DNA of 60,676 nt, taken from the IMG/VR virus record IMGVR_UViG_3300025009_000110, positions 1 through 60,676 of that record. One strand, given 5' to 3'. Below the pieces are notes generated by a model, which saw only the letters and a list, made by a program, of their open reading frames with translations, did no database searches and had not been told where the DNA came from. This DNA comes from a virus. Shown in pieces: positions 1 to 60,676 of the stretch. Numbering within the stretch: position 1 is the first letter of the stretch; each line of letters opens with the position of its first letter. The position numbers were made by a program, and so were the translations under genes.

Positions 1-126
1 CCTTTTGATTGAATTATATCTCCGCTGGCGTTCGCAGTATTCGCATGAGCCATGATTCAGACATCCACGACTTGGACGCCTATTCCTCGACTCTCGATCC
101 TGCCATATTTTCATTCGCCGTGGCTC
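1..126. repeat. Left copy of the terminal 126-bp overlap
   Basis: These bases recur exactly at 60549-60674. The next base differs (G at 127, C at 60675) and the one after agrees again. An overlap of this size is what a k-mer assembler leaves when it closes a circle. A gene reads straight through the join, which favours a circular or circularly permuted genome over a true short terminal repeat. Confidence 0.9.
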
Positions 127-183
127 GCGCACCATTTCCCGGCGCGGTGTCCTCGTGAGATATTTTCTGTAAGTTCTGGCCAT
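1..183 (-). CDS. 5' part of a junction-spanning zinc-finger-like small protein
   Basis: The minus-strand ATG at 183 opens a frame that runs off the left edge and continues at the right end of the window to a TAA at 60504. Joined across the circle it encodes 75 residues, strongly basic, with a core CLNHGSCEYCERQR that looks like a small zinc knuckle; I recall similar NHGSC-x-YC motifs in small phage proteins. Its end overlaps the start of the next gene (ATG at 60517). There is no strong ribosome binding site in front of the ATG, so the exact start is uncertain. Function unknown; nucleic-acid binding is a guess from charge and cysteines. Confidence 0.55.
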   Translation of the reverse strand, partial: MARTYRKYLTRTPRREMVREPRRMKIWQDRESRNRRPSRGCLNHGSCEYCERQRRYNSIKR

Positions 184-214
184 ATCTAATATTCTATATA
201 CTTACGGCCCAATG

Positions 215-403
215 TCAATGAAATTTACCGTCGCATATCTGGAAAAATACACGAAGAAACAATTCGTTAGCCACCCTTGGCGGCAGTGGACAGATCGGCG
301 GAACCTCGACAGCCTCGCAAGACAATTTATCAGAATAAGGATTGCATCCATTGAACAAGTCTCTCATCTCGGCGATACCAACTGCCCTGTCGTAATGTTT
401 CAC
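215..403 (-). CDS. Hypothetical protein, 62 aa
   Basis: This frame opens with GTG at 403 and lies in line with its minus-strand neighbours, 24 bases after the stop of the 55-residue gene at 428-595. The product has several cysteines and prolines but no motif I recognise. The ribosome binding site is weak (AGCAAGATA), which is the main doubt. It is kept because the strand, spacing and absence of a competing frame fit the operon. Confidence 0.4.
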   Translation of the reverse strand: MKHYDRAVGIAEMRDLFNGCNPYSDKLSCEAVEVPPICPLPPRVANELFLRVFFQICDGKFH

Positions 404-427
404 TATCTTGCTGATTCAAGAGTTTTT

Positions 428-595
428 TTACTGAAGCTTCTTCTCTTCGGGCTTTTTCGCCTCGGGGTCTTCAACCTTGCGGCTTCTCCACTCGGTCCTG
501 CCGGGGTGCTCAGTTACGAGCAGGCAGTCTATGCACTCGAACAGGCTGACCTTACCATCACGGCGAAGAACCTGTACCCTGTTGTGATTACACAT
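428..595 (-). CDS. Small Cys-containing protein, 55 aa
   Basis: A 55-residue frame starts at ATG 595 behind a perfect AAGGAG at ideal spacing, 11 bases after the stop of the upstream gene. Residues 20-24 carry a C-x2-C pair (ECIDC) and an NHN lies near the N-terminus, so a small metal-binding fold is possible. The last 15 residues are rich in Lys and Glu and probably unstructured. No family recognised. Confidence 0.6.
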   Translation of the reverse strand: MCNHNRVQVLRRDGKVSLFECIDCLLVTEHPGRTEWRSRKVEDPEAKKPEEKKLQ

Positions 596-606
596 AATTT
601 CGCTCC

Positions 607-873
607 TTATGAGGTGAATCCTCGGCCATCCGTGCGATTCTGGCTGAGCATTCTTGAGAAGTCAGGGACAACTACCTTGCCCTGCCAAACCATATCGGCA
701 ATACCTACCCGGCATCCACACTTGCCGCAATGAACATCCTCGCCAGGCTCCACGGGAAGGCCGCTCGGCCCAGCGTAGTTCTTGGATGGCCACTGAGGAC
801 TATAGTCAGGCTCTTTCAACCACCAGCCGCAGAGGCCCCCGCATACTCCCTTGTGACCAATCCTTATTGCCAT
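607..873 (-). CDS. Small zinc-ribbon-like protein, 88 aa
   Basis: The protein carries an N-terminal CGGLCG segment and a C-terminal C-x2-C-x-C cluster (HCGKCGCR, about residues 48-55), typical of small zinc ribbons that phages encode. The ATG at 873 lies 4 bases past the stop of the preceding gene with GAGGCGGG upstream. Tryptophan and proline are frequent. Function unknown; it sits in the lysis-side run of small genes. Confidence 0.6.
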   Translation of the reverse strand: MAIRIGHKGVCGGLCGWWLKEPDYSPQWPSKNYAGPSGLPVEPGEDVHCGKCGCRVGIADMVWQGKVVVPDFSRMLSQNRTDGRGFTS

Positions 874-876
874 GGC

Positions 877-1359
877 TTAAGCCCGCCTCGTTTCGATAAG
901 GGTATTTATGGCGTTGATAATCGGCTCGCTGATGTCCTTGGCAACCATCGTGGCCATAGCCTTCGTAGTGTCGAGCATCAACTCAAGGCTCTCGACTGTA
1001 TCTTCGATGGCAGCAACCGACAGCAGGGCCTTGCGCAGGGCTTTTTCGCGCCAATCGGGGTCAGAGTCGGGACAGGCAGTGTTGCCGTTCTCGAACGCAG
1101 GTGCCGGTGAATAGGACGAGTATCCGTCTTCATAGATGACGAAGTAGCCGCCTGCAGCCGGAAGGTGTTTGTGCCACCAGTCGGGGGTCACGTTGAACGG
1201 TGCGAATTTCTCGTTACTGGGCACGATCACCACCTCGGTCATCGCTCTGTGACCGGCAGCGTCAACGTCTTCGTACCTGATACCAACCTCGGAGATCTTG
1301 AGGGCGGCAACGACTTTGTGAGAGCGATACTTCGGAAGGTCTGCATACTCGGGATACAT
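877..1359 (-). CDS. Hypothetical protein, 160 aa
   Basis: I chose ATG 1359, not the ATG at 1368, because the AAGGAG motif abuts the earlier ATG with no spacing but sits 9 bases before this one. The product looks soluble; its first two thirds are rich in aromatic residues, and the last 60 residues are helical with regular Leu/Ile/Met spacing, compatible with a coiled coil. No catalytic motif is visible. Its frame closes 4 bases before the next gene, as expected within one transcript. Confidence 0.6.
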   Translation of the reverse strand: MYPEYADLPKYRSHKVVAALKISEVGIRYEDVDAAGHRAMTEVVIVPSNEKFAPFNVTPDWWHKHLPAAGGYFVIYEDGYSSYSPAPAFENGNTACPDSDPDWREKALRKALLSVAAIEDTVESLELMLDTTKAMATMVAKDISEPIINAINTLIETRRA

Positions 1360-1364
1360 GTTTT

Positions 1365-1562
1365 TCATCTCCTTACGCCCTCGTCAAGGGCATTTGCGAG
1401 GAAGTCATTCCTCTTTCTTAGACATTCGCTACATTTGGGCATTGATACCATCTCGCCAATGGTGTCGGCCAGGATAGAAGTGAGCTTATCCACCTGAGCC
1501 TTTGATCTTTCCAGGGCCTCCATCAATTCAGCCCTGCTCATGATCGCGCTTTCAGCCGCCAT
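1365..1562 (-). CDS. Short coiled-coil protein with a CxxC pair, 65 aa
   Basis: The product is mainly helical (residues 8-35 with heptad-like Leu/Met spacing) followed by a C-x2-C pair (KCSECLRKR). The ATG at 1562 overlaps the stop of the 41-residue membrane protein gene, suggesting translational coupling; a second ATG 21 bases on is possible. No family recognised. Confidence 0.55.
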   Translation of the reverse strand: MAAESAIMSRAELMEALERSKAQVDKLTSILADTIGEMVSMPKCSECLRKRNDFLANALDEGVRR

Positions 1563-1677
1563 AGTACCTCACGAACAATATGATTATTTGGTCGAAGACG
1601 ACATAACACACTGCTCCCCATGCTATGCCGCCCCAGATGATTTCCGATATGTCGGAAGCTACCTTTTTAGCACTCAT
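1552..1677 (-). CDS. Single-span membrane protein, 41 aa
   Basis: This short frame begins at ATG 1677 and encodes a polar N-terminus followed by an almost continuous hydrophobic stretch (about residues 13-36) and a short charged tail. It overlaps the next gene by 11 bases. It lies between the lysozyme/lipoprotein pair and other small genes, so a holin or holin-like role is possible but not shown. The ribosome binding site is weak (TTTGGGA next to the ATG). Confidence 0.5.
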   Translation of the reverse strand: MSAKKVASDISEIIWGGIAWGAVCYVVFDQIIILFVRYYGG

Positions 1678-1709
1678 TCCCAAACTATGAACTGGGCCGC
1701 TTTTTTCTT

Positions 1710-1967
1710 CTAGTCGGAAACTCTATCGTACTCTACCAGTCTTCTCCTGTCGTTGAGCATGACCTTCAGGCTCCTGGCCTCCTGGACTGCCTGCCTGGCC
1801 CTCGCCTGCCAGTCGCCATCTTTCCCTGGACATATGCAGTCGTGGATCTGATCTACGGCGTCAAGGAGGAAATGCTCGTTTATCTTGAGCTGCTTGACCT
1901 GACGCTCCAGGTCTGCGATCTTCTGCCGGTCCTCGTTCATCCGTTGAATGGTTTCGATGCCGTGCAT
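1710..1967 (-). CDS. Coiled-coil protein, 85 aa
   Basis: The first 45 residues form a clear heptad pattern rich in Glu, Gln, Arg and Leu (QKIADLERQVKQLKI region), followed by a segment with two cysteines (CICPGKDG) and a basic helical tail. The ATG lies 2 bases beyond the stop of the lipoprotein gene with GGAGAGG upstream. It has no signal peptide or membrane span, so it is not an obvious spanin subunit. Function unknown. Confidence 0.6.
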   Translation of the reverse strand: MHGIETIQRMNEDRQKIADLERQVKQLKINEHFLLDAVDQIHDCICPGKDGDWQARARQAVQEARSLKVMLNDRRRLVEYDRVSD

Positions 1968-1968
1968 G

Positions 1969-2535
1969 TTACAGGGCCTCTCCGACCGGTGCCTCTTCTG
2001 CAGGAGGGGGATTGACGTCGTGCCTGTCTACGGTGCCGTTCCCGCTGCTCTGGCCATCTTGATTCCAGGTGCGCTGCTCATGGAACGGTTTCGAGTCTGT
2101 GCTCAGATCCTGAACGAGAGTTCCGCCGCCCTTCACCTCTGCGGTGTTGCCGACGTTGACAACGTTCTGGTTGCCTTTCAATACTAGGCTACCTGTTGCA
2201 CCGCCGCCGCCCTCTTGGCCCCTCCTGTCGGTATAGCGAAGGAGTGTGTCGAGCGGCTGATTGAGCGCTCGAATCCAGTCAAGCAGTGTGTCGGGTCGCA
2301 TGAACTGCTGTCTACCCATGCCGCCAGCGAAAGCCATACCGATGGCGGTGACGCACGATTCCGTCTTGCAGGCCTGGACGGCTGACGCGAAGCCCTTGAA
2401 CATGTTCTCGTTCGAGGTGGCTATATGCTTATTGGTTTCGCCGATGTTGCCGGTAATCCCTTGGATACAGCCGGTCAGCGTCATAGCCAGCAAGCCGAAG
2501 ATGATGCCGAGAACAATACTGGTGATCTTTGTCAT
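1969..2535 (-). CDS. Phage-encoded lipoprotein, 188 aa
   Basis: An N-terminal signal segment ends in a textbook lipobox (LTGC, Cys 23), so the product should be exported, lipidated and anchored in a membrane of a Gram-negative host. The mature part has a Gly-rich middle (GGGGATGS) and a Pro/Glu-rich C-terminus that may span periplasm. It lies immediately downstream of the lysozyme gene, a position typical of outer-membrane spanin subunits or superinfection-exclusion lipoproteins. At 188 residues it is larger than most o-spanins, and no paired inner-membrane spanin is evident next to it. A good AAGGA precedes the start. Confidence 0.7.
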   Translation of the reverse strand: MTKITSIVLGIIFGLLAMTLTGCIQGITGNIGETNKHIATSNENMFKGFASAVQACKTESCVTAIGMAFAGGMGRQQFMRPDTLLDWIRALNQPLDTLLRYTDRRGQEGGGGATGSLVLKGNQNVVNVGNTAEVKGGGTLVQDLSTDSKPFHEQRTWNQDGQSSGNGTVDRHDVNPPPAEEAPVGEAL

Positions 2536-2538
2536 GTT

Positions 2539-2976
2539 TCATCCTTTTTCGTATTTTTTGATGAGTCGGCCAGCTCGATTCTTGGCCTGTTTACGATACC
2601 ACAAGCTATCCTTCATCCCGGCTACAACTCCGGGAATGTCGCCAGCCTCTGCAGCCTTGAGGGTGTCCTTGAATTCAGAGAGTCCTTCAACCCCCATCTG
2701 GTACGCCATCTCGTAAAATACCTCGCGGCGGGCAGGGGTCAGGTTCTCCATCCATGGCCAGGCGGTCAGGACGTCGTTGACCCGGTCCTCAATGATCATC
2801 TCGCAGATCCTCGACGCCAGATCCTCGCTTATGCCTATCTCAAGGTTGAAGCCGTAGCCTATGGTCCAGATCCCCATGGAGTCCTTGTACATATGGCGCT
2901 CATAGTTCTCTTCGCGCTTGACCGATCTGGCCGCTCCCCTGATGACGTCGATTGTGTCCCTCTTTATCGATCCCAT
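2539..2976 (-). CDS. Endolysin, GH24 (T4-type) lysozyme
   Basis: The enzyme should cleave the beta-1,4 bond between MurNAc and GlcNAc in peptidoglycan. The family's catalytic triad spacing E-x8-D-x5-T is present at Glu 23, Asp 32 and Thr 38 (within REENYERHMYKDSMGIWTIG), followed by the usual YGFN turn. At 145 residues it has the length of the soluble T4/P22-type enzymes, with no signal peptide or SAR segment, so release would need a holin. The start at 2976 is preferred over 2988 because GGAGGAAGGC precedes it at good spacing. It overlaps the small Cys-rich gene upstream. Confidence 0.9.
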   Translation of the reverse strand: MGSIKRDTIDVIRGAARSVKREENYERHMYKDSMGIWTIGYGFNLEIGISEDLASRICEMIIEDRVNDVLTAWPWMENLTPARREVFYEMAYQMGVEGLSEFKDTLKAAEAGDIPGVVAGMKDSLWYRKQAKNRAGRLIKKYEKG

Positions 2977-3107
2977 GCCTTCCTCCAATAGTATTTCAGC
3001 CAGTAGCAGGCGCAGGCTACCTTACAGCACAGGAACGTGGTCAGCCGGTATCTGTGCTCATGGTTCCAGACGCAGGACCAGCAGATTTTAATTTTTCGTT
3101 TTGCCAT
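2964..3107 (-). CDS. Basic Cys-rich protein, 47 aa
   Basis: This short frame opens at ATG 3107 behind GAGGAAAA and ends inside the start of the lysozyme gene, so the two would be coupled. The product is basic at its N-terminus (MAKRKIKICWSC) and contains six cysteines and many aromatic residues in a moderately hydrophobic second half. It would be the first gene of the minus-strand late-type run. It could be a small membrane-associated protein; no family recognised. Confidence 0.45.
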   Translation of the reverse strand: MAKRKIKICWSCVWNHEHRYRLTTFLCCKVACACYWLKYYWRKAWDR

Positions 3108-3406
3108 TTTTCCTCGCAAGTGGCCGTGACTTTTTTAAGGCCACGGCCTGGGACAGGTAGCGAATCCTGCTGCAACGACGCCTTAGTACGGCGGTGGTGC
3201 TGTGTTTATAAGACAACCTTAATACATAGTTGCGGACCATGCACAAAAAAAATCGCATTCACGAAAAAAAGCTATTGACACCGTCCGGACCAAGGTGTAC
3301 ATTGGAGACATAGAATGACCCAGAGCGAGACTGGACGACGAAAGGCGAGGTTAATCAAGACCCGAAGATTTTAACAAATAAGTATACTTAACACAGGAGA
3401 TTTATT
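3108..3406. other. Intergenic control region between divergent operons
   Basis: No convincing gene lies here. The region separates the minus-strand run that begins with the 47-residue gene from the plus-strand early cluster. It holds a plus-strand sigma-70-like promoter (3275-3303), an 8-base palindrome GTCCGGAC at 3283-3290 inside its spacer, a 7-bp hairpin at 3122-3148 and a 10-base palindrome AAGTATACTT at 3380-3389. Either palindrome could be an operator. A minus-strand promoter is expected here but I could not pick one with confidence. Confidence 0.6.
3275..3303 (+). promoter_or_regulatory. Sigma-70-like promoter for the plus-strand early cluster
   Basis: TTGACA at 3275-3280 is followed after exactly 17 bases by TACATT at 3298-3303, a 6/6 and 4/6 match to the consensus. 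It leaves about 100 bases of leader before the first gene at 3407. The palindrome GTCCGGAC sits in the spacer. Confidence 0.65.
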
Positions 3407-3580
3407 ATGGATTACATCGACAAAATTATTGCTTATGAGAATGGCGAGATGACGGACGAAGAAATCGTTGAGTTATTCCAAGAGCTTATAGACGAAGGAA
3501 CGGTTTGGCATCTCCAGGGGTCGTATGGCCGACTGGCTTCCGACCTCATCGATATGGGCATGTGCAATGCGAGGGGGTAG
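3407..3580 (+). CDS. Small acidic phage protein, DUF7417-like, 57 aa
   Basis: The product begins MDYIDKIIAYENGEMTDEE and continues with a VELFQELID helix and a QGSYGRLASDLID segment. From memory this matches a widespread family of small phage proteins of unknown role found in early gene clusters (DUF7417 as I recall; the number should be checked). ACAGGAGA precedes the ATG at ideal spacing. It is the first gene behind the 3275-3303 promoter, with the next gene 3 bases downstream. Early expression and a host-takeover role are inferred from position only. Confidence 0.7.
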   Translation: MDYIDKIIAYENGEMTDEEIVELFQELIDEGTVWHLQGSYGRLASDLIDMGMCNARG

Positions 3581-3583
3581 GCT

Positions 3584-3796
3584 ATGAGATATTACGTTGC
3601 GGAACGTACCAGTTACAAGAGCTGGTCTGTCCTCCTCCGGGATGACCAGACTGGTAAGATCGTCAAGACGGTAAAGGAAGGCTTCAGGGTCAGGATGGAC
3701 GCAGTACGCTGGGGCAGGGATAACGGGATCAAATTCACTTCCCATAGTAACATGGTCGAGGAGGCCGAAGGTCATGACGCAATCTCATTCGCATAG
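3584..3796 (+). CDS. Hypothetical protein, 70 aa
   Basis: The product starts MRYYVAERTSYKSW and reads like a compact beta-rich domain in which a strand-turn-strand (SVLLRDDQTGKIVKT) is followed by a basic helix. Its last two thirds were copied by the 326-bp tandem duplication, leaving a headless fragment at 3977-4122. It overlaps the next gene by 23 bases in another frame. No family recognised. Confidence 0.6.
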   Translation: MRYYVAERTSYKSWSVLLRDDQTGKIVKTVKEGFRVRMDAVRWGRDNGIKFTSHSNMVEEAEGHDAISFA

Positions 3797-3978
3797 ACTA
3801 CCAACGGCCTCCGAGGCTGCAGAGTTTGCCAGACTCCTGGACGAGAACCCTGGAAAATGTGTCTGGGGGGCGATCAATCCCGACGACGGGATACTGACCG
3901 TCCACGTGGATGAGGATGAAAGCCTCATGCGACTGGCTGTTATTATCGGCTTCTGTGTCTTTCACATGATGGAGGCCT
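3651..3978 (+). repeat. First unit of a 326-bp tandem duplication
   Basis: This stretch is repeated at 3977-4304 with an offset of 326 bases. The only difference I find is A at 3966 against G at 4292. The units share just two bases (CT) at the junction, as expected from slippage or illegitimate recombination. The unit holds the end of one gene and nearly all of the next. Confidence 0.95.
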
Positions 3979-3983
3979 GGTAA
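3774..3983 (+). CDS. Hypothetical protein, first tandem copy, 69 aa
   Basis: The product (MTQSHSHRLPTASEAAEFAR...) has a short helix, then a strand pair around GAINPDDGILTVHVDEDE and a hydrophobic C-terminal helix. It is nearly identical to the product of 4100-4309, differing only at residue 66 (Met here, Val there) and at the last residue (Trp here, Leu there). The Trp and TAA come from the duplication junction. Function unknown; the start overlaps the end of the preceding gene. Confidence 0.6.
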   Translation: MTQSHSHRLPTASEAAEFARLLDENPGKCVWGAINPDDGILTVHVDEDESLMRLAVIIGFCVFHMMEAW

Positions 3984-4122
3984 GATCGTCAAGACGGTAA
4001 AGGAAGGCTTCAGGGTCAGGATGGACGCAGTACGCTGGGGCAGGGATAACGGGATCAAATTCACTTCCCATAGTAACATGGTCGAGGAGGCCGAAGGTCA
4101 TGACGCAATCTCATTCGCATAG
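3977..4122 (+). pseudogene. Headless copy of the 70-aa gene
   Basis: The tandem duplication carried the last 47 codons of the 3584-3796 gene without its start or ribosome binding site. The frame upstream of the junction is not coding, so no fusion is made. An internal ATG at MDAVRWGRD could in principle start a 33-residue fragment behind AGGGTCAGG, but I see no reason to think it is used. Confidence 0.75.
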
Positions 4123-4304
4123 ACTACCAACGGCCTCCGAGGCTGCAGAGTTTGCCAGACTCCTGGACGAGAACCCTGGAAAATGTGTCTGGGGGGCGAT
4201 CAATCCCGACGACGGGATACTGACCGTCCACGTGGATGAGGATGAAAGCCTCATGCGACTGGCTGTTATTATCGGCTTCTGTGTCTTTCACGTGATGGAG
4301 GCCT
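3977..4304 (+). repeat. Second unit of the 326-bp tandem duplication
   Basis: Second copy of 3651-3978, with one substitution (G at 4292). Its downstream edge is the original gene junction, where the duplicated gene ends in TTATGA and overlaps the next start. It is therefore the ancestral right-hand arrangement. Confidence 0.95.
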
Positions 4305-4309
4305 TATGA
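4100..4309 (+). CDS. Hypothetical protein, second tandem copy, 69 aa
   Basis: Duplicate of the 3774-3983 gene, with Val at residue 66 and Leu as the last residue. Its TGA overlaps the ATG of the next gene (ATGA), the usual tight coupling of this operon, so this copy keeps the ancestral 3' context. Both copies are intact, so dosage of this protein may be doubled. Confidence 0.6.
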   Translation: MTQSHSHRLPTASEAAEFARLLDENPGKCVWGAINPDDGILTVHVDEDESLMRLAVIIGFCVFHVMEAL

Positions 4310-4515
4310 AATTTCGACCGAGTACCACGGAGAAGATCCTGTGGCACCAAGACCTGGTAGCGCACCTTGAGCAAGAGATCCGGGATCACCGGGTCAAGCT
4401 TGCTCAGTGCGTCGATATGGAAGAGTTCGATTTCTGGGCGAACAGGCTCGACTGGTATCAGGTTGAGCTGGCCACGGAAAACGACAATTATGAACAATGG
4501 TCCTTCAACTATTAA
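4306..4515 (+). CDS. Hypothetical helical protein, 69 aa
   Basis: An acidic, largely helical product rich in Glu, Gln, Trp and Tyr (EILWHQDL, LEQEIRDHR, WYQVELATEND), possibly a short coiled coil. Its start overlaps the preceding stop and the next gene follows after 11 bases. No family recognised; early expression inferred from position. Confidence 0.6.
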   Translation: MKFRPSTTEKILWHQDLVAHLEQEIRDHRVKLAQCVDMEEFDFWANRLDWYQVELATENDNYEQWSFNY

Positions 4516-4526
4516 CGGAGGTCGTC

Positions 4527-4985
4527 ATGGGCAACAGTTTACAGGAGTTCAAGGAACGTCACAATGGCAGCGAGGGTGGATTCAATGACGTATGCTTTAT
4601 CTTCGCCGTGAACACCTCTGGGAATGCCAGCCAGGAGATGGAGTATGTGAAGGCTCGCCTCGGTCGCTGCGCCAATATCAAGCAGGTTGAGGGTAGTTGG
4701 GATGGTAGGCGGGAAATCAGCTACGCAGTATTTCCCCTAAGGGACGAATGGCTGTACTATAAAGCCACCTCTGACGCGGTATTCCAGCTCGCCAGGTTGC
4801 ATGACCAAGAGAGCGTTCTGATCCTGGAGCCGAAGACCGAGCTGGGGAGAACAGCCAGGCTGCACTGGATGAAAAAACACCAGGTCCAGAACCTTTCCGG
4901 CTATTTCGTCGCCGTGCCCCCTGCAGAGGCTATGAAGGAGCAGGGATGGACCAGGGACGGGAATAACTTCTATATTATAAAGTAG
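4527..4985 (+). CDS. Hypothetical protein, 152 aa, last gene of the early cluster
   Basis: ATG 4527 was chosen because ACGGAGG precedes it at good spacing. The product has an N-terminal segment (FNDVCFIFAVNTSGNASQE), a beta-rich core and a C-terminal domain with Tyr/Phe-rich strands (GYFVAVPPAEAMKEQGW). No catalytic motif is visible. It is followed within 10 bases by a strong terminator and is the last gene in the transcript from 3275. Confidence 0.65.
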   Translation: MGNSLQEFKERHNGSEGGFNDVCFIFAVNTSGNASQEMEYVKARLGRCANIKQVEGSWDGRREISYAVFPLRDEWLYYKATSDAVFQLARLHDQESVLILEPKTELGRTARLHWMKKHQVQNLSGYFVAVPPAEAMKEQGWTRDGNNFYIIK

Positions 4986-4993
4986 GCTCCACA

Positions 4994-5040
4994 AAATAAC
5001 GGGGTCGGTTGGTAATTCCAGCCGACCCCGTTATTTTTTT
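4994..5040. terminator. Bidirectional Rho-independent terminator
   Basis: A near-perfect hairpin pairs AATAACGGGGTCGG with CCGACCCCGTTATT around a 12-base loop and is followed by a T run on the plus strand and flanked by an A run that serves the minus strand. It lies between the convergent genes ending at 4985 and 5045, so it can stop both transcripts. Confidence 0.92.
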
Positions 5041-5044
5041 GCCC

Positions 5045-5296
5045 TTAGAATCCAGAGTGCCTGTCGAGTACGTGCTTGGGTATGCTCCCCAGTGCCTTCC
5101 TCACCATCCTCCCGTCAATCGCCTTGCACCAGGCGTGACGTCCTCCAGCCGTCAGCGCGACGACCTGAGTTACTTCCAGGATCGGCTTCGGCGGCTTCTT
5201 GACGTACCATGATTTTCTCGGCCTCCGATAATCCGTTAGATAGTCCAGACTGATTTGATTTCGGCTCCTCGGACGATACTCTCTTTTCCGACTCAT
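5045..5296 (-). CDS. Basic hypothetical protein, 83 aa
   Basis: Start ATG 5296 has GGAGG 9 bases upstream. The product (MSRKREYRPRSRNQ...) is strongly basic at the N-terminus, with a probable beta-rich second half (LEVTQVVALTAGG). It overlaps the tail of the Lar-like frame by about 180 bases in another frame, so one of the two extensions is probably not real coding sequence. It would be the last gene before the 4994-5040 terminator. Confidence 0.45.
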   Translation of the reverse strand: MSRKREYRPRSRNQISLDYLTDYRRPRKSWYVKKPPKPILEVTQVVALTAGGRHAWCKAIDGRMVRKALGSIPKHVLDRHSGF

Positions 5297-5507
5297 GGCG
5301 CAATGCCTCCATTTTTTTGTTCCATTTTTCGATAGCCTCTTTCTTGGTTGTTCCAAGCACAGCAGGACGAGAGCTGCACCAGCTATCAGAGCATATTATC
5401 GTCCACCAATCTGGCCCCATATGGTATATATCAGGCCTCTTCTCGCATTCAGGGCACACGTCACAAAGCTGAATCGAACGCCCGGTGAAATCAGTCATCT
5501 TTTCCAT
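5115..5507 (-). CDS. Lar-like restriction alleviation protein
   Basis: Residues 10-55 match the Lar-type zinc ribbon: a C-x2-C pair (LCDVCPECEKRP), then PDWWTIICSDSWC and the diagnostic TTKKEAIEKWNKKM helix. Rac-prophage Lar modulates type I restriction-modification and protects unmodified incoming DNA. I chose ATG 5507 because GGAGG precedes it; ATG 5498 overlaps the upstream stop. The Lar domain ends near residue 58. The remaining 70 residues are low in recognisable structure and overlap the 5045-5296 gene, so the true product may be shorter through an error, or the overlap may be genuine. Confidence 0.65.
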   Translation of the reverse strand: MEKMTDFTGRSIQLCDVCPECEKRPDIYHMGPDWWTIICSDSWCSSRPAVLGTTKKEAIEKWNKKMEALRHESEKRVSSEEPKSNQSGLSNGLSEAEKIMVRQEAAEADPGSNSGRRADGWRTSRLVQGD

Positions 5508-5847
5508 CGTCGTCACCCTCCCAGGTGTGACTGCCCATATACTCGGGACTCGCCTTGCCAACCAGGTCAACGAATTGATCCCTGGTCAGGAGCGTGTACT
5601 TGGTATTCTTGCCAAACCACTTTCCGTCGATCCTTACCCGGTACATGGATCTCCAGAATTCCCTGCGGTCGTCGTTTTTGAGGGGAGGCTTGGGCCAAAA
5701 TAAGCTGCTGGACGGGGTCCAGTTCATTGCCCAGTGCCACGCAAGGAATCCCTCGATCTTCATACTGTATGACTCCGTCCTTCCGACAAAATCATCACGC
5801 TCGACCCTCTTGAGATACACCTCGTCTGGCTTTCTTTTCTCGGACAT
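5491..5847 (-). CDS. Hypothetical protein, 118 aa
   Basis: The product is rich in Trp, Arg and Asp (LAWHWAMNW, REFWRSMYRVRID) with an acidic C-terminal tail (WEGDDDGKDD). No motif recognised. Its stop overlaps the start region of the Lar-like gene, showing tight packing in one operon. The N-terminal segment KRKPDEVYLKRVERDD is highly charged. Confidence 0.6.
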   Translation of the reverse strand: MSEKRKPDEVYLKRVERDDFVGRTESYSMKIEGFLAWHWAMNWTPSSSLFWPKPPLKNDDRREFWRSMYRVRIDGKWFGKNTKYTLLTRDQFVDLVGKASPEYMGSHTWEGDDDGKDD

Positions 5848-5850
5848 TGA

Positions 5851-6093
5851 TTACCCAAAGTCAAGGGGTTGGACTTCGCAGTCGTCGCCGGATTCCATCT
5901 GGTGAGCATGCCACCCTATCAGACAATAACCGCACTTCCGCCAGTACTCGCCGCAGATCTTCCTCGACTCCTCCCTCGGGTCGGGGGGATCTCCTTCGGT
6001 ATCGATCCACCAATCCTTAAACTCCTCCGTGAGCAGGTCGTGAGCGTTCTTAACAAACCACTGGTTCTGCCCCCAGTCTATTTCCGCCGCCAT
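5851..6093 (-). CDS. Hypothetical Cys/Trp-rich protein, 80 aa
   Basis: The ATG at 6093 follows GGAGGGG at close spacing and is preferred to the ATG at 6105. The second half holds a C-x9-C-x2-C arrangement (ICGEYWRKCGYCLIGWHAHQ) with nearby His residues, suggesting a small zinc-binding fold. It is strongly acidic overall. Function unknown. Confidence 0.6.
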   Translation of the reverse strand: MAAEIDWGQNQWFVKNAHDLLTEEFKDWWIDTEGDPPDPREESRKICGEYWRKCGYCLIGWHAHQMESGDDCEVQPLDFG

Positions 6094-6212
6094 AATCCCC
6101 TCCATATCCTGATGAAGTTGTAGAGGTCGATGAAGTACTGACCACTCGTGATGTAACGAATGGCCAGTGTCGCTATCCTTAGCCTGTATCCTACCTCTTC
6201 AAGCGCGGAATG

Positions 6213-6476
6213 TCAAGAATAATATCTCTTCTTCTTCGACTCGCTGGTCTCGAAGGCAAGCTCAAACTGCATCACCTTGCTTTTCGGTATGATGGTTTTC
6301 GCCCCGAACTTTATAAGGCTCTCGGGGGTCGCCGGTCTGATCGATATGCCTTGCAGATTTTCAAGGCGTTTGATTTCTCCGGGAGTAGATCCTGACTCCT
6401 CCATGATCCCGATGATTTTGCCGTCAGCCTCGATCTCCCACCACGATTTTTCCTTGGTATTCTTAACGGTGCTCAT
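6213..6476 (-). CDS. Hypothetical protein, 87 aa
   Basis: Start ATG 6476 follows AGGAGG at ideal spacing. The product has an N-terminal beta-hairpin-like segment (WWEIEADGKIIGIMEES) and a middle rich in Pro and Ile, ending in a basic tail. The reading frame stays open for 44 codons beyond its TGA, which is unusual (see findings). Function unknown. Confidence 0.6.
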   Translation of the reverse strand: MSTVKNTKEKSWWEIEADGKIIGIMEESGSTPGEIKRLENLQGISIRPATPESLIKFGAKTIIPKSKVMQFELAFETSESKKKRYYS

Positions 6477-6690
6477 CTTCAACCTCCTGGCCAGGAATGA
6501 TTAAGCACCCCGATAGCACTGGCGTAAGCTTACCACTCGTATCCTGCATCTGGATCGTCAGAGTAATGTCAACCGGGGGAGCCTGCTTTGCCGACTCTCC
6601 GTCACGTTTTTGTACCGTGTCGGCGATCATCGCGCAGACGATAAGGGCGACGAAACATATCAGGGCCATGATCGACGGATGCATTTTCAC
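6463..6690 (-). CDS. Small membrane-anchored protein, 75 aa
   Basis: Residues 5-24 form one hydrophobic span (IMALICFVALIVCAMIA) followed by a polar domain with short beta-like repeats, so the product is probably anchored in the inner membrane with a 50-residue soluble part. GTG at 6690 or ATG at 6684 may start it; AGGAGG lies upstream. It overlaps both neighbours slightly. Role unknown. Confidence 0.6.
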   Translation of the reverse strand: MKMHPSIMALICFVALIVCAMIADTVQKRDGESAKQAPPVDITLTIQMQDTSGKLTPVLSGCLIIPGQEVEDEHR

Positions 6691-7001
6691 GCGTGGCCTC
6701 CTGGAATAATTATTCTTTCGTTACGGACCGGGCGCATACCGTATTTGAAGTTGAGCCAGTCCTGTATGAGACATTCGTACATGGCCTGCTTGTTACAGGT
6801 GCCGTCGTCAATTGCCGCCTTTGGGATTGCCATCCCCTGTATCTCCGCTACAGGGACAACCTCCCGCCCCCTGCTCGTCTCGACAATTTCCCCCACACAC
6901 AGGAGCACCGTCTCCACCCCCTCGACAAGGACAACCTGTTCCAGGATTGCAATGTTGTCCACCCTCTCGTTCCCCGGCTGAATTATCTGAGTCATCGGCA
7001 T
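6687..7001 (-). CDS. Hypothetical protein, 104 aa
   Basis: A beta-rich N-terminal half (IAILEQVVLVEGVETVLLCV) is followed by a short helical region with two cysteines and a C-terminal PVRNERIIIPGG strand. It overlaps the genes on both sides by a few bases. I do not recognise the family. A compact soluble protein is likely. Confidence 0.55.
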   Translation of the reverse strand: MPMTQIIQPGNERVDNIAILEQVVLVEGVETVLLCVGEIVETSRGREVVPVAEIQGMAIPKAAIDDGTCNKQAMYECLIQDWLNFKYGMRPVRNERIIIPGGHA

Positions 7002-7246
7002 CTCCTTTGCATCTGCACATTTTCCATCTCCTCGTGAATATCCAAAAGTCTTTCGTAGACCTCCTCGATAAACACGGCACCGTCCTGGATCTCGTTCAGG
7101 TAGATAACCATCCCTTGATGTTTTACGTTCCTCAGGTTGAAGGTCCAGGTGGTCCTGCCGTGTTCCGAAGCGGCGAAAACATCAATTTTTCTGATTATCC
7201 AGTGCGCACCGAATTCCTCCGTCAGTTGTTTTTTTGTAAGTTTCAT
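6992..7246 (-). CDS. Hypothetical protein, 84 aa
   Basis: ATG 7246 (MKLTKKQLTEEFG) is preferred over the longer frame from 7330 because the extension overlaps the upstream gene and is low in structure. The product has a helix, a beta segment (TTWTFNLRNVKHQGMVIYL) and a C-terminal acidic helix. The ribosome binding site is weak (AAAGG). Function unknown. Confidence 0.5.
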   Translation of the reverse strand: MKLTKKQLTEEFGAHWIIRKIDVFAASEHGRTTWTFNLRNVKHQGMVIYLNEIQDGAVFIEEVYERLLDIHEEMENVQMQRRCR

Positions 7247-7262
7247 GGCACAGCCTTTGCCT

Positions 7263-7667
7263 TTAATAGGTTCCCTCGTCAGGGTGGTGATTCCTTTCTG
7301 CACAGATCCGTCTTGCCCGCTCGAATACATCCTCCTCGGTCACTGGCATCCGTTCCTTAATTACCTCGTGGAGGTATCCCATAGCGTTAAACATTACACC
7401 GCACAGCTCGTCAACGATGTTACCCTTGCGCCACCCCCGGCTTATCGCCCAGAATTCAACGAAATGACGCCACATCGATTTACGGTATTCCTCCTTGGGT
7501 ATACCCTTCTGCCAGTTGTCGGAAGCGCGAAGCTTTCCGTCTGCCTGCTTCCTGTGGCCATGCATGTACTCGCCAAAGGCCTCGAAAACCAGTGGGGAAA
7601 AGAAGCCGTCGTAATCGATCTTGCTGTCAGAACTGTCCCTGATAGCGCCAGTCTCGAACTCCCGCAT
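7263..7667 (-). CDS. dATP/dGTP diphosphohydrolase-like protein (DUF5664 family)
   Basis: The 134-residue product opens with the family signature MREFETGAIRDS and continues with KIDYDGFFSPLV, a GEYMHGHR segment, SDNWQKGIPKEEY, the MWRHFVEFW helix and GYLHEVIKE. I recall this pattern as the N-terminal domain named dATP/dGTP diphosphohydrolase, whose members include MazZ of phages that use 2-aminoadenine. The likely role is trimming of dATP/dGTP pools. No PurZ or DatZ is visible here, so a modified-base genome is not supported. ATGGAGGTCAC precedes the start. It is the first gene of a minus-strand operon that runs to 5045, opposite the solitary gene at 7840. Confidence 0.75.
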   Translation of the reverse strand: MREFETGAIRDSSDSKIDYDGFFSPLVFEAFGEYMHGHRKQADGKLRASDNWQKGIPKEEYRKSMWRHFVEFWAISRGWRKGNIVDELCGVMFNAMGYLHEVIKERMPVTEEDVFERARRICAERNHHPDEGTY

Positions 7668-7754
7668 GTGACCTCCATTGTTGTGGTTGAAAACCTATGT
7701 CCTATGTATTTATATAACATGACAACGAGGAAAACACAACATTTATTTTTTATG

Positions 7755-7783
7755 TTGACATCAAAAGGCTATCGGTATATAAT
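7755..7783 (+). promoter_or_regulatory. Perfect consensus sigma-70 promoter
   Basis: TTGACA at 7755-7760, a 17-base spacer and TATAAT at 7778-7783 match the consensus at all 12 positions. It points at a single gene, 7840-8184. Such a promoter should be strong and active as soon as the DNA enters the cell. Confidence 0.93.
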
Positions 7784-7839
7784 GGTGGCATAGGCGGGAA
7801 ATTGTCCCGAAAACAAACAACATTTTACTGGAGGTTTCA

Positions 7840-8184
7840 ATGGGCGACATCATTCTTTTACCGGCACCTGCCAAAAAGATCAAAGGCGAGCACATCGTCG
7901 GAACGGCAATGGCCAATATGACCCTCTGCTGCAGGCGTCTCGACCAGTGGTTGTGGGTGCATGGCGTAATGGGGATAAGACCACCGGCCTGGATCGACAA
8001 CGACAGACGCGAGCGTGATGTCCAATTCCGGCAAACCATCCGGCACGAAAATCTCGACAAGTTTTTCCTGGTTCCGGTTGACTCGATGCCGTGGTGGATT
8101 ACCGATGGCGGATTCGGTGTTTCTCCGCAAGAAATTAAGATCGATCAATCCTGGGAGAACTGGGGAAACGAGATAATTCAGTAG
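7840..8184 (+). CDS. Solitary, strongly promoted protein of unknown function, 114 aa
   Basis: This gene lies alone on the plus strand between two minus-strand operons. It has its own perfect promoter, a TGGAGG site before the ATG and a terminator after the stop, an organisation typical of morons or immediate-early host-takeover genes. The product (MGDIILLPAPAKKIKGEH...) is rich in Trp (WLWVHGVMG, PWWITDG) and Asp/Glu, has two adjacent cysteines and no membrane span. I recognise no family. An anti-host or anti-defence role is inferred only from the architecture. Confidence 0.75.
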   Translation: MGDIILLPAPAKKIKGEHIVGTAMANMTLCCRRLDQWLWVHGVMGIRPPAWIDNDRRERDVQFRQTIRHENLDKFFLVPVDSMPWWITDGGFGVSPQEIKIDQSWENWGNEIIQ

Positions 8185-8205
8185 GCGCTGCAGGTTTCAG
8201 ATTTT

Positions 8206-8237
8206 AAAGGCCGTCAGGTTCAATCTTGACGGCCTTT
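8206..8237. terminator. Rho-independent terminator, probably two-way
   Basis: AAAGGCCGTCA pairs with TGACGGCCTTT around a loop of about 10 bases and is followed by TTTTCC on the plus strand. Read on the minus strand it ends in TTTAAAAT. It separates the convergent ends of the solitary gene (8184) and the primase (8243). Confidence 0.85.
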
Positions 8238-8242
8238 TCCTT

Positions 8243-9184
8243 TCACCCCTCGTACCCGTTTTCAGAATTAAGAACGTCAAGCCAGTCAGTGTCGATAGCT
8301 GGCGGGACTTTGACAACCACCTCGATCTCCCTCTTTGCGCGGGCGGCTTCGATGATAAGCCTGTGAGCCAGGGCGTATGCCGCCTTCTGCCCGTGGTAGT
8401 TCTTGTCGTTGTCGGCAAATATATGCATGACCTTCACGGCCTCTGGAGGCTCGAACGATTCTAAGAGCTGCGCTGTAAGAGCTGCCCATACTGGCACATT
8501 AAAGAGCTGGTGGGCCGCTATCGACGTTTCTACCCCCTCGGCTATACCAAGGACGTCTGTTGCCTCGAAGATCCGCACAGCGCCACCAGCGAGTTTTCCT
8601 AGCGATGGCATGATCCTCTTGGGGTCCGGGATATCACCAAGCTTCTCGCCGTCACTGTTGAGGTAGGTCCGGTGGATGGTGAGCGCCTGGCCCTGGTGGG
8701 AATGGAATACCGCCAGCATTGCGTTACGGAAAGCCCTTTTCTCGGCCTCCCAGCACCGCTTGGTAGATCGCAGGGTCGGAGGGAACACACTGAGGCCCCT
8801 GTTCTGCAAGTACCATGAGGCGATGTCACCGTGACGCAGCGGGGTTGAATTCTTAAACAGGTTCCTGAGCGCTTCCGGAGAGGCTTTGCTCTCGCTGCCG
8901 CCCTTCTTCACCTCGCACACCCCTATGACGTTCGACACCTCCTTGACCGCACCGGCAAAGTCCAGGTTCAGTTTCTGCATGAGCAGCCGCCAGCCATCGC
9001 CAGCTCCGCAATAGTTACAGATCCACGACCCGGTGCCGTCGATATTGTCGTACCTGAAGGGCTTTTTGTGGCCCGGTGATCCACATAAAGGGCATTCGGT
9101 GTGCCTGCCGTCGCCAACATTGATGCCGAACTTCTCGAATATCGACGTCCATCGGCCAATCACTTCTTCTTTAATATCACGCAT
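8243..9184 (-). CDS. DNA primase, zinc-finger plus Toprim type
   Basis: The protein should make RNA primers at the phage fork. An N-terminal C4 zinc ribbon (CPLCG ... WICNYCGAGD, about residues 30-65) is followed by a linker helix region and a C-terminal Toprim domain, with the acidic residue in LGIAEGVETS and the DxD-type motif in IFADNDKNYHG. The architecture resembles the primase half of P4-alpha or gp4-like proteins without a fused helicase. The helicase is the separate upstream gene, which it overlaps by 8 bases. ATG 9184 is preferred because AAGGGA precedes it. Confidence 0.85.
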   Translation of the reverse strand: MRDIKEEVIGRWTSIFEKFGINVGDGRHTECPLCGSPGHKKPFRYDNIDGTGSWICNYCGAGDGWRLLMQKLNLDFAGAVKEVSNVIGVCEVKKGGSESKASPEALRNLFKNSTPLRHGDIASWYLQNRGLSVFPPTLRSTKRCWEAEKRAFRNAMLAVFHSHQGQALTIHRTYLNSDGEKLGDIPDPKRIMPSLGKLAGGAVRIFEATDVLGIAEGVETSIAAHQLFNVPVWAALTAQLLESFEPPEAVKVMHIFADNDKNYHGQKAAYALAHRLIIEAARAKREIEVVVKVPPAIDTDWLDVLNSENGYEG

Positions 9185-10703
9185 GTTTTCCCTTAGACTT
9201 CGCATGTTTAATGTTACAGTATGTAATCCAGTTCAGAAACTTCTGATCTGGCTGTATGGGTATGGTATCTTGCACCTGATGTGGCCATACCCCGAACTTA
9301 TCGCGATACTTATGAGACGCCCATCCTGCACTATATCCTTTCTCTATCCGATAGAATTCGCACATGCCGTAGAATTGTCTCTTGTCGGCCATAGTGAATT
9401 CTTTTTTTCCAACTTCTTTCAGCTCGCCGTCCTCTACCTCGCGCATCTTACCGTACTTCTTCATGGGAGATCCGCAGTCAGGGCATATGGTCAAGCCATC
9501 CATCACAGCGCCACAGGCTGAACAGATCATCGGCTTGTGTTCTTCCGCCTCGACGGCCTGTTTCTGCCATGCCTTCTTCTTCCCGTCAAGGGTCCACTCG
9601 TAGTCAGTCTCCAGAAAGCCATGCTCATTGATACATCCGCCGTGGTCGAGGATGATACAGTCGATCTTGCCGGTTTCCTCGCTGGTCCTGGAGCCACGAC
9701 CACCCATCTGGATATACCTACCTAACGACTTCGTGCCCCTTGCAAGGATGATACAAGCAGCCGGTGGAAGGTCCGTTCCCTCACAGAGTATCCCGTGGTT
9801 CACGAGCACCTGCAGCCGCCCATTATTAAACCTGTCGAGTGAGTCTGCCCGATAATCCTTTGGGGTCTTGTGATCCAGGTGCCTGGCCTCAATACCACGG
9901 GAGAGGAACTGCTGCTGCAGGGCGATGGAGTGGGCGATGGTCGTTGCGAAGATGATTGTAGGGCGGTCTGGGCAGATCTGCGACCAGTTGTCGTAGATGT
10001 CGCCGATCAACTTTTTCTGATTGAGCTTCTGGCCAAGGTAGCCGATAGCGTAGTCGCCGTTGACCAGCGGCGGCGCGTCGGAATAATCCGGAAGCGTTGG
10101 GGCGAAGTACCGGAATGGTACTAAGTACCCGAGCTTTATCAATTCACCTATACCGACTGTCTTGACGATCTTGGAGTAGTACTCCCCCAGTCCTCTGCCG
10201 TCAGATCTACACGGGGTAGCCGTGAGGCCGATGACCACAGCTCTGTCTCCGTAGGCCTGGAGGATCTTCATGTAGGATGGACTGATCGAGGTGTGGCATT
10301 CGTCAACGAAGATGATATCTGCGTCGTGCCACCATCTATTGAACTTGAGTTCGTCAAGGTCCATTCGCCTGATATAGGTCTGCATGCTGGCGACCTGAAT
10401 ATCGGCGTCGTGGTTATGCGGCTCTCCTGCCATGATGAGGCCACAGGTAAGCCCGGTTTCTTCGAGGGTGCCCTTGGCCTGGAATATCAGCTCTCGCCGG
10501 TTGGCCAGAAAAAGGATCTTCTTCTTCTTCGCCCTGCCTAGCATGGTGATATCGCTTGCGATCTTTGTCTTGCCGGAACCTGTCGGTGCGTGAATTATGA
10601 TATGCTTATGGCCAAGCCCAACATTATACCTTGCTTTCTCGACGGCGTCAAGCTGATACTGTCTTTTCTCAAATATTTTTTCAGTTGAGTAAGATTTTAT
10701 CAT
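9177..10703 (-). CDS. SF2 DEAD/DEAH-type helicase
   Basis: All core SF2 motifs are visible: Q-like RQYQLDAVEKA, Walker A HAPTGSGKTK, the Walker B/DECH box FVDECHTS, motif III GLTATPCR and motif VI QMGGRGSR. After residue about 390 there is a zinc ribbon (CSACGAVMDGLTICPDCG). Such enzymes unwind DNA with ATP. With the primase it overlaps it would form the phage's replication start machinery. No DnaB-type helicase or polymerase accompanies it, so cooperation with the host replisome is likely. The start has AGGAACACAAG upstream. Confidence 0.9.
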   Translation of the reverse strand: MIKSYSTEKIFEKRQYQLDAVEKARYNVGLGHKHIIIHAPTGSGKTKIASDITMLGRAKKKKILFLANRRELIFQAKGTLEETGLTCGLIMAGEPHNHDADIQVASMQTYIRRMDLDELKFNRWWHDADIIFVDECHTSISPSYMKILQAYGDRAVVIGLTATPCRSDGRGLGEYYSKIVKTVGIGELIKLGYLVPFRYFAPTLPDYSDAPPLVNGDYAIGYLGQKLNQKKLIGDIYDNWSQICPDRPTIIFATTIAHSIALQQQFLSRGIEARHLDHKTPKDYRADSLDRFNNGRLQVLVNHGILCEGTDLPPAACIILARGTKSLGRYIQMGGRGSRTSEETGKIDCIILDHGGCINEHGFLETDYEWTLDGKKKAWQKQAVEAEEHKPMICSACGAVMDGLTICPDCGSPMKKYGKMREVEDGELKEVGKKEFTMADKRQFYGMCEFYRIEKGYSAGWASHKYRDKFGVWPHQVQDTIPIQPDQKFLNWITYCNIKHAKSKGKHA

Positions 10704-10899
10704 TTTTCTTGTGTTCCTATAAGATTACAATAACTTACGATACATTTTGCCTTGTATCTTACTGAAATTGCTATCTTTCAAACAGTTGTTTGAAGTTGCT
10801 TTTTTTAAACCGATAGTTTTGTATAGTGCCGTAGGGAGTGCTTGAGCGGTCTTAGGATTCTCCAGCCAGGAAAGAACTGTATGAGGGCACAAGGTGGAA
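10704..10899. other. Non-coding gap below the HNH gene
   Basis: About 200 bases separate the helicase start from the HNH stop. An overlapping minus-strand frame exists (down to 10725) but matches nothing I know. Possible leader sequence for the helicase transcript; no clear promoter seen. Confidence 0.4.
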
Positions 10900-11442
10900 T
10901 CAAACATCTGAGCCTTCAGAAACCTCATTCCTGGCCGAAAGAGAAAAAGACTGAACTGAGGGACGGCAGAAAGATTGACCAGCCGACACCGACAATAAGG
11001 CTTCCCGTCGAGCAGATCGAGCTGCAGCGAACCTACTGAATAATCCAACCTGAACCCGCTTGCCCTCGACAGTGATACGAACCCTCCACCTGCCCCTAGA
11101 ACGATCAATGCCGGAAACTCCAGATGTGTTGGTGGAAAATTTACCCCGATTGTTCGCGTTGACGACTGGCTCCACATCCCTCAGGTTCCTCCACTTGTTA
11201 TTGGTCCGCACCCGGTCGCGATGATCGACTTGTCCGCTCGGCCACTCGCCGGTTACATAGAACCACGCCAGTACTTGGGCATAGTATTTTCGCCCAGCCA
11301 GCCGTATGCGGACATAGCCATCCTTATCTACGTGGCCACACTGCTCGCCAACAGAGACGCCAGGACGGGCTTTCTTCCACGTGAATAATCCAGTGATCTT
11401 ACTGTACTTTACAAGCTTGCGTAGTTCATAGTGGTCTATCAT
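10900..11442 (-). CDS. HNH homing endonuclease (NUMOD/HNH type), diverged C-terminus
   Basis: The order of motifs is that of free-standing phage HNH enzymes: an N-terminal YDPxTGxFTWK-like segment (YSKITGLFTWKKARPG), GYVRIRLAGRKYYAQVLAWFY, the HNH core QVDHRDRVRTNNKWRNLR, and the DNA-contact segment NTSGVSGIDRSRGRWRVRITV. The other two HNH genes here end in RYAAEQCLGF-x-DCDT, whereas this one becomes Ser/Arg-rich after AARSARREAL, so its C-terminus has drifted or been replaced. It sits between the early promoter at 11475-11502 and the helicase, a favoured spot for homing genes. Confidence 0.85.
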   Translation of the reverse strand: MIDHYELRKLVKYSKITGLFTWKKARPGVSVGEQCGHVDKDGYVRIRLAGRKYYAQVLAWFYVTGEWPSGQVDHRDRVRTNNKWRNLRDVEPVVNANNRGKFSTNTSGVSGIDRSRGRWRVRITVEGKRVQVGLFSRFAAARSARREALLSVSAGQSFCRPSVQSFSLSARNEVSEGSDV

Positions 11443-11474
11443 ATATTTTTTCCTCAGGCTTAAGTATTTGATTC

Positions 11475-11502
11475 ATTTTACCACCCATGAAAATAATGTC
11501 AA
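11475..11502 (-). promoter_or_regulatory. Minus-strand sigma-70 promoter for the replication operon
   Basis: Reading the minus strand, TTGACA (11502-11497) is followed after 16 bases by TAAAAT (11480-11475), matching 6/6 and 5/6 of the consensus. It drives the HNH, helicase and primase genes, back to back with the plus-strand promoter at 11517. Confidence 0.75.
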
Positions 11503-11516
11503 TAGTTATTTTTTTC

Positions 11517-11545
11517 TTGACACAATCTTTCTTGCCCGGTATATT
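11517..11545 (+). promoter_or_regulatory. Plus-strand sigma-70 promoter for the recombination operon
   Basis: TTGACA (11517-11522), a 17-base spacer and TATATT (11540-11545) match 6/6 and 5/6 of the consensus. The -35 boxes of this and the minus-strand promoter are only 14 bases apart, so a single regulator bound here could control both early operons. Confidence 0.85.
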
Positions 11546-11567
11546 GTAGGAAAAGTGAGGTGACCCT

Positions 11568-12008
11568 ATGGGAAAACGTGACGTACAAGTTGATGGTGGT
11601 ATACAGGATGGCGCTTTCGTCCCGAGTAATCGATATAATTGGACCACGGCGCTGAAAATTTTCGAGGGATCTGAGGTAACCATGACTGTTGGGCCGAAGA
11701 AGAAGAAGAGATCGATCCAGCAGAACAGCTACCTGTTTGGTGGGCCGTATAAAATGATCTCGGAATTCACCGGGCAGGAAAAGGAATCGATCCACGCTTT
11801 CTTTAAAGATAAGTTCTTGAAGTCGTATGACAAGGGGCCGATCCCGACCGTGAAATCAACGACGTCCTTATCAACCAAGGAATTCATAACTTATTACAGA
11901 CAGATCATACAGTTTGCTGCAGAGTTTCTGAGCCTCTACATCCCAGAGCCTAATGAGGACGAGATGTGGAACGCAATGCTGGAGCAGGCAGAGAAGGAGG
12001 GGAGATGA
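11568..12008 (+). CDS. NinB (Orf)-like recombination mediator
   Basis: The 146-residue product has the NinB hallmark RSIQQN (compare R-S-L-x-Q-N in lambda Orf), followed by a helical core and a STTSLSTKEFITYYRQII segment equivalent to the NinB STxxLxxxEFxxxxxxI motif. Lambda NinB helps load the annealing protein on SSB-coated DNA. It opens a plus-strand operon that also contains the annealing protein and SSB. The ATG follows GTGAGGTGACCCT. The N-terminal 50 residues are less familiar. Confidence 0.75.
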   Translation: MGKRDVQVDGGIQDGAFVPSNRYNWTTALKIFEGSEVTMTVGPKKKKRSIQQNSYLFGGPYKMISEFTGQEKESIHAFFKDKFLKSYDKGPIPTVKSTTSLSTKEFITYYRQIIQFAAEFLSLYIPEPNEDEMWNAMLEQAEKEGR

Positions 12009-12112
12009 GAAAGCTTGCTGAGTTTGGAATTTACGGATGGGCCGATATCGGCTGGACCATCCTGGTAGTTGTCTCCTGCATTATCACTGGTTTGGTGTCA
12101 TTCGTGTTCTGA
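12005..12112 (+). CDS. 35-aa single-span membrane microprotein
   Basis: This short frame has an excellent GAAGGAGGGG site, overlaps the upstream stop (ATGA) and shares one base with the following ATG (TGATG). Residues 13-35 are one continuous hydrophobic span (GWTILVVVSCIITGLVSFVF). A membrane peptide inside a recombination operon is unexpected. Tight coupling on both sides argues that it is translated. Function unknown. Confidence 0.65.
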   Translation: MRKLAEFGIYGWADIGWTILVVVSCIITGLVSFVF

Positions 12113-12429
12113 TGAGCAAACTAACCGACAGCGCCAATGGACAGATGTGCCAGGTCAGGATTCCGGGTGTGTGTAATTTTAATCCAGAGACTACCGTGCC
12201 TGCACATCTTGACGGCGGCGGTGTCGGGACAAAAAGACTTGATTTTTTTATTGCATATTGTTGCTCGGCGTGTCATTATGTCCTACATCATGGTCATCCG
12301 AGCTTCACCCGTGGTGAGCTGCTGACCATGCATTACGAAGGCGTGTTTCGTACCCAGGAAATAATGTATGAGAAGGGACTCATACCAATCAAAGGAGACA
12401 TCCATGGCGGAAAAAGAAGAAAGTGGTAA
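12112..12429 (+). CDS. DUF1364-family nuclease-like protein
   Basis: The product begins MSKLTDSANGQMCQVRIPGVCN, the signature of DUF1364 phage proteins, followed by NPETTVPAHLDGGGVG and a Cys/His core (CCSACHYVLH) like an HNH-type metal centre. These proteins occur in lambdoid recombination (nin-type) regions, and a nuclease role is proposed from the fold. The 105-residue length fits the family. ATG 12112 was chosen since it overlaps the stop of the microprotein gene and starts the conserved motif. Confidence 0.85.
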   Translation: MSKLTDSANGQMCQVRIPGVCNFNPETTVPAHLDGGGVGTKRLDFFIAYCCSACHYVLHHGHPSFTRGELLTMHYEGVFRTQEIMYEKGLIPIKGDIHGGKRRKW

Positions 12430-13270
12430 CAACAACATGAGGGTATGGAATAGCGTTGATCACCCCCCCGGACAATTCCTTCGCCCAATCCAGGCAGGTA
12501 GATTGAAGGGTAAGACTGACATCAATCCACAGTGGCGCTATATGGCAATGACCCAAGCCTTTGGCCCGTGCGGTTTCGGCTGGAAATACAGGGTTACCGA
12601 GAAGTGGCTGGAGCAGGCAGTAGATGGTCAGGTGTGTGCCTTCGCTACTATTGAGTTGATGTATAAGTTGGACGGCGAGTGGTCTGACCCCATCCCCGGA
12701 CTTGGCGGCTCCATGTTTACTGTGAAGGAAACCAACGGTCTTTACTCTTCCGACGAGGCATACAAAATGGCCATTACCGACGCCCTGTCCGTGGCTATGA
12801 AGGTTCTCGGTGTCGCGGCTGACGTGTACGCTGGATTGTGGGATGGCTCCAAGTATCGAGAAGCAGAGGTCGGCGGCGACAAGAAGCCACCCAAGAAGAC
12901 TGATGAGAAGAAGGTGTTTATCAGCGCTGGCCATCTCGAAACCATGAAGAAGGAGCTGAAGGACCGTGGCGCAGATGTGGCCAAATTCAAGGAACATGTT
13001 GCCGGTGTCAAGGAGCTTGAGGAAATAGAGGAAAAGAATTACGACGGCCTCATGAAACAGATCCTCAAGAAGAAAAAGAAGGCTGAAGCCGAAAAAAAAC
13101 CGGAAAATAAACCGGAAGATAAGGTTCCGGAAAAAGTTCCCGAGACTGTAGCCACCTTCGAATGTCCGCAGGTTCCCGGCCTTATGCTCTCTGGCACCAT
13201 GTGTTCAGCGGCTACCTGTTCAGGCGAATGCAAAGCATACAAGGAGTTCACTGAGGGGCAGAAGAAATGA
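12404..13270 (+). CDS. Single-strand annealing protein, Rad52/Sak3-like
   Basis: The first 160 residues form the probable annealing core: INPQWRYMAMTQAFGPCGFGWKY, then beta strands, ELMYKLDGEW, and the conserved SSDEAYKMAITDALSVAMK helix followed by LGVAADVY. This layout is that of Rad52-superfamily phage recombinases such as Sak3. The C-terminal third is a Lys/Glu-rich linker and a Cys-rich end (MCSAATCSGECKAY) that may bind zinc or SSB. ATG 12404 is preceded by AAAGGAG. It is followed directly by the YqaJ exonuclease, the usual exonuclease/annealing pair. Confidence 0.75.
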   Translation: MAEKEESGNNNMRVWNSVDHPPGQFLRPIQAGRLKGKTDINPQWRYMAMTQAFGPCGFGWKYRVTEKWLEQAVDGQVCAFATIELMYKLDGEWSDPIPGLGGSMFTVKETNGLYSSDEAYKMAITDALSVAMKVLGVAADVYAGLWDGSKYREAEVGGDKKPPKKTDEKKVFISAGHLETMKKELKDRGADVAKFKEHVAGVKELEEIEEKNYDGLMKQILKKKKKAEAEKKPENKPEDKVPEKVPETVATFECPQVPGLMLSGTMCSAATCSGECKAYKEFTEGQKK

Positions 13271-13866
13271 TCATCATCGACTGCGATCAACGGACCCCGG
13301 AATGGTACGAGGCGAGGGTCGGGAGGCCCACCGCCTCTAAGTTCTCCCACATCATGACAACCAAGGGGGCGAGGAGCGGACAGCGTGACGGCTACATGAA
13401 GATCCTCGCCCAGGAGCGGATCACTGGCCAGATGCAGGAAGCTTTCGTCTCGAACCCGATGTCGGACGGAATACGCAACGAGCCTAAGGCACTGGCTGTT
13501 CTCTCTATGGTCGAGGAAGTGGAGATTACCGCTGTCGGTTTCTGTCTCTCCGACGACAGATTGTACGGCTGTTCACCGGATGGTCTTATCGGCCAGGAAG
13601 GAGGATGTGAGGCAAAGTCTCCCGAACAGAAAACCCATATCGAATACCTGCGCCGGGGAGTCCTGCCATCGAAGTATCTCCTTCAGGTGCAGGGGTGCAT
13701 GCTGGTGACCGGCAGGCCGTGGTGGTACTTCATCTCATACCACGAGAGCGAGGTGCCATTAATCCTGAGAATACCCCGAGATGAGATTCTTATCTCGAAA
13801 TTGCGCCACGAACTGATTATATTCTGTAAAGAGTTGGATAATCTGGTAACGAGGATGAGAGGGTAA
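13267..13866 (+). CDS. YqaJ-type recombination exonuclease
   Basis: The 199-residue product has the PD-(D/E)xK residues of the YqaJ/lambda-exo family: Glu 72 in RNEPKAL, Asp 105 in SPDGLI, Glu 115 and Lys 117 in CEAKSP, and Gln 140/142 in LLQVQGCM. It should degrade one strand of duplex ends and hand the single strand to the annealing protein encoded just upstream, whose gene it overlaps by 4 bases. The opening DQRTPEWYEARVGRPTAS is the usual N-terminal motif. Confidence 0.92.
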   Translation: MIIIDCDQRTPEWYEARVGRPTASKFSHIMTTKGARSGQRDGYMKILAQERITGQMQEAFVSNPMSDGIRNEPKALAVLSMVEEVEITAVGFCLSDDRLYGCSPDGLIGQEGGCEAKSPEQKTHIEYLRRGVLPSKYLLQVQGCMLVTGRPWWYFISYHESEVPLILRIPRDEILISKLRHELIIFCKELDNLVTRMRG

Positions 13867-13869
13867 AAT

Positions 13870-14760
13870 ATGGACAGAGCGACATGGCAGCATTTACTGC
13901 AGCTTGACAAGGAATTCAGAAGGCGGGACGAGATATTTTCCCGCAACAAGATACGAGAAACAATGGGCTGCAGTACGGCACAGGCTCGTCTATACGACTG
14001 GGGTTTGAAGCATAAGGACATAATTCAGCTGAAGGTACAGAACGATAATTCATTCGTTGGTCAGAAGGTGTTTTTGATTTGCGACATCCACATCCCTTTT
14101 CACGACCAGATAGCTGTTGACGCAGCCCTCGGCTATGCTGATAGGTACAAGCCAGACACCATAGTTATCGACGGCGACATGATGGACTTTTACAAGTGCT
14201 CAAGATTCACCAAGAAGACAGGGAAGCACGATATCAAGGGCGAGCTGAAAATGGGGCGTGAATTCCTAACCGATCTGCGCAAGCGACACCCGAAGGCTAA
14301 GATGATTTTCAAGGAGGGTAACCACGAGAGCCACCTTGAGCGCTACGTACTGGAAAACGCTGTGGAAATAGCAGACCTAGTGGATGATCTGTTGATCAAT
14401 AAGCTGGACCTTAGCGCCCTCGATATCGAATACCGCAAGGACTTCTTCTCTATCGGCAAACTTTGGTATCTCCACGGGCACGAGAAACCTACTGGTGGAA
14501 ACGCTGACTACGTCACCAACGTCATGTTCAAATATGTCCTCGACCATTGCATCTTTGGCCACCATCACAGGGCGCAGGAAAAAATATTCAAACGAATAGA
14601 CGGGTCAACGCTATGGGTTGGCGCTGTCGGATATCTGGGCGGACCAATGGACTACGCCCCACTCAACAATTGGTCACAGGGTTTTGCCACTGTTGACTAT
14701 GGCCGCAACGGGACGTTCCATGCCAAGTTGTTTAAGATCCAGGATGGTGAAATATATTAA
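13870..14760 (+). CDS. Metallophosphoesterase with N-terminal HTH-like segment
   Basis: Residues 1-50 look like a helix-turn-helix (NKIRETMGCSTAQARLYDWG). From residue 66 the calcineurin-type metal motifs appear in order: D72-x-H74, G102-D103, G150-N151-H152-E153, H202-G203-H204 and G230-H231-x-H233. Phage members of this family are thought to act on DNA ends or nucleotides. Its place after the exonuclease suggests a repair or nucleolytic role. A terminator follows 10 bases after the stop. Confidence 0.85.
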   Translation: MDRATWQHLLQLDKEFRRRDEIFSRNKIRETMGCSTAQARLYDWGLKHKDIIQLKVQNDNSFVGQKVFLICDIHIPFHDQIAVDAALGYADRYKPDTIVIDGDMMDFYKCSRFTKKTGKHDIKGELKMGREFLTDLRKRHPKAKMIFKEGNHESHLERYVLENAVEIADLVDDLLINKLDLSALDIEYRKDFFSIGKLWYLHGHEKPTGGNADYVTNVMFKYVLDHCIFGHHHRAQEKIFKRIDGSTLWVGAVGYLGGPMDYAPLNNWSQGFATVDYGRNGTFHAKLFKIQDGEIY

Positions 14761-14769
14761 CACCTTACA

Positions 14770-14798
14770 GGGTGCCTTAGTCTGGGGCACCCTTTTTG
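14770..14798 (+). terminator. Rho-independent terminator
   Basis: GGGTGCC pairs with GGCACCC around a 9-base loop and runs into TTTTT. It ends the first part of the recombination operon after the phosphoesterase gene. A new promoter follows at 14819. Confidence 0.85.
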
Positions 14799-14818
14799 TT
14801 TGCCATTGCATTTTCATC

Positions 14819-14846
14819 TTGACCTCCACGCTGTATAGTGTAAGAT
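14819..14846 (+). promoter_or_regulatory. Sigma-70-like promoter for the SSB/ParB/RuvC segment
   Basis: TTGACC (14819-14824), a 16-base spacer and TAAGAT (14841-14846) match 5/6 and 4/6 of the consensus. It lies just after the 14770-14798 terminator, so the downstream genes probably have separate transcription. Confidence 0.55.
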
Positions 14847-14923
14847 GGAGGTAAGAAGAGTATCCACAATACTTGATCCGGTCGGCGGGCTTCCCTCCGA
14901 ATACTTAGACAGAGAGGTGGATT

Positions 14924-15139
14924 ATGAACAGACAAGAATTTCTAGTAGATCAAATCGCTTCCCGCAGAATATCACGCACGATAGGTGCCGCAAGTCATCG
15001 CGACATGTCTCTCGATTTCCACTATGGCCCACTGGGGCAGATACAGGTACTGGTTTCTATCGACGGGGGAAAACTCCTCGACGCGTCGGTAGGTGAAATT
15101 GAAATTGCTTTCGAACGCGGATTCACCATTAAGGGTTGA
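14924..15139 (+). CDS. Hypothetical protein, 71 aa
   Basis: The ATG follows AGAGGTGG at good spacing. The product (MNRQEFLVDQIASRRISRT...) has a basic N-terminal helix and a beta-rich second half (GQIQVLVSIDGGKLLD). It is the first gene behind the promoter at 14819. The HNH gene begins 2 bases after its stop. No family recognised. Confidence 0.6.
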   Translation: MNRQEFLVDQIASRRISRTIGAASHRDMSLDFHYGPLGQIQVLVSIDGGKLLDASVGEIEIAFERGFTIKG

Positions 15140-15141
15140 AT

Positions 15142-15672
15142 ATGATATCCTGGGACAGACTACATGAGCTGCTTCATTATGACCAATCAACTGGTGTTTT
15201 TACTAATAAAATAACTCGTGGGAAGGCGAGAGCTGGAGAAGTTGCCGGGTGTGTTGAGCCTGACGGCTACAGGAGAATAATGCTTGACCGCAAGATGTAC
15301 CCAGCACACAGGCTAGCCGTGTTATATGTTGATGGGTATATGCCGGAAAATACTGTTGATCATCGCAACAGAAGTCGTGATAACAATAAATACGAAAATC
15401 TTCGCGAGGCCACGCACCAGTGCCAGATGAGAAACAGGAGTATTGGCAGGAACAATGCTTCGGGCGTTACCGGAGTTGGTCTCAATAGCAAGTCGGGTAA
15501 GTGGATTGCTCGCATAAAAGTTTCCGGAATAAATAAGCATATCGGTTCGTTTTGTAGTATGATGGAGGCGTCATGTGCTCGATACGCAGCCGAGCAATGT
15601 CTTGGATTTCAGGATTGTGATACGGAATCAACCGCTGGTAAATTCATACGTGAAAGGGGTAATAATGAATGA
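15142..15672 (+). CDS. HNH homing endonuclease
   Basis: The 176-residue product has the standard order: HYDQSTGVFTNKI, GYRRIMLDRKMYPAHRLAVLY, the HNH core TVDHRNRSRDNNKYENLR, NASGVTGVGLNSKSGKWIARI and the tail RYAAEQCLGFQDCDT. Free-standing enzymes of this type cut an intron-less or gene-less allele and spread by repair. It is closely related to the copy at 52786-53316, which has the same length and tail motif. It overlaps the next gene by 8 bases. Confidence 0.9.
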   Translation: MISWDRLHELLHYDQSTGVFTNKITRGKARAGEVAGCVEPDGYRRIMLDRKMYPAHRLAVLYVDGYMPENTVDHRNRSRDNNKYENLREATHQCQMRNRSIGRNNASGVTGVGLNSKSGKWIARIKVSGINKHIGSFCSMMEASCARYAAEQCLGFQDCDTESTAGKFIRERGNNE

Positions 15673-16408
15673 AATGGACGGGAATGAGGTTGGAGCAGAT
15701 GCAGTCGAGAATTCCTTGGTGGCGGTCCTCAACGAGCAAACTCTGGCGAAGGTATATACCGACCCTGCCACCCTGCCCACAGTGCTTGCGGAGGTCAGGA
15801 AGCGAACCGACTCTATCGTCATCACGATTGACTCGACCACGCCAGAGGGAAGGAAAGAACTTGCTGCGCTTGGTACAAAAATAAACAAGACCTCTGAGTT
15901 GATCGACGGCTTCGGCAAAAGCCTTGTTGCTGGACAGAAGAAGGCAATCAAGGTAACCGACGACAAGCGCAAGGAGGCTCGCGATTACCTTGAGGTGCTG
16001 CGCCAGGAAATTCTTACCCCGGTAAACGCATACAAGGCGGAAGCTGAGCGCCTGCAGCAAGAGGCCCTGGCGAAGGAGAAATATCTCGCCGACTGGGACG
16101 CTGCAATCGAGCACAACAATACCAGGCGGCTGATCGATGAGGCGAACAGCCGGGTCCAGGCTGCGGAAATGAAGGTGAAGGTGGCCGAAGAGGTAGCCAA
16201 GATCGTCGGTGCCAAACCAGCGGCTGATATTGGCGGGAATCCCGGTGGAATAATTCAACCGCTTGACCCGAGCATCGACCGCAAGCGTCAGGTGAATATC
16301 AAGGTAATGGAGTTCCTGCTTGAGTGCGGGGTGTCTGAGGGTGCTGCAAGATCCGTCATCGTAAGGGTGGCGACTGGTCAAACAGACCTTCTGAAAATCG
16401 TTTACTGA
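15665..16408 (+). CDS. Coiled-coil protein of the SSB operon, 247 aa
   Basis: ATG 15665 follows AAAGGGG. The product is mostly helical: a first third with LPTVLAEVRKRTDSIV and EGRKELAALGTKINKTSELID, then long charged helices (KAEAERLQQEALAKEKYLADW), a linker and a C-terminal helical bundle. This resembles proteins that in many phages precede SSB or annealing genes (DUF1351-like in style, not confirmed). A scaffold or accessory for recombination is inferred from position. Confidence 0.65.
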   Translation: MNEMDGNEVGADAVENSLVAVLNEQTLAKVYTDPATLPTVLAEVRKRTDSIVITIDSTTPEGRKELAALGTKINKTSELIDGFGKSLVAGQKKAIKVTDDKRKEARDYLEVLRQEILTPVNAYKAEAERLQQEALAKEKYLADWDAAIEHNNTRRLIDEANSRVQAAEMKVKVAEEVAKIVGAKPAADIGGNPGGIIQPLDPSIDRKRQVNIKVMEFLLECGVSEGAARSVIVRVATGQTDLLKIVY

Positions 16409-16438
16409 TATCAAAAATCAGTTACAAAAAGGAGTAAG

Positions 16439-16840
16439 ATGAACAAAGTAATTTTGTCGGGAAACGTTGGCCAAGATCCGGAGATTCGCTACACTCAAAG
16501 CGGCACTGCCGTCAGTAACTTCTCCATGGCTACATCTGAGCGGTATAAGGACAAGGAGGGTAACCGGCAGGAGCAGACTGAATGGCATCGGTGCGTAGCC
16601 TGGGGTAAGCTTGCCGAGATCTGCGGCGACATCCTGCATAAGGGAGATAAGATCCTCGTTACCGGTAAGATCCAGACCAAGAAGTGGAAGGACCAGGCGA
16701 ACGTCGAGCGGTATAATGTCGAGATCGTTCTGTCCGAAATGGAAGTCGTCAAGTTCGCCAGCGACAAAGGGGAGTCAGCCGGTGGGGAACCTGAGACTCC
16801 GAACGGATATACCGGAACCGGAGAAGATGTACCATTTTAG
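16439..16840 (+). CDS. ssb: Single-stranded DNA-binding protein
   Basis: A 133-residue OB-fold SSB of bacterial type: MNKVILSGNVGQDPEIRYTQ, NFSMATSERY, TEWHRCVAWGKLAE and LVTGKIQTKKW are all classical. The acidic tail ends DVPF, close to the DIPF/DDDIPF tip with which bacterial SSB recruits partner proteins. It should coat single strands during replication and recombination and interact with the NinB-like and annealing proteins. A strong AAAAAGGAG precedes the start. Confidence 0.96.
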   Translation: MNKVILSGNVGQDPEIRYTQSGTAVSNFSMATSERYKDKEGNRQEQTEWHRCVAWGKLAEICGDILHKGDKILVTGKIQTKKWKDQANVERYNVEIVLSEMEVVKFASDKGESAGGEPETPNGYTGTGEDVPF

Positions 16841-16864
16841 AATATATAACCATTTCGGGTACTT

Positions 16865-17284
16865 ATGAAGATATGTTTCAAGTGTGGTGGTGAGAAAGAT
16901 TTGGATGATTTTTATAAGCACCCAAAAATGGCCGACGGCCATCTCAATAAGTGCAAGGAATGCACCAGGGCGGATGCCGCAATGAACTATGCAGATGATC
17001 CGGAAAAACACAAAGCCTATGACCGCAATAGGCAGCAGATACCGGAGCGTCGTGCAAAGAAAATCCAATATCAGGCAAGGCGCAGAACTCTGCACCGCGA
17101 CAGATACAAGGCTAACCAGATCCTTGGCAACGCCGTAAGGGACGGCAGGGTTATAAGGATGCCGTGCGAGGTGTGCGGAGATACCAAGTCTGAGGCCCAC
17201 CACGACGACTATTCGTTGCCACTGGTGGTTAAGTGGCTATGTTTTAAACATCACAGAAAACTGCATGGGCAGGAGGTTAAATAA
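16865..17284 (+). CDS. HNH/endonuclease-VII-like nuclease with N-terminal zinc ribbon
   Basis: The 139-residue product begins with a C-x2-C ... C-x2-C ribbon (CFKCGGEKDLDDFYKHPKM ... NKCKECTR) and ends with a second metal centre (CEVCGDTKSEAHHDDYSLPL ... CFKHHRKLHG), the pattern of small phage HNH nucleases. The middle is a very basic helix. It belongs to a different subfamily from the three homing-type HNH genes and may be a debranching or nicking enzyme or another homing enzyme. The ribosome binding site is poor. Confidence 0.8.
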   Translation: MKICFKCGGEKDLDDFYKHPKMADGHLNKCKECTRADAAMNYADDPEKHKAYDRNRQQIPERRAKKIQYQARRRTLHRDRYKANQILGNAVRDGRVIRMPCEVCGDTKSEAHHDDYSLPLVVKWLCFKHHRKLHGQEVK

Positions 17285-17287
17285 ACA

Positions 17288-18136
17288 ATGGCTGGAATCA
17301 AGAGTATTGCCGACAGGAAGGACGAGTTCTGGATCAACCCGCTACTGCTCAGGGAGGAACCTGGGTGGAATGTCCGTGACGATACCCCGGCTCTTCGTGA
17401 GCATATCAGGGAGCTGGCCGACAGTATCAAGGAGGTTGGCGTCAAACAGCCCCTCACGGTGCGCATGGACGGAGATGTACCCATAGTCACGGACGGTCAC
17501 TGTCGTTTAGCAGCGGTCAACCTGGCGCTTTCTGAGGGGGCGGAAATCAAACGAGTCCCGGTGCGCGTAGAGGATCGCCATGCCACGCCCGCCGAACACA
17601 TCTTTTCCATGCTTGTCCGTAATGGCGGCAAACCACTTACCCCTCACGAGATGGCAAGGCCGGTGCGTCAGCTTCTCGACTTCGGCTGGACCTCGAAAGA
17701 GATCTGCGCCAAGACCGGCTTCTCTCCGTCGAAACTGCAGGATATCCTGGCGCTTTCGTCTGCGTCGCCAGCGGTCACTGAGATGATCGTAAAGGGCGAG
17801 GTGTCTCCTACTACGGCGGCTCGCGCTATCAGGAAGCACGGTGCCAAGGATGGCGAGAAGAGGATTGAGGAGGCTGTCGAGAAGGCCAAGGACGAGGGAA
17901 AGACCAAGGCCTCAATCAACGACGTCATTCCGAAGGACAGCCCATCGCTGATTTCGATCTACAATGACGGCTTCGCTGCCGGTGTGATCCACGCCCTGGC
18001 CGTGCTGGCCGCTGCTGGCTTTCCGTCGAAGGCCCACGATGTAAGGGCTATACTCCTCCCGTCTGGTGTCAACATGTCTCTGGCTGGAGTGAAGGACCGG
18101 ATGGTTCTCCAGGAGACTTACGAGGATCTGCAGTGA
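17288..18136 (+). CDS. ParB-like protein with HTH
   Basis: Residues 10-110 form a ParB/sulfiredoxin-like N-terminal domain with the motif TDGHCRLAAV (compare DGxRR in ParB). Then follows a helix-turn-helix (TSKEICAKTGFSPSKLQDIL) and a second helical domain ending in a conserved-looking C-terminus. ParB-fold domains bind nucleotides and, in phages, can be nucleases, transcription regulators or partition proteins. No ParA is present, so classical partition is unlikely. It overlaps the RuvC-like gene by 4 bases. Confidence 0.85.
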   Translation: MAGIKSIADRKDEFWINPLLLREEPGWNVRDDTPALREHIRELADSIKEVGVKQPLTVRMDGDVPIVTDGHCRLAAVNLALSEGAEIKRVPVRVEDRHATPAEHIFSMLVRNGGKPLTPHEMARPVRQLLDFGWTSKEICAKTGFSPSKLQDILALSSASPAVTEMIVKGEVSPTTAARAIRKHGAKDGEKRIEEAVEKAKDEGKTKASINDVIPKDSPSLISIYNDGFAAGVIHALAVLAAAGFPSKAHDVRAILLPSGVNMSLAGVKDRMVLQETYEDLQ

Positions 18137-18645
18137 GATACCTATCACTCGACGTTGCACTGAGGCATACCGGCTGGGCGCTCTGGGAGGAGGAGTGCCT
18201 GTCCGACTTCGGATGCATAGGAATCGTAGAATGCGGGTGCTGCGACGTAAGCACTGGGTACGCCCTGAATGCCTCCGAGTTGACCGTCAGTGTTCGCGAC
18301 CTACTCAGGGATGTATCCGGTGTCAATATGGAGTTTCCAACCGGGTCACTGTCTTCAAAGGCCTGCACCACCATGTACCTGGCAATCGGAGTAGTCATTG
18401 GCGTGATCGACTCCAGGAACATCCCTATCACTGGGGTATACCCACGGGAGGCCAAGAAGAGGGTACTCCACGATAGCATGGCCGACAAGGACGACGTGAT
18501 GAACTGGGCCAGGGCCAAATACCCGCATGCAGCTTTCCCGAAATTTAAGAAGGACTTTGAGCATATTGCCGACGCCATTCTCATACGTCATGCCGTGCTC
18601 ATAGGTGGAAAGAAGTCTGAATTCAAATTACAAAGGTCAATATGA
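18133..18645 (+). CDS. RuvC-like Holliday junction resolvase
   Basis: The product starts LSLDVALRHTGWAL, the RuvC beta-1 strand with catalytic Asp 7 followed by the TGWA turn. Glu 67, the YPREAKKRV segment with paired Lys, and Asp 147 in HIADAILI complete the RNase H-fold acidic set. It should resolve four-way junctions made by recombination so that DNA can be packaged. The length of 170 residues fits. It overlaps the genes on both sides by 4 bases. Confidence 0.88.
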   Translation: MRYLSLDVALRHTGWALWEEECLSDFGCIGIVECGCCDVSTGYALNASELTVSVRDLLRDVSGVNMEFPTGSLSSKACTTMYLAIGVVIGVIDSRNIPITGVYPREAKKRVLHDSMADKDDVMNWARAKYPHAAFPKFKKDFEHIADAILIRHAVLIGGKKSEFKLQRSI

Positions 18646-18866
18646 ACAAGGAAGGATGTCACGCGTTTCTTCTGGCGAGGATAGCAAACATAATGGGCAT
18701 CAATATGCCTGGGGTGGCTGTAAACCCTGCCGGTGGGAGGGATTATGAATGGGAGCGATTTGAACAGCAGATGATCGACTACTCCAATCTGCTCGTGACG
18801 AAGGAAAAGCTCAGCGACGCCGTGGCTGACGGAATCGCTGCGATGGTTGGGCTTGCCAAGAAGTAA
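18642..18866 (+). CDS. Hypothetical protein, 74 aa, last gene of the operon
   Basis: A small acidic product with helices (CHAFLLARIANIMG, FEQQMIDYSNLLVTKEKLSDAVADG). Its stop codon abuts the stop codon of the convergent minus-strand gene with no bases between, and I see no terminator hairpin, so the two operons must read into each other to some extent. Function unknown. Confidence 0.6.
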   Translation: MNKEGCHAFLLARIANIMGINMPGVAVNPAGGRDYEWERFEQQMIDYSNLLVTKEKLSDAVADGIAAMVGLAKK

Positions 18867-19145
18867 TCACTGCTTTTTGAGATCTGATATACGGGACAAC
18901 ACCTCTCCGTGATTGCCCTCTACAATACCCTTGAGCGCCTTGACTTCCCCGGCCAGGATATCGAGGCGCAGGGTGACGTTCTCCCTCTCTGTCTTGGCAT
19001 AAAGCTCAAACAGTTGCTTTCGGATGGCTGGGTCTTCCCTCTCCTTCTTCTCCATCCCGTGGACCTTCCCCTCCAGGCGAATAGACCAAACTGTACCGGC
19101 CAGCAACCCCAAGAAGATTTGCCAATATTCTTGAAATAGATTCAT
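18867..19145 (-). CDS. Membrane-anchored coiled-coil protein, 92 aa
   Basis: ATG 19145 follows GTGAGG. Residues 6-20 are hydrophobic (YWQIFLGLLAGTVWSI) and the rest is a charged helix with heptad spacing (FELYAKTERENVTLRLDILAGEVKALKG). That shape fits an inner-membrane spanin or a holin-associated protein. It is the last gene of the structural operon, next to another membrane protein. Spanin function is a guess. Confidence 0.6.
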   Translation of the reverse strand: MNLFQEYWQIFLGLLAGTVWSIRLEGKVHGMEKKEREDPAIRKQLFELYAKTERENVTLRLDILAGEVKALKGIVEGNHGEVLSRISDLKKQ

Positions 19146-19153
19146 AATATACC

Positions 19154-19546
19154 TCACGCTTCATACACCTTGCGGTGGAAGCTCTTCTTCTTGCCAAGCA
19201 TATGCCATCTAACGGCGATAAGGCGGACCTTGGCCACCCATCCCCATAAGCCACGCTCGACACAGAGGTTGTAGTATTCTTGATCAACCATTGGTTGAAT
19301 TGAAACCGGCAATATTCCGTCATTTATCCAGTCGCACAATATATCGTGGACCGCAGACGCTTCGAGCGTTGACCTCCAATTCGGTACTGGCCCAGAATTA
19401 CCATCCCACGGGAACCACTTCATGATGGTCAGGACTCCATCGGGCGAGAGTGTCCCGTGTTTGGTGGTAATGCAGAATCCCTTAATGTTGGTTTGGCGTT
19501 GAAGTTGCTCTGCGAGAACATACCTCATACCCTCCAGGTATTTCAT
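19154..19546 (-). CDS. DUF1353-family protein, 130 aa
   Basis: The product has the family's layout: an N-terminal strand region (GTLSPDGVLTIMKWFPWDG), NSGPVPNWRSTLEASAVHD with the His-Asp pair, LCDWINDGILP and a helical C-terminus with DQEYYNLCVERGLWG. DUF1353 proteins are common at the end of phage tail operons next to lysis genes; their function is not established, though the conserved His/Asp/Glu suggests a metal site. It overlaps its upstream neighbour by 4 bases. Confidence 0.8.
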   Translation of the reverse strand: MKYLEGMRYVLAEQLQRQTNIKGFCITTKHGTLSPDGVLTIMKWFPWDGNSGPVPNWRSTLEASAVHDILCDWINDGILPVSIQPMVDQEYYNLCVERGLWGWVAKVRLIAVRWHMLGKKKSFHRKVYEA

Positions 19547-19770
19547 TGCTTCAGCGACTCGCTCGCTTCCCTGATTTTCATGCCTACGCGATACAGTACG
19601 TACCCTAATACCAGTATCTGCGACAGCGGATCATTGGCCGTCTTGTTGATCATATCGACAGCCCCGCTTCCGCTGGCGAGCAGCTGGTCAAGATGTACGC
19701 CGTATTTCTGGGAAACGTAATACGCGCCAATAGCCCAGAATTCAGTGGATTTAAAGCCAGGTTTCAACAT
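19543..19770 (-). CDS. Small membrane protein, holin candidate, 75 aa
   Basis: ATG 19770 (MLKPGFKSTEFWAIGAYY) is preferred because GGAG lies 8 bases before it. The sequence FKSTEFW followed by a hydrophobic stretch and a second span (LSQILVLGYVLYRVGMKI) suggests two short membrane helices with a basic tail, a holin-like plan. It lies beside DUF1353, often found near holins. The lysozyme is far away at 2539-2976, so the lysis genes are split. Confidence 0.6.
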   Translation of the reverse strand: MLKPGFKSTEFWAIGAYYVSQKYGVHLDQLLASGSGAVDMINKTANDPLSQILVLGYVLYRVGMKIREASESLKQ

Positions 19771-19820
19771 TTTATACTCCATTTGTTTGTTATTTGCCAG
19801 TGTCTGATAATAGTTTCTAA

Positions 19821-21830
19821 TCAGTCATACGCGACGGTCAGTTTTTCCGTCTCCCCGGATGTGGTGAATTCTCTGACTGTCAGCCCGTCGCTATCAATAT
19901 CCATGACGTAATAGGGCCTAATTGCATTGCTGATCGCATTGAGAGAAATCCTCGGTATGCCCAGGCCGCCAAAATCCAAGTCCTGTGCCCATACGTGCAG
20001 ATGCCCTGTGATTATTGCCCTGATGATGGCCCCTGCTCCTGCCGCTGTGGATACAACCGTTGTAAAATCTGCGGCATTGAGTAATTCGGCGGTCGGTGGG
20101 ACATGCATCACGATAATTACATGATTCCCTGCGACATTAGCTGCGGCCAGTTGAGCAGCCAAATAATCGAGGCATTCCTGGTCGGTGCTATATGTCGGGG
20201 AAAGGGCGCTGTGTATGCCGATGATGCGGTAGTTGCCTACCGTTATCGCATTTGTTTTCGCCGCGTATTTAGATGCAGCGAGATATGGATCAAACCCTGT
20301 AACCGTTTGATCGCGGTTCCCTGGAACCATAATCAACTGGCCCGTATCAATGCCGATAAATAACTCCTCGTATTCCTCTATCTGGTCGTACATCACGGAC
20401 GGCGTGTACGTAATCCACTCTGATATACCATCATGAGCATCTCCGGCATGGATAACCCCATGTACTCCGTTATTTCGGAAAACACCTATGGCCTCCTCTG
20501 TAGCCGCCTCCAGACCTATGTAATAGTGGGAGTCGGTGAGCATACCAAGGGATATGGATGTCGGGTCGGTCACGTCAGGCAGTCGCTGGTAATACGGCAC
20601 TGTTGTTCGGAAATATCTCCCTATTTTTGATACCTCGGCAGAGGTTTTTTCCGCCCCGTAAATTACGATATTGTTATTAATAAAAAATTCTGTGTTTTCG
20701 AAATTTTGTCTCAATGATGCCGGGCTGACTTGTTTTGCTGACTCATCGGCATTGAAATACTGCCCATCGCCGTGGGCAGTGTCAGCTTCATACCATCCAC
20801 CACTGTCTATCGCCTCAAGCAAAATTGGAGAATCAGCGATATCAAACGCAGTTGTTGTTAAAGATCCGCCTGTTGCGGAAAGACCAGTTGTGGGATTTCC
20901 CGGAATAAATTCTGAAAGCACCCGCTGAATCGAAAAGTGCGACAGTTTTATCATCGATCCCGATGGTGTTCCGACCACCCTTTTCACGCCAACGTTTTCA
21001 GCGGTGCTTGGGAGTGCCAATCGAAATGTTTTTGAGCCAGTAGAATCAAGCAAAACATCACGATAGTTCAGGGGGAAGTCGCCGCCATTCTTCACGCCCA
21101 ACTGAAACCGTGCCCCACTGGATATTTCCGAAACTGTTACGGAAACTATGTACTCATAGTTTTTATTGAGATCGATATCGGTGCAAAAATACTGATTTTC
21201 TGTGGTAGTTAATTGCAGTGTCAGTACCCCATCTGCAATGCTCATCCCCGCCGTGTTCTGAATTATCCCATCGGCAGAAGCAAAATCAGGCTCGACAACC
21301 AACTCAGTACCATTTGCGCCATCCGTTTCCGCGAATCCATACGCGAGCAACAGGGAGCCGACAGATGCGGCAGTACATAGGGGGATAGTGCCGGTGCCCG
21401 CCACTAGCACCAGGGGGTCGCCTATCCCGTTTTGATCGTAAAATGTATCCTGCCGGTATGTGCTATTTGATTGGAGAACGTATTTTTCCCCTTGATCTGT
21501 TGTAAACCATGACAGTATCCCAGCAGATACCGAAATCTCACCAGTTCCGACAGTGATAGTTGCCCCGCCCTCTGCCGGGTGCTGTGCGGTAATGGCTGCC
21601 CCGGTTATCGATGCACACGAAAAACGCTCGGTGCCATCAAAATCTGCGGCGTGAGAATAAACGTTAAAGCATGCCTGCCCAGTCAGTTGGTTTATTAACT
21701 CACCTATGCCCGATACGCCGATAGAATCAACCATGCCACTGGAAACAAGCGCCTTAAATATCAAGCCAGCTAGCGGCAATGCGCTTACACCGCCTGACCT
21801 TGATTTGGTCAATGATCTAGTATTAAGCAT
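19821..21830 (-). CDS. Fibre-like tail protein fused to a metallophosphoesterase
   Basis: The 669-residue product starts with a short hydrophobic N-terminal segment, then beta-rich low-complexity regions (about 60-210), a carbohydrate-binding-like jelly-roll (about 190-310, ending LSHFSIQRV) and, from about 425, a calcineurin-type phosphoesterase with its metal ligands: D433-x-H435, G463-D464, G504-N505-R506-D507, H576 and G609-H610-x-H612. The second Asn/His motif reads GNRD rather than GNHD/E. Its position at the end of the structural operon suggests a virion or receptor-facing enzyme, perhaps removing phosphate groups from surface polysaccharide or nucleotides. Confidence 0.8.
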   Translation of the reverse strand: MLNTRSLTKSRSGGVSALPLAGLIFKALVSSGMVDSIGVSGIGELINQLTGQACFNVYSHAADFDGTERFSCASITGAAITAQHPAEGGATITVGTGEISVSAGILSWFTTDQGEKYVLQSNSTYRQDTFYDQNGIGDPLVLVAGTGTIPLCTAASVGSLLLAYGFAETDGANGTELVVEPDFASADGIIQNTAGMSIADGVLTLQLTTTENQYFCTDIDLNKNYEYIVSVTVSEISSGARFQLGVKNGGDFPLNYRDVLLDSTGSKTFRLALPSTAENVGVKRVVGTPSGSMIKLSHFSIQRVLSEFIPGNPTTGLSATGGSLTTTAFDIADSPILLEAIDSGGWYEADTAHGDGQYFNADESAKQVSPASLRQNFENTEFFINNNIVIYGAEKTSAEVSKIGRYFRTTVPYYQRLPDVTDPTSISLGMLTDSHYYIGLEAATEEAIGVFRNNGVHGVIHAGDAHDGISEWITYTPSVMYDQIEEYEELFIGIDTGQLIMVPGNRDQTVTGFDPYLAASKYAAKTNAITVGNYRIIGIHSALSPTYSTDQECLDYLAAQLAAANVAGNHVIIVMHVPPTAELLNAADFTTVVSTAAGAGAIIRAIITGHLHVWAQDLDFGGLGIPRISLNAISNAIRPYYVMDIDSDGLTVREFTTSGETEKLTVAYD

Positions 21831-21835
21831 GGCTG

Positions 21836-22093
21836 TTACACGTAGTGAAATTTTGCGCCAGCAACCGCCAATACGGTTGCACCACCAGGGATAGTAAACA
21901 CATCACCGGCAACCATCGGTATGGTAGCTACCACGGCATCGGCAAACGTTACGGTGAAATTGCCATCAATCGAGCAGCAAAAACACCTGGTCTTTTTCTC
22001 GCCATCAGCAGCCGCTATATTTACTTGACCTGAAACGAGCGGGAAACCCTGAATAATCTCCCCATTCTTCCTTAAAAAATCACCCTCAGCCAT
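21836..22093 (-). CDS. Small beta-rich virion-type protein, 85 aa
   Basis: ATG 22093 (MAEGDFLRKNGEIIQG) follows GGAGG. The sequence is a series of short strands with Gly and Val (SIDGNFTVTFADAVVATIPM, FTIPGGATVLAVAG) and two adjacent cysteines, resembling small capsid or tail decoration modules. It lies between the polyvalent protein and the fibre-phosphoesterase gene. Function unknown. Confidence 0.6.
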   Translation of the reverse strand: MAEGDFLRKNGEIIQGFPLVSGQVNIAAADGEKKTRCFCCSIDGNFTVTFADAVVATIPMVAGDVFTIPGGATVLAVAGAKFHYV

Positions 22094-22144
22094 GGTAGCC
22101 TCCAACGTTATTTGTTTATACTATAGTTTCTTCGCCCTTGACAA

Positions 22145-25100
22145 TCAATCGTTGCCGAGGGTCTTGTTGTATCTTTTGTTAAATTCGACCTGTGCGCTTT
22201 CAATCAGCTTGTCTATCCTGTCGGTATTGCCCTTCTTGCTGACGATCTCTTTTTTCTGCTTATTGAGATCCCGTATTCTTTCCTCGGTCCTTTCGAAGGC
22301 ACCAACCATTTTGTACAGCGGCTCACGAATCAGTCCTGGCCTGTCGTCCTTGGTTGCACTCTTCAGCTCGCGAACGAAGGTGCTCATCTCCTCGCGGTTC
22401 TCAAAGTAGATCTGACGGTTTATTCCTGTGGGCATGGTGCCTATCAACCTCCTGGCTATTGGGACATTTCGGATCGACAGATCGCCCTCTGCTACTGCGA
22501 ACGGAAGATTCAGTACGTCTTTGGCCATCTTACCGGCACCGCCAGTAAATGTCTCGACCAGCATCTCGATAGTTTCGGGCGAAACAGAGATCGCCCCTTC
22601 CCGGTACTTACTACCACCGGTATGTCTATTGAGCCACTCGGTCACCGCCTTAGACGCCGGGTTTACATCTTTGAAATAAAGCTCGCTGTCTGGCTGATTC
22701 GCCCACGGGTTACCGGCAGGCATGAGAGGGCCACCGTGCCATGCAGCATTCTCTCTTACCTGGGCAAGCGGGTCCAGGAGAGTAGGTGCCACGGTTTGAA
22801 GGATGGTGCCAGCGGCCAGTGGGTTGAAGTTGTTGATGAAGGCCTTGCCCCATCTGATCGCCGCCTCCACTGGCTTCTGCCCCCGCATTACACTACCTAT
22901 CTCTTCGCCAAACTTGAAGAAGATATTGTAGCCGTAGGCCATGGGGATCTTGATATGTTTGCCCTCGCCGCCTGGAACCATGAGCACGATGTTGCGCTCA
23001 AACAGGGCCGGGTTCGACCTCTTCAGCTTGTCGTAGTAGGAATCGCCGTCGTCGTCATCGCCACCAGCTATTGCCCCCAGGAAGCTTGCGAACGCTCCAA
23101 ATGCAGCGATACCAACTACTGTTTTTCTGACAGTCGATGACGATCCTACCGCCTGGAGAATCCTGACGTTGCCTTGTATTCCGGCGTTTGCGAACATCCA
23201 CAACGAGTTCATTGCCGGTCCTGCTGTGCCGTGTTTCGTGAAGTCAACTGTCAGGTTGGAGGCAATACGGGCCGCGTTACGCTTGTCGATCCCTGATTCT
23301 ACCAGGGCCTGATATGTTGCCACCCTGACGCCGTTCTCGACAGACAGGTTGATGCTCTCGATAAAATTACCGAGACGCATGAAGTTTTCCTTGATCTTGT
23401 GCCCGCCATTTTTCATCTCAAGGTCTGACTGGATCTTCTCTGATAGCTGGGCGACGTCATCATACGACCTCATCCATCCCATGATGACACCGTTCTCTGC
23501 GGCATCCCGGTATATCGCGCCCCACTGGCCTGAAGGTTTCCCGCGCTCCTCGCGGTAGATACCAGCAACAGCGCTACGGATATTCCCGAATACTTTCGAC
23601 TGCATACCAGCTGCTTCGGTCGATGACATATTGACCATGGCTGTCTGTAAGTCGCGGATAAAGTTTGGCAGGGTAAACTCTGGGGTCCATGTGGTGGACA
23701 GCCTGGCGAGTATCCTCGTGACATGACCAGACGCCCTGATAATTGGACCGAGCGGGGTGACCTGGCGATTGATAGCCTCCATGAAGCGAACCGCCATAGG
23801 GTTATCCTTCGCCACCTCGATAATGTGCTTGACGCCATCGACCTTGACGTAGGTTTGGTATTTCGGGTCCAGCTGCTGGTCCGGGTAGAATCTGACATTG
23901 CCCTCGTTATCGAGATATGGGGCCTTCTCAAGCTCGCCGATTGACCATAGACCTTCATCAGGGTTTTGCTTCACCATCTCGTACAGTGCCCTTCCAGCCT
24001 CTAATTTACGCCTTCTCGTGAGGGCTGACTGGTAACGGTCAACTACATGGGAGAGGATGTGCGCCACGCCATTGGTCGATCCATAGGCTATTTTTACCGG
24101 TTTACCGAGGGGGCCAACCCCGGCTTTGCCGGTCGGAGTTTTCCCTTCGTCTGATTCCTCTCTCATGAGCGGGATGTGATACTGGTAAGTACTAACTATC
24201 GCCGAATACTCGTCGTCTGTCAGCTCCCCTGCCTCGTGGTTTATATCAAGGGCGGCACGACTTATTGAGCGCATCATCTCTGCAGCCTGGTACACATCGG
24301 CTCTACCCTGGAAGCGATCCTCGATAGCCCTGGCCTGCCCGTTCGTCATGCCGGAAAGCCTGCCCTTGACATCATCCCAGTGGGCGATAATGGACTCGCG
24401 TTTTTCCAGCCTCTCATACATATTGAGCAGACGGTTTTGCAGGAATTCCGGTGTGCCTTTTTTGATCTCTTCAGCGGTGAAGACCCTAGCGGCAAATTCT
24501 TTGGCGAGTTGGTCAACCTGCGCCCGCTGACTCCGCACGGTGTCGGCCATCTCCTCAACCAGGGCAATTGTGTTGTCGCGCCTCTTGTTTCTGGTCTGGT
24601 CGTTCATGACGAATTCATCCTGGATAAGCCCGAGCTTGTCTTGCCACGGGCGCTTCTCGGCGTCGGTCATAAAAATAAGGAGGTTGTCAACGTACCGCCT
24701 GGCGTTTACCCGGCGCATCTGCAGGTTGCGTTCAGGTGCGTGTTGGGCATGCGCCAGCTCCTCAACATCCTGGATAGAGATCTTGTGCTTTGCCAGGAAA
24801 TCGAGGAACGGCTGCAGGACATTCTTGTCAAACTGCTTAACGTCGTTGGCCATAATCTTGCCGACAAGGCCTTTCAGGGTGGCATGATCCCGCTCGATTG
24901 GCTGCGGACCTATACTCTCCTGCACCCGCTCAATCGCTTTATCCCTGTTCCAGAAGTAGGTGGCGATCTCGTCAAACTTGCCCTTGAAATCAACTGTATT
25001 GGCCATCCTATCCAGGAAGGTCACTGCAGGATGTACTGAGCCGACTGCCGGGGTAGGCGTGTATGAGTCAGCCCAACCTGCGGAAGTAGCGTCCTTCCGG

Positions 25101-28100
25101 GAGATGAGGATATCCTCTGGCTTCTGATTCATACCCATCAGCCCCTCACCCATGAGCATTCCCTCAAGAGTCTCCCACGGCGGATGTTTCTTTCTGTCCG
25201 CTTTCGACATGCCAAGCCTGGCCTGTGTCAGCCTGGCCTGTACCTCACCCGTCAACCGTTTGTATTCGTTGTGGCTGATACTGTTGATGTTGCCAGACAG
25301 TACGACCCACTCAGCGCCAAGTACGCTTCGGCTTTCCATGAGGGAATCGTAGAGCTTCCTGGCCTCAGGTACGAGCTGGCCCTGGTATTGTGGCCCGTTC
25401 GCTGCGATCCACGACATTTGTTCGTTGATACTGGCTATCTGCCTATCGAGCTGAGTGAGTTTATCCTGGTTCTTCTTGATCTGATTGGCGACGTTTCCGC
25501 CCTTCGAGAAGTTCTCGATATCTTGAATGACGTGCTGCATCTCGTGCTCAAGGACTGTTCTTGCTGCTGGGTCAAACAGGGTTATATTGATTCTGATATT
25601 TCCCTCCTGGTCCCAGCCGCCGAGATGGCCCTGATCGAGCTTCGCTGCAATGACCCTCACTTCCTTGAGATACGGGTACGCCTTAAACAGCGGTGGATTA
25701 TTGTAAACCTCAGGAAGAGGCACGGCTGCATTGGGCTTCATCATGCCCCAAGTCCTGGCGTCCCACTTGCCGGTGGAGTCGTCAATCTCGTACTGCCATT
25801 CACCTGGAACCATCTCCCACCAGCCGGTTTCATCCCATATCGATTTCCTGTCAGCACCACCCTCCTTCATCGCCTGGGCTTTCTCCATTAGGGAAAGCTG
25901 CTTGCCCTCGTCCTTGAGGTAGCTGTGAGACACTGCGAGCTTAAGATAATCGTCTGGCTCTACGTTACTCAACTGTACGCCTTTATCTCGTAGGAAGATT
26001 TTGGCGTCTCTCATATTGATGCCGGTGGTGAGGCTTTCCCTGCCAGCCATCTGGAACTTTATCCCTTCGATGTCAAACATTGTCGGCTTGTCACTGCGTG
26101 CTTCCCTCCTGATCGCGAGATCCGCCAGAGCCTTGAAGTCCTTCTCGTTGAAGATCTTGTACGAAACTCCGAAGCGCGTGACCATACTTTTTATCATCGC
26201 AATAATGCGCCTGACGATCCCGACGTCCTCTGACGTACTCACCATGTAGGCAAGGATCTCCTCGCTGAAATCCTCCTTGGCCGTGCCGGTTGGAATCTGC
26301 TCGATTGCCCGCCTGATAGCATCCCCGGTGTCTGACTTTTCTCCGCGCCGCCTATCGATGGTTTTCTTCATCATCTGGAATTCAGCGCTATTGGCCATCA
26401 TCCTGCCGATATGGGTGCCTATTGCGTGACGCAGTGACCCCCATAACTCGCCGCTGGGGATGTTCTCGGGAACCAGTATGGTTTTTCCGGGAATCTCTAT
26501 TCCGATTGGCACGAGATTTGCATCAAGCTCGGCCTTGGAATATCCGGCTTCCTTGGCTTCGGCTATGGCTTCGTCGGTTGTCATAAGCACCACCTTGCCG
26601 CTGCTTACTAGCTTGGATGCCACACTCCTTTGGCCAGGGCTTAGGCTAGAGAGGAGGCTATCGAATACTGTTCGCGGAAGCCCTGAAGAGAGTTTACCAA
26701 GTCCAGCCTGCAGCTTAACCCCGGCCTCTGGTTGTAATGTCTCCCTGGTTGGGGTGATCTTGCCAAAAATAGCAGCCACCTTTCCACCATTCATGTCTGA
26801 CCAGTAGCCAAGATATCCAGCGTCCTTGATGAATTTCTCGTACAGGTTGGTAGCATTAATGAATGGATTCTGTGTCCTAGCCGCCTGAGCTTTAGCTCTA
26901 AGCCCTTCTGGGTCTTTGGCAAAATCGTACATCTTCGAGGGAGGAACCTTGGCCTCGTATCGGTATTGGCCGAGGCCCACTTCCTTGCGGTATCCACCGC
27001 CCCCTATCCCGTAATATGTCCTGTTGACCCAGTTGTCTGGATCGGCATGCTGTCTCTTCGCCTCTGCCCCTGAAATGCCTTCTCCGTATCTGTCTGGATC
27101 AATAGTCTTCATACCTGGAACTGGTGACCAGTGAACCAGGTTCATATTTCCGTCTGAGTCGAGGGGGATTGAAACCTCTATGGCCTGGAATTTTATTCCA
27201 CCGAGCTTTTCGAATTCCTTGACTTCTTGCTCACGGAGCTTGAGGTTTTCGCCCGAGTATTGCTGGATAAGACTTTCGAAGTCTGACCGCCTATCACGAA
27301 GCCACCGTTGTAGATCTGATCGTTCACCGATGCTTCCTTTATCGAGAATCGTTTCGCCATTACCGTCTTCGCTCCAGTTGTGGACGTATCCATATTCCCC
27401 TTCGGCCCACATGGATTTCGCCTCGGCAACACCGAGATCGGCACCATGGTTGTCGAGGAATGACTGGACCCCGCCCATGAAAGTTTCGTCATCTACGAAC
27501 GGCACACCCGTCGAGTCGTCCCTGAAATTTATTATCGCGATCTGGTTGTTAGAAATCCTAGTAAATCCAGCTCCTTCACCGAGTGCTGCCAGGACTTTAT
27601 TTTCTAGGTTTTCTGTGATGTTTTCCGAGAATTCTACCACCACACCCCGAGCATATTTACCGCCCTTCACGGAGAATGATTCACCGCGTTTTGCCGCTGC
27701 AGCCTGGGCTTCGGCCAGGGAATTGTGACGTGAGATAGTTGTGCCCCTCTCGTTGACCACCCGGAATTTCTGCTTATCCTGATTGACCTTCGACAGCATA
27801 GCCGCATCAGTCCTGAACCATGGAACCGCATCCTGTTTAAAAATGTATTGGATCGCGAGAGCGTAATCCCTGGCGTTGTCGCGGACAAACTCACCGCCCT
27901 CTTTCGCCAGGACCACATGGCTGAGACTGTTAGGGTTGACGTTACCACCGTAGGCACCAGCTCCATCGCTCACGAAGGAGATTGACACCCCGAGTCTCTG
28001 CGCTAACATGTCAGCGCCGTCATTCGACAGCAGCAGCCCCCTAGCCTCAGAAGTAAACATGCGCTTAACTGCTGGCGAGGCATTGAATATATCGTACTCA

Positions 28101-31100
28101 AACGAAGAGCTAGGGATCGCCTCCCAGGTGATTGTCGATGTAGCCCTGTTGATGAACGTCGAGAAATCTGCTGCGGTAAGTTCTGCATTCTCCCTGGCCT
28201 TTCTCGCCGGTAGTAACATGGCCTGCCGGTGCCAGATCTTACGGTGTTGCTTCAGTGACTCTGCGTCCTTCTTGAACTCTGGCCTGCCGTTATCTCCGAT
28301 AAATGAGTAACCCTTCTTGACCGACTCGCTCCAGGTCTTGGTTTTGACCACGGCATCCTCATACCTGGCCTTCATCGCCGTCCAAACAGCGGCTTGCACC
28401 TGGAACGGAATCCACTTCTTGTCGCCCCTCTTGAGACTGGCGTTCAGCCTATCGGTTACCCTGAGTATCTCGTTCTCCATGAATGAGTACTGACCGGTGC
28501 CCTTATCGTCCCTGACAACGATGTCGTCGTAGCCGAAAGCCCGCTTCATCCACATGTCGATTGTGGCCTTTTCCTTAAGTAGCGCAACGGTGGAGGAGTC
28601 GAGGTCCATCTTGGCGATGGCTGTCGGGTCGTTGTGGATGATCTGGCTGACGAGATTGATATAAAAGCTGTTGGTCTTCCTGCCGTCGAATGGCTTGTTG
28701 TCATAGAGAACATCGACCGCTTTTCCATCCTGGTCTGCGGTCTTGACCTTAAACTGTTCCCTCGGGACGTTGTTGACGAACTGATTCCACGCCTTGACGG
28801 CGAATACGGTGTTGGCCTGAACATGCGCCTGTGGGGAGTATATGGCAATGAGCTGGATAAATTTCTCGGCCTTGGCCACATCTCCGTTCATGGACTTAAG
28901 CACGGCATTGGCCGAATTCTCGTACCAGAACCTGCCTACCTCGCCCTCCTTAAGGAGCCTGACAATCTTCATCCTCATATTGTCGAGATCTTCCTTGGAG
29001 TTTACGTTCGGAGGTGCCCCCTTAATCTTGCCGTCAGATGTGGTTGGCGGCTCCCAGTCGAAGAAGCCGAGATCTGCTTTTTCTTTGGCGAAGGCAGGGT
29101 GATTCCTGACCACCTCGAAGCCCTCCTTGAGGTACTTGCCATAATGCTCGCCTATCTCTCCGATAACCTTGGCAGACCAGTCGGCGAAGTCGCGGACCCC
29201 TTGCTCGAAGTATGCACCACCGATAGTGATAACGCTTCCAAGTAGTTCCGGATCGACGCCTGCGCTCAAACGGCCTCGTCCCTCTTTAAGATTCTCCCTG
29301 GCTTTTCTCACCCTATCGGCGGTGAATATCTTGTTCTTTGCGAATTGCTCTGTTTTCGGGGCAATTTTCTCTTCAGTTTTTTGCCCTACCACTTCGACGA
29401 CTTCTTCCCGCCGCCCTCCCTCTTGGGTTTCCACCCCAGCTTTCGCATCGTCCCGTACACGTACCTGTCCTGGGCCTCTTCCGACAGCCCCTTCTGCTGC
29501 GCCTCTTTCTCCAGTTGGCGCTCCAATTTCTTCGGCATTGAAACCTCCTTCAACATTATCATTGACTTCCTCTCCTTGTTCGGTTATAGTTCTTACTGGC
29601 TGGGAGACATTAACTGAGGAGGTTGGTATGGAAGTCTTTTTAGATTCTGGTAACGATACATTTGTTCTGGATACAAAATCCAGGAGGGTGTTTCTGGTTG
29701 ATGGTGACAGTCGGTTCGAAATCGTGGACCCCGTGACAAAACTTAAAATCCTTGCTGAGTCATCGGCAAGAGCTGAAAGACCAGCACGGAAGTCCTCGGT
29801 AGATTGACCGCCTTCGCCTCGCGCCGAAGACGCCGCCGCTGCATAGCCACTATCCATTAGCTTGTTAAGCATATGGAGAGTGGCTGTCTTGATATCCTTA
29901 TCAAAATTATCGTTAGTTAAGTGGCCAATCACCTTGTAAAGACTGTGGAGCTTTTTCTTTGCCTCCATCATCTGCTCTGTGTTGAGTTGTAGCTCATAGA
30001 TATGGCCGTTGGTAGCCCTCATGGTTAGTTGTATATCCTGGTAACCACTGACATCCTCCTGGCCATATCTATTCTTCCAGGACATAACATCGTCCCTGTC
30101 CTTGATTTTCGTGAAAGCTGCCTTTAGCGAGGCGTAGTCTGGGTACACTACAGTTACAGCAACGATATCGTCTACCATCGAAACCCTGCCGCCATACTTA
30201 TTTTTTAGCTTAAGATCGGCAGTCTCTCTCTTTTTGAGTCCGTCATCGAATGGACGCAACTTAACCCTGCCATTGGTTTCCTCGGCAAACGTGGTTGCTT
30301 GTTTGTTGATTTCGCCGACAGCCTCCTTGGCATGTTGATACAGGGTGTCCATGCTATGACTGACAGACTCGCCTTGGAGGACCTTTGGTACTAATTCTAC
30401 TTCGGCATATTTTTCACCACGGGCAACAAGCTCCCTGAGTGTGGTATTACCGTCAACTACCCTAACAGTCCCATCCTCTCTCATGATCGCCTTGAGTGGC
30501 TTTCTCTTTAAACCAGTGCCTTCCTTGGCCTTGTCTATAAGCGACCTGGCTGAGGATATTTTTTGAGGGCTGATCTCCTTATTGATGGGGAGAATTTTAG
30601 ATACCTCCATAGCCTGGCTATTCGTTGTTGGTTCGAAGTAGTCGCCGGTAGCGCTTTTCTCTTTAGCGGCCTGCGGAATCGCCACAAAGCCCCCCTGTCG
30701 CTCGATCACCTCGTAGCGCGATAGATCCACCCCACGTTGCTTCGCGCTCGTTCTGAGGGCCTTCTCGCTTGAAAATGGGGCTCCTGTGGATCTGGCGAAT
30801 TCTGGCGGTGCTTCGAGGAACGCCTCTTCGGCGGCTTCCCGTCTCTGTGTTTTGGTTTCTGGTGCCATGGCGTACTGAGCGCCAGGAAATTGCTGTGCCT
30901 CTTCTTCGCGGGCGAGCTGGGTTTTAAGTTCGGTTTCCGGCGCTGCGGCCAATACCTCTGCGGCCTCCGCTGCGGTCGAAGGTCTTCCCTCTGGTTCAAA
31001 GGCGAACGCCTCCTCAAGACCAGCCATTCTGGCTTCTTGTTCTGACGGTCCAGCCTCCTCGAATACCTGAGCGGCCCCCTGGGCGGTGCTGGGCGGCGGC

Positions 31101-32467
31101 GTAGATTGGAATGTCGTAGCGCCTTCCGCTGTGTTTATTTGTAAGGAATTCCTAAATGCCACAATAGCATCGTCGAGCGATTCGCTTTCAAGGATCGAAG
31201 CCGGGATAGTGACCTCTGGCTGCGGTGCCGGTGCCGGTGTCGGTTGTGCTGCCGGTGCGCCTGCTCCCTTGTCGGCAAATGCTTTGATCGCTGCCGGGGT
31301 TTCCATGACAGATCCACCGATACCGCCTGCTGTTTCCATGGCGACTTCGCCGATATCTACCTTGCCGTATCCAGCGTATTGTCCTGCGGCCTCAGAGATT
31401 GGTTCCTCGGCAACCTGGGTTCCGTAGGCCTTCGCGCCTGTCGCGATCTTTTCTCCCATGTCCCTGGAGGCCAGGATCTCTTTTGTGGCCAGACTGATCT
31501 CGTCTGCCGTGGCGTCGGCACCGAGTCTCGATACTGCCTGCTGTTGAGCCGACTTGAAAGCGGATGAGGCGATCTTGCCGGTCATCACGTTCATTGCCGC
31601 CGATACTGCGGATGTTGCCGTTGCCTTATCCCTGGCATTATCAACGGACTCTTCAATAAAAGCGTCGTCGGCGAGGATAGCCAAGACGTTCTCTTCGGTT
31701 GGCTCAAGGCCGCGCTTTTGCAATTCCTGCGCCACCATGCCACGAAATTCAGAGCCAGCCTCAATGCCCCACTGCCCCATGAATCCGCCGACCACGCCAC
31801 CGATAGTAGCACCAGCAGCCGTACCGACGCCTGGAATAACGCTACCAGCAGCGCCACCAGCCTTCGCGCCACCAACCATCCCCACCATACCAGGCACGAT
31901 ATTGGCAGTCTGCTCCGCCGTCATGTAGGCCAAGCCCTTGGGGTTGAACGCCACTTGATAAGCAAGGGCCTTGATCGTGTCCCATGCCGCCTTGGCTTTT
32001 CCACTCAGGTCTTCCGCCTTCTCCCAGTCCTCTGATGGGGCGGTTATTTCCTCCTGGAATTCCTTCAGCTCTTCGGGTGTGAATTTCTTCTGCTCGGCGA
32101 GAATACTTTCGGCCAGGATGGATGCAGTATTGGCATCAATCTCACCGCTGGCCATGTCGTCGGCAATCCTGGAAGCTGCCAGAGTCGCCTTTCCACCGGA
32201 CTTCACGAGGGCGAACATATTCGCCAGGAACCCTCGACGGCTTCCCTCGATCTGTTCCTCTACAAAACCACGGACGTCTGGGCCGAAACGCTGGTCGAAA
32301 GTGCTGATCAGCTGGTTCCGCTCTTCTTCTGGTGCTGCTTGGAATTCCTGGTCTTGATAAACCTCAGTCCAGAAGTCTTTAGCGTATTCGTTCTGGACTG
32401 AGAGCTTTTGTTCCGGGGTGGCACTCTGATATTCAGGTAGGCCTTCGATCTGCTCGAATGGGATCAT
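22145..32467 (-). CDS. Giant polyvalent (DarB-like) internal virion protein, 3440 aa
   Basis: A multidomain protein of the polyvalent class that phages are thought to eject with their DNA. Visible regions (residues approximate): a helical N-terminus with a Gly-rich hydrophobic hairpin (190-235); a Pro/Ala linker (400-520); a ParB-like segment (615-695, VVDGNTTLRE); a RelA/SpoT-like nucleotidyltransferase (715-850, SGYQDIQL, YELQLNT); a conserved segment with VGRFWYENSANAVL and AIYSPQAHVQANT (1170-1370); an ADP-ribosyltransferase-like domain (1770-1905, LVHWSPVPGM); a degenerate zincin-like motif HAIGTH (2012); an intact HEMQH zincin motif (2307) in an LPD23-like domain; long helical stretches (2500-2750); and an LPD38-like C-terminal module (2880-3160) with one membrane span. 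Domain names beyond motifs are from memory. Confidence 0.85.
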   Translation of the reverse strand: MIPFEQIEGLPEYQSATPEQKLSVQNEYAKDFWTEVYQDQEFQAAPEEERNQLISTFDQRFGPDVRGFVEEQIEGSRRGFLANMFALVKSGGKATLAASRIADDMASGEIDANTASILAESILAEQKKFTPEELKEFQEEITAPSEDWEKAEDLSGKAKAAWDTIKALAYQVAFNPKGLAYMTAEQTANIVPGMVGMVGGAKAGGAAGSVIPGVGTAAGATIGGVVGGFMGQWGIEAGSEFRGMVAQELQKRGLEPTEENVLAILADDAFIEESVDNARDKATATSAVSAAMNVMTGKIASSAFKSAQQQAVSRLGADATADEISLATKEILASRDMGEKIATGAKAYGTQVAEEPISEAAGQYAGYGKVDIGEVAMETAGGIGGSVMETPAAIKAFADKGAGAPAAQPTPAPAPQPEVTIPASILESESLDDAIVAFRNSLQINTAEGATTFQSTPPPSTAQGAAQVFEEAGPSEQEARMAGLEEAFAFEPEGRPSTAAEAAEVLAAAPETELKTQLAREEEAQQFPGAQYAMAPETKTQRREAAEEAFLEAPPEFARSTGAPFSSEKALRTSAKQRGVDLSRYEVIERQGGFVAIPQAAKEKSATGDYFEPTTNSQAMEVSKILPINKEISPQKISSARSLIDKAKEGTGLKRKPLKAIMREDGTVRVVDGNTTLRELVARGEKYAEVELVPKVLQGESVSHSMDTLYQHAKEAVGEINKQATTFAEETNGRVKLRPFDDGLKKRETADLKLKNKYGGRVSMVDDIVAVTVVYPDYASLKAAFTKIKDRDDVMSWKNRYGQEDVSGYQDIQLTMRATNGHIYELQLNTEQMMEAKKKLHSLYKVIGHLTNDNFDKDIKTATLHMLNKLMDSGYAAAASSARGEGGQSTEDFRAGLSALADDSARILSFVTGSTISNRLSPSTRNTLLDFVSRTNVSLPESKKTSIPTSSVNVSQPVRTITEQGEEVNDNVEGGFNAEEIGAPTGERGAAEGAVGRGPGQVRVRDDAKAGVETQEGGRREEVVEVVGQKTEEKIAPKTEQFAKNKIFTADRVRKARENLKEGRGRLSAGVDPELLGSVITIGGAYFEQGVRDFADWSAKVIGEIGEHYGKYLKEGFEVVRNHPAFAKEKADLGFFDWEPPTTSDGKIKGAPPNVNSKEDLDNMRMKIVRLLKEGEVGRFWYENSANAVLKSMNGDVAKAEKFIQLIAIYSPQAHVQANTVFAVKAWNQFVNNVPREQFKVKTADQDGKAVDVLYDNKPFDGRKTNSFYINLVSQIIHNDPTAIAKMDLDSSTVALLKEKATIDMWMKRAFGYDDIVVRDDKGTGQYSFMENEILRVTDRLNASLKRGDKKWIPFQVQAAVWTAMKARYEDAVVKTKTWSESVKKGYSFIGDNGRPEFKKDAESLKQHRKIWHRQAMLLPARKARENAELTAADFSTFINRATSTITWEAIPSSSFEYDIFNASPAVKRMFTSEARGLLLSNDGADMLAQRLGVSISFVSDGAGAYGGNVNPNSLSHVVLAKEGGEFVRDNARDYALAIQYIFKQDAVPWFRTDAAMLSKVNQDKQKFRVVNERGTTISRHNSLAEAQAAAAKRGESFSVKGGKYARGVVVEFSENITENLENKVLAALGEGAGFTRISNNQIAIINFRDDSTGVPFVDDETFMGGVQSFLDNHGADLGVAEAKSMWAEGEYGYVHNWSEDGNGETILDKGSIGERSDLQRWLRDRRSDFESLIQQYSGENLKLREQEVKEFEKLGGIKFQAIEVSIPLDSDGNMNLVHWSPVPGMKTIDPDRYGEGISGAEAKRQHADPDNWVNRTYYGIGGGGYRKEVGLGQYRYEAKVPPSKMYDFAKDPEGLRAKAQAARTQNPFINATNLYEKFIKDAGYLGYWSDMNGGKVAAIFGKITPTRETLQPEAGVKLQAGLGKLSSGLPRTVFDSLLSSLSPGQRSVASKLVSSGKVVLMTTDEAIAEAKEAGYSKAELDANLVPIGIEIPGKTILVPENIPSGELWGSLRHAIGTHIGRMMANSAEFQMMKKTIDRRRGEKSDTGDAIRRAIEQIPTGTAKEDFSEEILAYMVSTSEDVGIVRRIIAMIKSMVTRFGVSYKIFNEKDFKALADLAIRREARSDKPTMFDIEGIKFQMAGRESLTTGINMRDAKIFLRDKGVQLSNVEPDDYLKLAVSHSYLKDEGKQLSLMEKAQAMKEGGADRKSIWDETGWWEMVPGEWQYEIDDSTGKWDARTWGMMKPNAAVPLPEVYNNPPLFKAYPYLKEVRVIAAKLDQGHLGGWDQEGNIRINITLFDPAARTVLEHEMQHVIQDIENFSKGGNVANQIKKNQDKLTQLDRQIASINEQMSWIAANGPQYQGQLVPEARKLYDSLMESRSVLGAEWVVLSGNINSISHNEYKRLTGEVQARLTQARLGMSKADRKKHPPWETLEGMLMGEGLMGMNQKPEDILISRKDATSAGWADSYTPTPAVGSVHPAVTFLDRMANTVDFKGKFDEIATYFWNRDKAIERVQESIGPQPIERDHATLKGLVGKIMANDVKQFDKNVLQPFLDFLAKHKISIQDVEELAHAQHAPERNLQMRRVNARRYVDNLLIFMTDAEKRPWQDKLGLIQDEFVMNDQTRNKRRDNTIALVEEMADTVRSQRAQVDQLAKEFAARVFTAEEIKKGTPEFLQNRLLNMYERLEKRESIIAHWDDVKGRLSGMTNGQARAIEDRFQGRADVYQAAEMMRSISRAALDINHEAGELTDDEYSAIVSTYQYHIPLMREESDEGKTPTGKAGVGPLGKPVKIAYGSTNGVAHILSHVVDRYQSALTRRRKLEAGRALYEMVKQNPDEGLWSIGELEKAPYLDNEGNVRFYPDQQLDPKYQTYVKVDGVKHIIEVAKDNPMAVRFMEAINRQVTPLGPIIRASGHVTRILARLSTTWTPEFTLPNFIRDLQTAMVNMSSTEAAGMQSKVFGNIRSAVAGIYREERGKPSGQWGAIYRDAAENGVIMGWMRSYDDVAQLSEKIQSDLEMKNGGHKIKENFMRLGNFIESINLSVENGVRVATYQALVESGIDKRNAARIASNLTVDFTKHGTAGPAMNSLWMFANAGIQGNVRILQAVGSSSTVRKTVVGIAAFGAFASFLGAIAGGDDDDGDSYYDKLKRSNPALFERNIVLMVPGGEGKHIKIPMAYGYNIFFKFGEEIGSVMRGQKPVEAAIRWGKAFINNFNPLAAGTILQTVAPTLLDPLAQVRENAAWHGGPLMPAGNPWANQPDSELYFKDVNPASKAVTEWLNRHTGGSKYREGAISVSPETIEMLVETFTGGAGKMAKDVLNLPFAVAEGDLSIRNVPIARRLIGTMPTGINRQIYFENREEMSTFVRELKSATKDDRPGLIREPLYKMVGAFERTEERIRDLNKQKKEIVSKKGNTDRIDKLIESAQVEFNKRYNKTLGND

Positions 32468-32470
32468 TGA

Positions 32471-33502
32471 TCATCTCACGAGTTGTGATTTCTGCTGGAT
32501 CAACTGATTGATCCGCTGCAGTAGGGCTTGTCCCTCTACTGACTGTATGGCAGCTTTATCACCGCTTTCGAGAAGTCCCATCTTCAGGGCTTGGAGCTGG
32601 GGAACTGTCATTGTATCCAGTTTCTCCAGTTGTTCTGGCGCGATGAGTGGCCCGCCACCTTCTTCGCCTGGCGTCATCGCTGTTTCGCCTGCGGGTGGAG
32701 CGGGTGCTGTCGGTGGAGGACCGGCCATCTCAACTATACCGCCAGACTGTTTGAGCATCGACTGATACTTGTCGAGTCCAGGAGCGGCGGCTTCTGATCC
32801 CCCTCCAGAAGATACTATACCACCGGGTTGGTCAGTTGTAAACTCCACTTCCTCATCTTGGCTTCCGAATCCCAATATTCCTTTTTTTGCAGGAGTTTTA
32901 ACCTTCTTCGAGAGGGGTGGTTCGCCTAACTGCTGACGCAACCTGTTAACCTGCGCTATATTGGTTTCATCGATCCCGGTATCTTCGAGCTTGGCCAGAT
33001 CGGAGCGAAGCCTCGACTCCTGGAATTCGGTCAGGTTCCCCTTTGTGGCACCAAGGGCATTCCTTTTGGCGGTAGCCTTTTCTTCCGGGGAGAGATCAGA
33101 CTTCTCGATCTGTTCAAGCTTACGCTCCAGCTCCCCAGGTTTATCAGCCTGTTTCCGCTGAATATCAAGGGATTCCTGGGATCTCTTCTCCTGACGCTCT
33201 TCACGCTTGGACCGCTCCTCTCGTTCAGACTTGCGCTCCTCACGCTCAGCCCTCTTGTCCTCGGCTTCCTGCTCTTCTTTGGTGAATTTATGGGCACGCT
33301 CAGCTGCCCTCTCGTCCGCACCAAGGTCGTACTGGAATTTAGCCAGAGCTTGCTGTCTGGTAAGCATGGCCTGTTCCTTCCTCATCTCCTGGGCCACGCG
33401 TAATTGCTCGTCCTCAAGGGCCTGCTGTCGTTTCTGGTAGTCCTTACCCAAATCAGCGACTCCCCCGAGAAGACCAGCCCATGCTGCGTAATCTTTAGCC
33501 AT
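32471..33502 (-). CDS. Internal virion protein with long coiled coil, 343 aa
   Basis: An N-terminal AWAGLLGGVADLGKDY segment is followed by about 150 residues of continuous charged coiled coil (for example REERKSEREERSKREER) and a Pro/Gly-rich second half ending in a helical QALKMGLLE domain. AAGGAGG precedes the start. The gene is in the block of ejection-type proteins between the tail fibres and the polyvalent protein. A structural role in the internal core or DNA ejection is inferred. Confidence 0.7.
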   Translation of the reverse strand: MAKDYAAWAGLLGGVADLGKDYQKRQQALEDEQLRVAQEMRKEQAMLTRQQALAKFQYDLGADERAAERAHKFTKEEQEAEDKRAEREERKSEREERSKREERQEKRSQESLDIQRKQADKPGELERKLEQIEKSDLSPEEKATAKRNALGATKGNLTEFQESRLRSDLAKLEDTGIDETNIAQVNRLRQQLGEPPLSKKVKTPAKKGILGFGSQDEEVEFTTDQPGGIVSSGGGSEAAAPGLDKYQSMLKQSGGIVEMAGPPPTAPAPPAGETAMTPGEEGGGPLIAPEQLEKLDTMTVPQLQALKMGLLESGDKAAIQSVEGQALLQRINQLIQQKSQLVR

Positions 33503-34263
33503 TACATACCTCCTTGCCCGACAAGGCCAGGCGGAATTTCAGCGGAAGCTCGCTGAGCTGGCTGCTGTTGTTGCTGCCCTTGAGGTTGCGCTCCAGGCTG
33601 CATCTTGCCGACAGGGGTGGCCCATCTCTGGCCGCTAGGCGGTGCCGTCTTGGAGATGTCGTCCATCTGGGACATAGCCATCATTCCGTACTGCCGCTGT
33701 TCGTCGGTCATTAGAGGCTCAAGTTCTTTCTGAAGCTCAACCGGATCGATCTTGCCGCTCTCCATCCCTTCTTTGAAATAGATGAGAAGGGTGTATTGGA
33801 ACGCGTTCAGCTTTTCTTCGTTCGATAGCGTGAATAAACCAGCGGCCTCGGCGAGAAGGTGAAGCTCGGAAACAACATGCGTAGCTCCCAGGAACATGGT
33901 CTTGTCTGTCATACTCTCGCCGTTTTTGGTCAGCCCATCGAACAAGATCTTGTGGACGTGATTTGCGGTATAAGCCACGTTCTCCACCGGATTCTTCCTG
34001 GCCTGCAGTTGCTGCAGTATCGCCGGTTGTGTCTTCTCGGAGAATATCAGGTTGGTGGCATTGTCGGCGTAGGCGTCAAGTTGAGCCACTTCCTCAGGGG
34101 TCAACTGCTCCCTGGCACTCGACATGTCCTGATCGATCTCCTCTATCTTTTCGGTAGGCCCAGGAACAACACCCTTGCCAGCCAGAATACCAGGCCGTAA
34201 CTGTCCTGGCGCCCCTGGCTTCCCTGCCGTTGCGGCTGGATTTATTTGCATTTCCTGTGCCAT
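33502..34263 (-). CDS. Internal virion protein, 253 aa
   Basis: Disordered, Pro/Gln/Gly-rich ends flank a helical core (residues 45-200) with LTPEEVAQLDAYADNATNLIFS, HVVSELHLLAEAAGLF and a Glu/Lys-rich segment. Proteins of this shape, with a DEQRQYGMMAMSQMD segment, occur in podovirus internal-protein blocks. Its start overlaps the stop of the next gene in the series by 1 base. No enzymatic motif. Confidence 0.65.
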   Translation of the reverse strand: MAQEMQINPAATAGKPGAPGQLRPGILAGKGVVPGPTEKIEEIDQDMSSAREQLTPEEVAQLDAYADNATNLIFSEKTQPAILQQLQARKNPVENVAYTANHVHKILFDGLTKNGESMTDKTMFLGATHVVSELHLLAEAAGLFTLSNEEKLNAFQYTLLIYFKEGMESGKIDPVELQKELEPLMTDEQRQYGMMAMSQMDDISKTAPPSGQRWATPVGKMQPGAQPQGQQQQQPAQRASAEIPPGLVGQGGM

Positions 34264-34264
34264 A

Positions 34265-35347
34265 TTATCCTCTCTTCAATGAATAGTCAAGTATGCCGCT
34301 TCCCGCCACTTCCGCAAGGGCCTTACCAGTAGTTTTCTTAGCGGTTGCCTGGTCGGTAATCTTGTCGTTAAGGTAAGCTCCCCATTGCTTACCTATCTGT
34401 CTGTACTGGTCTAGGCCCTGCGCAAATTCTTGATCAAAAGCCTGCACCTGAATGTTCCTCTGGGTTCTGCTTTCGTTTATTGCGTTTACAAGGCCCTGGT
34501 ACTGGACTGTCTTAAAATTGTTCCGCGCCTCTGCCGCCGCCCTTTCGGCTGCTGCCTGGGCTTGTGATTTAGCCTGAGACATCTTCTCTCTTGTTTGAAT
34601 CTCGGCATCGCGCAAGGCGTCATGTATCTCCTGACCGGCAGTATGGCCACCCTTCATCTTGACATCAACATTGAACCCCTCGTTGGTCTGGGTGGTGTAC
34701 AAATCTTTCTGCTTAGCTAGGGCGTCGGCAACAGATTGCGGAACCTGATACGTGGCCTCAATATTATTACCGTTGACAACCCTAACGCTCGCCATCGGCA
34801 TATTAAGGTTTACCGCCCCCGGCTTAATAGCCGCAGCCGCTGTATTTATTTCGCCTAGGGCCTGATTAAACGCAGTTGTCTCTTGGGCGTCACGGGCGTC
34901 AAGAGACTGTCTAAACTGGCTGTGGTATCCCTTTAATATATCATAAGCTCTTTGGTCGGCCTCCCTATGCGCCTCTAAATTCGCGTTAAACGCTGCCGCT
35001 TCTTCGGGAAGCATGGCTATATTGCCGTATCCCTTGTACTTACTAGCGACTCTCCTTGAGGCCTCTGGGGATAATGGGTCGAAGTCAAGGGCCAGGCTAT
35101 CTGCTGTAGCGGTATCGAACGCCAATGGGTCGGCTTCTACCGAAAGTATCCCCTGATTTTTCACGTACTGTTGTTGGCCGGTTGGGAAGTGGTAGTATTT
35201 TCCCCATTCCAACGGAATATAGTTATAGCTTGCCTGCTGTTGCGGTTGAGCTGATGCAACTGAGCTTGATGTTTTGCCAGCCTTCCTATCAGCCGCTCGC
35301 TGCAAGAGAGCGGCAACCTTGGCCTTTGTCGATTCGCTAGCTGCCAT
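34265..35347 (-). CDS. Internal virion protein, 360 aa
   Basis: An N-terminal basic helix (ASESTKAKVAALLQRAADRKAGK) is followed by a Gln/Tyr-rich segment and a long helical region rich in Ala, Gln and Glu (KSQAQAAAERAAAEARNN). It lacks signal or membrane segments. Its place directly after the membrane-type protein at 35347-36357 and before two other helical proteins suggests it belongs to the ejected core complex. Confidence 0.65.
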   Translation of the reverse strand: MAASESTKAKVAALLQRAADRKAGKTSSSVASAQPQQQASYNYIPLEWGKYYHFPTGQQQYVKNQGILSVEADPLAFDTATADSLALDFDPLSPEASRRVASKYKGYGNIAMLPEEAAAFNANLEAHREADQRAYDILKGYHSQFRQSLDARDAQETTAFNQALGEINTAAAAIKPGAVNLNMPMASVRVVNGNNIEATYQVPQSVADALAKQKDLYTTQTNEGFNVDVKMKGGHTAGQEIHDALRDAEIQTREKMSQAKSQAQAAAERAAAEARNNFKTVQYQGLVNAINESRTQRNIQVQAFDQEFAQGLDQYRQIGKQWGAYLNDKITDQATAKKTTGKALAEVAGSGILDYSLKRG

Positions 35348-36357
35348 TATGCAACTCCAAGCAGGCCTGTCTGGGGTGGCTGTACGTTAGGTACTGCCGT
35401 TGGCGTTCCTGGTGCCGGTCCAGTCTGTTGAGCAATTTGCTCCTGAGCGCCAGGTGCTGGAGCTGCGCCAGGGCCTCCTGGGGTAAGACCCTCCTGGGGT
35501 CCGGTAGCAGTTACGCCTGCCTGAGTCTCTTCAGCCGCCAGCCAGGAAGGTTTAAGCAACTCCTTGCGCCTCCGGTTGACCTCGACGGGCGAGGCTGTGA
35601 CGGTGGTTCCTGCGGCGTATTGCGCCCCCTCGGTAACCCCTTTCTCAAGGGCAAGCCTGGCTTTCTCTTTCTCTTCCCTGTCGGTCCTGTCCCGGTATAC
35701 GCTCTCCTCGAATTCCTTCGAGAATTGCTCACCCTTCTGCGCCCTCTCCGCTTCTGCCTGGGCTACCTCTGCGGCGGTCTTCTCCCTGGAAACCTGGGCG
35801 GAAAGCTCTGCCTGCTTCATAGCGGCCTCTCGGTTAGCTGCAGCAATTCTTTCAGCGGAAGCCAGCGACTCTGCCTGCATATCTTTCTGGCCCTGGATAG
35901 TGCTTTCCATATTGCTGGTTTCGGCCTTTCCTTTCATGAAGGCTGAGCCGAGAGACGAGATTACCGTGGTCGCACCGACTACGTTCGAGGCCGTAAAAAG
36001 ACCACCACCAGCAGCAGCTCCAGTCTGGGAGCCGCCTATCACGCCAGTGCCAACCGTGGTCGTGCCGCCGCCAACAGTGTTGCCGACAGTCACCGTGCTG
36101 CCTACACCGCCTGCAGCGCTACCGCCAACAAGGCTGGAAATGACAGATCCGCCAGCGACGAGAGCAACAGCGCCAAAGGCCCCCCATAAGGCCCCCTTGC
36201 CGATGTTGCCGCCAGTTACTCCAGCATAAAGAGCGCCAACTGCCGCGCCGACAACTGCCGTAGCGACGACACCAACGATAGCTGCCACGGTGGCCGAAAC
36301 AGCAGCGGCACCAACTGCAGCAGCAACTGCATAACCGATAGGGACGAACCAGCCCAT
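35347..36357 (-). CDS. Hydrophobic internal virion protein, possible ejection-channel component
   Basis: Residues 5-85 are almost entirely Ala/Val/Gly/Ile with glycine zippers (AVAAAVGAAAVSATVAAIVG), giving two or three potential membrane helices. Then follow a Gly/Thr-rich stretch, a charged helical middle (EAERAQKGEQFSKEFEES) and a Pro/Gly-rich tail. Such proteins in podoviruses are stored in the head and are thought to insert into the cell envelope as a DNA conduit. That role is inference from composition and neighbours. Confidence 0.65.
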   Translation of the reverse strand: MGWFVPIGYAVAAAVGAAAVSATVAAIVGVVATAVVGAAVGALYAGVTGGNIGKGALWGAFGAVALVAGGSVISSLVGGSAAGGVGSTVTVGNTVGGGTTTVGTGVIGGSQTGAAAGGGLFTASNVVGATTVISSLGSAFMKGKAETSNMESTIQGQKDMQAESLASAERIAAANREAAMKQAELSAQVSREKTAAEVAQAEAERAQKGEQFSKEFEESVYRDRTDREEKEKARLALEKGVTEGAQYAAGTTVTASPVEVNRRRKELLKPSWLAAEETQAGVTATGPQEGLTPGGPGAAPAPGAQEQIAQQTGPAPGTPTAVPNVQPPQTGLLGVA

Positions 36358-36360
36358 AGC

Positions 36361-36891
36361 TTACCCCGCAATTACTGGCCCAAGAACATGGCCATACTTT
36401 TCATTAAAGTCTTCGACGGTGCATTGATATATCACCTCGTCAACCATTTCTCCGTGGAACTTAAGGGTGCCGTGGGTCTTGCCGATTCTCTTCATCCCGA
36501 CATGTCCAGCCAGGCGACAAGCGGCTCTGTTGCTCTCACGAATAAAGCCCATGATTGCCCTGCAAGTGGTATTCCGGAACAGCCACTGAGCAGACTCCAC
36601 CAGATGCTTGACCGCGTCCTTACCACGGTGCCCCTCCTTGATAACGAAGTGAGCGGCGAAGCAGGAAGTGGTGTGCATAGGGATATAGACGAAAGCCTCG
36701 TAACGAGGATCTTTGCCAAGGATGTGGATATAGTCAGCCCTCAGAGTATTCTCAACGAACGCGGCCAACTTGCCTACGTCTGCAAAGTCATCTCCGTTTT
36801 CGGTGAAAACCCCGCCTGACCTGAACAGCTTCGTGAGCTGACCGGCGTCGAGCAGGGAGTACCGGTGTATCGATGGTTTGCTGATGAACAT
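36361..36891 (-). CDS. GNAT-like acetyltransferase of the virion operon
   Basis: The 176-residue product has a GNAT-style core: a beta-rich VYIPMHTTSCFAAHFVI, the motif-A-like EGHRGKDAVKHLVESA and the acetyl-CoA-binding-like RESNRAACRLAGHVGMKRIG. I recall phage proteins of this kind as DUF2824-type acyltransferases next to internal virion genes. It may modify a virion protein or a host target. ATG 36891 (MFISKPSIHRY) is preferred because GGAG precedes it; a longer start at 36906 overlaps the upstream gene. Confidence 0.75.
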   Translation of the reverse strand: MFISKPSIHRYSLLDAGQLTKLFRSGGVFTENGDDFADVGKLAAFVENTLRADYIHILGKDPRYEAFVYIPMHTTSCFAAHFVIKEGHRGKDAVKHLVESAQWLFRNTTCRAIMGFIRESNRAACRLAGHVGMKRIGKTHGTLKFHGEMVDEVIYQCTVEDFNEKYGHVLGPVIAG

Positions 36892-36892
36892 C

Positions 36893-39517
36893 TTAGCTCC
36901 ATTCAAGTGTTATGCCAGCGGTGGCTGCAACGGTGTTGAGTTGCGCCTTATACTGGGTCATGAGGGCGGCAATGGCATCTTGCTTATTGACGATATTCGT
37001 ATCGCGCAACAGACGCTCGATACTGCCGGTAAGCTCCTGGCCCATAGCCCCAGCGGACTGCATGAGAGCCTGAGTTTCGGCGGTGTCGTACTGACTCTGC
37101 GACAGGTAATCCTTCCATTCGTTCTCAAGCTGCAGTCTCTCTTTCGCGGCGGTATCGGCCAGGGTTTGGAGATCCTTCTTGGCAGATATGTCCTGGGAGG
37201 CCAGCGATGCTGTAATCAGCGCGTTATTCTCGAATTTCTTTCGCTCGATATCGGCGAGCTGGTTGTTGACCGACGCCTCAAGGTCCGTGCGCTGTCGCTG
37301 TTGCGCAAGACCTCCATAGAGTGCCGCGTCAGGCGTTGCGATCTGGACAGCCTGTTCCATAGCAGCACCAACCCCGGCCTGGACGGCACCTGACGATTGC
37401 AGTAGCCCCTTAGCCTGATACTTCCTTTCAGCGGCAGCAGCAGCCGCCTGAGTAAGCGGATTATCGGTCCTGATAAGGTTTTCAACCCGCCCCTCAACGG
37501 TGGCGAGTCCTGGCTTGATATATGATTCATCTGGTTTTGCTGGTGTCGCCGCTGACTGGGTTGACTGGCCCTGCGGCAGCTTGAATCCAGGAACTTGTTC
37601 GAAATAATCCGGTTCCGCCATATAGGTAGCCCCCCTTGGCAATTTCAATTTCGGTTGTTTTTCTCTAGTAACTGTAAAGCCGGTGGGCCTTAAAGTCAAT
37701 TCAGGCTCAATAGTAATACCGCCTTGGCTGGGAGGTGGCTGGTAATCGATAACCACCTGGTCACGCAAAAGCAGTTCACCGCCACTAGGCTCAGCGGCGA
37801 CACCGCCAACCTGAATATCCTGTTCGTTATAGTCGATATTCTGGCCGGAAAGAAACCCCTTAAACATATCGACAAAAGAAAACGCCTCTTCTATTGATGC
37901 CAGTCTCTCTGGGGATAGCCTGTCTGAGTACGCCTTCCTTGGGTCGGTGAATTGCAGATATTGCTGGTCGTCAAGTATAACGTTTGGCGGGTCGGCTATC
38001 GCCAGCTGGGCTGATTCTGGTTGCCGACCTACGACCACCACCCCCACCCCCTCTTCCTGGCCTGGTTCTATGTCTTCGGTTTCCGGAAGAGATACATACC
38101 ATAGCGCTGCCTTCCTTGAGGCCCATAGTAAACTCTCTTTCTCCTGCAACTCCCTGAGCAATGGGGCGTAGGCCGAACCCTCTTCGCCCATTAACGTTCC
38201 GGTATATTTCTTGCCGGTAGTGGCTTCATAATCACTTATTATACCGAGCCTCTGCTCATTTATTGCGCGAAGCTGTGAGTTTATACTGTCGGCAGAGGTG
38301 ACTACGTTTTCCTCCTGGGTAGCTGGCTGAACATCGTCGCCCTCGGGAGCCTTCCATGGCTGACCTTGCTCTTCAGGTTGCGCCTCAGGCAATGGCATGT
38401 CTGATATGGCGTCCTGCGGCTCCAGGGCTGGATCTACTGACGCCTCAGGAAGATCAGTTACGGTGCCAGGTTTCTGGCCAGGTGCGAGCAGCGATCCACC
38501 TGGCTTACTTGACGATGGCGCAGCCACCACCTTAGGCGTTTTTTCGCCAGAGGCCAACTGCTGAGCCTTCGTCTTATATGTCTTCGCTGGTTGCCCTGGA
38601 AGAGTGGGCTTCTGCGGCAGCTTCTGAAACTCTGTGACAACTATATCTCGCCTGGCGCTCAGTATATTTAAATCTGTCCTTATTCCGCTGACAATGGACC
38701 TGAACAACTGCCCATCATATTTATTTCCAGACGTAGTTATTAACGCTTCAAGGGCGGATATCTCGCTCTCCATTGCAGCTATTTCATGATCCATCCTGTC
38801 TATATTTTGCGGAGTCGGGGTTGTTCTTGGCACTACGATCTGCGGCCCAGATCTTCTAAAAGCGTGCATTGTTCGCTTTTCTTCTTCCAAGGCTATGATG
38901 GCTGGAACGGCAATAGCTGACGCTGAACTGGCCTTCGTCATTTTATCGTACGGTTCCCCGGTTGTCCTTTCGTACTCCAGTTTTATCTCCTGTATTTTTG
39001 TGTCTATCCCCTTAATGCGCTCATTTAATTCGTCTTGGTAGTCTGCAGACCGTCCGTATGATTCATACCCACCAACCACGTTATTCCTATCACCAACCGA
39101 CTCTATATCCTGCATCGCCTTGTTCAGCGAAAGGTTTAAGGCATTCTTTTCTTTCAGGGCATTCTGCTTGTTGTTTAGTATGGCTACGTATTCAGGAAGA
39201 CCTTCCGAGAGCGAATACAACCTTTGCGCCTCAGCGTCAACGTCTACCCACCCGTATGACCTGTCAGTTCTTATGATAAAAATACCAATTCCTTCATTAT
39301 ACAATTTATTGAATAGATCTATTGAGGCCCGTTTTGCCAACGCATATTGATCAAACACCTCCCTATTCTTGGTGCGGTACTTAAACGCCTCAAGATTAAG
39401 CTGGTTTAGTTCGGAGGTCTTAGCATCGTAATCATACCTAAGATTCTTGTAATCATCAACGAGTGGAGATATTGCGTTTTGCCACTCGTTGATTGAATTG
39501 AAGCCACGAAATGTCAT
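36893..39517 (-). CDS. Large internal virion protein, 874 aa
   Basis: The N-terminal 200 residues are helical coiled coil (LRYDYDAKTSELNQLNLEAF). A second helical block with a repeated feature lies at 220-300 and again at about 420-460 (compare IKLEYERTTGEPYD with GIISDYEATTGKKYT). A Pro-rich linker follows, then an Ala/Gln-rich C-terminal 200-residue helical domain. It is the largest of the core proteins apart from the polyvalent one. A role in the ejection complex is inferred. Confidence 0.7.
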   Translation of the reverse strand: MTFRGFNSINEWQNAISPLVDDYKNLRYDYDAKTSELNQLNLEAFKYRTKNREVFDQYALAKRASIDLFNKLYNEGIGIFIIRTDRSYGWVDVDAEAQRLYSLSEGLPEYVAILNNKQNALKEKNALNLSLNKAMQDIESVGDRNNVVGGYESYGRSADYQDELNERIKGIDTKIQEIKLEYERTTGEPYDKMTKASSASAIAVPAIIALEEEKRTMHAFRRSGPQIVVPRTTPTPQNIDRMDHEIAAMESEISALEALITTSGNKYDGQLFRSIVSGIRTDLNILSARRDIVVTEFQKLPQKPTLPGQPAKTYKTKAQQLASGEKTPKVVAAPSSSKPGGSLLAPGQKPGTVTDLPEASVDPALEPQDAISDMPLPEAQPEEQGQPWKAPEGDDVQPATQEENVVTSADSINSQLRAINEQRLGIISDYEATTGKKYTGTLMGEEGSAYAPLLRELQEKESLLWASRKAALWYVSLPETEDIEPGQEEGVGVVVVGRQPESAQLAIADPPNVILDDQQYLQFTDPRKAYSDRLSPERLASIEEAFSFVDMFKGFLSGQNIDYNEQDIQVGGVAAEPSGGELLLRDQVVIDYQPPPSQGGITIEPELTLRPTGFTVTREKQPKLKLPRGATYMAEPDYFEQVPGFKLPQGQSTQSAATPAKPDESYIKPGLATVEGRVENLIRTDNPLTQAAAAAAERKYQAKGLLQSSGAVQAGVGAAMEQAVQIATPDAALYGGLAQQRQRTDLEASVNNQLADIERKKFENNALITASLASQDISAKKDLQTLADTAAKERLQLENEWKDYLSQSQYDTAETQALMQSAGAMGQELTGSIERLLRDTNIVNKQDAIAALMTQYKAQLNTVAATAGITLEWS

Positions 39518-39521
39518 GTGC

Positions 39522-39974
39522 TTATTTGGCCTTTCTTGCGGTAACTACGGAATCAGCCGCAGATCTTAAAAGCTCATTATCCCTAGCCAGGATAGCGGTG
39601 ATTATCTTTTGAAGCTCGTCCCTTCCAACAGCCTTGACCTTTCCATTCGACATCATGATCTCAGAGTTTGGTAGCAATCCGAGCGAAGCCATGGCGAGCA
39701 TTCCAGCCAACCTGGATCTCTCCATCGGGGTGGCCCTGATAAGCTCACCGTCTACCATAACATCTTCATGCATCGCAGATTCAAGGTCGGCTATGACACT
39801 GGCGACATCGCGCTCTATCTCATCGGTTTTATCGACCTTGAAATCATTGGTCATACCGCCACCATTGACCCATCTCCTATATTCATCCCATTTCCAGCTT
39901 CCAGGACAAATATTTCTCTCCCCAGTAATGGTGTTTCTGACCCTCTTCCTACTGCCGTCCTCGAATTCATACAT
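39522..39974 (-). CDS. Tail-fibre-assembly-like protein, 150 aa
   Basis: A short N-terminal segment (ERNICPGSWKWDEYRRWVNGG) is followed by a helical domain (IERDVASVIADLESAM ... ERSRLAGMLAMASLGLL ... ELQKIITAILARDNELLRSA) reminiscent of DUF4376-type tail assembly proteins found downstream of tail fibre genes. It directly follows the two fibre genes, which fits. The family assignment is from memory of the helical pattern and needs a profile search. Confidence 0.55.
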   Translation of the reverse strand: MYEFEDGSRKRVRNTITGERNICPGSWKWDEYRRWVNGGGMTNDFKVDKTDEIERDVASVIADLESAMHEDVMVDGELIRATPMERSRLAGMLAMASLGLLPNSEIMMSNGKVKAVGRDELQKIITAILARDNELLRSAADSVVTARKAK

Positions 39975-40002
39975 AATTATACTCTCAAGTTAACTATCCT
40001 GC

Positions 40003-41337
40003 TTAGTTTTCCAGCTCAGCATCAATATATATTGTAGACCTATATTGCCCCATGCCCGACCCGTTGGCAACTGCCGTAAAATAATAGAAGTGAGTCCATG
40101 CACCAATGGAACTTGTTGTGCCAAAGTTTATATCGCTAGACGACAAAGTATCCCTGCCGTAATTATACACCCTTGGCATTACCGGCAGGTCGGTTATCAT
40201 TCTGTAGGTCTGTCCAGAGGTAACTTTGCCGCTAAATAACACCTCGACAGTTTGGTAGTATCTTTGGCACATTTTCAACTCTGTCTGCGGTGAGTATAAT
40301 TCGAACTCGCTAGCCGACGAACCTTTCTCTAGTTGTACGTTAGCTATGTCAAAAGTACCCGACTGCTGGCCAAGAGACGCAGTCCTTGAGTCGAAATCAC
40401 CACCAGCATCAAACCAGAATACCAGAGATAGGTAGTCGTTACCATTCCATTCGTCGAACGTATTGCCTTTTATCTTTCCAGAGACGGATGGTATATCGAT
40501 GGACAGCGTAAACTTCTGCCACGAAGCAGTTAAACTTATTTTTTGTGAGCCTATGCCGTATACCGTATCGGACGGAACCACCCCTCCAGTTCCGAAGAAT
40601 TGATACAACTCAATCGCCATATTCCTAATGGCGTCTGATTTGGCCCAAAATGTGAGTGTCGCCATGCCCCCAGACAGCGTTTCGACATTCTCTATCTTCT
40701 GCTCCTTTAAGCAGTAATGATCAATACCGGGAGAGGACGCAACCACTGTCCTTGAAAAGAATTTTGGATTACCAGGTACGTCTGTTTGGCCATTGGCAAA
40801 ATTTTCCCTGGTGTGCGTGGCCAGCGATTGCCATCTACCATTAAGCCACCTGTCGTCAGAGTAATACCCATCTATATCAACCTGGGTAGTGGCCCTCTGC
40901 CATACATTGAATCCGCCATTTATGATTACATTTCTTCTGGCCCAGTTTAGCGTATTCTCTTTGATAAGCACTGTTCCGTCGCTATCTGGGAAGGTGTATG
41001 TTCTCGATGCTGTATTTGAGTTGGTGAAGAATGAAGCTATAGTTCCAATAGCGTTCATTATGTTAATTTTTAATAGAGTAAGTCCTGCGTACCCGTCCGC
41101 GACATCTTTTTTAGTACTATCTAACGATCCTATCCTGGAATTGTATGTTGTGTCAGAGATGGATTCGATACCGTCTGCGGCACCATTGACAGAAACACCC
41201 TGGCCACCGTGACCAACTATAGCTGGAAGCTTGTTCATTCCAGTCTCAATAAGATCGAATTCAGCCCTGATTGGCGAGCTATTGGCCCTAGATCCATCAG
41301 CCGGAACCCCAGCTGCATAATAGTATTCGTTTGGCAT
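40003..41337 (-). CDS. Tail fibre/appendage protein, copy A, 444 aa
   Basis: The N-terminus (MPNEYYYAAGVPADGSRANSSPIRAEFDLIETG) is a typical anchoring segment of podovirus fibres. Then come a short stalk, the conserved SNTASRTYTFPDSDGTV motif and a C-terminal jelly-roll-like domain starting INGGFNVWQRATT and ending in a beta-rich region. A near neighbour of the same length (41341-42672) is a clear paralogue. Probable role: receptor binding or a spike that carries a carbohydrate-binding domain. Confidence 0.8.
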   Translation of the reverse strand: MPNEYYYAAGVPADGSRANSSPIRAEFDLIETGMNKLPAIVGHGGQGVSVNGAADGIESISDTTYNSRIGSLDSTKKDVADGYAGLTLLKINIMNAIGTIASFFTNSNTASRTYTFPDSDGTVLIKENTLNWARRNVIINGGFNVWQRATTQVDIDGYYSDDRWLNGRWQSLATHTRENFANGQTDVPGNPKFFSRTVVASSPGIDHYCLKEQKIENVETLSGGMATLTFWAKSDAIRNMAIELYQFFGTGGVVPSDTVYGIGSQKISLTASWQKFTLSIDIPSVSGKIKGNTFDEWNGNDYLSLVFWFDAGGDFDSRTASLGQQSGTFDIANVQLEKGSSASEFELYSPQTELKMCQRYYQTVEVLFSGKVTSGQTYRMITDLPVMPRVYNYGRDTLSSSDINFGTTSSIGAWTHFYYFTAVANGSGMGQYRSTIYIDAELEN

Positions 41338-41340
41338 AAA

Positions 41341-42672
41341 TCACAACTCCGCGTCAGCTGTATATGTGCTGATGAAATAACCTGCAGTTCCAGTACCAGT
41401 GCTGGCCCTGGTTTCCTCCACGGATGTTGATGTCACCACCGTGGTTCCCACCACAGCGCCAAACCTATTGCTGGCGCTATTGGTAAGCGTAACTGTTGGG
41501 GCTATCCTCATGGCAACCGGGAAGTTACCCTTCGCTATATAGTCATTGGCAACCGTAACGTCTCCAGAGAATGCCAGCCTTGGGGTGTCTGAGGCGTAAG
41601 AATTTCCAAGGAAGTACCTCTGGCATAATTCAAGCTCTTCTCCGACCATCCTCCTTTCAAACTCGGTGGCGGAAGACCCAATTTCGAGCTGGACGTGAGA
41701 GAATTCGTAGGTATTACTCGACTGCCCAAGCGTGTCTGTCCTGGCATTAAAATCAGCGCCAGCATCAACCCAGAATATTACCGCCATGTAATCATTTTCG
41801 TCAGTTCCTAACGTCTTTCCAGCAATACTTGGTATTGAGGCGGTAACCGTGTATTGCGCCCAGTCAGTTGTAATGGCGATCTTATTGACCTCTATTCCAG
41901 TGACCGTGGCTGACGGTGCCCCTCCAGTACCGAAATTCTGTACAAATTCGACAGATATATTTGAGGCAACGTTTGACCTGGCATAGAACGACATGGTTAC
42001 GCTGATCCCAGCCAGCACATGAACGCCCTCTATGCGCTGCTCCTTATTGCAATAATTAGCAGCACCGGCAGCAGACACGGTTACCAATCTGCAGTAATAT
42101 CTCGGCTGATCGGGAACGCCTGTTTGCCCCAAGGAAAACTCCTGCCGACTGTTGGTGAACGTTGTCCCATTATTGCCGATATACCACCTGTCGTCAGATC
42201 CGTAACCGGTAGCCGTGTGGGAGGTGTTTCTTCTCCATAATCTGAAGTCTCCGTTGATAATCCAATTTTTTCTCCCATTAAGTGGCATATCGGTGGTGAG
42301 CGCAACGGTTCCATCGCTATCAGGGAAGGTATAAGTGCGGGAGGCGGTGTTTGAGTTTGTCAGGAATGACGTGAATGTATTGAGGACATTAAGGAAGTTT
42401 ATCTTCAATAAGGTCAATCCTACGAAACCATTACTGGCATTTTTGTTCGCAGACGCCTCTGCGCCCAACCTGGTCCTGGCGTTGGCCGCAGTAAGGGACT
42501 CAAGGGCGGTGGCGCCGGCATTAACAAACACGGCCTCATTAGCGTGAGTGGCGAGAGGCGGCAGCTTGGCGAAGCCAGTTTCGATGGCGTCGAATTCAGC
42601 TCTTATCAATGCCGGATTGCCGAGCGAGTTGTTCGCTGGCGCTCCAGTGCTGTCGTAATATTCATTCGGCAT
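41341..42672 (-). CDS. Tail fibre/appendage protein, copy B, 443 aa
   Basis: Paralogue of the 40003-41337 product: it shares the start MPNEYY, the IRAEFDAIETGFAKLP helix, the identical SNTASRTYTFPDSDGT segment, the INGDFRLWRRNTSHTATGYGSDDRW entry to the C-terminal domain, and the FYARSN and VQLEIGSSATEFE strands. The two differ over most of the middle and C-terminal tip, as expected if they bind different receptors. Both are intact. Confidence 0.8.
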   Translation of the reverse strand: MPNEYYDSTGAPANNSLGNPALIRAEFDAIETGFAKLPPLATHANEAVFVNAGATALESLTAANARTRLGAEASANKNASNGFVGLTLLKINFLNVLNTFTSFLTNSNTASRTYTFPDSDGTVALTTDMPLNGRKNWIINGDFRLWRRNTSHTATGYGSDDRWYIGNNGTTFTNSRQEFSLGQTGVPDQPRYYCRLVTVSAAGAANYCNKEQRIEGVHVLAGISVTMSFYARSNVASNISVEFVQNFGTGGAPSATVTGIEVNKIAITTDWAQYTVTASIPSIAGKTLGTDENDYMAVIFWVDAGADFNARTDTLGQSSNTYEFSHVQLEIGSSATEFERRMVGEELELCQRYFLGNSYASDTPRLAFSGDVTVANDYIAKGNFPVAMRIAPTVTLTNSASNRFGAVVGTTVVTSTSVEETRASTGTGTAGYFISTYTADAEL

Positions 42673-42676
42673 CGAA

Positions 42677-44740
42677 TCACCTCGTGCTCTTTGTCATGTA
42701 AAACTGCAGCAAGCTTCCATTGAAGGTAAGCTCTGCGTCATAGTCGCTGGACCCAGCAAACTTCAGGCCGATATTGGTGGCAAGCCCCATTGTTGGGAAT
42801 TTCTCTGGCACTAACGTTTGGCCATCCCAGTAAAACTGCCCCCACGTGAAAGATCCCCAGAATACGTCACCAAGAGTGATCTCTCTGGTAGTTAGGGCTG
42901 GCTGCGGAGTGTACGCCGACTCGTACTCCAAACTGTAACCAAACTGGAAACTGGCGTATCCTGAGCCGGTAACATCGAGAGTCGTTACGATATACCGCTT
43001 ATAAAAGGTTGGACTACCAAGGCTGTCATGGGCGAGATAGAAGTACCAAGCCCTGGCATCTCCATCAAAACTTGTTCCCTGGAATAGCTCGTAGACGTTA
43101 CCGTCATCGCTGCCGATCATTATGAATTCGTTACCGCCACTGTCCTCCGCTGAGCATACGCAGACCGCCTTGTCGTTAAACTCCTGCTCCATCGCAGAGA
43201 CAAGTTTCGTGCCAACTATGGTACAGAATAGGGCGGTCTTGTCATCGAAAAAGATCATATAGAGGTTCTTCTCGCGGCTGATCGCTGTGGCGGTGATTTG
43301 ATTTTTCTTCGAATCCATGTAGCTGTCAAACTTCACAGACATAGTGGAGTCGGAGAAGTTGCCGTATACCTGCGCGGCGCTCAGCTTGGTAATTCCACGG
43401 TTGTCAACGAATATAGTATCGCCTATCCTCTGGGAAGTCCACTCAAGGGCACCGAGATTCTGCTTGAACGAGACGAGGTTCCAGTCGCTAATGTTGGACC
43501 CGTACAGGATCGACACCTCACTCGTGCTGAATATCGTCAATGCGCTCGTTCCATCTGATCCTGGCTGGGAAATAAACCCGGTAATATGATCGCCAAGGCC
43601 AATCTCGCCAGCGCCGAGAACCAGGATCCATTCATATGGTAGCCCAGGCTGCGAGTGTTGCGCTGACCCACGGAAGGAGAAGAATAGCTGCTGCTTGTGG
43701 ATATATACGTGAGTGGGATAAGAGGTCATCCCCGTCTCGATTGGCATGTAATTCACGCCATCGTACTCGAATCCAAGATTCCTGCCATCACACCCGTACA
43801 TCTTCTGAGTATCCTCAGATCCCGTGAAGTTGCCGTTCGTAAACTCATATCTCCCGCCAGGATTAGGGATAGTGATAGCAGCCGAATCCCCGGCTATGGT
43901 GGCAACATTCAGGTTGGCTCCAACCCTCAGGGTTTCAGCTTGGAATGTGCCGGTCTGCGAGGCGAATACCATTCGTCCTGCAGCGGTGCCAGCGGCCCAT
44001 GATCCCGTGGCCAGTGCGGTCCTACCGACTACTGCGGTTGCGCCCGAGATCTCGCCGGTAATGGTGTCTCCATCGGCGATCACGTAGGTTCCGCCAGACG
44101 TGAAGTCCAGCCTGAGGCCAAGGGCCACTGCGGCCCATCCTGCAGCCGAAGCCTTCCACATACCAACAGCGGTGCCGCCTGCGTTATTCCTGAAGCAGTA
44201 CCAGTTGTCTTTGAAGAACCATACCCCCAAGATCGATCCTGACCCCGTAGGAGGGGCTATATCGGCCCTGTAATTGTCGGCGGCGAGATTCAGGTACTGG
44301 GCGTCGAGTAGTCTTGTGGAAGCGTCCAGAGCAGCCGGTACGGCGCTCATGGTGGCTTGCGTGACACCGCCCACCTTAACCTCTCCCCCATGGAGGTGCC
44401 AGGTGCCAGAGAGCTTAGTGGTTACGAGGTATGTGGTGGCGTTGACAATTACCACGGCAGAGCCTGAGGCGTCATTGTCGGTTACCGTATCGCCAGCGTT
44501 GATTAACCCGGTAATGGTGACGGCGATGATTTGATATACCGCGTCGTGAGGCTTGGGCTTGCCGCTGAAGCGCTCGTAACCGCCAGTGGTACGGTAGCCG
44601 CCGTTGATCCGTTGGTAGACGTTCTTGGACTCCCTGACGGTGCCAGAGGGTATTTGCACCCTGGCCGTCTCGGTGTCAAGCCCGCCTTTATATTCGATGT
44701 ATTTCGTGTCCACCCTTGGGGCGGAAGATTGCTTGGCCAT
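42677..44740 (-). CDS. Tail hub/stabilisation-type protein, 687 aa
   Basis: A beta-rich protein whose N-terminus (DTKYIEYKGGLDTETARVQIPSG, SKNVYQRINGGYRTTGGYERF) is characteristic of podovirus tail proteins placed directly after the head-tail adaptor (P22 gp10-like in position). It continues with repeated Gly/Thr-rich strands and a beta-propeller-like central region. It overlaps the adaptor gene at TAATG, so start 44740 is preferred over a GTG at 44761. Likely part of the short tail tube. Confidence 0.7.
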   Translation of the reverse strand: MAKQSSAPRVDTKYIEYKGGLDTETARVQIPSGTVRESKNVYQRINGGYRTTGGYERFSGKPKPHDAVYQIIAVTITGLINAGDTVTDNDASGSAVVIVNATTYLVTTKLSGTWHLHGGEVKVGGVTQATMSAVPAALDASTRLLDAQYLNLAADNYRADIAPPTGSGSILGVWFFKDNWYCFRNNAGGTAVGMWKASAAGWAAVALGLRLDFTSGGTYVIADGDTITGEISGATAVVGRTALATGSWAAGTAAGRMVFASQTGTFQAETLRVGANLNVATIAGDSAAITIPNPGGRYEFTNGNFTGSEDTQKMYGCDGRNLGFEYDGVNYMPIETGMTSYPTHVYIHKQQLFFSFRGSAQHSQPGLPYEWILVLGAGEIGLGDHITGFISQPGSDGTSALTIFSTSEVSILYGSNISDWNLVSFKQNLGALEWTSQRIGDTIFVDNRGITKLSAAQVYGNFSDSTMSVKFDSYMDSKKNQITATAISREKNLYMIFFDDKTALFCTIVGTKLVSAMEQEFNDKAVCVCSAEDSGGNEFIMIGSDDGNVYELFQGTSFDGDARAWYFYLAHDSLGSPTFYKRYIVTTLDVTGSGYASFQFGYSLEYESAYTPQPALTTREITLGDVFWGSFTWGQFYWDGQTLVPEKFPTMGLATNIGLKFAGSSDYDAELTFNGSLLQFYMTKSTR

Positions 44741-45408
44741 TATACCAACGGTTCCCCCCACGTCACTCTGGGGAGGTACTTCTTCTCCATGCGGCGAAGC
44801 AGCTTTCTACACTCCCTGGTTCCGGTAGCGAACTTGTCAGGCTCTCCATACTCGACAGCGTAGTAGGTCAGGGCCTTCCATATGACTATCCAGTGGTAAT
44901 CTTTGTGGAAAAGAGGCTCGTGTGCGTCTGCGGTCATCTCGTGATGGGCGCGGAAGTACTCCCCCTTGAGGGTATAGGCCAGGTCAGGAATGGGGTAAAG
45001 GACGACTGTATCGTCAGGTTTGATGGAAAAAGCTATCGGCCTGCCCGTCTGGGTCAAGCTGGTGCCGATCTGATAGGCAAGCCGAAAGTCCTTCCATTCC
45101 ATGTAGTAGATCTCTGATTCGTCTGATGCATTCAGGAAGATCCGCCAGTCCTCTGGCGCAAACTCCTGGAAGTCTGATATACTCAGATCCGTCGCAGTAT
45201 AAGATCCGTCAGCCGGGGTCAACACCTTACTGAATTCCTTTCGCAGGAATTGCCAGGTCGTGTGGATACCCTGGATGTCGTTATAAGCCTCGTCCAGCCA
45301 GTCGATGAGTTGGAGGAATTGACCGGTCTGGCCCAAGGTCGTGGTAGGACCGGCGAAGTTTACACCGGCCTTCCTGCTTAATCTCTGCGACATCAACAGA
45401 CGGTCCAT
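44740..45408 (-). CDS. Head-to-tail adaptor, gp4-like
   Basis: The 222-residue product begins with helical segments (LSRKAGVNFAGPTTTLGQTGQFLQLIDWLDEAY), then IQGIHTTWQFLR and a beta/helix domain ending in RRMEKKYLPRVTWG. This layout is that of the P22 gp4-like adaptor rings that bind beneath the portal. The gene is in the expected place, between capsid-region genes and the tail hub gene. It follows the 45411-45863 gene by 2 bases. Confidence 0.75.
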   Translation of the reverse strand: MDRLLMSQRLSRKAGVNFAGPTTTLGQTGQFLQLIDWLDEAYNDIQGIHTTWQFLRKEFSKVLTPADGSYTATDLSISDFQEFAPEDWRIFLNASDESEIYYMEWKDFRLAYQIGTSLTQTGRPIAFSIKPDDTVVLYPIPDLAYTLKGEYFRAHHEMTADAHEPLFHKDYHWIVIWKALTYYAVEYGEPDKFATGTRECRKLLRRMEKKYLPRVTWGEPLV

Positions 45409-45410
45409 AA

Positions 45411-45863
45411 CTACCTCATGGTTTGGGTCATCACCATCTCAAGCCATATTCCGCCACGCGGGTCAGGGTCTGCGATGATCGTGAACGGGTAAGTCTGTCG
45501 CGTGACAGGCACCATAACCAGGCTCGCCGGGTCGAAAGGATCTTGCCGTCTCTGGTCGAACTTCGTCACAACGGAACGGGCCAGGGCCTCGACGTATTTC
45601 CGTTTTACTTTCTGCTTGACTCCACGCATGATAGGCTGGGTATTGCCGTTCACGTTAGGAGTGATAACTCTGAGTGCGCCTTCCTGGTTGTCTTCATAAA
45701 CCATAATCACCAGGATCTGATTCATAAAGGCCTCGAAGTCCTCAATTTGCGTAGGGTCGAAATCATGAACGACCTCGATATTCCTGCCGCCAGTGCCAAT
45801 CTCTGGCATGGTAAGGGGTTGACCTGCATTATTAAGGGTTACGTCGGTTTCTTTACGGGCCAT
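45411..45863 (-). CDS. Hypothetical head-tail protein, 150 aa
   Basis: A soluble protein with an N-terminal beta segment, a helix around LARSVVTKFDQRR and a C-terminal strand-rich portion (YPFTIIADPDPRGG). CAAGGAGAATATC precedes the ATG. The position between capsid-associated proteins and the adaptor suggests a connector or completion protein. It lies immediately after a hairpin at 45887-45924. Confidence 0.6.
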   Translation of the reverse strand: MARKETDVTLNNAGQPLTMPEIGTGGRNIEVVHDFDPTQIEDFEAFMNQILVIMVYEDNQEGALRVITPNVNGNTQPIMRGVKQKVKRKYVEALARSVVTKFDQRRQDPFDPASLVMVPVTRQTYPFTIIADPDPRGGIWLEMVMTQTMR

Positions 45864-45886
45864 GATATTCTCCTTGTTGTTTTAGA

Positions 45887-45924
45887 ATAATGGCCGGAAG
45901 TATAATAACGCTTCCGGCCATTAT
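45887..45924 (-). terminator. Hairpin inside the structural operon, possible attenuator
   Basis: A 12-14 bp stem (AATGGCCGGAAG with CTTCCGGCCATT) around a 10-base loop lies between the genes at 45958 and 45863. In the minus direction it is followed by only a short U-poor run (ATTCTAAAAC), so it may slow rather than stop transcription, or protect the 3' end of the capsid-region message. Confidence 0.55.
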
Positions 45925-45957
45925 AGTTACCACGTCATAACTATGGTATGACTTCTG

Positions 45958-46434
45958 TTAGGACGTCAAACCAACCAGCGGTACGCCCATTGCGATGTCA
46001 TAATAAGTCTCGGTGATACCGCCAGCGTCGAGCGCGGTGGTTCCGGGGGTGAAGGTCACCGCCACGGTTTTCACTTTGACTGCGCCAAACGGACACTTAC
46101 CGGCGTCGGGGGTCGGCCATTCGAGACGGCCAATACCGGCAACCAGCCTGGTGTTCAGGACTTCCACACCCTTAACGCTGGTCACGTTGCCACCGGAATC
46201 CACCTGCATCAAATAGATACAGGTGGTGTCTGCGGCCTGTACGGTGTCAGCGGACAAGGGGAGTACGGTTGCGGCGTCGGCTTTGTGATAGGCGATACCG
46301 TCGATCACGAAGTCAATACCGGCTCCATTCGGCGCGGCAATCGCGGGTCCAGTTTTCGCACCGTCACCGATCACAAGACCGGCCTTCGACAGGCACATGG
46401 TTCCGCCACGGGGATCGTCATTCAGGTTATTCAT
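45958..46434 (-). CDS. Capsid-associated modular protein, one module, 158 aa
   Basis: The product consists mainly of one beta-rich module (GIDFVIDGIAYHKADAATVLP ... AADTTCIYLMQVDSGGNVT ... KCPFGAVKVKTVAVTFTPG). The same plan occurs twice in the 433-residue neighbour. CAAGGAG precedes the start. It lies among the capsid-region genes, so a decoration or head-fibre role is likely. No catalytic residues are apparent. Confidence 0.6.
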   Translation of the reverse strand: MNNLNDDPRGGTMCLSKAGLVIGDGAKTGPAIAAPNGAGIDFVIDGIAYHKADAATVLPLSADTVQAADTTCIYLMQVDSGGNVTSVKGVEVLNTRLVAGIGRLEWPTPDAGKCPFGAVKVKTVAVTFTPGTTALDAGGITETYYDIAMGVPLVGLTS

Positions 46435-46472
46435 AATCTTACTCCTTGAGATTGTTAGTATCTCGTTTATTC

Positions 46473-47774
46473 TTACGAAGTCAGGACTTCACTTGTTGCT
46501 GCGGCGGAAAGAGTCGCAGGTGCAGATGCCGGTTTCGGTGCCGTGAGGCCAGCAACCAGCGGTGCGGTAATGCTTGCCGGGATGGTGGGCGGCGTGACTT
46601 TATGGCTGTCGAAGCCAGTCAGGGCAGCTCTATCCCAGGTGCCTACGGTTGCGTCGGTGAAGGTTGCAGCTCCATCAACTCCATCAACATCATCGGTGTT
46701 CGCAGTCCAGCCAGCTCCGAGCAGGTTCTGGATTACCAGTTTTGCAACGGGACAGAACATTGACGGCAGTTGGTCGGCGATTATATCGAGTGCGGCGTCG
46801 GCTGCAGCGGCGTCGGCATGGGTCATTGCGCTCACAGTACCGGCGATGCCGTTCGAGGCCAAGGCGTAGGTTGCGTTCTGGGCCAGGTTCGTGACAATGA
46901 GCCATCCGCCGTATTGCGACTGGCCGATTGTGTCAGCGTCGTCAAAGGTCTTGTCGGCCTCTGCGGCGATCTGGGCGATCCTCACACCGTTCAGCATGAC
47001 GTCTTTGGTGCCAGTTGAGTAGCGTTCCGGGGTAGTACCCACGGCAGTGGCTGCGCCGTTCGCTATGGTCAAGCCAGTGGCCTTCTTGGGGGCGTTCTGG
47101 ACCTTGTATACCACACCAGTGGCGGTGCCGCCGCTCGTGTTCGTGGTGCCGATATTGAATCCACCAGCGCCTGCGTCGGTCACGGTGAAGTAGCCGATGA
47201 CTGCGGTGTTGGCGGTCGGTGCGACTGCGGACAGACACAGGAGGGCGTCCTCGGCATTGTCGAATGCCATCTGTGCGCCAGTGTCCTGGGTCGTTACGGC
47301 CCCTGTTCTGTCGATCAGAATTCGCCATGCGCCATATTTGTTCTGGACGATATCGCCAGAGTCTTCGAGCGTGATAGTGGTGTCGAGGGTGGCGTAATAT
47401 TCCTGGCCACCGATACGATACCGGACATTCCCGGAGCCGAGAAGTGTTACTGCAGCGGTTCCAGCGATACCGAAGTCGCCACCAATCACCCCATCTGCCA
47501 TATTGAACGAAACAATATTACCCATGACGTCGCTGTCCGCGTCAACCTCGGTCATCCAGGTTACGGCGGTAGCATGGTCGTCATGCAGCTCCTCGATAAG
47601 GGTTTCAGCCCCGTCTGCAGCGGTCTTGAACGTGGCATGGTCGGTGCGAAGCTCGTTTGCCACGGTTCGCAGAGCGTCCAGCTCGGTCTTAATCGACTCC
47701 CAGATTTTTCTGATATGAAAGGCGTCGGCGATGTTTGCCAGGCTCGACGCTCTTTTTTTGATACTCTCAGCCAT
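46473..47774 (-). CDS. Capsid-associated modular protein, two modules, 433 aa
   Basis: After a helical N-terminus (IKTELDALRTVANELRTDHATF) the protein contains two beta-rich modules with the same plan: a VRYRIGGQEYYA-type entry, QNKYGAWRILIDRTG or QSQYGGWLIVTNLAQN, an Ala-rich helix (AEDALLCL, AAADAALDIIADQL) and a CPVAKLVIQ-type strand. The C-terminus is Ala/Pro/Thr-rich. Placed right after the capsid gene, it is a good candidate for a head decoration or head-fibre protein. Confidence 0.65.
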   Translation of the reverse strand: MAESIKKRASSLANIADAFHIRKIWESIKTELDALRTVANELRTDHATFKTAADGAETLIEELHDDHATAVTWMTEVDADSDVMGNIVSFNMADGVIGGDFGIAGTAAVTLLGSGNVRYRIGGQEYYATLDTTITLEDSGDIVQNKYGAWRILIDRTGAVTTQDTGAQMAFDNAEDALLCLSAVAPTANTAVIGYFTVTDAGAGGFNIGTTNTSGGTATGVVYKVQNAPKKATGLTIANGAATAVGTTPERYSTGTKDVMLNGVRIAQIAAEADKTFDDADTIGQSQYGGWLIVTNLAQNATYALASNGIAGTVSAMTHADAAAADAALDIIADQLPSMFCPVAKLVIQNLLGAGWTANTDDVDGVDGAATFTDATVGTWDRAALTGFDSHKVTPPTIPASITAPLVAGLTAPKPASAPATLSAAATSEVLTS

Positions 47775-47862
47775 TTTCGTTTACCTCTCAAAGGTTTAAT
47801 GTCCGCTACTGACCAAGCTCGTCAAAACTTGGTCAGAGCTTAGTCAGTTACGCGGTCAGATC

Positions 47863-48894
47863 TTACAGGTCGGTTACGCCAGACTCGAAGCGGACGAACC
47901 AGTTCTCGTTGGCCCGTACCGGCGCATACCAGAAGTCAGCACCAACATACCCGAAGGTTCCGCTGGGGTTCGCATGACTCTTCTGGCTGGGCGGCAGATA
48001 GGTCGGAGAGATGGAAGTCTTGCCATGACCCTTGAGGGATACGTGGCCCCATGCCTCCTCGGCGATGACAAGCCAAGGGTAGACGTCAACGGCTGCGGAA
48101 CTGTTCTTCATCCCGTTAAGGGTGGCAGATCCAGCGGCCAGGAAAGGACGGAGCAGGGCCGAGCTTACGAACCGGAATTCCTCGCATGCACCGAATTCCC
48201 TGTCGTGTACCGGCTTGATCGCGGTGCCGTACTTGATGCGGTCGGTGAAGTTCGGGAGATCCCGGACGTCAGCGGCGCAGTCGGTATGACAGAAGACGAC
48301 GAAGCAGGGGGCGACACCGGTCGTACCGAAGTTCGGACCCGGTTTGATGGAAGTCGTCACCTTGGCACCCAGGTTGTTCTCCAGGGTACGGGTAATGGAC
48401 CGGAGTTTGCTGATGGAGATCGCGGTGTTAACTGCTCCACGGCTGGACCCGTTCGCGTACACGACGGTCGTTCCTGCCTTGAATTCGCCAAATGCGACGA
48501 GTTCGGCAACCTCACCCATGGTCTTCCCGGTGAGCATTTTCATGTCGTTCGGGATGTCATCCTCGTACATCAAAGCGGCCTTGGAGGTCAGTTTGAAGAG
48601 GACGGCGTACTGCTTCAGGGTGACAGAGACGTCGGTGTAGCTGATGGTCGAAGGAGTCGGAATGGCACCCTCTGCCAACAGGAAGTCGGTGGCGGTGATA
48701 TTGGCGATACCGTTCGCAGCCATGTTGTACGGGTCAACTCGACGGAAGACGAGAGTCTCGGTCTTATTGAGCGGCATTTCTTTCTGCATACCGAAAGATC
48801 CCAACACAAAGTAAGGTTCGGCATACTTCAGCATTTCGAGTTCTGCTCGAATCAGGTTCCTGCTCGGAACAAGAGAATAGGTTTGAGTGGCCAT
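47863..48894 (-). CDS. Major capsid protein, N4-gp56 family
   Basis: The 343-residue product starts MATQTYSLVPSRNLIRAE and continues with EMLKYAEPYFVLGSFG and KTETLVFRRVDPYN, the N-terminal signature of the N4-gp56 family of HK97-fold capsid proteins. Downstream segments (EGAIPTPSTISYTDVSVTLKQY, DRKRIKYG-like FTDRIKYGTA) fit the family as well. Hundreds of copies would form the head. It lies next to the scaffold gene and has a strong GGGGGAAATAAGCA in front. Confidence 0.93.
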   Translation of the reverse strand: MATQTYSLVPSRNLIRAELEMLKYAEPYFVLGSFGMQKEMPLNKTETLVFRRVDPYNMAANGIANITATDFLLAEGAIPTPSTISYTDVSVTLKQYAVLFKLTSKAALMYEDDIPNDMKMLTGKTMGEVAELVAFGEFKAGTTVVYANGSSRGAVNTAISISKLRSITRTLENNLGAKVTTSIKPGPNFGTTGVAPCFVVFCHTDCAADVRDLPNFTDRIKYGTAIKPVHDREFGACEEFRFVSSALLRPFLAAGSATLNGMKNSSAAVDVYPWLVIAEEAWGHVSLKGHGKTSISPTYLPPSQKSHANPSGTFGYVGADFWYAPVRANENWFVRFESGVTDL

Positions 48895-48897
48895 TGC

Positions 48898-49803
48898 TTA
48901 TTTCCCCCAAATTTGTTTGGATACATAATCGCGGTATTCCGCCTCGGTCATGTCAGCCTCGGATTTTTGTTTCACTGCCGTGGTGGTGCGTTTATTTTCG
49001 GCGGCTAAGGCCAGCCGATCTTGTCGCTCCTTCGCGGTATTCGGCAGCGCTGCGGCTTTCGCCTTGTACGCTGTGTACTCGTCAAGGAGGTCGATACCAT
49101 CCAGGGCATCAAATGAACCAAATTTCGCTTTCATCTCGGGAGACTGAGTCTGTAGCCACGGCTCGAAGGTCGGCTCCTTAATCAATGCGACATGGTTCTT
49201 ATACTTGCTACGGAGAAGCTTTAGCTCGAATCCGAGCTGCTGTTTGTTCAGGCGTTCCTCGAAGTTGGTGTTCATCTCGTCACGCATCTTCTGGACTTCC
49301 TCCATCGACATCCCGACCGGGCCAGCACCTGAGGTGGTGGCAATCAGAATCTCTTTGAAAGCGTTTGCGTGATCCGGGAAGTCTTCGCTGAATACCTTAA
49401 ATCCAGCATTGCTCGCCAGGGCGGCTTCTACATCTTGTCTGGTTGGTTGTTTTGCAGCCGGGAATGCGGCCTTCATATCCCGAAGCCTGTTATCAATTCC
49501 ACCAACCCGATTTTCGGCCTGTTTCAACCGTTCGCCGAAAGCGTCAAACCCGCCAAGTCTGGACTGGATACTCTCAATCGCCTGGCGAAGGACTGGTGCA
49601 ACACCCTCCCACGGATCTGCCTCTTTTTCCTGCTCTGCTTTCTTGGCTGCTTCGAGAGCTGCGGCATCTTCCTCACTGGCGGCTTCTGCAGGCGGCAGCG
49701 TTTCAATACCCTCGGCTCCTTCGAAAACTTCCTTATTCAGTTCATTCCGGAGGTCGATCTCTTCTTGTGACATTTGCGGTACTACGGTTTCTTCTTCGAA
49801 CAT
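48898..49803 (-). CDS. Scaffolding protein, 301 aa
   Basis: An acidic N-terminal third (EEEIDL, EGAEGIETLPPAEAASEED), a long coiled coil in the middle (GERLKQAENRVGGIDNRLRDM) and a more basic, helical C-terminus (EYRDYVSKQIWGK) give the typical scaffold layout, and the gene directly precedes the capsid gene. Scaffold guides procapsid assembly and leaves before or during packaging. Assignment is by composition and position. Confidence 0.75.
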   Translation of the reverse strand: MFEEETVVPQMSQEEIDLRNELNKEVFEGAEGIETLPPAEAASEEDAAALEAAKKAEQEKEADPWEGVAPVLRQAIESIQSRLGGFDAFGERLKQAENRVGGIDNRLRDMKAAFPAAKQPTRQDVEAALASNAGFKVFSEDFPDHANAFKEILIATTSGAGPVGMSMEEVQKMRDEMNTNFEERLNKQQLGFELKLLRSKYKNHVALIKEPTFEPWLQTQSPEMKAKFGSFDALDGIDLLDEYTAYKAKAAALPNTAKERQDRLALAAENKRTTTAVKQKSEADMTEAEYRDYVSKQIWGK

Positions 49804-49830
49804 TGGATTGCTCCTCTTCCCGGCAGCGGC

Positions 49831-50094
49831 TTAAAAGTCCTGACGGATAGTTTGTGGGCGCTTTGCGCGGCCTTTTCTTACCTTCTCAGGTATCTTCAAC
49901 AGTTGCTTTAACAGCTTGACCTCTCCACGAATGGCGGCGGTTTGATCCGGCGTATTGCGGAAAGAATCGTTTCGCTTCCTTGTGTCGGCCAGGAGGGATT
50001 CGAGCATCTCCTTCATTGCGGCCCACGTCTGGGAATTCTCGTCAAAGTATGCGGGAATTACCAGCTCAACTTCTTGGTTGTCGATATCGATCAT
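49831..50094 (-). CDS. Hypothetical protein between portal and scaffold, 87 aa
   Basis: A small protein with an acidic N-terminus and basic C-terminus (KVRKGRAKRPQTIRQ). Its ATG overlaps the stop codon of the portal gene (ATGA), so it is coupled to portal translation. No family recognised; a small head-assembly factor is likely from position. Confidence 0.6.
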   Translation of the reverse strand: MIDIDNQEVELVIPAYFDENSQTWAAMKEMLESLLADTRKRNDSFRNTPDQTAAIRGEVKLLKQLLKIPEKVRKGRAKRPQTIRQDF

Positions 50095-52610
50095 CTCGGG
50101 TAAGCCTCACCAACTGGTGCTCTTCCTGGGGGTTCGGTCGGCGGAGTGGCAACCTGCGGGGTAGCGACACGCTCTTCAGTTCGCTCTACCCGGCGCTCGT
50201 TCATCTCTTCCGCTCGTTCCTCTTTCGAATCCTGTCGGCCTTCCTGGCGCTCCTGCCTGGAGTCCTCTCTGCCGTTCTGGGCCAGTTTCCACTGCATATT
50301 CATCCCCTCACCGCCAAGGGCCAGCTGGACCTTAAGGTTATCGAGGTTGATGTTCCGTTTCTCGGCATACTCCATCATCTTGATCTGGAGGTCGGCTTGC
50401 TTCATAGCCGCTTCATGCTGTCTCTCTTTGTCGGCCTCAGTGGACTTGAAGGCCATCTCTGCCTCGGCTTGCTGCTGCTTAAGCATGGCTACCTGCATAA
50501 GGCTGTCGGCCCGTACCTGCGCAACCTGTAGCTGGATCTGGTCAGGACTCGGCGGTCCTTGTGGCTGCTGCTCACCCTCTGCCGGTTGATCCTTGATAAT
50601 GTCCAGGTGGCTGGCTGAGTAGAACAGCTCGATAGCCTTGTCCCAGTCGGTCTTCCTGTTGATGTCAGGGTCTGCTTTCAGCTGGAAGATCTGGAGGATC
50701 TGCTGACGCATCTGGTCTTTCTCGTACAGGACCGAAGCGCCACGTGGATCAACGTCGAGGTCTTCCTTGATCGAATCGTCCTCATGGTATTGCATCTCGA
50801 AATCGTACCATCTCCGAAGGTGCGGAGTGGTTACCTGGTCATCCCATCGCTTCACTTTGGAGCGGAAGGTGACGTTCGAGGAGTCAACCACGATATTGGT
50901 GGCACCGAGAGTGTCGGGTGCCTCTTTGGCCTCACCCTGGAATATGGTTGGCGTGGCCGTCATCAAGTCGATGAATTTCAGGGCCAGCTCAAGCATGGCT
51001 TGAAGGGGGGCTTGATTGTTCTCTACCTGGACCTGGGTAATGGCTTTGCGGATATCGTCAAGGTCCGTCTCGCCGTCCCATCTCCACAACTTCTTGCCGC
51101 TGATCTCCCAGACGCCATCGTCAGGCTCAAGGCCCATGATCGCGATATTCGCGCCCGCAGAGTCACCGGCATTGTCGCACATCTGCCGCCATACGGCATT
51201 GATGATACGCTGTGCCCACATGATCTTGATCGGCTCGCCAGCTCCCCACGGGACATCAGAGATATTGGTCCAGGTGAAGAAGTCGTAGGGAAGATCGCCA
51301 GTGTCAAGCAGATTCAGCGTTGCCTTTACGGGGCGGTCGTTGATAAATACTATCCTGGCCGATACCGGTCTGCCGACAGGACAGGTGCAGCCCAACAGCT
51401 CCATGTACTCGCGCCTGACCTCTCCGTTGTACTCCCATAGGTCATACACCTCGCCCAGGTTTGCATTCTCTTCCTGGATCTTCATGTAGTTGCCGTGCTG
51501 GTCATAGGTGACCATGATTCGTTTCGGCTCCTCTTCGAGCACTGACTCAAGCTGCTTGGTGCTGTAGCCTGGCAGTCCGATGAGGCGCTGCACATCTCGG
51601 GGGCGGATCGTGTCCTTTTCCCAGATGTAAGATCCCTTGCTCGGATCTCCCTTGCAGTCTGCGGAAGGGTACACATTCCACGGGCTTACTGATAGAGAGA
51701 TCGGCTTATTGTCTTCCTTATACTCCAGGTTCCTGACCCACACAGGAGGTCCGTTCTCGACGTTCGGATTCGCTGATTGCTCGCGCTTCCATACCTTCTT
51801 GAGCTTGCGGGAGATACACGGTCCTTTCAGGATGCCGGTGCCAAGGTTGACGGCGTTCTCCATGACCTTACGTTCTTCGCTATTGAAGCTGCACTCGGTC
51901 AGGGCGTCGTGGACAACCTTCTCCATACCGGCCATTGCCTTCTCGGCCTTCACCTTGATCGCCTTTGCGACCTGGTCCATGTTCGCCTGCTGGCCGTTCG
52001 TCATTTTAACCGGCTGACCGCCTGACGTGGCCATACGCAGATCCCCAACCATCTTCATGACCTCGGGGTTCGGTGTAACCTTGAATCCCCAGTTCCGATC
52101 CCTAACCGGAAGGAGGATGTCTTCGAAGCGACCGAGCGAAACCTCGCATCGGCCCCTTACCAAATTCATAACGACTCGCGAGCGCCTGACCCCGGTATTC
52201 GGCACGGGGGCGGTTCCCGCAGCGTAGTCGATCATTGCCGGTGCCTGCTCCAGATCCTGGGAGTAGTCGAGCATCTGCTCGCTGATCCTCCACCAGCGCT
52301 CTATTCCGGAATTCGAGCGGTACTGTATAGCCTCTTCCCTGGTCTTGAGGATCGAATGGGCAATGGCCATAATGGCTTCTTGCTGGGCCTCGCTGGCCTC
52401 CTCGTCCTCTATGTCCGGCTCCATCGGATTGTCAGATGGTCCGTGCTCCTGTTCTGGTTCGTACTGACCGGTGGAGTCAACGGCCATTTCCTCATTGTTC
52501 ATGAGGGTTCCGTCTGGCATCTCATGCAGACCGGATTGAGCAAGCAGCCCATCGGCTTCGCGCTGCATCTCTCTCATAACTTTCTTTCGCTCGTTATCTT
52601 CCGGTGTCAT
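50091..52610 (-). CDS. Portal protein, P22-like, 839 aa
   Basis: The protein should form the twelve-fold ring through which DNA enters and leaves the head. The central region shows the pattern of P22-like portals: GNYMKIQEENANLGEVYDLWEY, then RIVFINDRPVKATLNLLDTGDLPYDFFTW and PWGAGEPIKIMWAQRIINAVWRQM. The last 180 residues form a long Gln/Glu/Arg-rich coiled coil (QQAEAEMAFKSTEADKERQHE), probably a barrel. The length is greater than P22's 725 residues. A possible promoter of its own lies at 52641-52668. Confidence 0.85.
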   Translation of the reverse strand: MTPEDNERKKVMREMQREADGLLAQSGLHEMPDGTLMNNEEMAVDSTGQYEPEQEHGPSDNPMEPDIEDEEASEAQQEAIMAIAHSILKTREEAIQYRSNSGIERWWRISEQMLDYSQDLEQAPAMIDYAAGTAPVPNTGVRRSRVVMNLVRGRCEVSLGRFEDILLPVRDRNWGFKVTPNPEVMKMVGDLRMATSGGQPVKMTNGQQANMDQVAKAIKVKAEKAMAGMEKVVHDALTECSFNSEERKVMENAVNLGTGILKGPCISRKLKKVWKREQSANPNVENGPPVWVRNLEYKEDNKPISLSVSPWNVYPSADCKGDPSKGSYIWEKDTIRPRDVQRLIGLPGYSTKQLESVLEEEPKRIMVTYDQHGNYMKIQEENANLGEVYDLWEYNGEVRREYMELLGCTCPVGRPVSARIVFINDRPVKATLNLLDTGDLPYDFFTWTNISDVPWGAGEPIKIMWAQRIINAVWRQMCDNAGDSAGANIAIMGLEPDDGVWEISGKKLWRWDGETDLDDIRKAITQVQVENNQAPLQAMLELALKFIDLMTATPTIFQGEAKEAPDTLGATNIVVDSSNVTFRSKVKRWDDQVTTPHLRRWYDFEMQYHEDDSIKEDLDVDPRGASVLYEKDQMRQQILQIFQLKADPDINRKTDWDKAIELFYSASHLDIIKDQPAEGEQQPQGPPSPDQIQLQVAQVRADSLMQVAMLKQQQAEAEMAFKSTEADKERQHEAAMKQADLQIKMMEYAEKRNINLDNLKVQLALGGEGMNMQWKLAQNGREDSRQERQEGRQDSKEERAEEMNERRVERTEERVATPQVATPPTEPPGRAPVGEAYPR

Positions 52611-52640
52611 ATTGTTCTCGGCATGGATTATGCTATTGCA

Positions 52641-52668
52641 AGAATAGTACTAATTACGTTCATGTCAA
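52641..52668 (-). promoter_or_regulatory. Sigma-70-like promoter ahead of the portal gene
   Basis: On the minus strand TTGACA (52668-52663) is followed after 16 bases by TATTCT (52646-52641), matching 6/6 and 4/6 of the consensus. It lies in a 175-base gap between the HNH gene and the portal gene and would let the head genes be transcribed independently of the inserted HNH gene. Confidence 0.55.
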
Positions 52669-52785
52669 AATTCTAATCACCAGATGGATGATGACAAGGT
52701 TTTATTTGTGAAACTGGCAAGAAAAATGCATGCTGCGAAAGTAGGGCAAAAAAGTAGGTGAAATTTTGCCCTTGATTTGAGGCAA

Positions 52786-53316
52786 TCAGTATTTGTGGGA
52801 GTCGATATAGGCCTTCGCGCTGGACATGGTGTCGCAATCAGCGAACCCAAGACATTGCTCGGCAGCGTAGCGAAGGTAAGCTGCATCGAGTAGGTTCTTG
52901 ACATAGGCCAGGCGAATTTGTTTACCGTTGACTTTTATGTGGACCTGCCACCTGTTGGTTTGCTTGTACCACGATACGCCCTTAATTCCTGACGTATTGT
53001 TTGACAGCATACCGCAATTTCGGGACTGGCATTGCCTCGACGCCTCACGCAAATTGTCTGGTGCATTATTCGTCCTCACCCTATCGCGGTGGTCGATCTC
53101 AAATTCCGAGTCATAGCCGTGGATAAAATACCAAGCCAACCTGTGGGCCTGGACCTTATCTCCGGCGTACTGGATGTAGATATAGCCGTCACTACTGCTG
53201 ACACATCCAGCCGCGCTTCCTGCCAATGCCCTGGAGCTTGTGGTTACTCTCCACGTGAAAACCCCGGTAGTTTCGTTATAGATAAGTACTTCTTTAAATT
53301 TATCCAATATTTTCAT
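52786..53316 (-). CDS. HNH homing endonuclease between terminase and portal
   Basis: The 176-residue product has the standard order: YNETTGVFTWRV, GYIYIQYAGDKVQAHRLAWYF, the HNH core EIDHRDRVRTNNAPDNLR, NNTSGIKGVSWYKQTNRWQV and the tail RYAAEQCLGFADCDT. It is the sister of the 15142-15672 gene. Start 53316 follows AGGAAC. It sits between two essential packaging genes, a classic homing site. A role in packaging cannot be excluded, since other phages place HNH nucleases next to terminase, but the homing-type architecture argues against it. Confidence 0.88.
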   Translation of the reverse strand: MKILDKFKEVLIYNETTGVFTWRVTTSSRALAGSAAGCVSSSDGYIYIQYAGDKVQAHRLAWYFIHGYDSEFEIDHRDRVRTNNAPDNLREASRQCQSRNCGMLSNNTSGIKGVSWYKQTNRWQVHIKVNGKQIRLAYVKNLLDAAYLRYAAEQCLGFADCDTMSSAKAYIDSHKY

Positions 53317-53323
53317 ATAGTTC

Positions 53324-54643
53324 CTAATAACCGACGCCGTCATCGAGCGGCTGACCGTAGCGGGTACGCCTGTTCGGCATCCTCATGGTATGACGCTCTT
53401 CGTTGGTCATCTTCTCGATATTGAGGCAGAGGTAGCGGAAGGAGTCGGCACCGTTGCTGAATTCGTCATGGACCGGGCCTGTCTCGGCGAGGGTCTGCTT
53501 CGACACGTGCCGACGATACCGCTTGAGGCATTCGATAAGCCTTGCGGCCTTCTTCACATCGACGTAGATCCTGGGCATGGTCATGCGGGCGACCTTTATG
53601 CCCTCCTCGATAGAGCGCTCTACGATCTCCTCCCGATCTGGCACGTCCCAGCCAAGTTTGCGAAGGATGTCTGCGGAGGACTTGCCGTTGCTCTTCATAT
53701 CGGCGGCGAAGCCATCATGCGGTAGCCAGAGCCTGCCCCAGTTGTATCGGCGCTCTTTCAGCTCGATAGAGTACGAGTCCCACGTCCTGCGGTTGTCCTC
53801 GATATAGTCAATGATGCGGATCTCGGAGGCGCGGCGTTGTGCCATAATAAGCGCTGTGGTGTCGTTCAGGCCGATGTCGGAGATGACGTGTACCTTCAGG
53901 AAGGGGTCGTATGGAACGTTGCATATACGGCCTTGTCGCAGCATTTCGTCCATCTGCTTGTAGTAGATGGCTCCAGCCACGGCAGGCCTGCAGCGGCCTT
54001 CCCAGATGTTGTCGTAGTCGTCTGGGCGCTTGAGCTTGCACTCCAGGCGATCTGCATTCGATTTTGCGGTGAGGAAGGGATTATCCCGCCAGGTGACATG
54101 AACCACATAATACCGGTCAGGCGTAGCTTCGGTAACGAACCTCTTGTACGTCTCGTCGCTCTCCAGCTCGGGGTTGAAGGTGACCCAGATCTCGGACCCT
54201 TCCTTCCGGATGGTCGGGATTAGGACGTCCCATGACCGCTTACTGACGGCGTGAGCCTCCTCTACCCAGCAGATATCGAATCCCTCGTATGACTTCAGGG
54301 AGGTGATAGTGTGAGTGGCCAGTCCCTCGAATGCAAAGATCGTACCATTCTGGCCGACAATCCTGTCACGGAACGGGGTATAGAACCAGTCCAGGCCAAG
54401 TAGGCGGATCTGGTCTTTGAGTAGCTGGTATACCGATTCGTCAATGGAGTTCTGGACTTCACGAGTACAGAGGATACGCTTCTCCTCGGCGTAGCCTATG
54501 ACAACGAGAGCGCGGGCGAAGCTCCAGGACTTGGCGCTTGACCGTCCACCTTTGGCTACCTTGAAGTCCTTGGGGTGAAACAGGAAGAGGAATTTGTCCG
54601 GGATATCCAGGACAAGATCTCTTTGTGAATACGTCTTGATCAT
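53324..54643 (-). CDS. terL: Terminase large subunit
   Basis: The ATPase-nuclease motor that cuts and packages DNA. Walker A is the variant GGRSSAKSWS (residues 32-41), Walker B with the catalytic acid is DICWVEEAH (123-131), and the coupling motif WVTFNPE follows. In the C-terminal RNase-H-like nuclease, Asp in ISDIGLND, Asp in LPHDGFAADMKS and Asp in SNGADSFRYL are the expected ligands. The length of 439 residues is normal. The start has no ribosome binding site and nearly coincides with the predicted transcription start (see findings). Confidence 0.95.
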   Translation of the reverse strand: MIKTYSQRDLVLDIPDKFLFLFHPKDFKVAKGGRSSAKSWSFARALVVIGYAEEKRILCTREVQNSIDESVYQLLKDQIRLLGLDWFYTPFRDRIVGQNGTIFAFEGLATHTITSLKSYEGFDICWVEEAHAVSKRSWDVLIPTIRKEGSEIWVTFNPELESDETYKRFVTEATPDRYYVVHVTWRDNPFLTAKSNADRLECKLKRPDDYDNIWEGRCRPAVAGAIYYKQMDEMLRQGRICNVPYDPFLKVHVISDIGLNDTTALIMAQRRASEIRIIDYIEDNRRTWDSYSIELKERRYNWGRLWLPHDGFAADMKSNGKSSADILRKLGWDVPDREEIVERSIEEGIKVARMTMPRIYVDVKKAARLIECLKRYRRHVSKQTLAETGPVHDEFSNGADSFRYLCLNIEKMTNEERHTMRMPNRRTRYGQPLDDGVGY

Positions 54644-54650
54644 ACCGGAA

Positions 54651-54679
54651 AATATATGGCATGCTTATTGCTAGGTCAA
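54651..54679 (-). promoter_or_regulatory. Sigma-70 promoter for the terminase/structural operon
   Basis: On the minus strand TTGACC (54679-54674) is followed after 17 bases by TATATT (54656-54651), matching 5/6 at each box. Transcription should begin near 54644, only about a base before the terminase ATG at 54643. It directly follows a terminator. Confidence 0.75.
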
Positions 54680-54685
54680 TAAAAA

Positions 54686-54728
54686 AACCCACTTGAGCCG
54701 GTTCCAGGTAAGTTGGCTCAAGTGGGTT
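54686..54728 (-). terminator. Rho-independent terminator upstream of the terminase gene
   Basis: AACCCACTTGAGCC pairs with GGCTCAAGTGGGTT in a 14-bp stem, and on the minus strand it is followed by a TTTTTTT run. It ends transcription of the 60517-54799 run, separating it from the structural operon whose promoter begins 7 bases downstream. Confidence 0.9.
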
Positions 54729-54798
54729 AAACGGCTACCAGGTTGTGAGCCTGGTATTCGCCGGATCTCTGGTGTTGCCATCAACACCTATGGGGCAT

Positions 54799-55188
54799 TC
54801 ACATTTGTTCTGTCGACGGACGCTTCTCCGGAATCTGGCTGGGGAAGGAGGGCGGCTCCTTCTCTTTCTCCTGGATCTCGAATCCCTTCTGCAGGAGGTA
54901 GAATTGGACCTGGGCCTTTATCGCTTCCTCCTGACGCACCCTTCCGGCGTTAATGGCTACGCGCTGCATCTCGAACGCGTCGTGGCTGGCCTTATCCTGG
55001 AGGGCAACCTGGTTAGCGTAGTGGCCTCCCTGCAGAGCGATGGAGTTTCTGTTATTCATTTCTGTGATGCCTACCGCGCACAGGCAGGCGATTACGAATG
55101 CTACGAACAATAGTACCGTTCTGGCTCGCTGCTCCAGTACCTTCGCCATAATATCGTCTGCGATATCCGGATAATCCGCTCTATTCAT
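54799..55188 (-). CDS. Membrane-anchored protein, 129 aa
   Basis: ATG 55188 follows GAAGGAGG. Residues 25-45 are a strong membrane span (TVLLFVAFVIACLCAVGIT), followed by a helical, charged domain and a Pro/Glu-rich C-terminus (EKEKEPPSFPSQIPEKRP). The plan, one N-terminal anchor and a periplasmic coiled coil with proline-rich end, resembles an inner-membrane spanin (Rz-like). If so the lipoprotein at 1969-2535 could be its partner, but this is inference. Confidence 0.6.
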   Translation of the reverse strand: MNRADYPDIADDIMAKVLEQRARTVLLFVAFVIACLCAVGITEMNNRNSIALQGGHYANQVALQDKASHDAFEMQRVAINAGRVRQEEAIKAQVQFYLLQKGFEIQEKEKEPPSFPSQIPEKRPSTEQM

Positions 55189-55348
55189 TTCTTGCCTCCT
55201 TCCTGGCAATGTCAACCCCGAGAATCAGCGGCCAAACTATCGCAGAGGCAATAGCCCTGGCACCGAGACTCGCGGGGTTGTATTCTTCCTGACCGGCGAT
55301 ATATCCGAATGTGAACATAGCGCCGATAACCCAGATCATGATTCTCAT
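55181..55348 (-). CDS. Two-span membrane protein, holin candidate, 55 aa
   Basis: This short frame starts at ATG 55348, overlapping the stop region of the upstream gene, and overlaps the following membrane protein gene by 8 bases. It has two hydrophobic stretches (residues 3-18 and 33-46) with a short loop (QEEYNPASLGAR) and a charged C-terminus, the plan of a class II holin. Its position directly before a spanin-like gene supports a lysis role. Ribosome binding site weak. Confidence 0.55.
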   Translation of the reverse strand: MRIMIWVIGAMFTFGYIAGQEEYNPASLGARAIASAIVWPLILGVDIARKEARNE

Positions 55349-55349
55349 G

Positions 55350-55826
55350 TCAGTGCTTGCTGTTTTGGGTGCTGAGACTGGAGACGTCCAGATGTGCCCG
55401 CAGCATCGCGATCTCTTTGGTCATGCTGTCGCGAAGCCTCAGGAGTCTTTCATGGCGCATGGTTTCCATGTTGAGCTTTTTCTGCCATTCTGCGGCCAGG
55501 GATTGAGCCTCACGCAGCTTGTTGTCCAGCTCAATGCACTTCTCCTGGAGGATATGGTTGACGTCCTCTTGCTCACGAATGACCTCACCAAGCATGGTGT
55601 TTGCCTCGCGAAAGGCCCTGATGTGTCCCTCCGCAGCCTTCTTCTTGCTACGCAGGGCGTCAAGCTCCATCACTGTTTCGGTGGCCTTCTCGCACATGGC
55701 GATCAGCGGCAGCACCTCCGAGAACCTGACCAGGGCGCCACGCTCATGGATAACCAGGGCGGCTTTGACCGAGTTGTAGCTTTGGCTGGTGGGAACGATA
55801 ATCGGATTCAGTCTTTCGAGTTCCAT
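55350..55826 (-). CDS. Coiled-coil protein, 158 aa
   Basis: The second half is a long coiled coil rich in Glu, Arg and Leu (EDVNHILQEKCIELDNKLREA, WQKKLNMETMRHERLLRLRD), while the N-terminal 50 residues look globular. No signal or membrane segment. The gene is coupled to the 55-residue membrane protein. Function unknown. Confidence 0.6.
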   Translation of the reverse strand: MELERLNPIIVPTSQSYNSVKAALVIHERGALVRFSEVLPLIAMCEKATETVMELDALRSKKKAAEGHIRAFREANTMLGEVIREQEDVNHILQEKCIELDNKLREAQSLAAEWQKKLNMETMRHERLLRLRDSMTKEIAMLRAHLDVSSLSTQNSKH

Positions 55827-55836
55827 GGTACTCCTC

Positions 55837-56265
55837 TCAATAGATAGGTGTGATCATTGGGCCTTGATTGGCGGTGATTTGCTGGGTTGGTGACCAGTGA
55901 CTGCTGCGGTCACATCCAGCGCTGAAGTTCTCAATGGACATGCGGTTGCGTCTCATGATACCGGTGTTGTCCCAGTATACGAAGCAGACGCCGACGTCCA
56001 TGAATTCGGGGTCAACGTAGATTCTCTCTACCATGACCTTGCGGCCCATGAGTATCTCGAAAGACCCATGGGGTGTTTTCTCACGGAAGAATTCGCACTT
56101 GATGCGCAGGCCTTCCATCCTGGCGCGGAACTGGCTGTGCTGGGCCTTTTCCAGGTCGAGAAGCTCCTTGCTGTCCTTCTCGGCCTCGGCCTGCTTGTCG
56201 AGAGCGGCCTTGCGGTTTGCCTCCAGTCTCGCGAAGAGGCCACGAAAGATATTGCCGTCCATCAT
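55837..56265 (-). CDS. Hypothetical protein, 142 aa
   Basis: An N-terminal charged helix (RLEANRKAALDKQAEAEKDSKEL) is followed by a beta-rich domain (FEILMGRKVMVERIYVDPEFMDVGVCFVYWD) and a flexible C-terminus. It overlaps the upstream zinc-ribbon gene by 4 bases. No family recognised. Confidence 0.6.
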   Translation of the reverse strand: MMDGNIFRGLFARLEANRKAALDKQAEAEKDSKELLDLEKAQHSQFRARMEGLRIKCEFFREKTPHGSFEILMGRKVMVERIYVDPEFMDVGVCFVYWDNTGIMRRNRMSIENFSAGCDRSSHWSPTQQITANQGPMITPIY

Positions 56266-56447
56266 TCCTCCTTGGCCTGCAGCAGGTCAGTCGTCTTCGT
56301 GGCCTTGCGCAGTGAATACCAGGCGGTGCCGAATCCGCATTTGCTGCAGATAAGCCTGACGTGTGCAGTGCGCTTGGCTGCAGTGGGCGCAGCGAATAGC
56401 TCAAACTCATGGCCTTTGAATCCACAGATCTTCTGTTTCAGTGTCAA
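56262..56447 (-). CDS. Small zinc-ribbon-like protein, 61 aa
   Basis: A compact protein with a C-x-G-K-x-H N-terminal part (KICGFKGHEFELF) and a C-x2-C pair (LICSKCGFGTAWYS), which together could bind one zinc ion. This is a frequent type of small phage accessory protein. It overlaps both neighbours by 4 bases. Role unknown. Confidence 0.65.
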   Translation of the reverse strand: MTLKQKICGFKGHEFELFAAPTAAKRTAHVRLICSKCGFGTAWYSLRKATKTTDLLQAKEE

Positions 56448-56653
56448 CGTTCTACCTCCTTGACGTTTTCAGCCGGGACGTCTACCAGCTCGTCACCGTT
56501 CTGATACTTCTTCTCTACGATGTACCAGCCATCACCGTGGTCGTACACCGTGCCTATGTCCAGCTCGTCAAACTCATCAATGTAGCGGCAGCGCTTGCCT
56601 GTCGTACTGTTGGTCGTAAACTGCCGCTCTCGTAAGTCGTTGCATACTTTCAT
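56444..56653 (-). CDS. Hypothetical protein, 69 aa
   Basis: A basic N-terminal half (DLRERQFTTNSTTGKRCRY) is followed by a beta-rich segment (VYDHGDGWYIVEKKYQNGDE) and an acidic tail. The gene is coupled to the zinc-ribbon gene. No motif recognised. Confidence 0.55.
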   Translation of the reverse strand: MKVCNDLRERQFTTNSTTGKRCRYIDEFDELDIGTVYDHGDGWYIVEKKYQNGDELVDVPAENVKEVER

Positions 56654-56693
56654 ACTACCGTGAAGCTCCTCTGCTTGTGGTGTTTCTTGTCGG

Positions 56694-56930
56694 CTATTCG
56701 ATCCTGGGAATCCGGTACTCGATCCGGTCCATGGAGATAGCTACATTAATTGCCGCAATGTTACGCCTGACCCACATTGCGATCTCGAACCTGGTCCAGT
56801 TTATGGCTCTGGAATCCTCGCTATCCGGCATGAGCATCATGAGGTCAACATTGATCTCGTGATTCAGCGCGTCGTTCTCGGAGACAAACTCCTGGCCATC
56901 CTCTGTAACAAATTTGATAATCTCTTTCAT
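56694..56930 (-). CDS. Hypothetical protein, 78 aa
   Basis: The product starts MKEIIKFVTEDGQEFVSENDALNHE, a pattern seen in small phage proteins in which a strand pair is followed by a helix with Asp/Glu. The C-terminal half is a helix (WTRFEIAMWVRRNIAAINVAI). GGAGGACC precedes the ATG. Function unknown. Confidence 0.6.
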   Translation of the reverse strand: MKEIIKFVTEDGQEFVSENDALNHEINVDLMMLMPDSEDSRAINWTRFEIAMWVRRNIAAINVAISMDRIEYRIPRIE

Positions 56931-57040
56931 CGGTCCTCCAAAAGGAAAAGGTACTGGGTATTCACTAGCTTGTTGGTTGCCCGGTTGTGTGGCATAATCG
57001 AGGCGTCACTCCATTGTAGGAGCATCATTACCATCATCAT
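56927..57040 (-). CDS. Short hypothetical protein, 37 aa
   Basis: A 37-codon frame opens with a run of methionines (MMMVMMLLQW) after GAGGTCCGGTC and ends overlapping the start of the next gene by 4 bases (ATGA). It fills what would otherwise be a 106-base gap. Small size and odd composition make it uncertain. Confidence 0.35.
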   Translation of the reverse strand: MMMVMMLLQWSDASIMPHNRATNKLVNTQYLFLLEDR

Positions 57041-57249
57041 GACCGGACCTCAAGCTGGACCTTGAGCAGGTTGCGCCAGAAACCAACAGCGGCAGGACCA
57101 AGTTCGACAAAGTCGATATCGAAATGGCCGTAGAGGCACTTCAGGCTCTTGGCCAGCTTGGGGAATGTCGGCGACACAAGCCCGTCGCACAGGAACAGGT
57201 CTTGCTCTTTACTGTGGCATATCCTGCAGATCTTAGCCTCTCCTTCCAT
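57037..57249 (-). CDS. Hypothetical protein with Cys pairs, 70 aa
   Basis: A CRICHSKEQDLFLCDG segment near the N-terminus gives a C-x2-C-x-H arrangement that may bind metal. The rest is a mixed alpha/beta stretch (LKCLYGHFDIDFVELG). It is coupled to its upstream neighbour by a shared base. Function unknown. Confidence 0.55.
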   Translation of the reverse strand: MEGEAKICRICHSKEQDLFLCDGLVSPTFPKLAKSLKCLYGHFDIDFVELGPAAVGFWRNLLKVQLEVRS

Positions 57250-57440
57250 TATTTGGTCCTCTCAATGGTAATGGCATATTTGCCGATGATGATGAAATAC
57301 ATGAGGGTCTGGTTGTGCTCAGCGTCAACCTGCCGCTCAATGCCGAAGAGCTTGATGAATACTTTTCCGTCAAAGCTGGTGGAGGCCCACTTGCCGGTCT
57401 TCGCCACCTTCTTCTCGACCTTATACTTCCCCAGTTGCAT
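57249..57440 (-). CDS. Small beta-rich protein, 63 aa
   Basis: The product alternates strands (GKWASTSFDGKVFIKLFGIERQVDAE, TLMYFIIIGKYAITIERTK), suggesting a small beta-barrel or sheet. It overlaps the upstream gene by about 20 bases. No family recognised. Confidence 0.55.
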   Translation of the reverse strand: MQLGKYKVEKKVAKTGKWASTSFDGKVFIKLFGIERQVDAEHNQTLMYFIIIGKYAITIERTK

Positions 57441-57627
57441 CTGGCTCCTCCAGTAGGGCTATGCAGAAAACTTCCTTGATTCCAGACAGCGGCCAGCGCT
57501 CTTGATACCCCTCGTCTAAGAGTATGGTGACGAGGCCTTTCTCGCTTATATTAAGCGGGTACATGACAACGCCGGTCGCTCCCTGGTATTCAACATACAT
57601 GCCGGAAAGGATCTGGTCACGCCTCAT
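57421..57627 (-). CDS. Small beta-rich protein, 68 aa
   Basis: ATG 57627 follows AGGAGGAAG and overlaps the stop codon of the terminase small subunit gene (ATGA). The product (MRRDQILSGMYVEYQGATGVV) looks like an SH3-like small barrel with an acidic C-terminus. A longer frame from 57666 is rejected as it only overlaps the upstream gene. Function unknown. Confidence 0.6.
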   Translation of the reverse strand: MRRDQILSGMYVEYQGATGVVMYPLNISEKGLVTILLDEGYQERWPLSGIKEVFCIALLEEPDATGEV

Positions 57628-58289
57628 TCGTCTTCCTCCTCGTCTCGCCGTGGGGCAGGGACGCAACGAATTGTGATGCTCTCGTGGCGCTTATTACCTT
57701 CGCCTTCACCTACCTTTATACCATAGATCTCGCGTTCGAGCAACACTAAATTGCGAAGCGAGTCAACTAATTTCTTGATCGAATCAACCTGGCCGGGGAA
57801 GGAAATAACCTTGTGGTAGATGTCGTTCAGCTTGTCGAAGCTCTCAGACGGATCTCGAAGGTATTCGCCAAGGGTGTGCAGCTCGGCTTCCATGTCATCC
57901 ATAGCGGAAACCTTGTCCCACATCTTCTGGACTATGTTCCTGGCCTTAACTACATCGGATCTCTCAGCCGATATTCGGTCAGCTATATTCAATACCGTGG
58001 CATCCTCAACAGCTCTGTTTCGCTGCTTACGGTCCATCTCGTTCAATCGCTCTTCTTTGATGGTTACCATGGCCTCTCTTTCGGTTACCATGGCCTCTGC
58101 GCGAGCTATGATTCTTGCCTTAACGTCGCGAGGTATTTGAGCTTTATTGAAGTGCTTGATCAGTGACGCCTTGGTTACCTTGACGCCTGTGCGTTCGAAG
58201 TATTCAGTGCAGAGCTGGTTGATGGATTTTACCCCTGCTATCCATTCCGGTTCAATGCTTTTATAATCTACCTTACTCGGAGCTGCCAT
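57624..58289 (-). CDS. terS: Terminase small subunit (probable)
   Basis: The 221-residue product has an N-terminal HTH-type domain (GVKSINQLCTEYFERTGVKVTKASLIKHF), a charged central coiled coil and a C-terminal helix SIKKLVDSLRNLVLLEREIYGI that resembles the end of several phage small terminases, followed by a flexible acidic tail. It would recognise the packaging site and load the large subunit. It lies 3 kb upstream of terL, separated by small genes and a terminator, which is unusual but not rare. Confidence 0.75.
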   Translation of the reverse strand: MAAPSKVDYKSIEPEWIAGVKSINQLCTEYFERTGVKVTKASLIKHFNKAQIPRDVKARIIARAEAMVTEREAMVTIKEERLNEMDRKQRNRAVEDATVLNIADRISAERSDVVKARNIVQKMWDKVSAMDDMEAELHTLGEYLRDPSESFDKLNDIYHKVISFPGQVDSIKKLVDSLRNLVLLEREIYGIKVGEGEGNKRHESITIRCVPAPRRDEEEDE

Positions 58290-58525
58290 TGCTGTACCTC
58301 TTTCATGCCTTTGGTAGTGACGACGAAGAAGTCAATCATCTTTCCCATATGAGTCTTGTATGGCGAATGCTTCCATACCCGGACGACCAAGCCGCCGCCT
58401 TCCAGTCTGTTCGCCAATCCTGGATTTAACTCTAAGCATGGTAATGGTGATATGGCAATGTCGGCCAGGATGGATTGAGCCAACTTTGACAGCTTCCTGT
58501 ACTTAGTACCATTCAGCGGTTCCAT
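58268..58525 (-). CDS. Hypothetical protein, 85 aa
   Basis: A probable winged-helix-like small domain: a helical first part (GTKYRKLSKLAQSILADIAIS) and a strand pair (GGGLVVRVWK, KMIDFFVVTTKGMKEVQQW). That would fit a DNA-binding regulator, but the assignment is weak. It overlaps genes on both sides by 13-22 bases. Confidence 0.55.
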   Translation of the reverse strand: MEPLNGTKYRKLSKLAQSILADIAISPLPCLELNPGLANRLEGGGLVVRVWKHSPYKTHMGKMIDFFVVTTKGMKEVQQWQLRVR

Positions 58526-58803
58526 TCTGACGCCCGACAGATGATGTGGTCGCAGATGTCGTCGTACACGACCTGCAGCTTGACCTCGTGATACTGGCCA
58601 TCATATCCGATGTAACCAACAGCGGTGTCTCTGTGCAGCATCTTGCTATCAAGGACATCGAGGATTGACTCGGCCACGGAACAGGCGTGTTGCTCGATCT
58701 CGGGCAGAGCGTCAACGTCGGTGGTCGTGAAGCGGATGTAGTTTCCGATGGTGAGGTGATGATGGTTGCCTGCGGTTCTTGCCTCGGTTCTGAATTCTAT
58801 CAT
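58513..58803 (-). CDS. Hypothetical protein, 96 aa
   Basis: The product starts MIEFRTEARTAGNHHHLTIG and has several His and Asp residues. Two beta strands (GYDGQYHEVKLQVVYDD) precede a C-terminal CDHIICRASE segment. No known family. Coupled to neighbours. Confidence 0.55.
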   Translation of the reverse strand: MIEFRTEARTAGNHHHLTIGNYIRFTTTDVDALPEIEQHACSVAESILDVLDSKMLHRDTAVGYIGYDGQYHEVKLQVVYDDICDHIICRASEWNR

Positions 58804-59151
58804 TTACTCCTCCAGTGCGTGAAAGTTATTCCTCGCCTGGTAACCACGGTCGGCGAGATCTTTGAGATATGCCCTTAGGGCTATAAACACGGGGAGCGCG
58901 TCTTGCTTTCCGTCAGCAACCGCCTCCAGGTATGCGTGCTCGGCTTCCTTGCCGAAGGCTGCGATGATCTCATCCTTGATGGTTTCGTAGACAGCCTCCG
59001 GAATATCATAGGCCCATGCTGCAGCGCCAAGTTCGTCATGGCCGTGTATCCTTTTCATCTTCATTACAGGTTTCTCCTCACGGCTAAAGATCCTATCCCA
59101 GCCTTCCCGGTAGTTGTCACTCGGGATATGACACGAGCTTTTACCCTTCAT
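58804..59151 (-). CDS. Hypothetical protein, 115 aa
   Basis: The N-terminal CHIPSDNYREGWDRIF reads like a conserved motif seen in other phage small proteins, and the rest is helical with Glu/Ala-rich segments (AFGKEAEHAYLEAVADGKQD). No enzymatic motif. It overlaps its upstream gene by 4 bases. Confidence 0.6.
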   Translation of the reverse strand: MKGKSSCHIPSDNYREGWDRIFSREEKPVMKMKRIHGHDELGAAAWAYDIPEAVYETIKDEIIAAFGKEAEHAYLEAVADGKQDALPVFIALRAYLKDLADRGYQARNNFHALEE

Positions 59152-59381
59152 TCGTCGTCGTCCTCCCTTGCTATAGGAAGCCTTATCCCCTCGCCAAATA
59201 CTTCCCTAGAAGCGGAGTCCCGCAGCTCGAAGTCAATGTCGTCCAGCACGTACAGCTTGCCGACGTCACCATTGATTGCCTTAATTCCAATCCTTAAGAT
59301 GGCGATATCCTCGGATAGCTGGGCCAGCTTATTTTCGAGGCGAAGAATCTTTTCTACCATTTCTTTCTTTTTCATGCTCAT
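59148..59381 (-). CDS. Coiled-coil protein, 77 aa
   Basis: ATG 59381 overlaps the stop codon of the kinase-like gene (TGATG) with AAAAAGGCGG upstream. The protein is a heptad-rich helix (KKKEMVEKILRLENKLAQLSEDI) with an acidic C-terminus. A longer upstream frame (from 59618) only shadows the kinase-like gene. Could be a partner of that gene by coupling; inference only. Confidence 0.6.
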   Translation of the reverse strand: MSMKKKEMVEKILRLENKLAQLSEDIAILRIGIKAINGDVGKLYVLDDIDFELRDSASREVFGEGIRLPIAREDDDE

Positions 59382-59836
59382 CACCAATCCGCCTTTTTCA
59401 TTCTTTTGGTCCTGGTTCCACGGTAGAGTATGTTGCTGTACCCGTAATCGTGACATACCAGCAATTCCGTTGAGCCATCCCTCGACTTCACCATTCCCCA
59501 GTTGGCCACCTTTACGTCGGTGAACCATATGGGGATTTCGGCCAGTAATTCGGATGTCGATGGACGCCTCGACTGCTCCATTATCAGGATCTTGCCGTTC
59601 GGGCTTATGCACTTGCACTCGGCGAACCAGCGAGAGGCTGGAGTGCCAACCACGCTCATCCAGATCTCCATCTCCATGACGTTCTGGCGATACGATGAAT
59701 CCTCTTCAACCTTGACGACGTAACCAGGGAGGATGTCGCACTCGTACACCTTGCGACTCAGTCCCTCGCCAAGCTTTCTTCCGCAGAGGACATCGAACGC
59801 ATCATGAAACGCTTCAAGTCTGTTTGTTCTGCTCAT
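59381..59836 (-). CDS. Miniature protein-kinase-like protein, 151 aa
   Basis: The order of kinase motifs is present at reduced scale: a glycine loop L22-G23-E-G25 followed by SRKVYE, a VVKVEE strand with candidate catalytic Lys 42, Glu 55/57 in an alpha-C-like helix, a hinge-like ILIMEQ, then D107-x-K109-x-x-N112-W-G (like the catalytic-loop D-x-K-x-x-N) and D130-Y-G (a DFG-like triplet). The usual C-lobe helices are absent, so it is about half the size of a kinase domain. I recall similar uncharacterised proteins in other phages. Whether it binds ATP or phosphorylates anything is unknown. Confidence 0.65.
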   Translation of the reverse strand: MSRTNRLEAFHDAFDVLCGRKLGEGLSRKVYECDILPGYVVKVEEDSSYRQNVMEMEIWMSVVGTPASRWFAECKCISPNGKILIMEQSRRPSTSELLAEIPIWFTDVKVANWGMVKSRDGSTELLVCHDYGYSNILYRGTRTKRMKKADW

Positions 59837-59837
59837 C

Positions 59838-60323
59838 TCAAAACCTCAGGTAATGATCCCATACAACCGGGGTAAGGTTGCCGGGAAGGTAGAGTGGGTG
59901 CGCCGGGAAGCCCTTCTTGGTCAGCCGAAGCACGTGCAGGTTATCCAGCATGAGGGGGAGGTTGTCCTGGCGGATTCTCTCGATATTGTTTCCCCAGCAG
60001 GCCACTACCATCTTGGCCTCCCTGCAGACACCTCTAAGCACAATATCATTTACCTGACCAACAGGGTCAGTAATTTTCTTCAGGTGTTTGGGGTCGGTGA
60101 CCCTGAATGCGTAGGCGTTGACCATTACGAGGCGCTTGTACCCCCAGGCCTTGGCGAAAGCCACGCATCGTCTAATTGTCGGATCGTCTTCCTTAGCGTC
60201 GGCGGTCGATGGATTGAGGCCGATAAAGACACATGCTCCCTGACCGGTGTCCCATTCCCTTTCCAGGGTATAGCGATACTGGCCATCCAACGATATATGG
60301 GCGTTCTTACTGACGTAGTTCAT
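59838..60323 (-). CDS. DUF1643-family protein, 161 aa
   Basis: The family signature is clear: CVFIGLNPSTADAKEDDPTIRRC, then FAKAWGYKRLVMVNAYAFRVTDPKHL, and a C-terminal LRLTKKGFPAHPLYLPGNL. DUF1643 proteins are widespread in phages and bacteria with no established function; the fold resembles uracil-DNA-glycosylase-type domains in some analyses, which I mention only as a lead. It overlaps the next gene by 4 bases. Confidence 0.88.
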   Translation of the reverse strand: MNYVSKNAHISLDGQYRYTLEREWDTGQGACVFIGLNPSTADAKEDDPTIRRCVAFAKAWGYKRLVMVNAYAFRVTDPKHLKKITDPVGQVNDIVLRGVCREAKMVVACWGNNIERIRQDNLPLMLDNLHVLRLTKKGFPAHPLYLPGNLTPVVWDHYLRF

Positions 60324-60517
60324 TCATCGTCCTCGTCAACCGGCATTCGGCGGGCTATGTTGCGCTCCAGCTCTTTGCCGATGAGATTCTTCTCGATGTC
60401 TGTCGGCTCGGCGATCTTGAACAGCCTGAGGTTACGCGGCTCGTTCGAGAGGTTGTTGTATGCCTGGTTACCTTCCATGTTCGGGGTGGTGCGGCCTTTC
60501 CGTTTATTCGTCGCCAT
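60320..60517 (-). CDS. Basic hypothetical protein, 65 aa
   Basis: A basic N-terminus (MATNKRKGRTTPNMEGN) and an acidic end (VDEDDE) flank a short helical middle (DIEKNLIGKELERNIARR). The ATG lies inside the end of the junction-spanning gene, which supports continuity across the join. GGAGATGAAGGATC precedes it. Confidence 0.6.
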   Translation of the reverse strand: MATNKRKGRTTPNMEGNQAYNNLSNEPRNLRLFKIAEPTDIEKNLIGKELERNIARRMPVDEDDE

Positions 60518-60676
60518 GATCCTTCATCTCCTGGATAGAAGCTTCTATCCTTTTGATTGAATTATATCTCCGCTGGCGTTCGCAGTATTCGCATGAGCCA
60601 TGATTCAGACATCCACGACTTGGACGCCTATTCCTCGACTCTCGATCCTGCCATATTTTCATTCGCCGTGGCTCCC
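60504..60676 (-). CDS. 3' part of the junction-spanning zinc-finger-like protein
   Basis: This is the end of the gene that begins at 183 on the left edge. Its TAA is at 60504-60506. Bases 60549-60674 duplicate the left edge, so this partial frame also contains the zinc-knuckle-like CLNHGSCEYC core. Joined, the gene is 228 bases long and encodes 75 residues. Confidence 0.55.
   Translation of the reverse strand, partial: EPRRMKIWQDRESRNRRPSRGCLNHGSCEYCERQRRYNSIKRIEASIQEMKDHGDE
60549..60674. repeat. Right copy of the terminal 126-bp overlap
   Basis: Identical to 1-126. One mismatch follows at 60675 (C against G at 127). The overlap shows that the sequence closes on itself, giving a unit of 60,548 bp. 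Confidence 0.9.

Follow-up and report, generated by a model that had tools for sequence, protein, structure and literature searches.

The stretch of DNA analyzed here, the window, is a 60,676-base contig from a virus and carries head, packaging and replication genes. A direct terminal repeat of ~126 bases occupies window positions 1-126 and 60549-60674, the contig's final two bases being different. Given this terminal redundancy, the genome of ~60.5 kb may be complete and map as a circle. The minus strand also holds a single ORF of 3440 codons (22145-32467), which is very large for a 60-kb phage. Toward the right end of the window, the first-pass annotation had described a 151-residue protein encoded at 59381-59836 with the core motifs of a protein kinase but no C-lobe. 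The ORF was confirmed and assigned to the minus strand, which had not been specified. Stop codons interrupt a plus-strand reading of these coordinates, and the residue numbering was right (GEGLSRKV at 23-30, VVKV with K42, E55, D107-x-K109-x-x-N112 and D130-Y131-G132). The gene, its two neighbors and the features within it are as follows:

59838..60323, minus strand: upstream gene for a DUF1643 protein (161 aa; PF07799, E 5e-39)
59381..59836, minus strand: gene for the kinase-like mini-protein, a PHROG 4301 member (151 aa; ORF, PHROG match and AlphaFold2 model)
59747..59776, minus strand: glycine-rich loop KLGEGLSRKV, residues 21-30, beta1-beta2 (G25 and R28 in 38/38 members, G23 in 34/38; model strands 18-24 and 28-33)
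59711..59713, minus strand: K42, the VAIK-type lysine on beta3 (38/38; model strand 39-44)
59672..59674, minus strand: E55, the alpha-C glutamate (38/38; model helix 51-62)
59519..59575, minus strand: shortened link from hinge to catalytic loop, residues 88-106, with invariant P102 (18-23 aa from hinge to D107 in 38/38; no model helix of at least 4 residues)
59495..59518, minus strand: catalytic loop D107-V-K109-V-A-N112-W-G114 (D107, K109, N112 and G114 in 38/38)
59441..59449, minus strand: metal-binding D130-Y131-G132, the DFG equivalent (D130 and Y131 in 38/38)
59384..59410, minus strand: conserved C-terminal tail TKRMKKADW, residues 143-151 (family-specific signature; model strand 146-148)
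59148..59381, minus strand: downstream gene for a probable coiled-coil protein (77 aa; ORF)

The stop codon of the DUF1643 gene lies 1 nt before the ATG of the kinase-like gene, whose own stop overlaps the ATG of the coiled-coil gene (TGATG). From this overlap, translational coupling to a possible partner protein had been proposed. The overlap is real, and further overlapping gene pairs are present in the same leftward cluster (60320/60323 and 59148/59151), but since the other operon junctions that we checked are equally tight, the coupling is no evidence for a partner. The 77-aa protein has no relative in the other loci examined, including every homologue locus used, leaving the partnership unsupported. 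As for the DUF1643 gene, an Opitutus MAG (locus L066) has a homologue of it (43% identity) at a distance of ~2.6 kb from its kinase-like gene, and none was seen next to the other relatives.

Spread and conservation of PHROG 4301

In a profile search, residues 9-150 of the window protein matched PHROG 4301 (E 7.1e-25), a family whose function is not established. Conservation was assessed in an alignment of 38 members with the window protein at its head (pairwise identity median 38%, minimum 27%); all 38 match this PHROG, are of similar length and carry the same catalytic set. Named members are YuA gp39, M6, MP1412, PaMx11, Pan1_02, Lacusarx LAV_00062 and Lydia PaL_00027, and the window member differs from most of the family in a beta7-beta8 hairpin that is 6 residues longer. 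A tblastn search with the window protein found matches in 99 phage records, the weakest few of which are chance, with 84 of the 99 covering at least 80% of the query. These are mostly Pseudomonas phages, and the classified ones belong to the Mesyanzhinovviridae (YuA, M6, PaMx11 and others). Members also occur in Nanhaivirus (Pan1, R26L), in Lacusarxvirus, and in an Erythrobacter and a Vibrio phage, distant copies reside on five plasmids of Rhizobium, Agrobacterium and Methylobacterium, and scans of IMG/VR contributed ~40 further loci. A scan of bacterial genomes with one degenerate pattern returned a single relative, the one in the Opitutus MAG, and so, at one-pattern sensitivity, the scan gave no sign that the family is common in host chromosomes. 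The scan patterns were built from narrow alignments, the broad alignment having yielded no searchable one. Matches in an Aeromonas and a Vibrio breoganii phage (L017 and L018, E about 5) proved to be non-members upon alignment and were left out. At two loci the kinase-like gene is broken between two reading frames (L023 1390-1842 and L065 1730-2210), by frameshift or sequencing error, and at another (L048 3989-4588) a 200-aa member carries a 76-residue segment after the metal-binding Asp in place of the usual tail.

Some members already are annotated as kinases, in the records of AN14 ('serine/threonine-protein kinase'), PAKlein3, Pan1 ('cyclin-dependent kinase-like 5') and Lydia ('protein kinase', with the note 'gp 0.7; T7-like'). 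The Lydia paper names BLAST, HHpred and AlphaFold 3 with DALI as the basis of its genome annotation, and its general-features section does not discuss the kinase-like gene (PMC11946847). In several lineages (L005, L006, L040, L050, L065), the large terminase gene abuts the kinase-like gene upstream or downstream, and in others the gene lies among DNA-metabolism genes, for example those for DNA ligase and exonuclease. We sought a conserved genomic neighborhood across the relatives and found none, the neighbors differing between phages; this variable context points to no single role. PADLOC gave no result.

Seventeen of the 151 alignment columns are invariant: G25, R28, K42, N52, E55, W59, A72, S78, G81, P102, D107, K109, N112, G114, V127, D130 and Y131. 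The chance that K42, E55, D107, N112 and D130 would all fall among these columns is about 1e-5. The core motifs reported by the first-pass annotation hold up, with K42, E55, D107, N112 and D130 unchanged in 38/38 members, among them the four (K42, D107, N112 and D130) for which a survey of homologues had been suggested, but the third residue of DYG varies, being G in 31 members, A in 6 and S in 1. The His-Arg of HRD is not present in the 38-member alignment, and the residue preceding D107 is mostly T or S. Counting from D107, K109 is at +2, N112 at +5 and D130 at +17 to +27 (mostly +17). The PKA counterparts are D166, K168, N171 and D184, and the spacing of D107, K109, N112 and D130 is the catalytic-loop spacing of Ser/Thr kinases. 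A reading as an inositol-polyphosphate kinase (PxxxDxKxG) was rejected, because ~17 residues separate this Asp from the DFG-type Asp, matching protein kinases, and the corresponding distance in inositol-polyphosphate kinases is far longer. Most members continue for 17-30 residues after D130, the window protein ending 19 residues past DYG, and most end in a basic K/R-rich stretch followed by KADW or similar.

Predicted fold

With the family alignment as input, AlphaFold2 modeled the window protein at pLDDT 93.8 and pTM 0.85. The N-terminal part of the model comprises a helix at residues 3-17, strands beta1-3, alpha-C (51-62), a short helix (66-70) and beta4-5, with G25, K42 and E55 falling on beta1-2, beta3 and alpha-C, respectively. 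The C-terminal part has beta7 and beta8 (113-117 and 124-128), a helix at 134-139 and a short strand at 146-148. The model contains no helix of at least 4 residues between residues 70 and 134, a span that includes residues 88-106, the expected place of alpha-D and alpha-E. Alpha-D, alpha-E, alpha-F onward and the APE activation segment all are missing from the model, in which DYG is followed only by a short helix and the tail. The protein thus is confidently modeled as a kinase N-lobe plus the catalytic and metal loops, in agreement with the first-pass annotation, which had called for such a model and had described the C-lobe as absent. Since the 18-23 residues between hinge and D107 in all members are too short for alpha-D plus alpha-E, the predicted loss of the helical lobe throughout the family is supported by spacing in all members and by the model in one.

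The structural matches are mainly to kinases. With Foldseek, three PDB matches fell below E 1e-3, two of them to OspG and one to NleH2 (OspG/NleH-type match at E 6e-4, TM about 0.46), and with few exceptions the further PDB matches listed were protein kinases, RIO kinases and aminoglycoside phosphotransferases. In VIA-align, the window protein reached Z 8.7 with SAICAR synthase (93 residues) and Z 8.4 with both TTK and HopBF1 (125-127 residues), a Z near 8 being modest. Among the VIA matches listed, all except SAICAR synthase were protein kinases, RIO/PRPK kinases or aminoglycoside phosphotransferases; that other folds did not appear among them was not counted as evidence. A viral-model library gave relatives from the same PHROG family (PaMx11, Lacusarx) as the best matches; next came further phage proteins, of which several are short and some carry a protein kinase annotation.

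Sequence-profile searches returned less. Pfam gave 0 families for the window protein and hence no kinase model, and the only recurrent Pfam match in the family was to YrbL (PF10707), which is weak (9/38 members, best E 0.0029), does not extend to the window protein and corresponds to a longer profile (185 positions). PDB sequence-profile searches gave nothing significant, with kinase matches at E about 0.35 in one search and none in another, and a HopBF1 model matched 1/38 members at a non-significant E of 0.11.

Possible activity and alternatives

Given that the ATP-binding and transfer residues all are invariant across 38 members with a median identity of 38%, we think it probable that the PHROG 4301 protein is a minimal ATP-dependent phosphotransferase of the protein kinase fold without the helical substrate-binding lobe. 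The fold and the conservation were computed here, and from these we infer an activity, a substrate and a role. K42-E55, N112 and D130 would hold ATP-Mg beneath the glycine loop, the acceptor hydroxyl would be positioned by D107, and the gamma phosphate would be stabilized by K109, as in Ser/Thr kinases. The target protein, a dimer mate or the conserved basic tail might substitute for the lost substrate platform, and the product would be a phosphorylated host (or phage) protein. By analogy with T7 gp0.7 and JSS1_004, host takeover or counter-defence would be the likeliest role. The stronger proposal, in which these kinases are active although the helical C-lobe is gone entirely, alpha-E included, and the target, a dimer mate or the tail replaces it, we hold only tentatively, at somewhat less than even odds. 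The first-pass annotation had suggested that such a core, if active, would be new. In a limited literature search we indeed did not find an architecture without alpha-E described, and it is more reduced than the active kinases known to us, but PHROG 4301 is present in many phages, some members already are labeled kinase, and other reduced kinases are known (OspG, SteC, HopBF1, T7 gp0.7).

The retention of catalytic residues by members that all lack a C-lobe also would fit proteins that form one half of an obligate complex, in which the substrate lobe comes from a dimer or from a non-homologous protein of phage or host origin. OspG offers a parallel, as it needs a partner and is activated by E2-ubiquitin (PMC13395416), and the conserved tail is a possible interface. 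No neighboring gene, the coiled-coil gene included, is conserved across the family, which makes a dedicated adjacent partner unlikely and leaves a host partner or a homodimer as possibilities. We regard an obligate complex as rather less likely than not, though this reading refines the phosphotransferase explanation more than it excludes it.

Alternatively, the protein might be a nucleotide-binding pseudokinase or decoy, similar to the ATP-binding decoy for host kinases raised in the first-pass annotation, that binds ATP, a host kinase or the substrate of that kinase and acts by sequestration or allostery, with no phosphoryl transfer. Pseudokinases typically lose the catalytic Asp or the phosphate-contacting Lys. 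Here D107 and K109, which serve transfer and are dispensable for ATP binding alone, are invariant in 38/38 members from very different phages, and we therefore disfavor the decoy and consider it unlikely. What speaks for it is the missing substrate-binding lobe, the variable third residue of the DFG equivalent, and the finding that SteC constructs without much of the C-lobe are inactive (PMC13395416), such that removal of this lobe can abolish activity. Least probable, and in our estimate quite improbable, is a small-molecule or nucleotide kinase whose open cleft phosphorylates a metabolite or modified nucleotide in the manner of aminoglycoside phosphotransferases, since, despite the APH(2'') enzymes and SAICAR synthase among the structural matches and the DNA-metabolism neighbors (DNA ligase, exonuclease) in several phages, the helical C-lobe where APHs bind their small substrate is missing in PHROG 4301, the catalytic-loop spacing and the DxKxxN lysine are like those of Ser/Thr kinases, and the neighboring genes are inconsistent between phages.

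If the PHROG 4301 protein is an active phosphotransferase, phosphoryl transfer by the protein kinase fold would need only the nucleotide lobe and two loops, which bears on the origin of the fold and on the minimum needed for a kinase. The family then also would be a widespread addition to the phage kinases that rewire hosts (T7PK) or disarm defence (JSS1_004). Its presence in well-studied, cultivable phages (YuA, M6, PaMx11) makes the proposed activity directly testable.

Comparison with reduced effector kinases and T7 gp0.7

OspG, NleH2 and HopBF1, in which the C-lobe is reduced, are among the top Foldseek and VIA matches of the window protein, whereas the sequence relation of OspG/NleH/HopBF1 to PHROG 4301 is not significant. 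OspG/NleH, SteC and HopBF1 are injected effectors that act on eukaryotic hosts.

As a control from phage, the kinase domain of T7 gp0.7 (T7PK; 239 aa) was modeled in the same way with 17 relatives (pLDDT 85, with low confidence after residue 220). Its VIA matches were kinases, with a top Z of 8.6, a level similar to that of the window protein. Most of these alignments run no further than about the DFG region of the target or slightly beyond it, and the T7 gp0.7 fold is predicted to end just after the DFG equivalent. The Ser/Thr kinase activity of T7PK is established, and its N-terminal domain of roughly 30 kDa is active (PMC4858673), so that activity in a phage kinase is compatible with a predicted absence of alpha-F onward. 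The kinase domain of its homologue JSS1_004 phosphorylates DndFGH, rendering it inactive (PMC12345140).

T7PK nevertheless retains more than PHROG 4301. Between hinge and catalytic loop, the T7PK model has helices at 147-161 and 175-188, the latter alpha-E-like, and PHROG 4301 has neither; the distance from hinge to catalytic Asp is 59 residues in T7 gp0.7 compared to 18-23 in PHROG 4301. The N-terminal helical part, the DxHxGN..ITDP motif set and the C-terminal shut-off domain of T7PK also are absent from PHROG 4301. HHalign related the family profile to T7 gp0.7 at 79.5% probability over 24 columns, from the glycine loop to the beta3-Lys only, whereas none of 30 column-shuffled controls exceeded 0.5% and the reversed control gave 0.2%. 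An alignment confined to these 24 columns does not place PHROG 4301 in the T7PK family, and the link is consistent with either distant homology or a shared constraint on the nucleotide loop. T7PK and JSS1_004 (Autographiviridae) resemble PHROG 4301 in being phage proteins that can be aligned from the glycine loop to the beta3-Lys and in a predicted fold that stops soon after the DFG equivalent.
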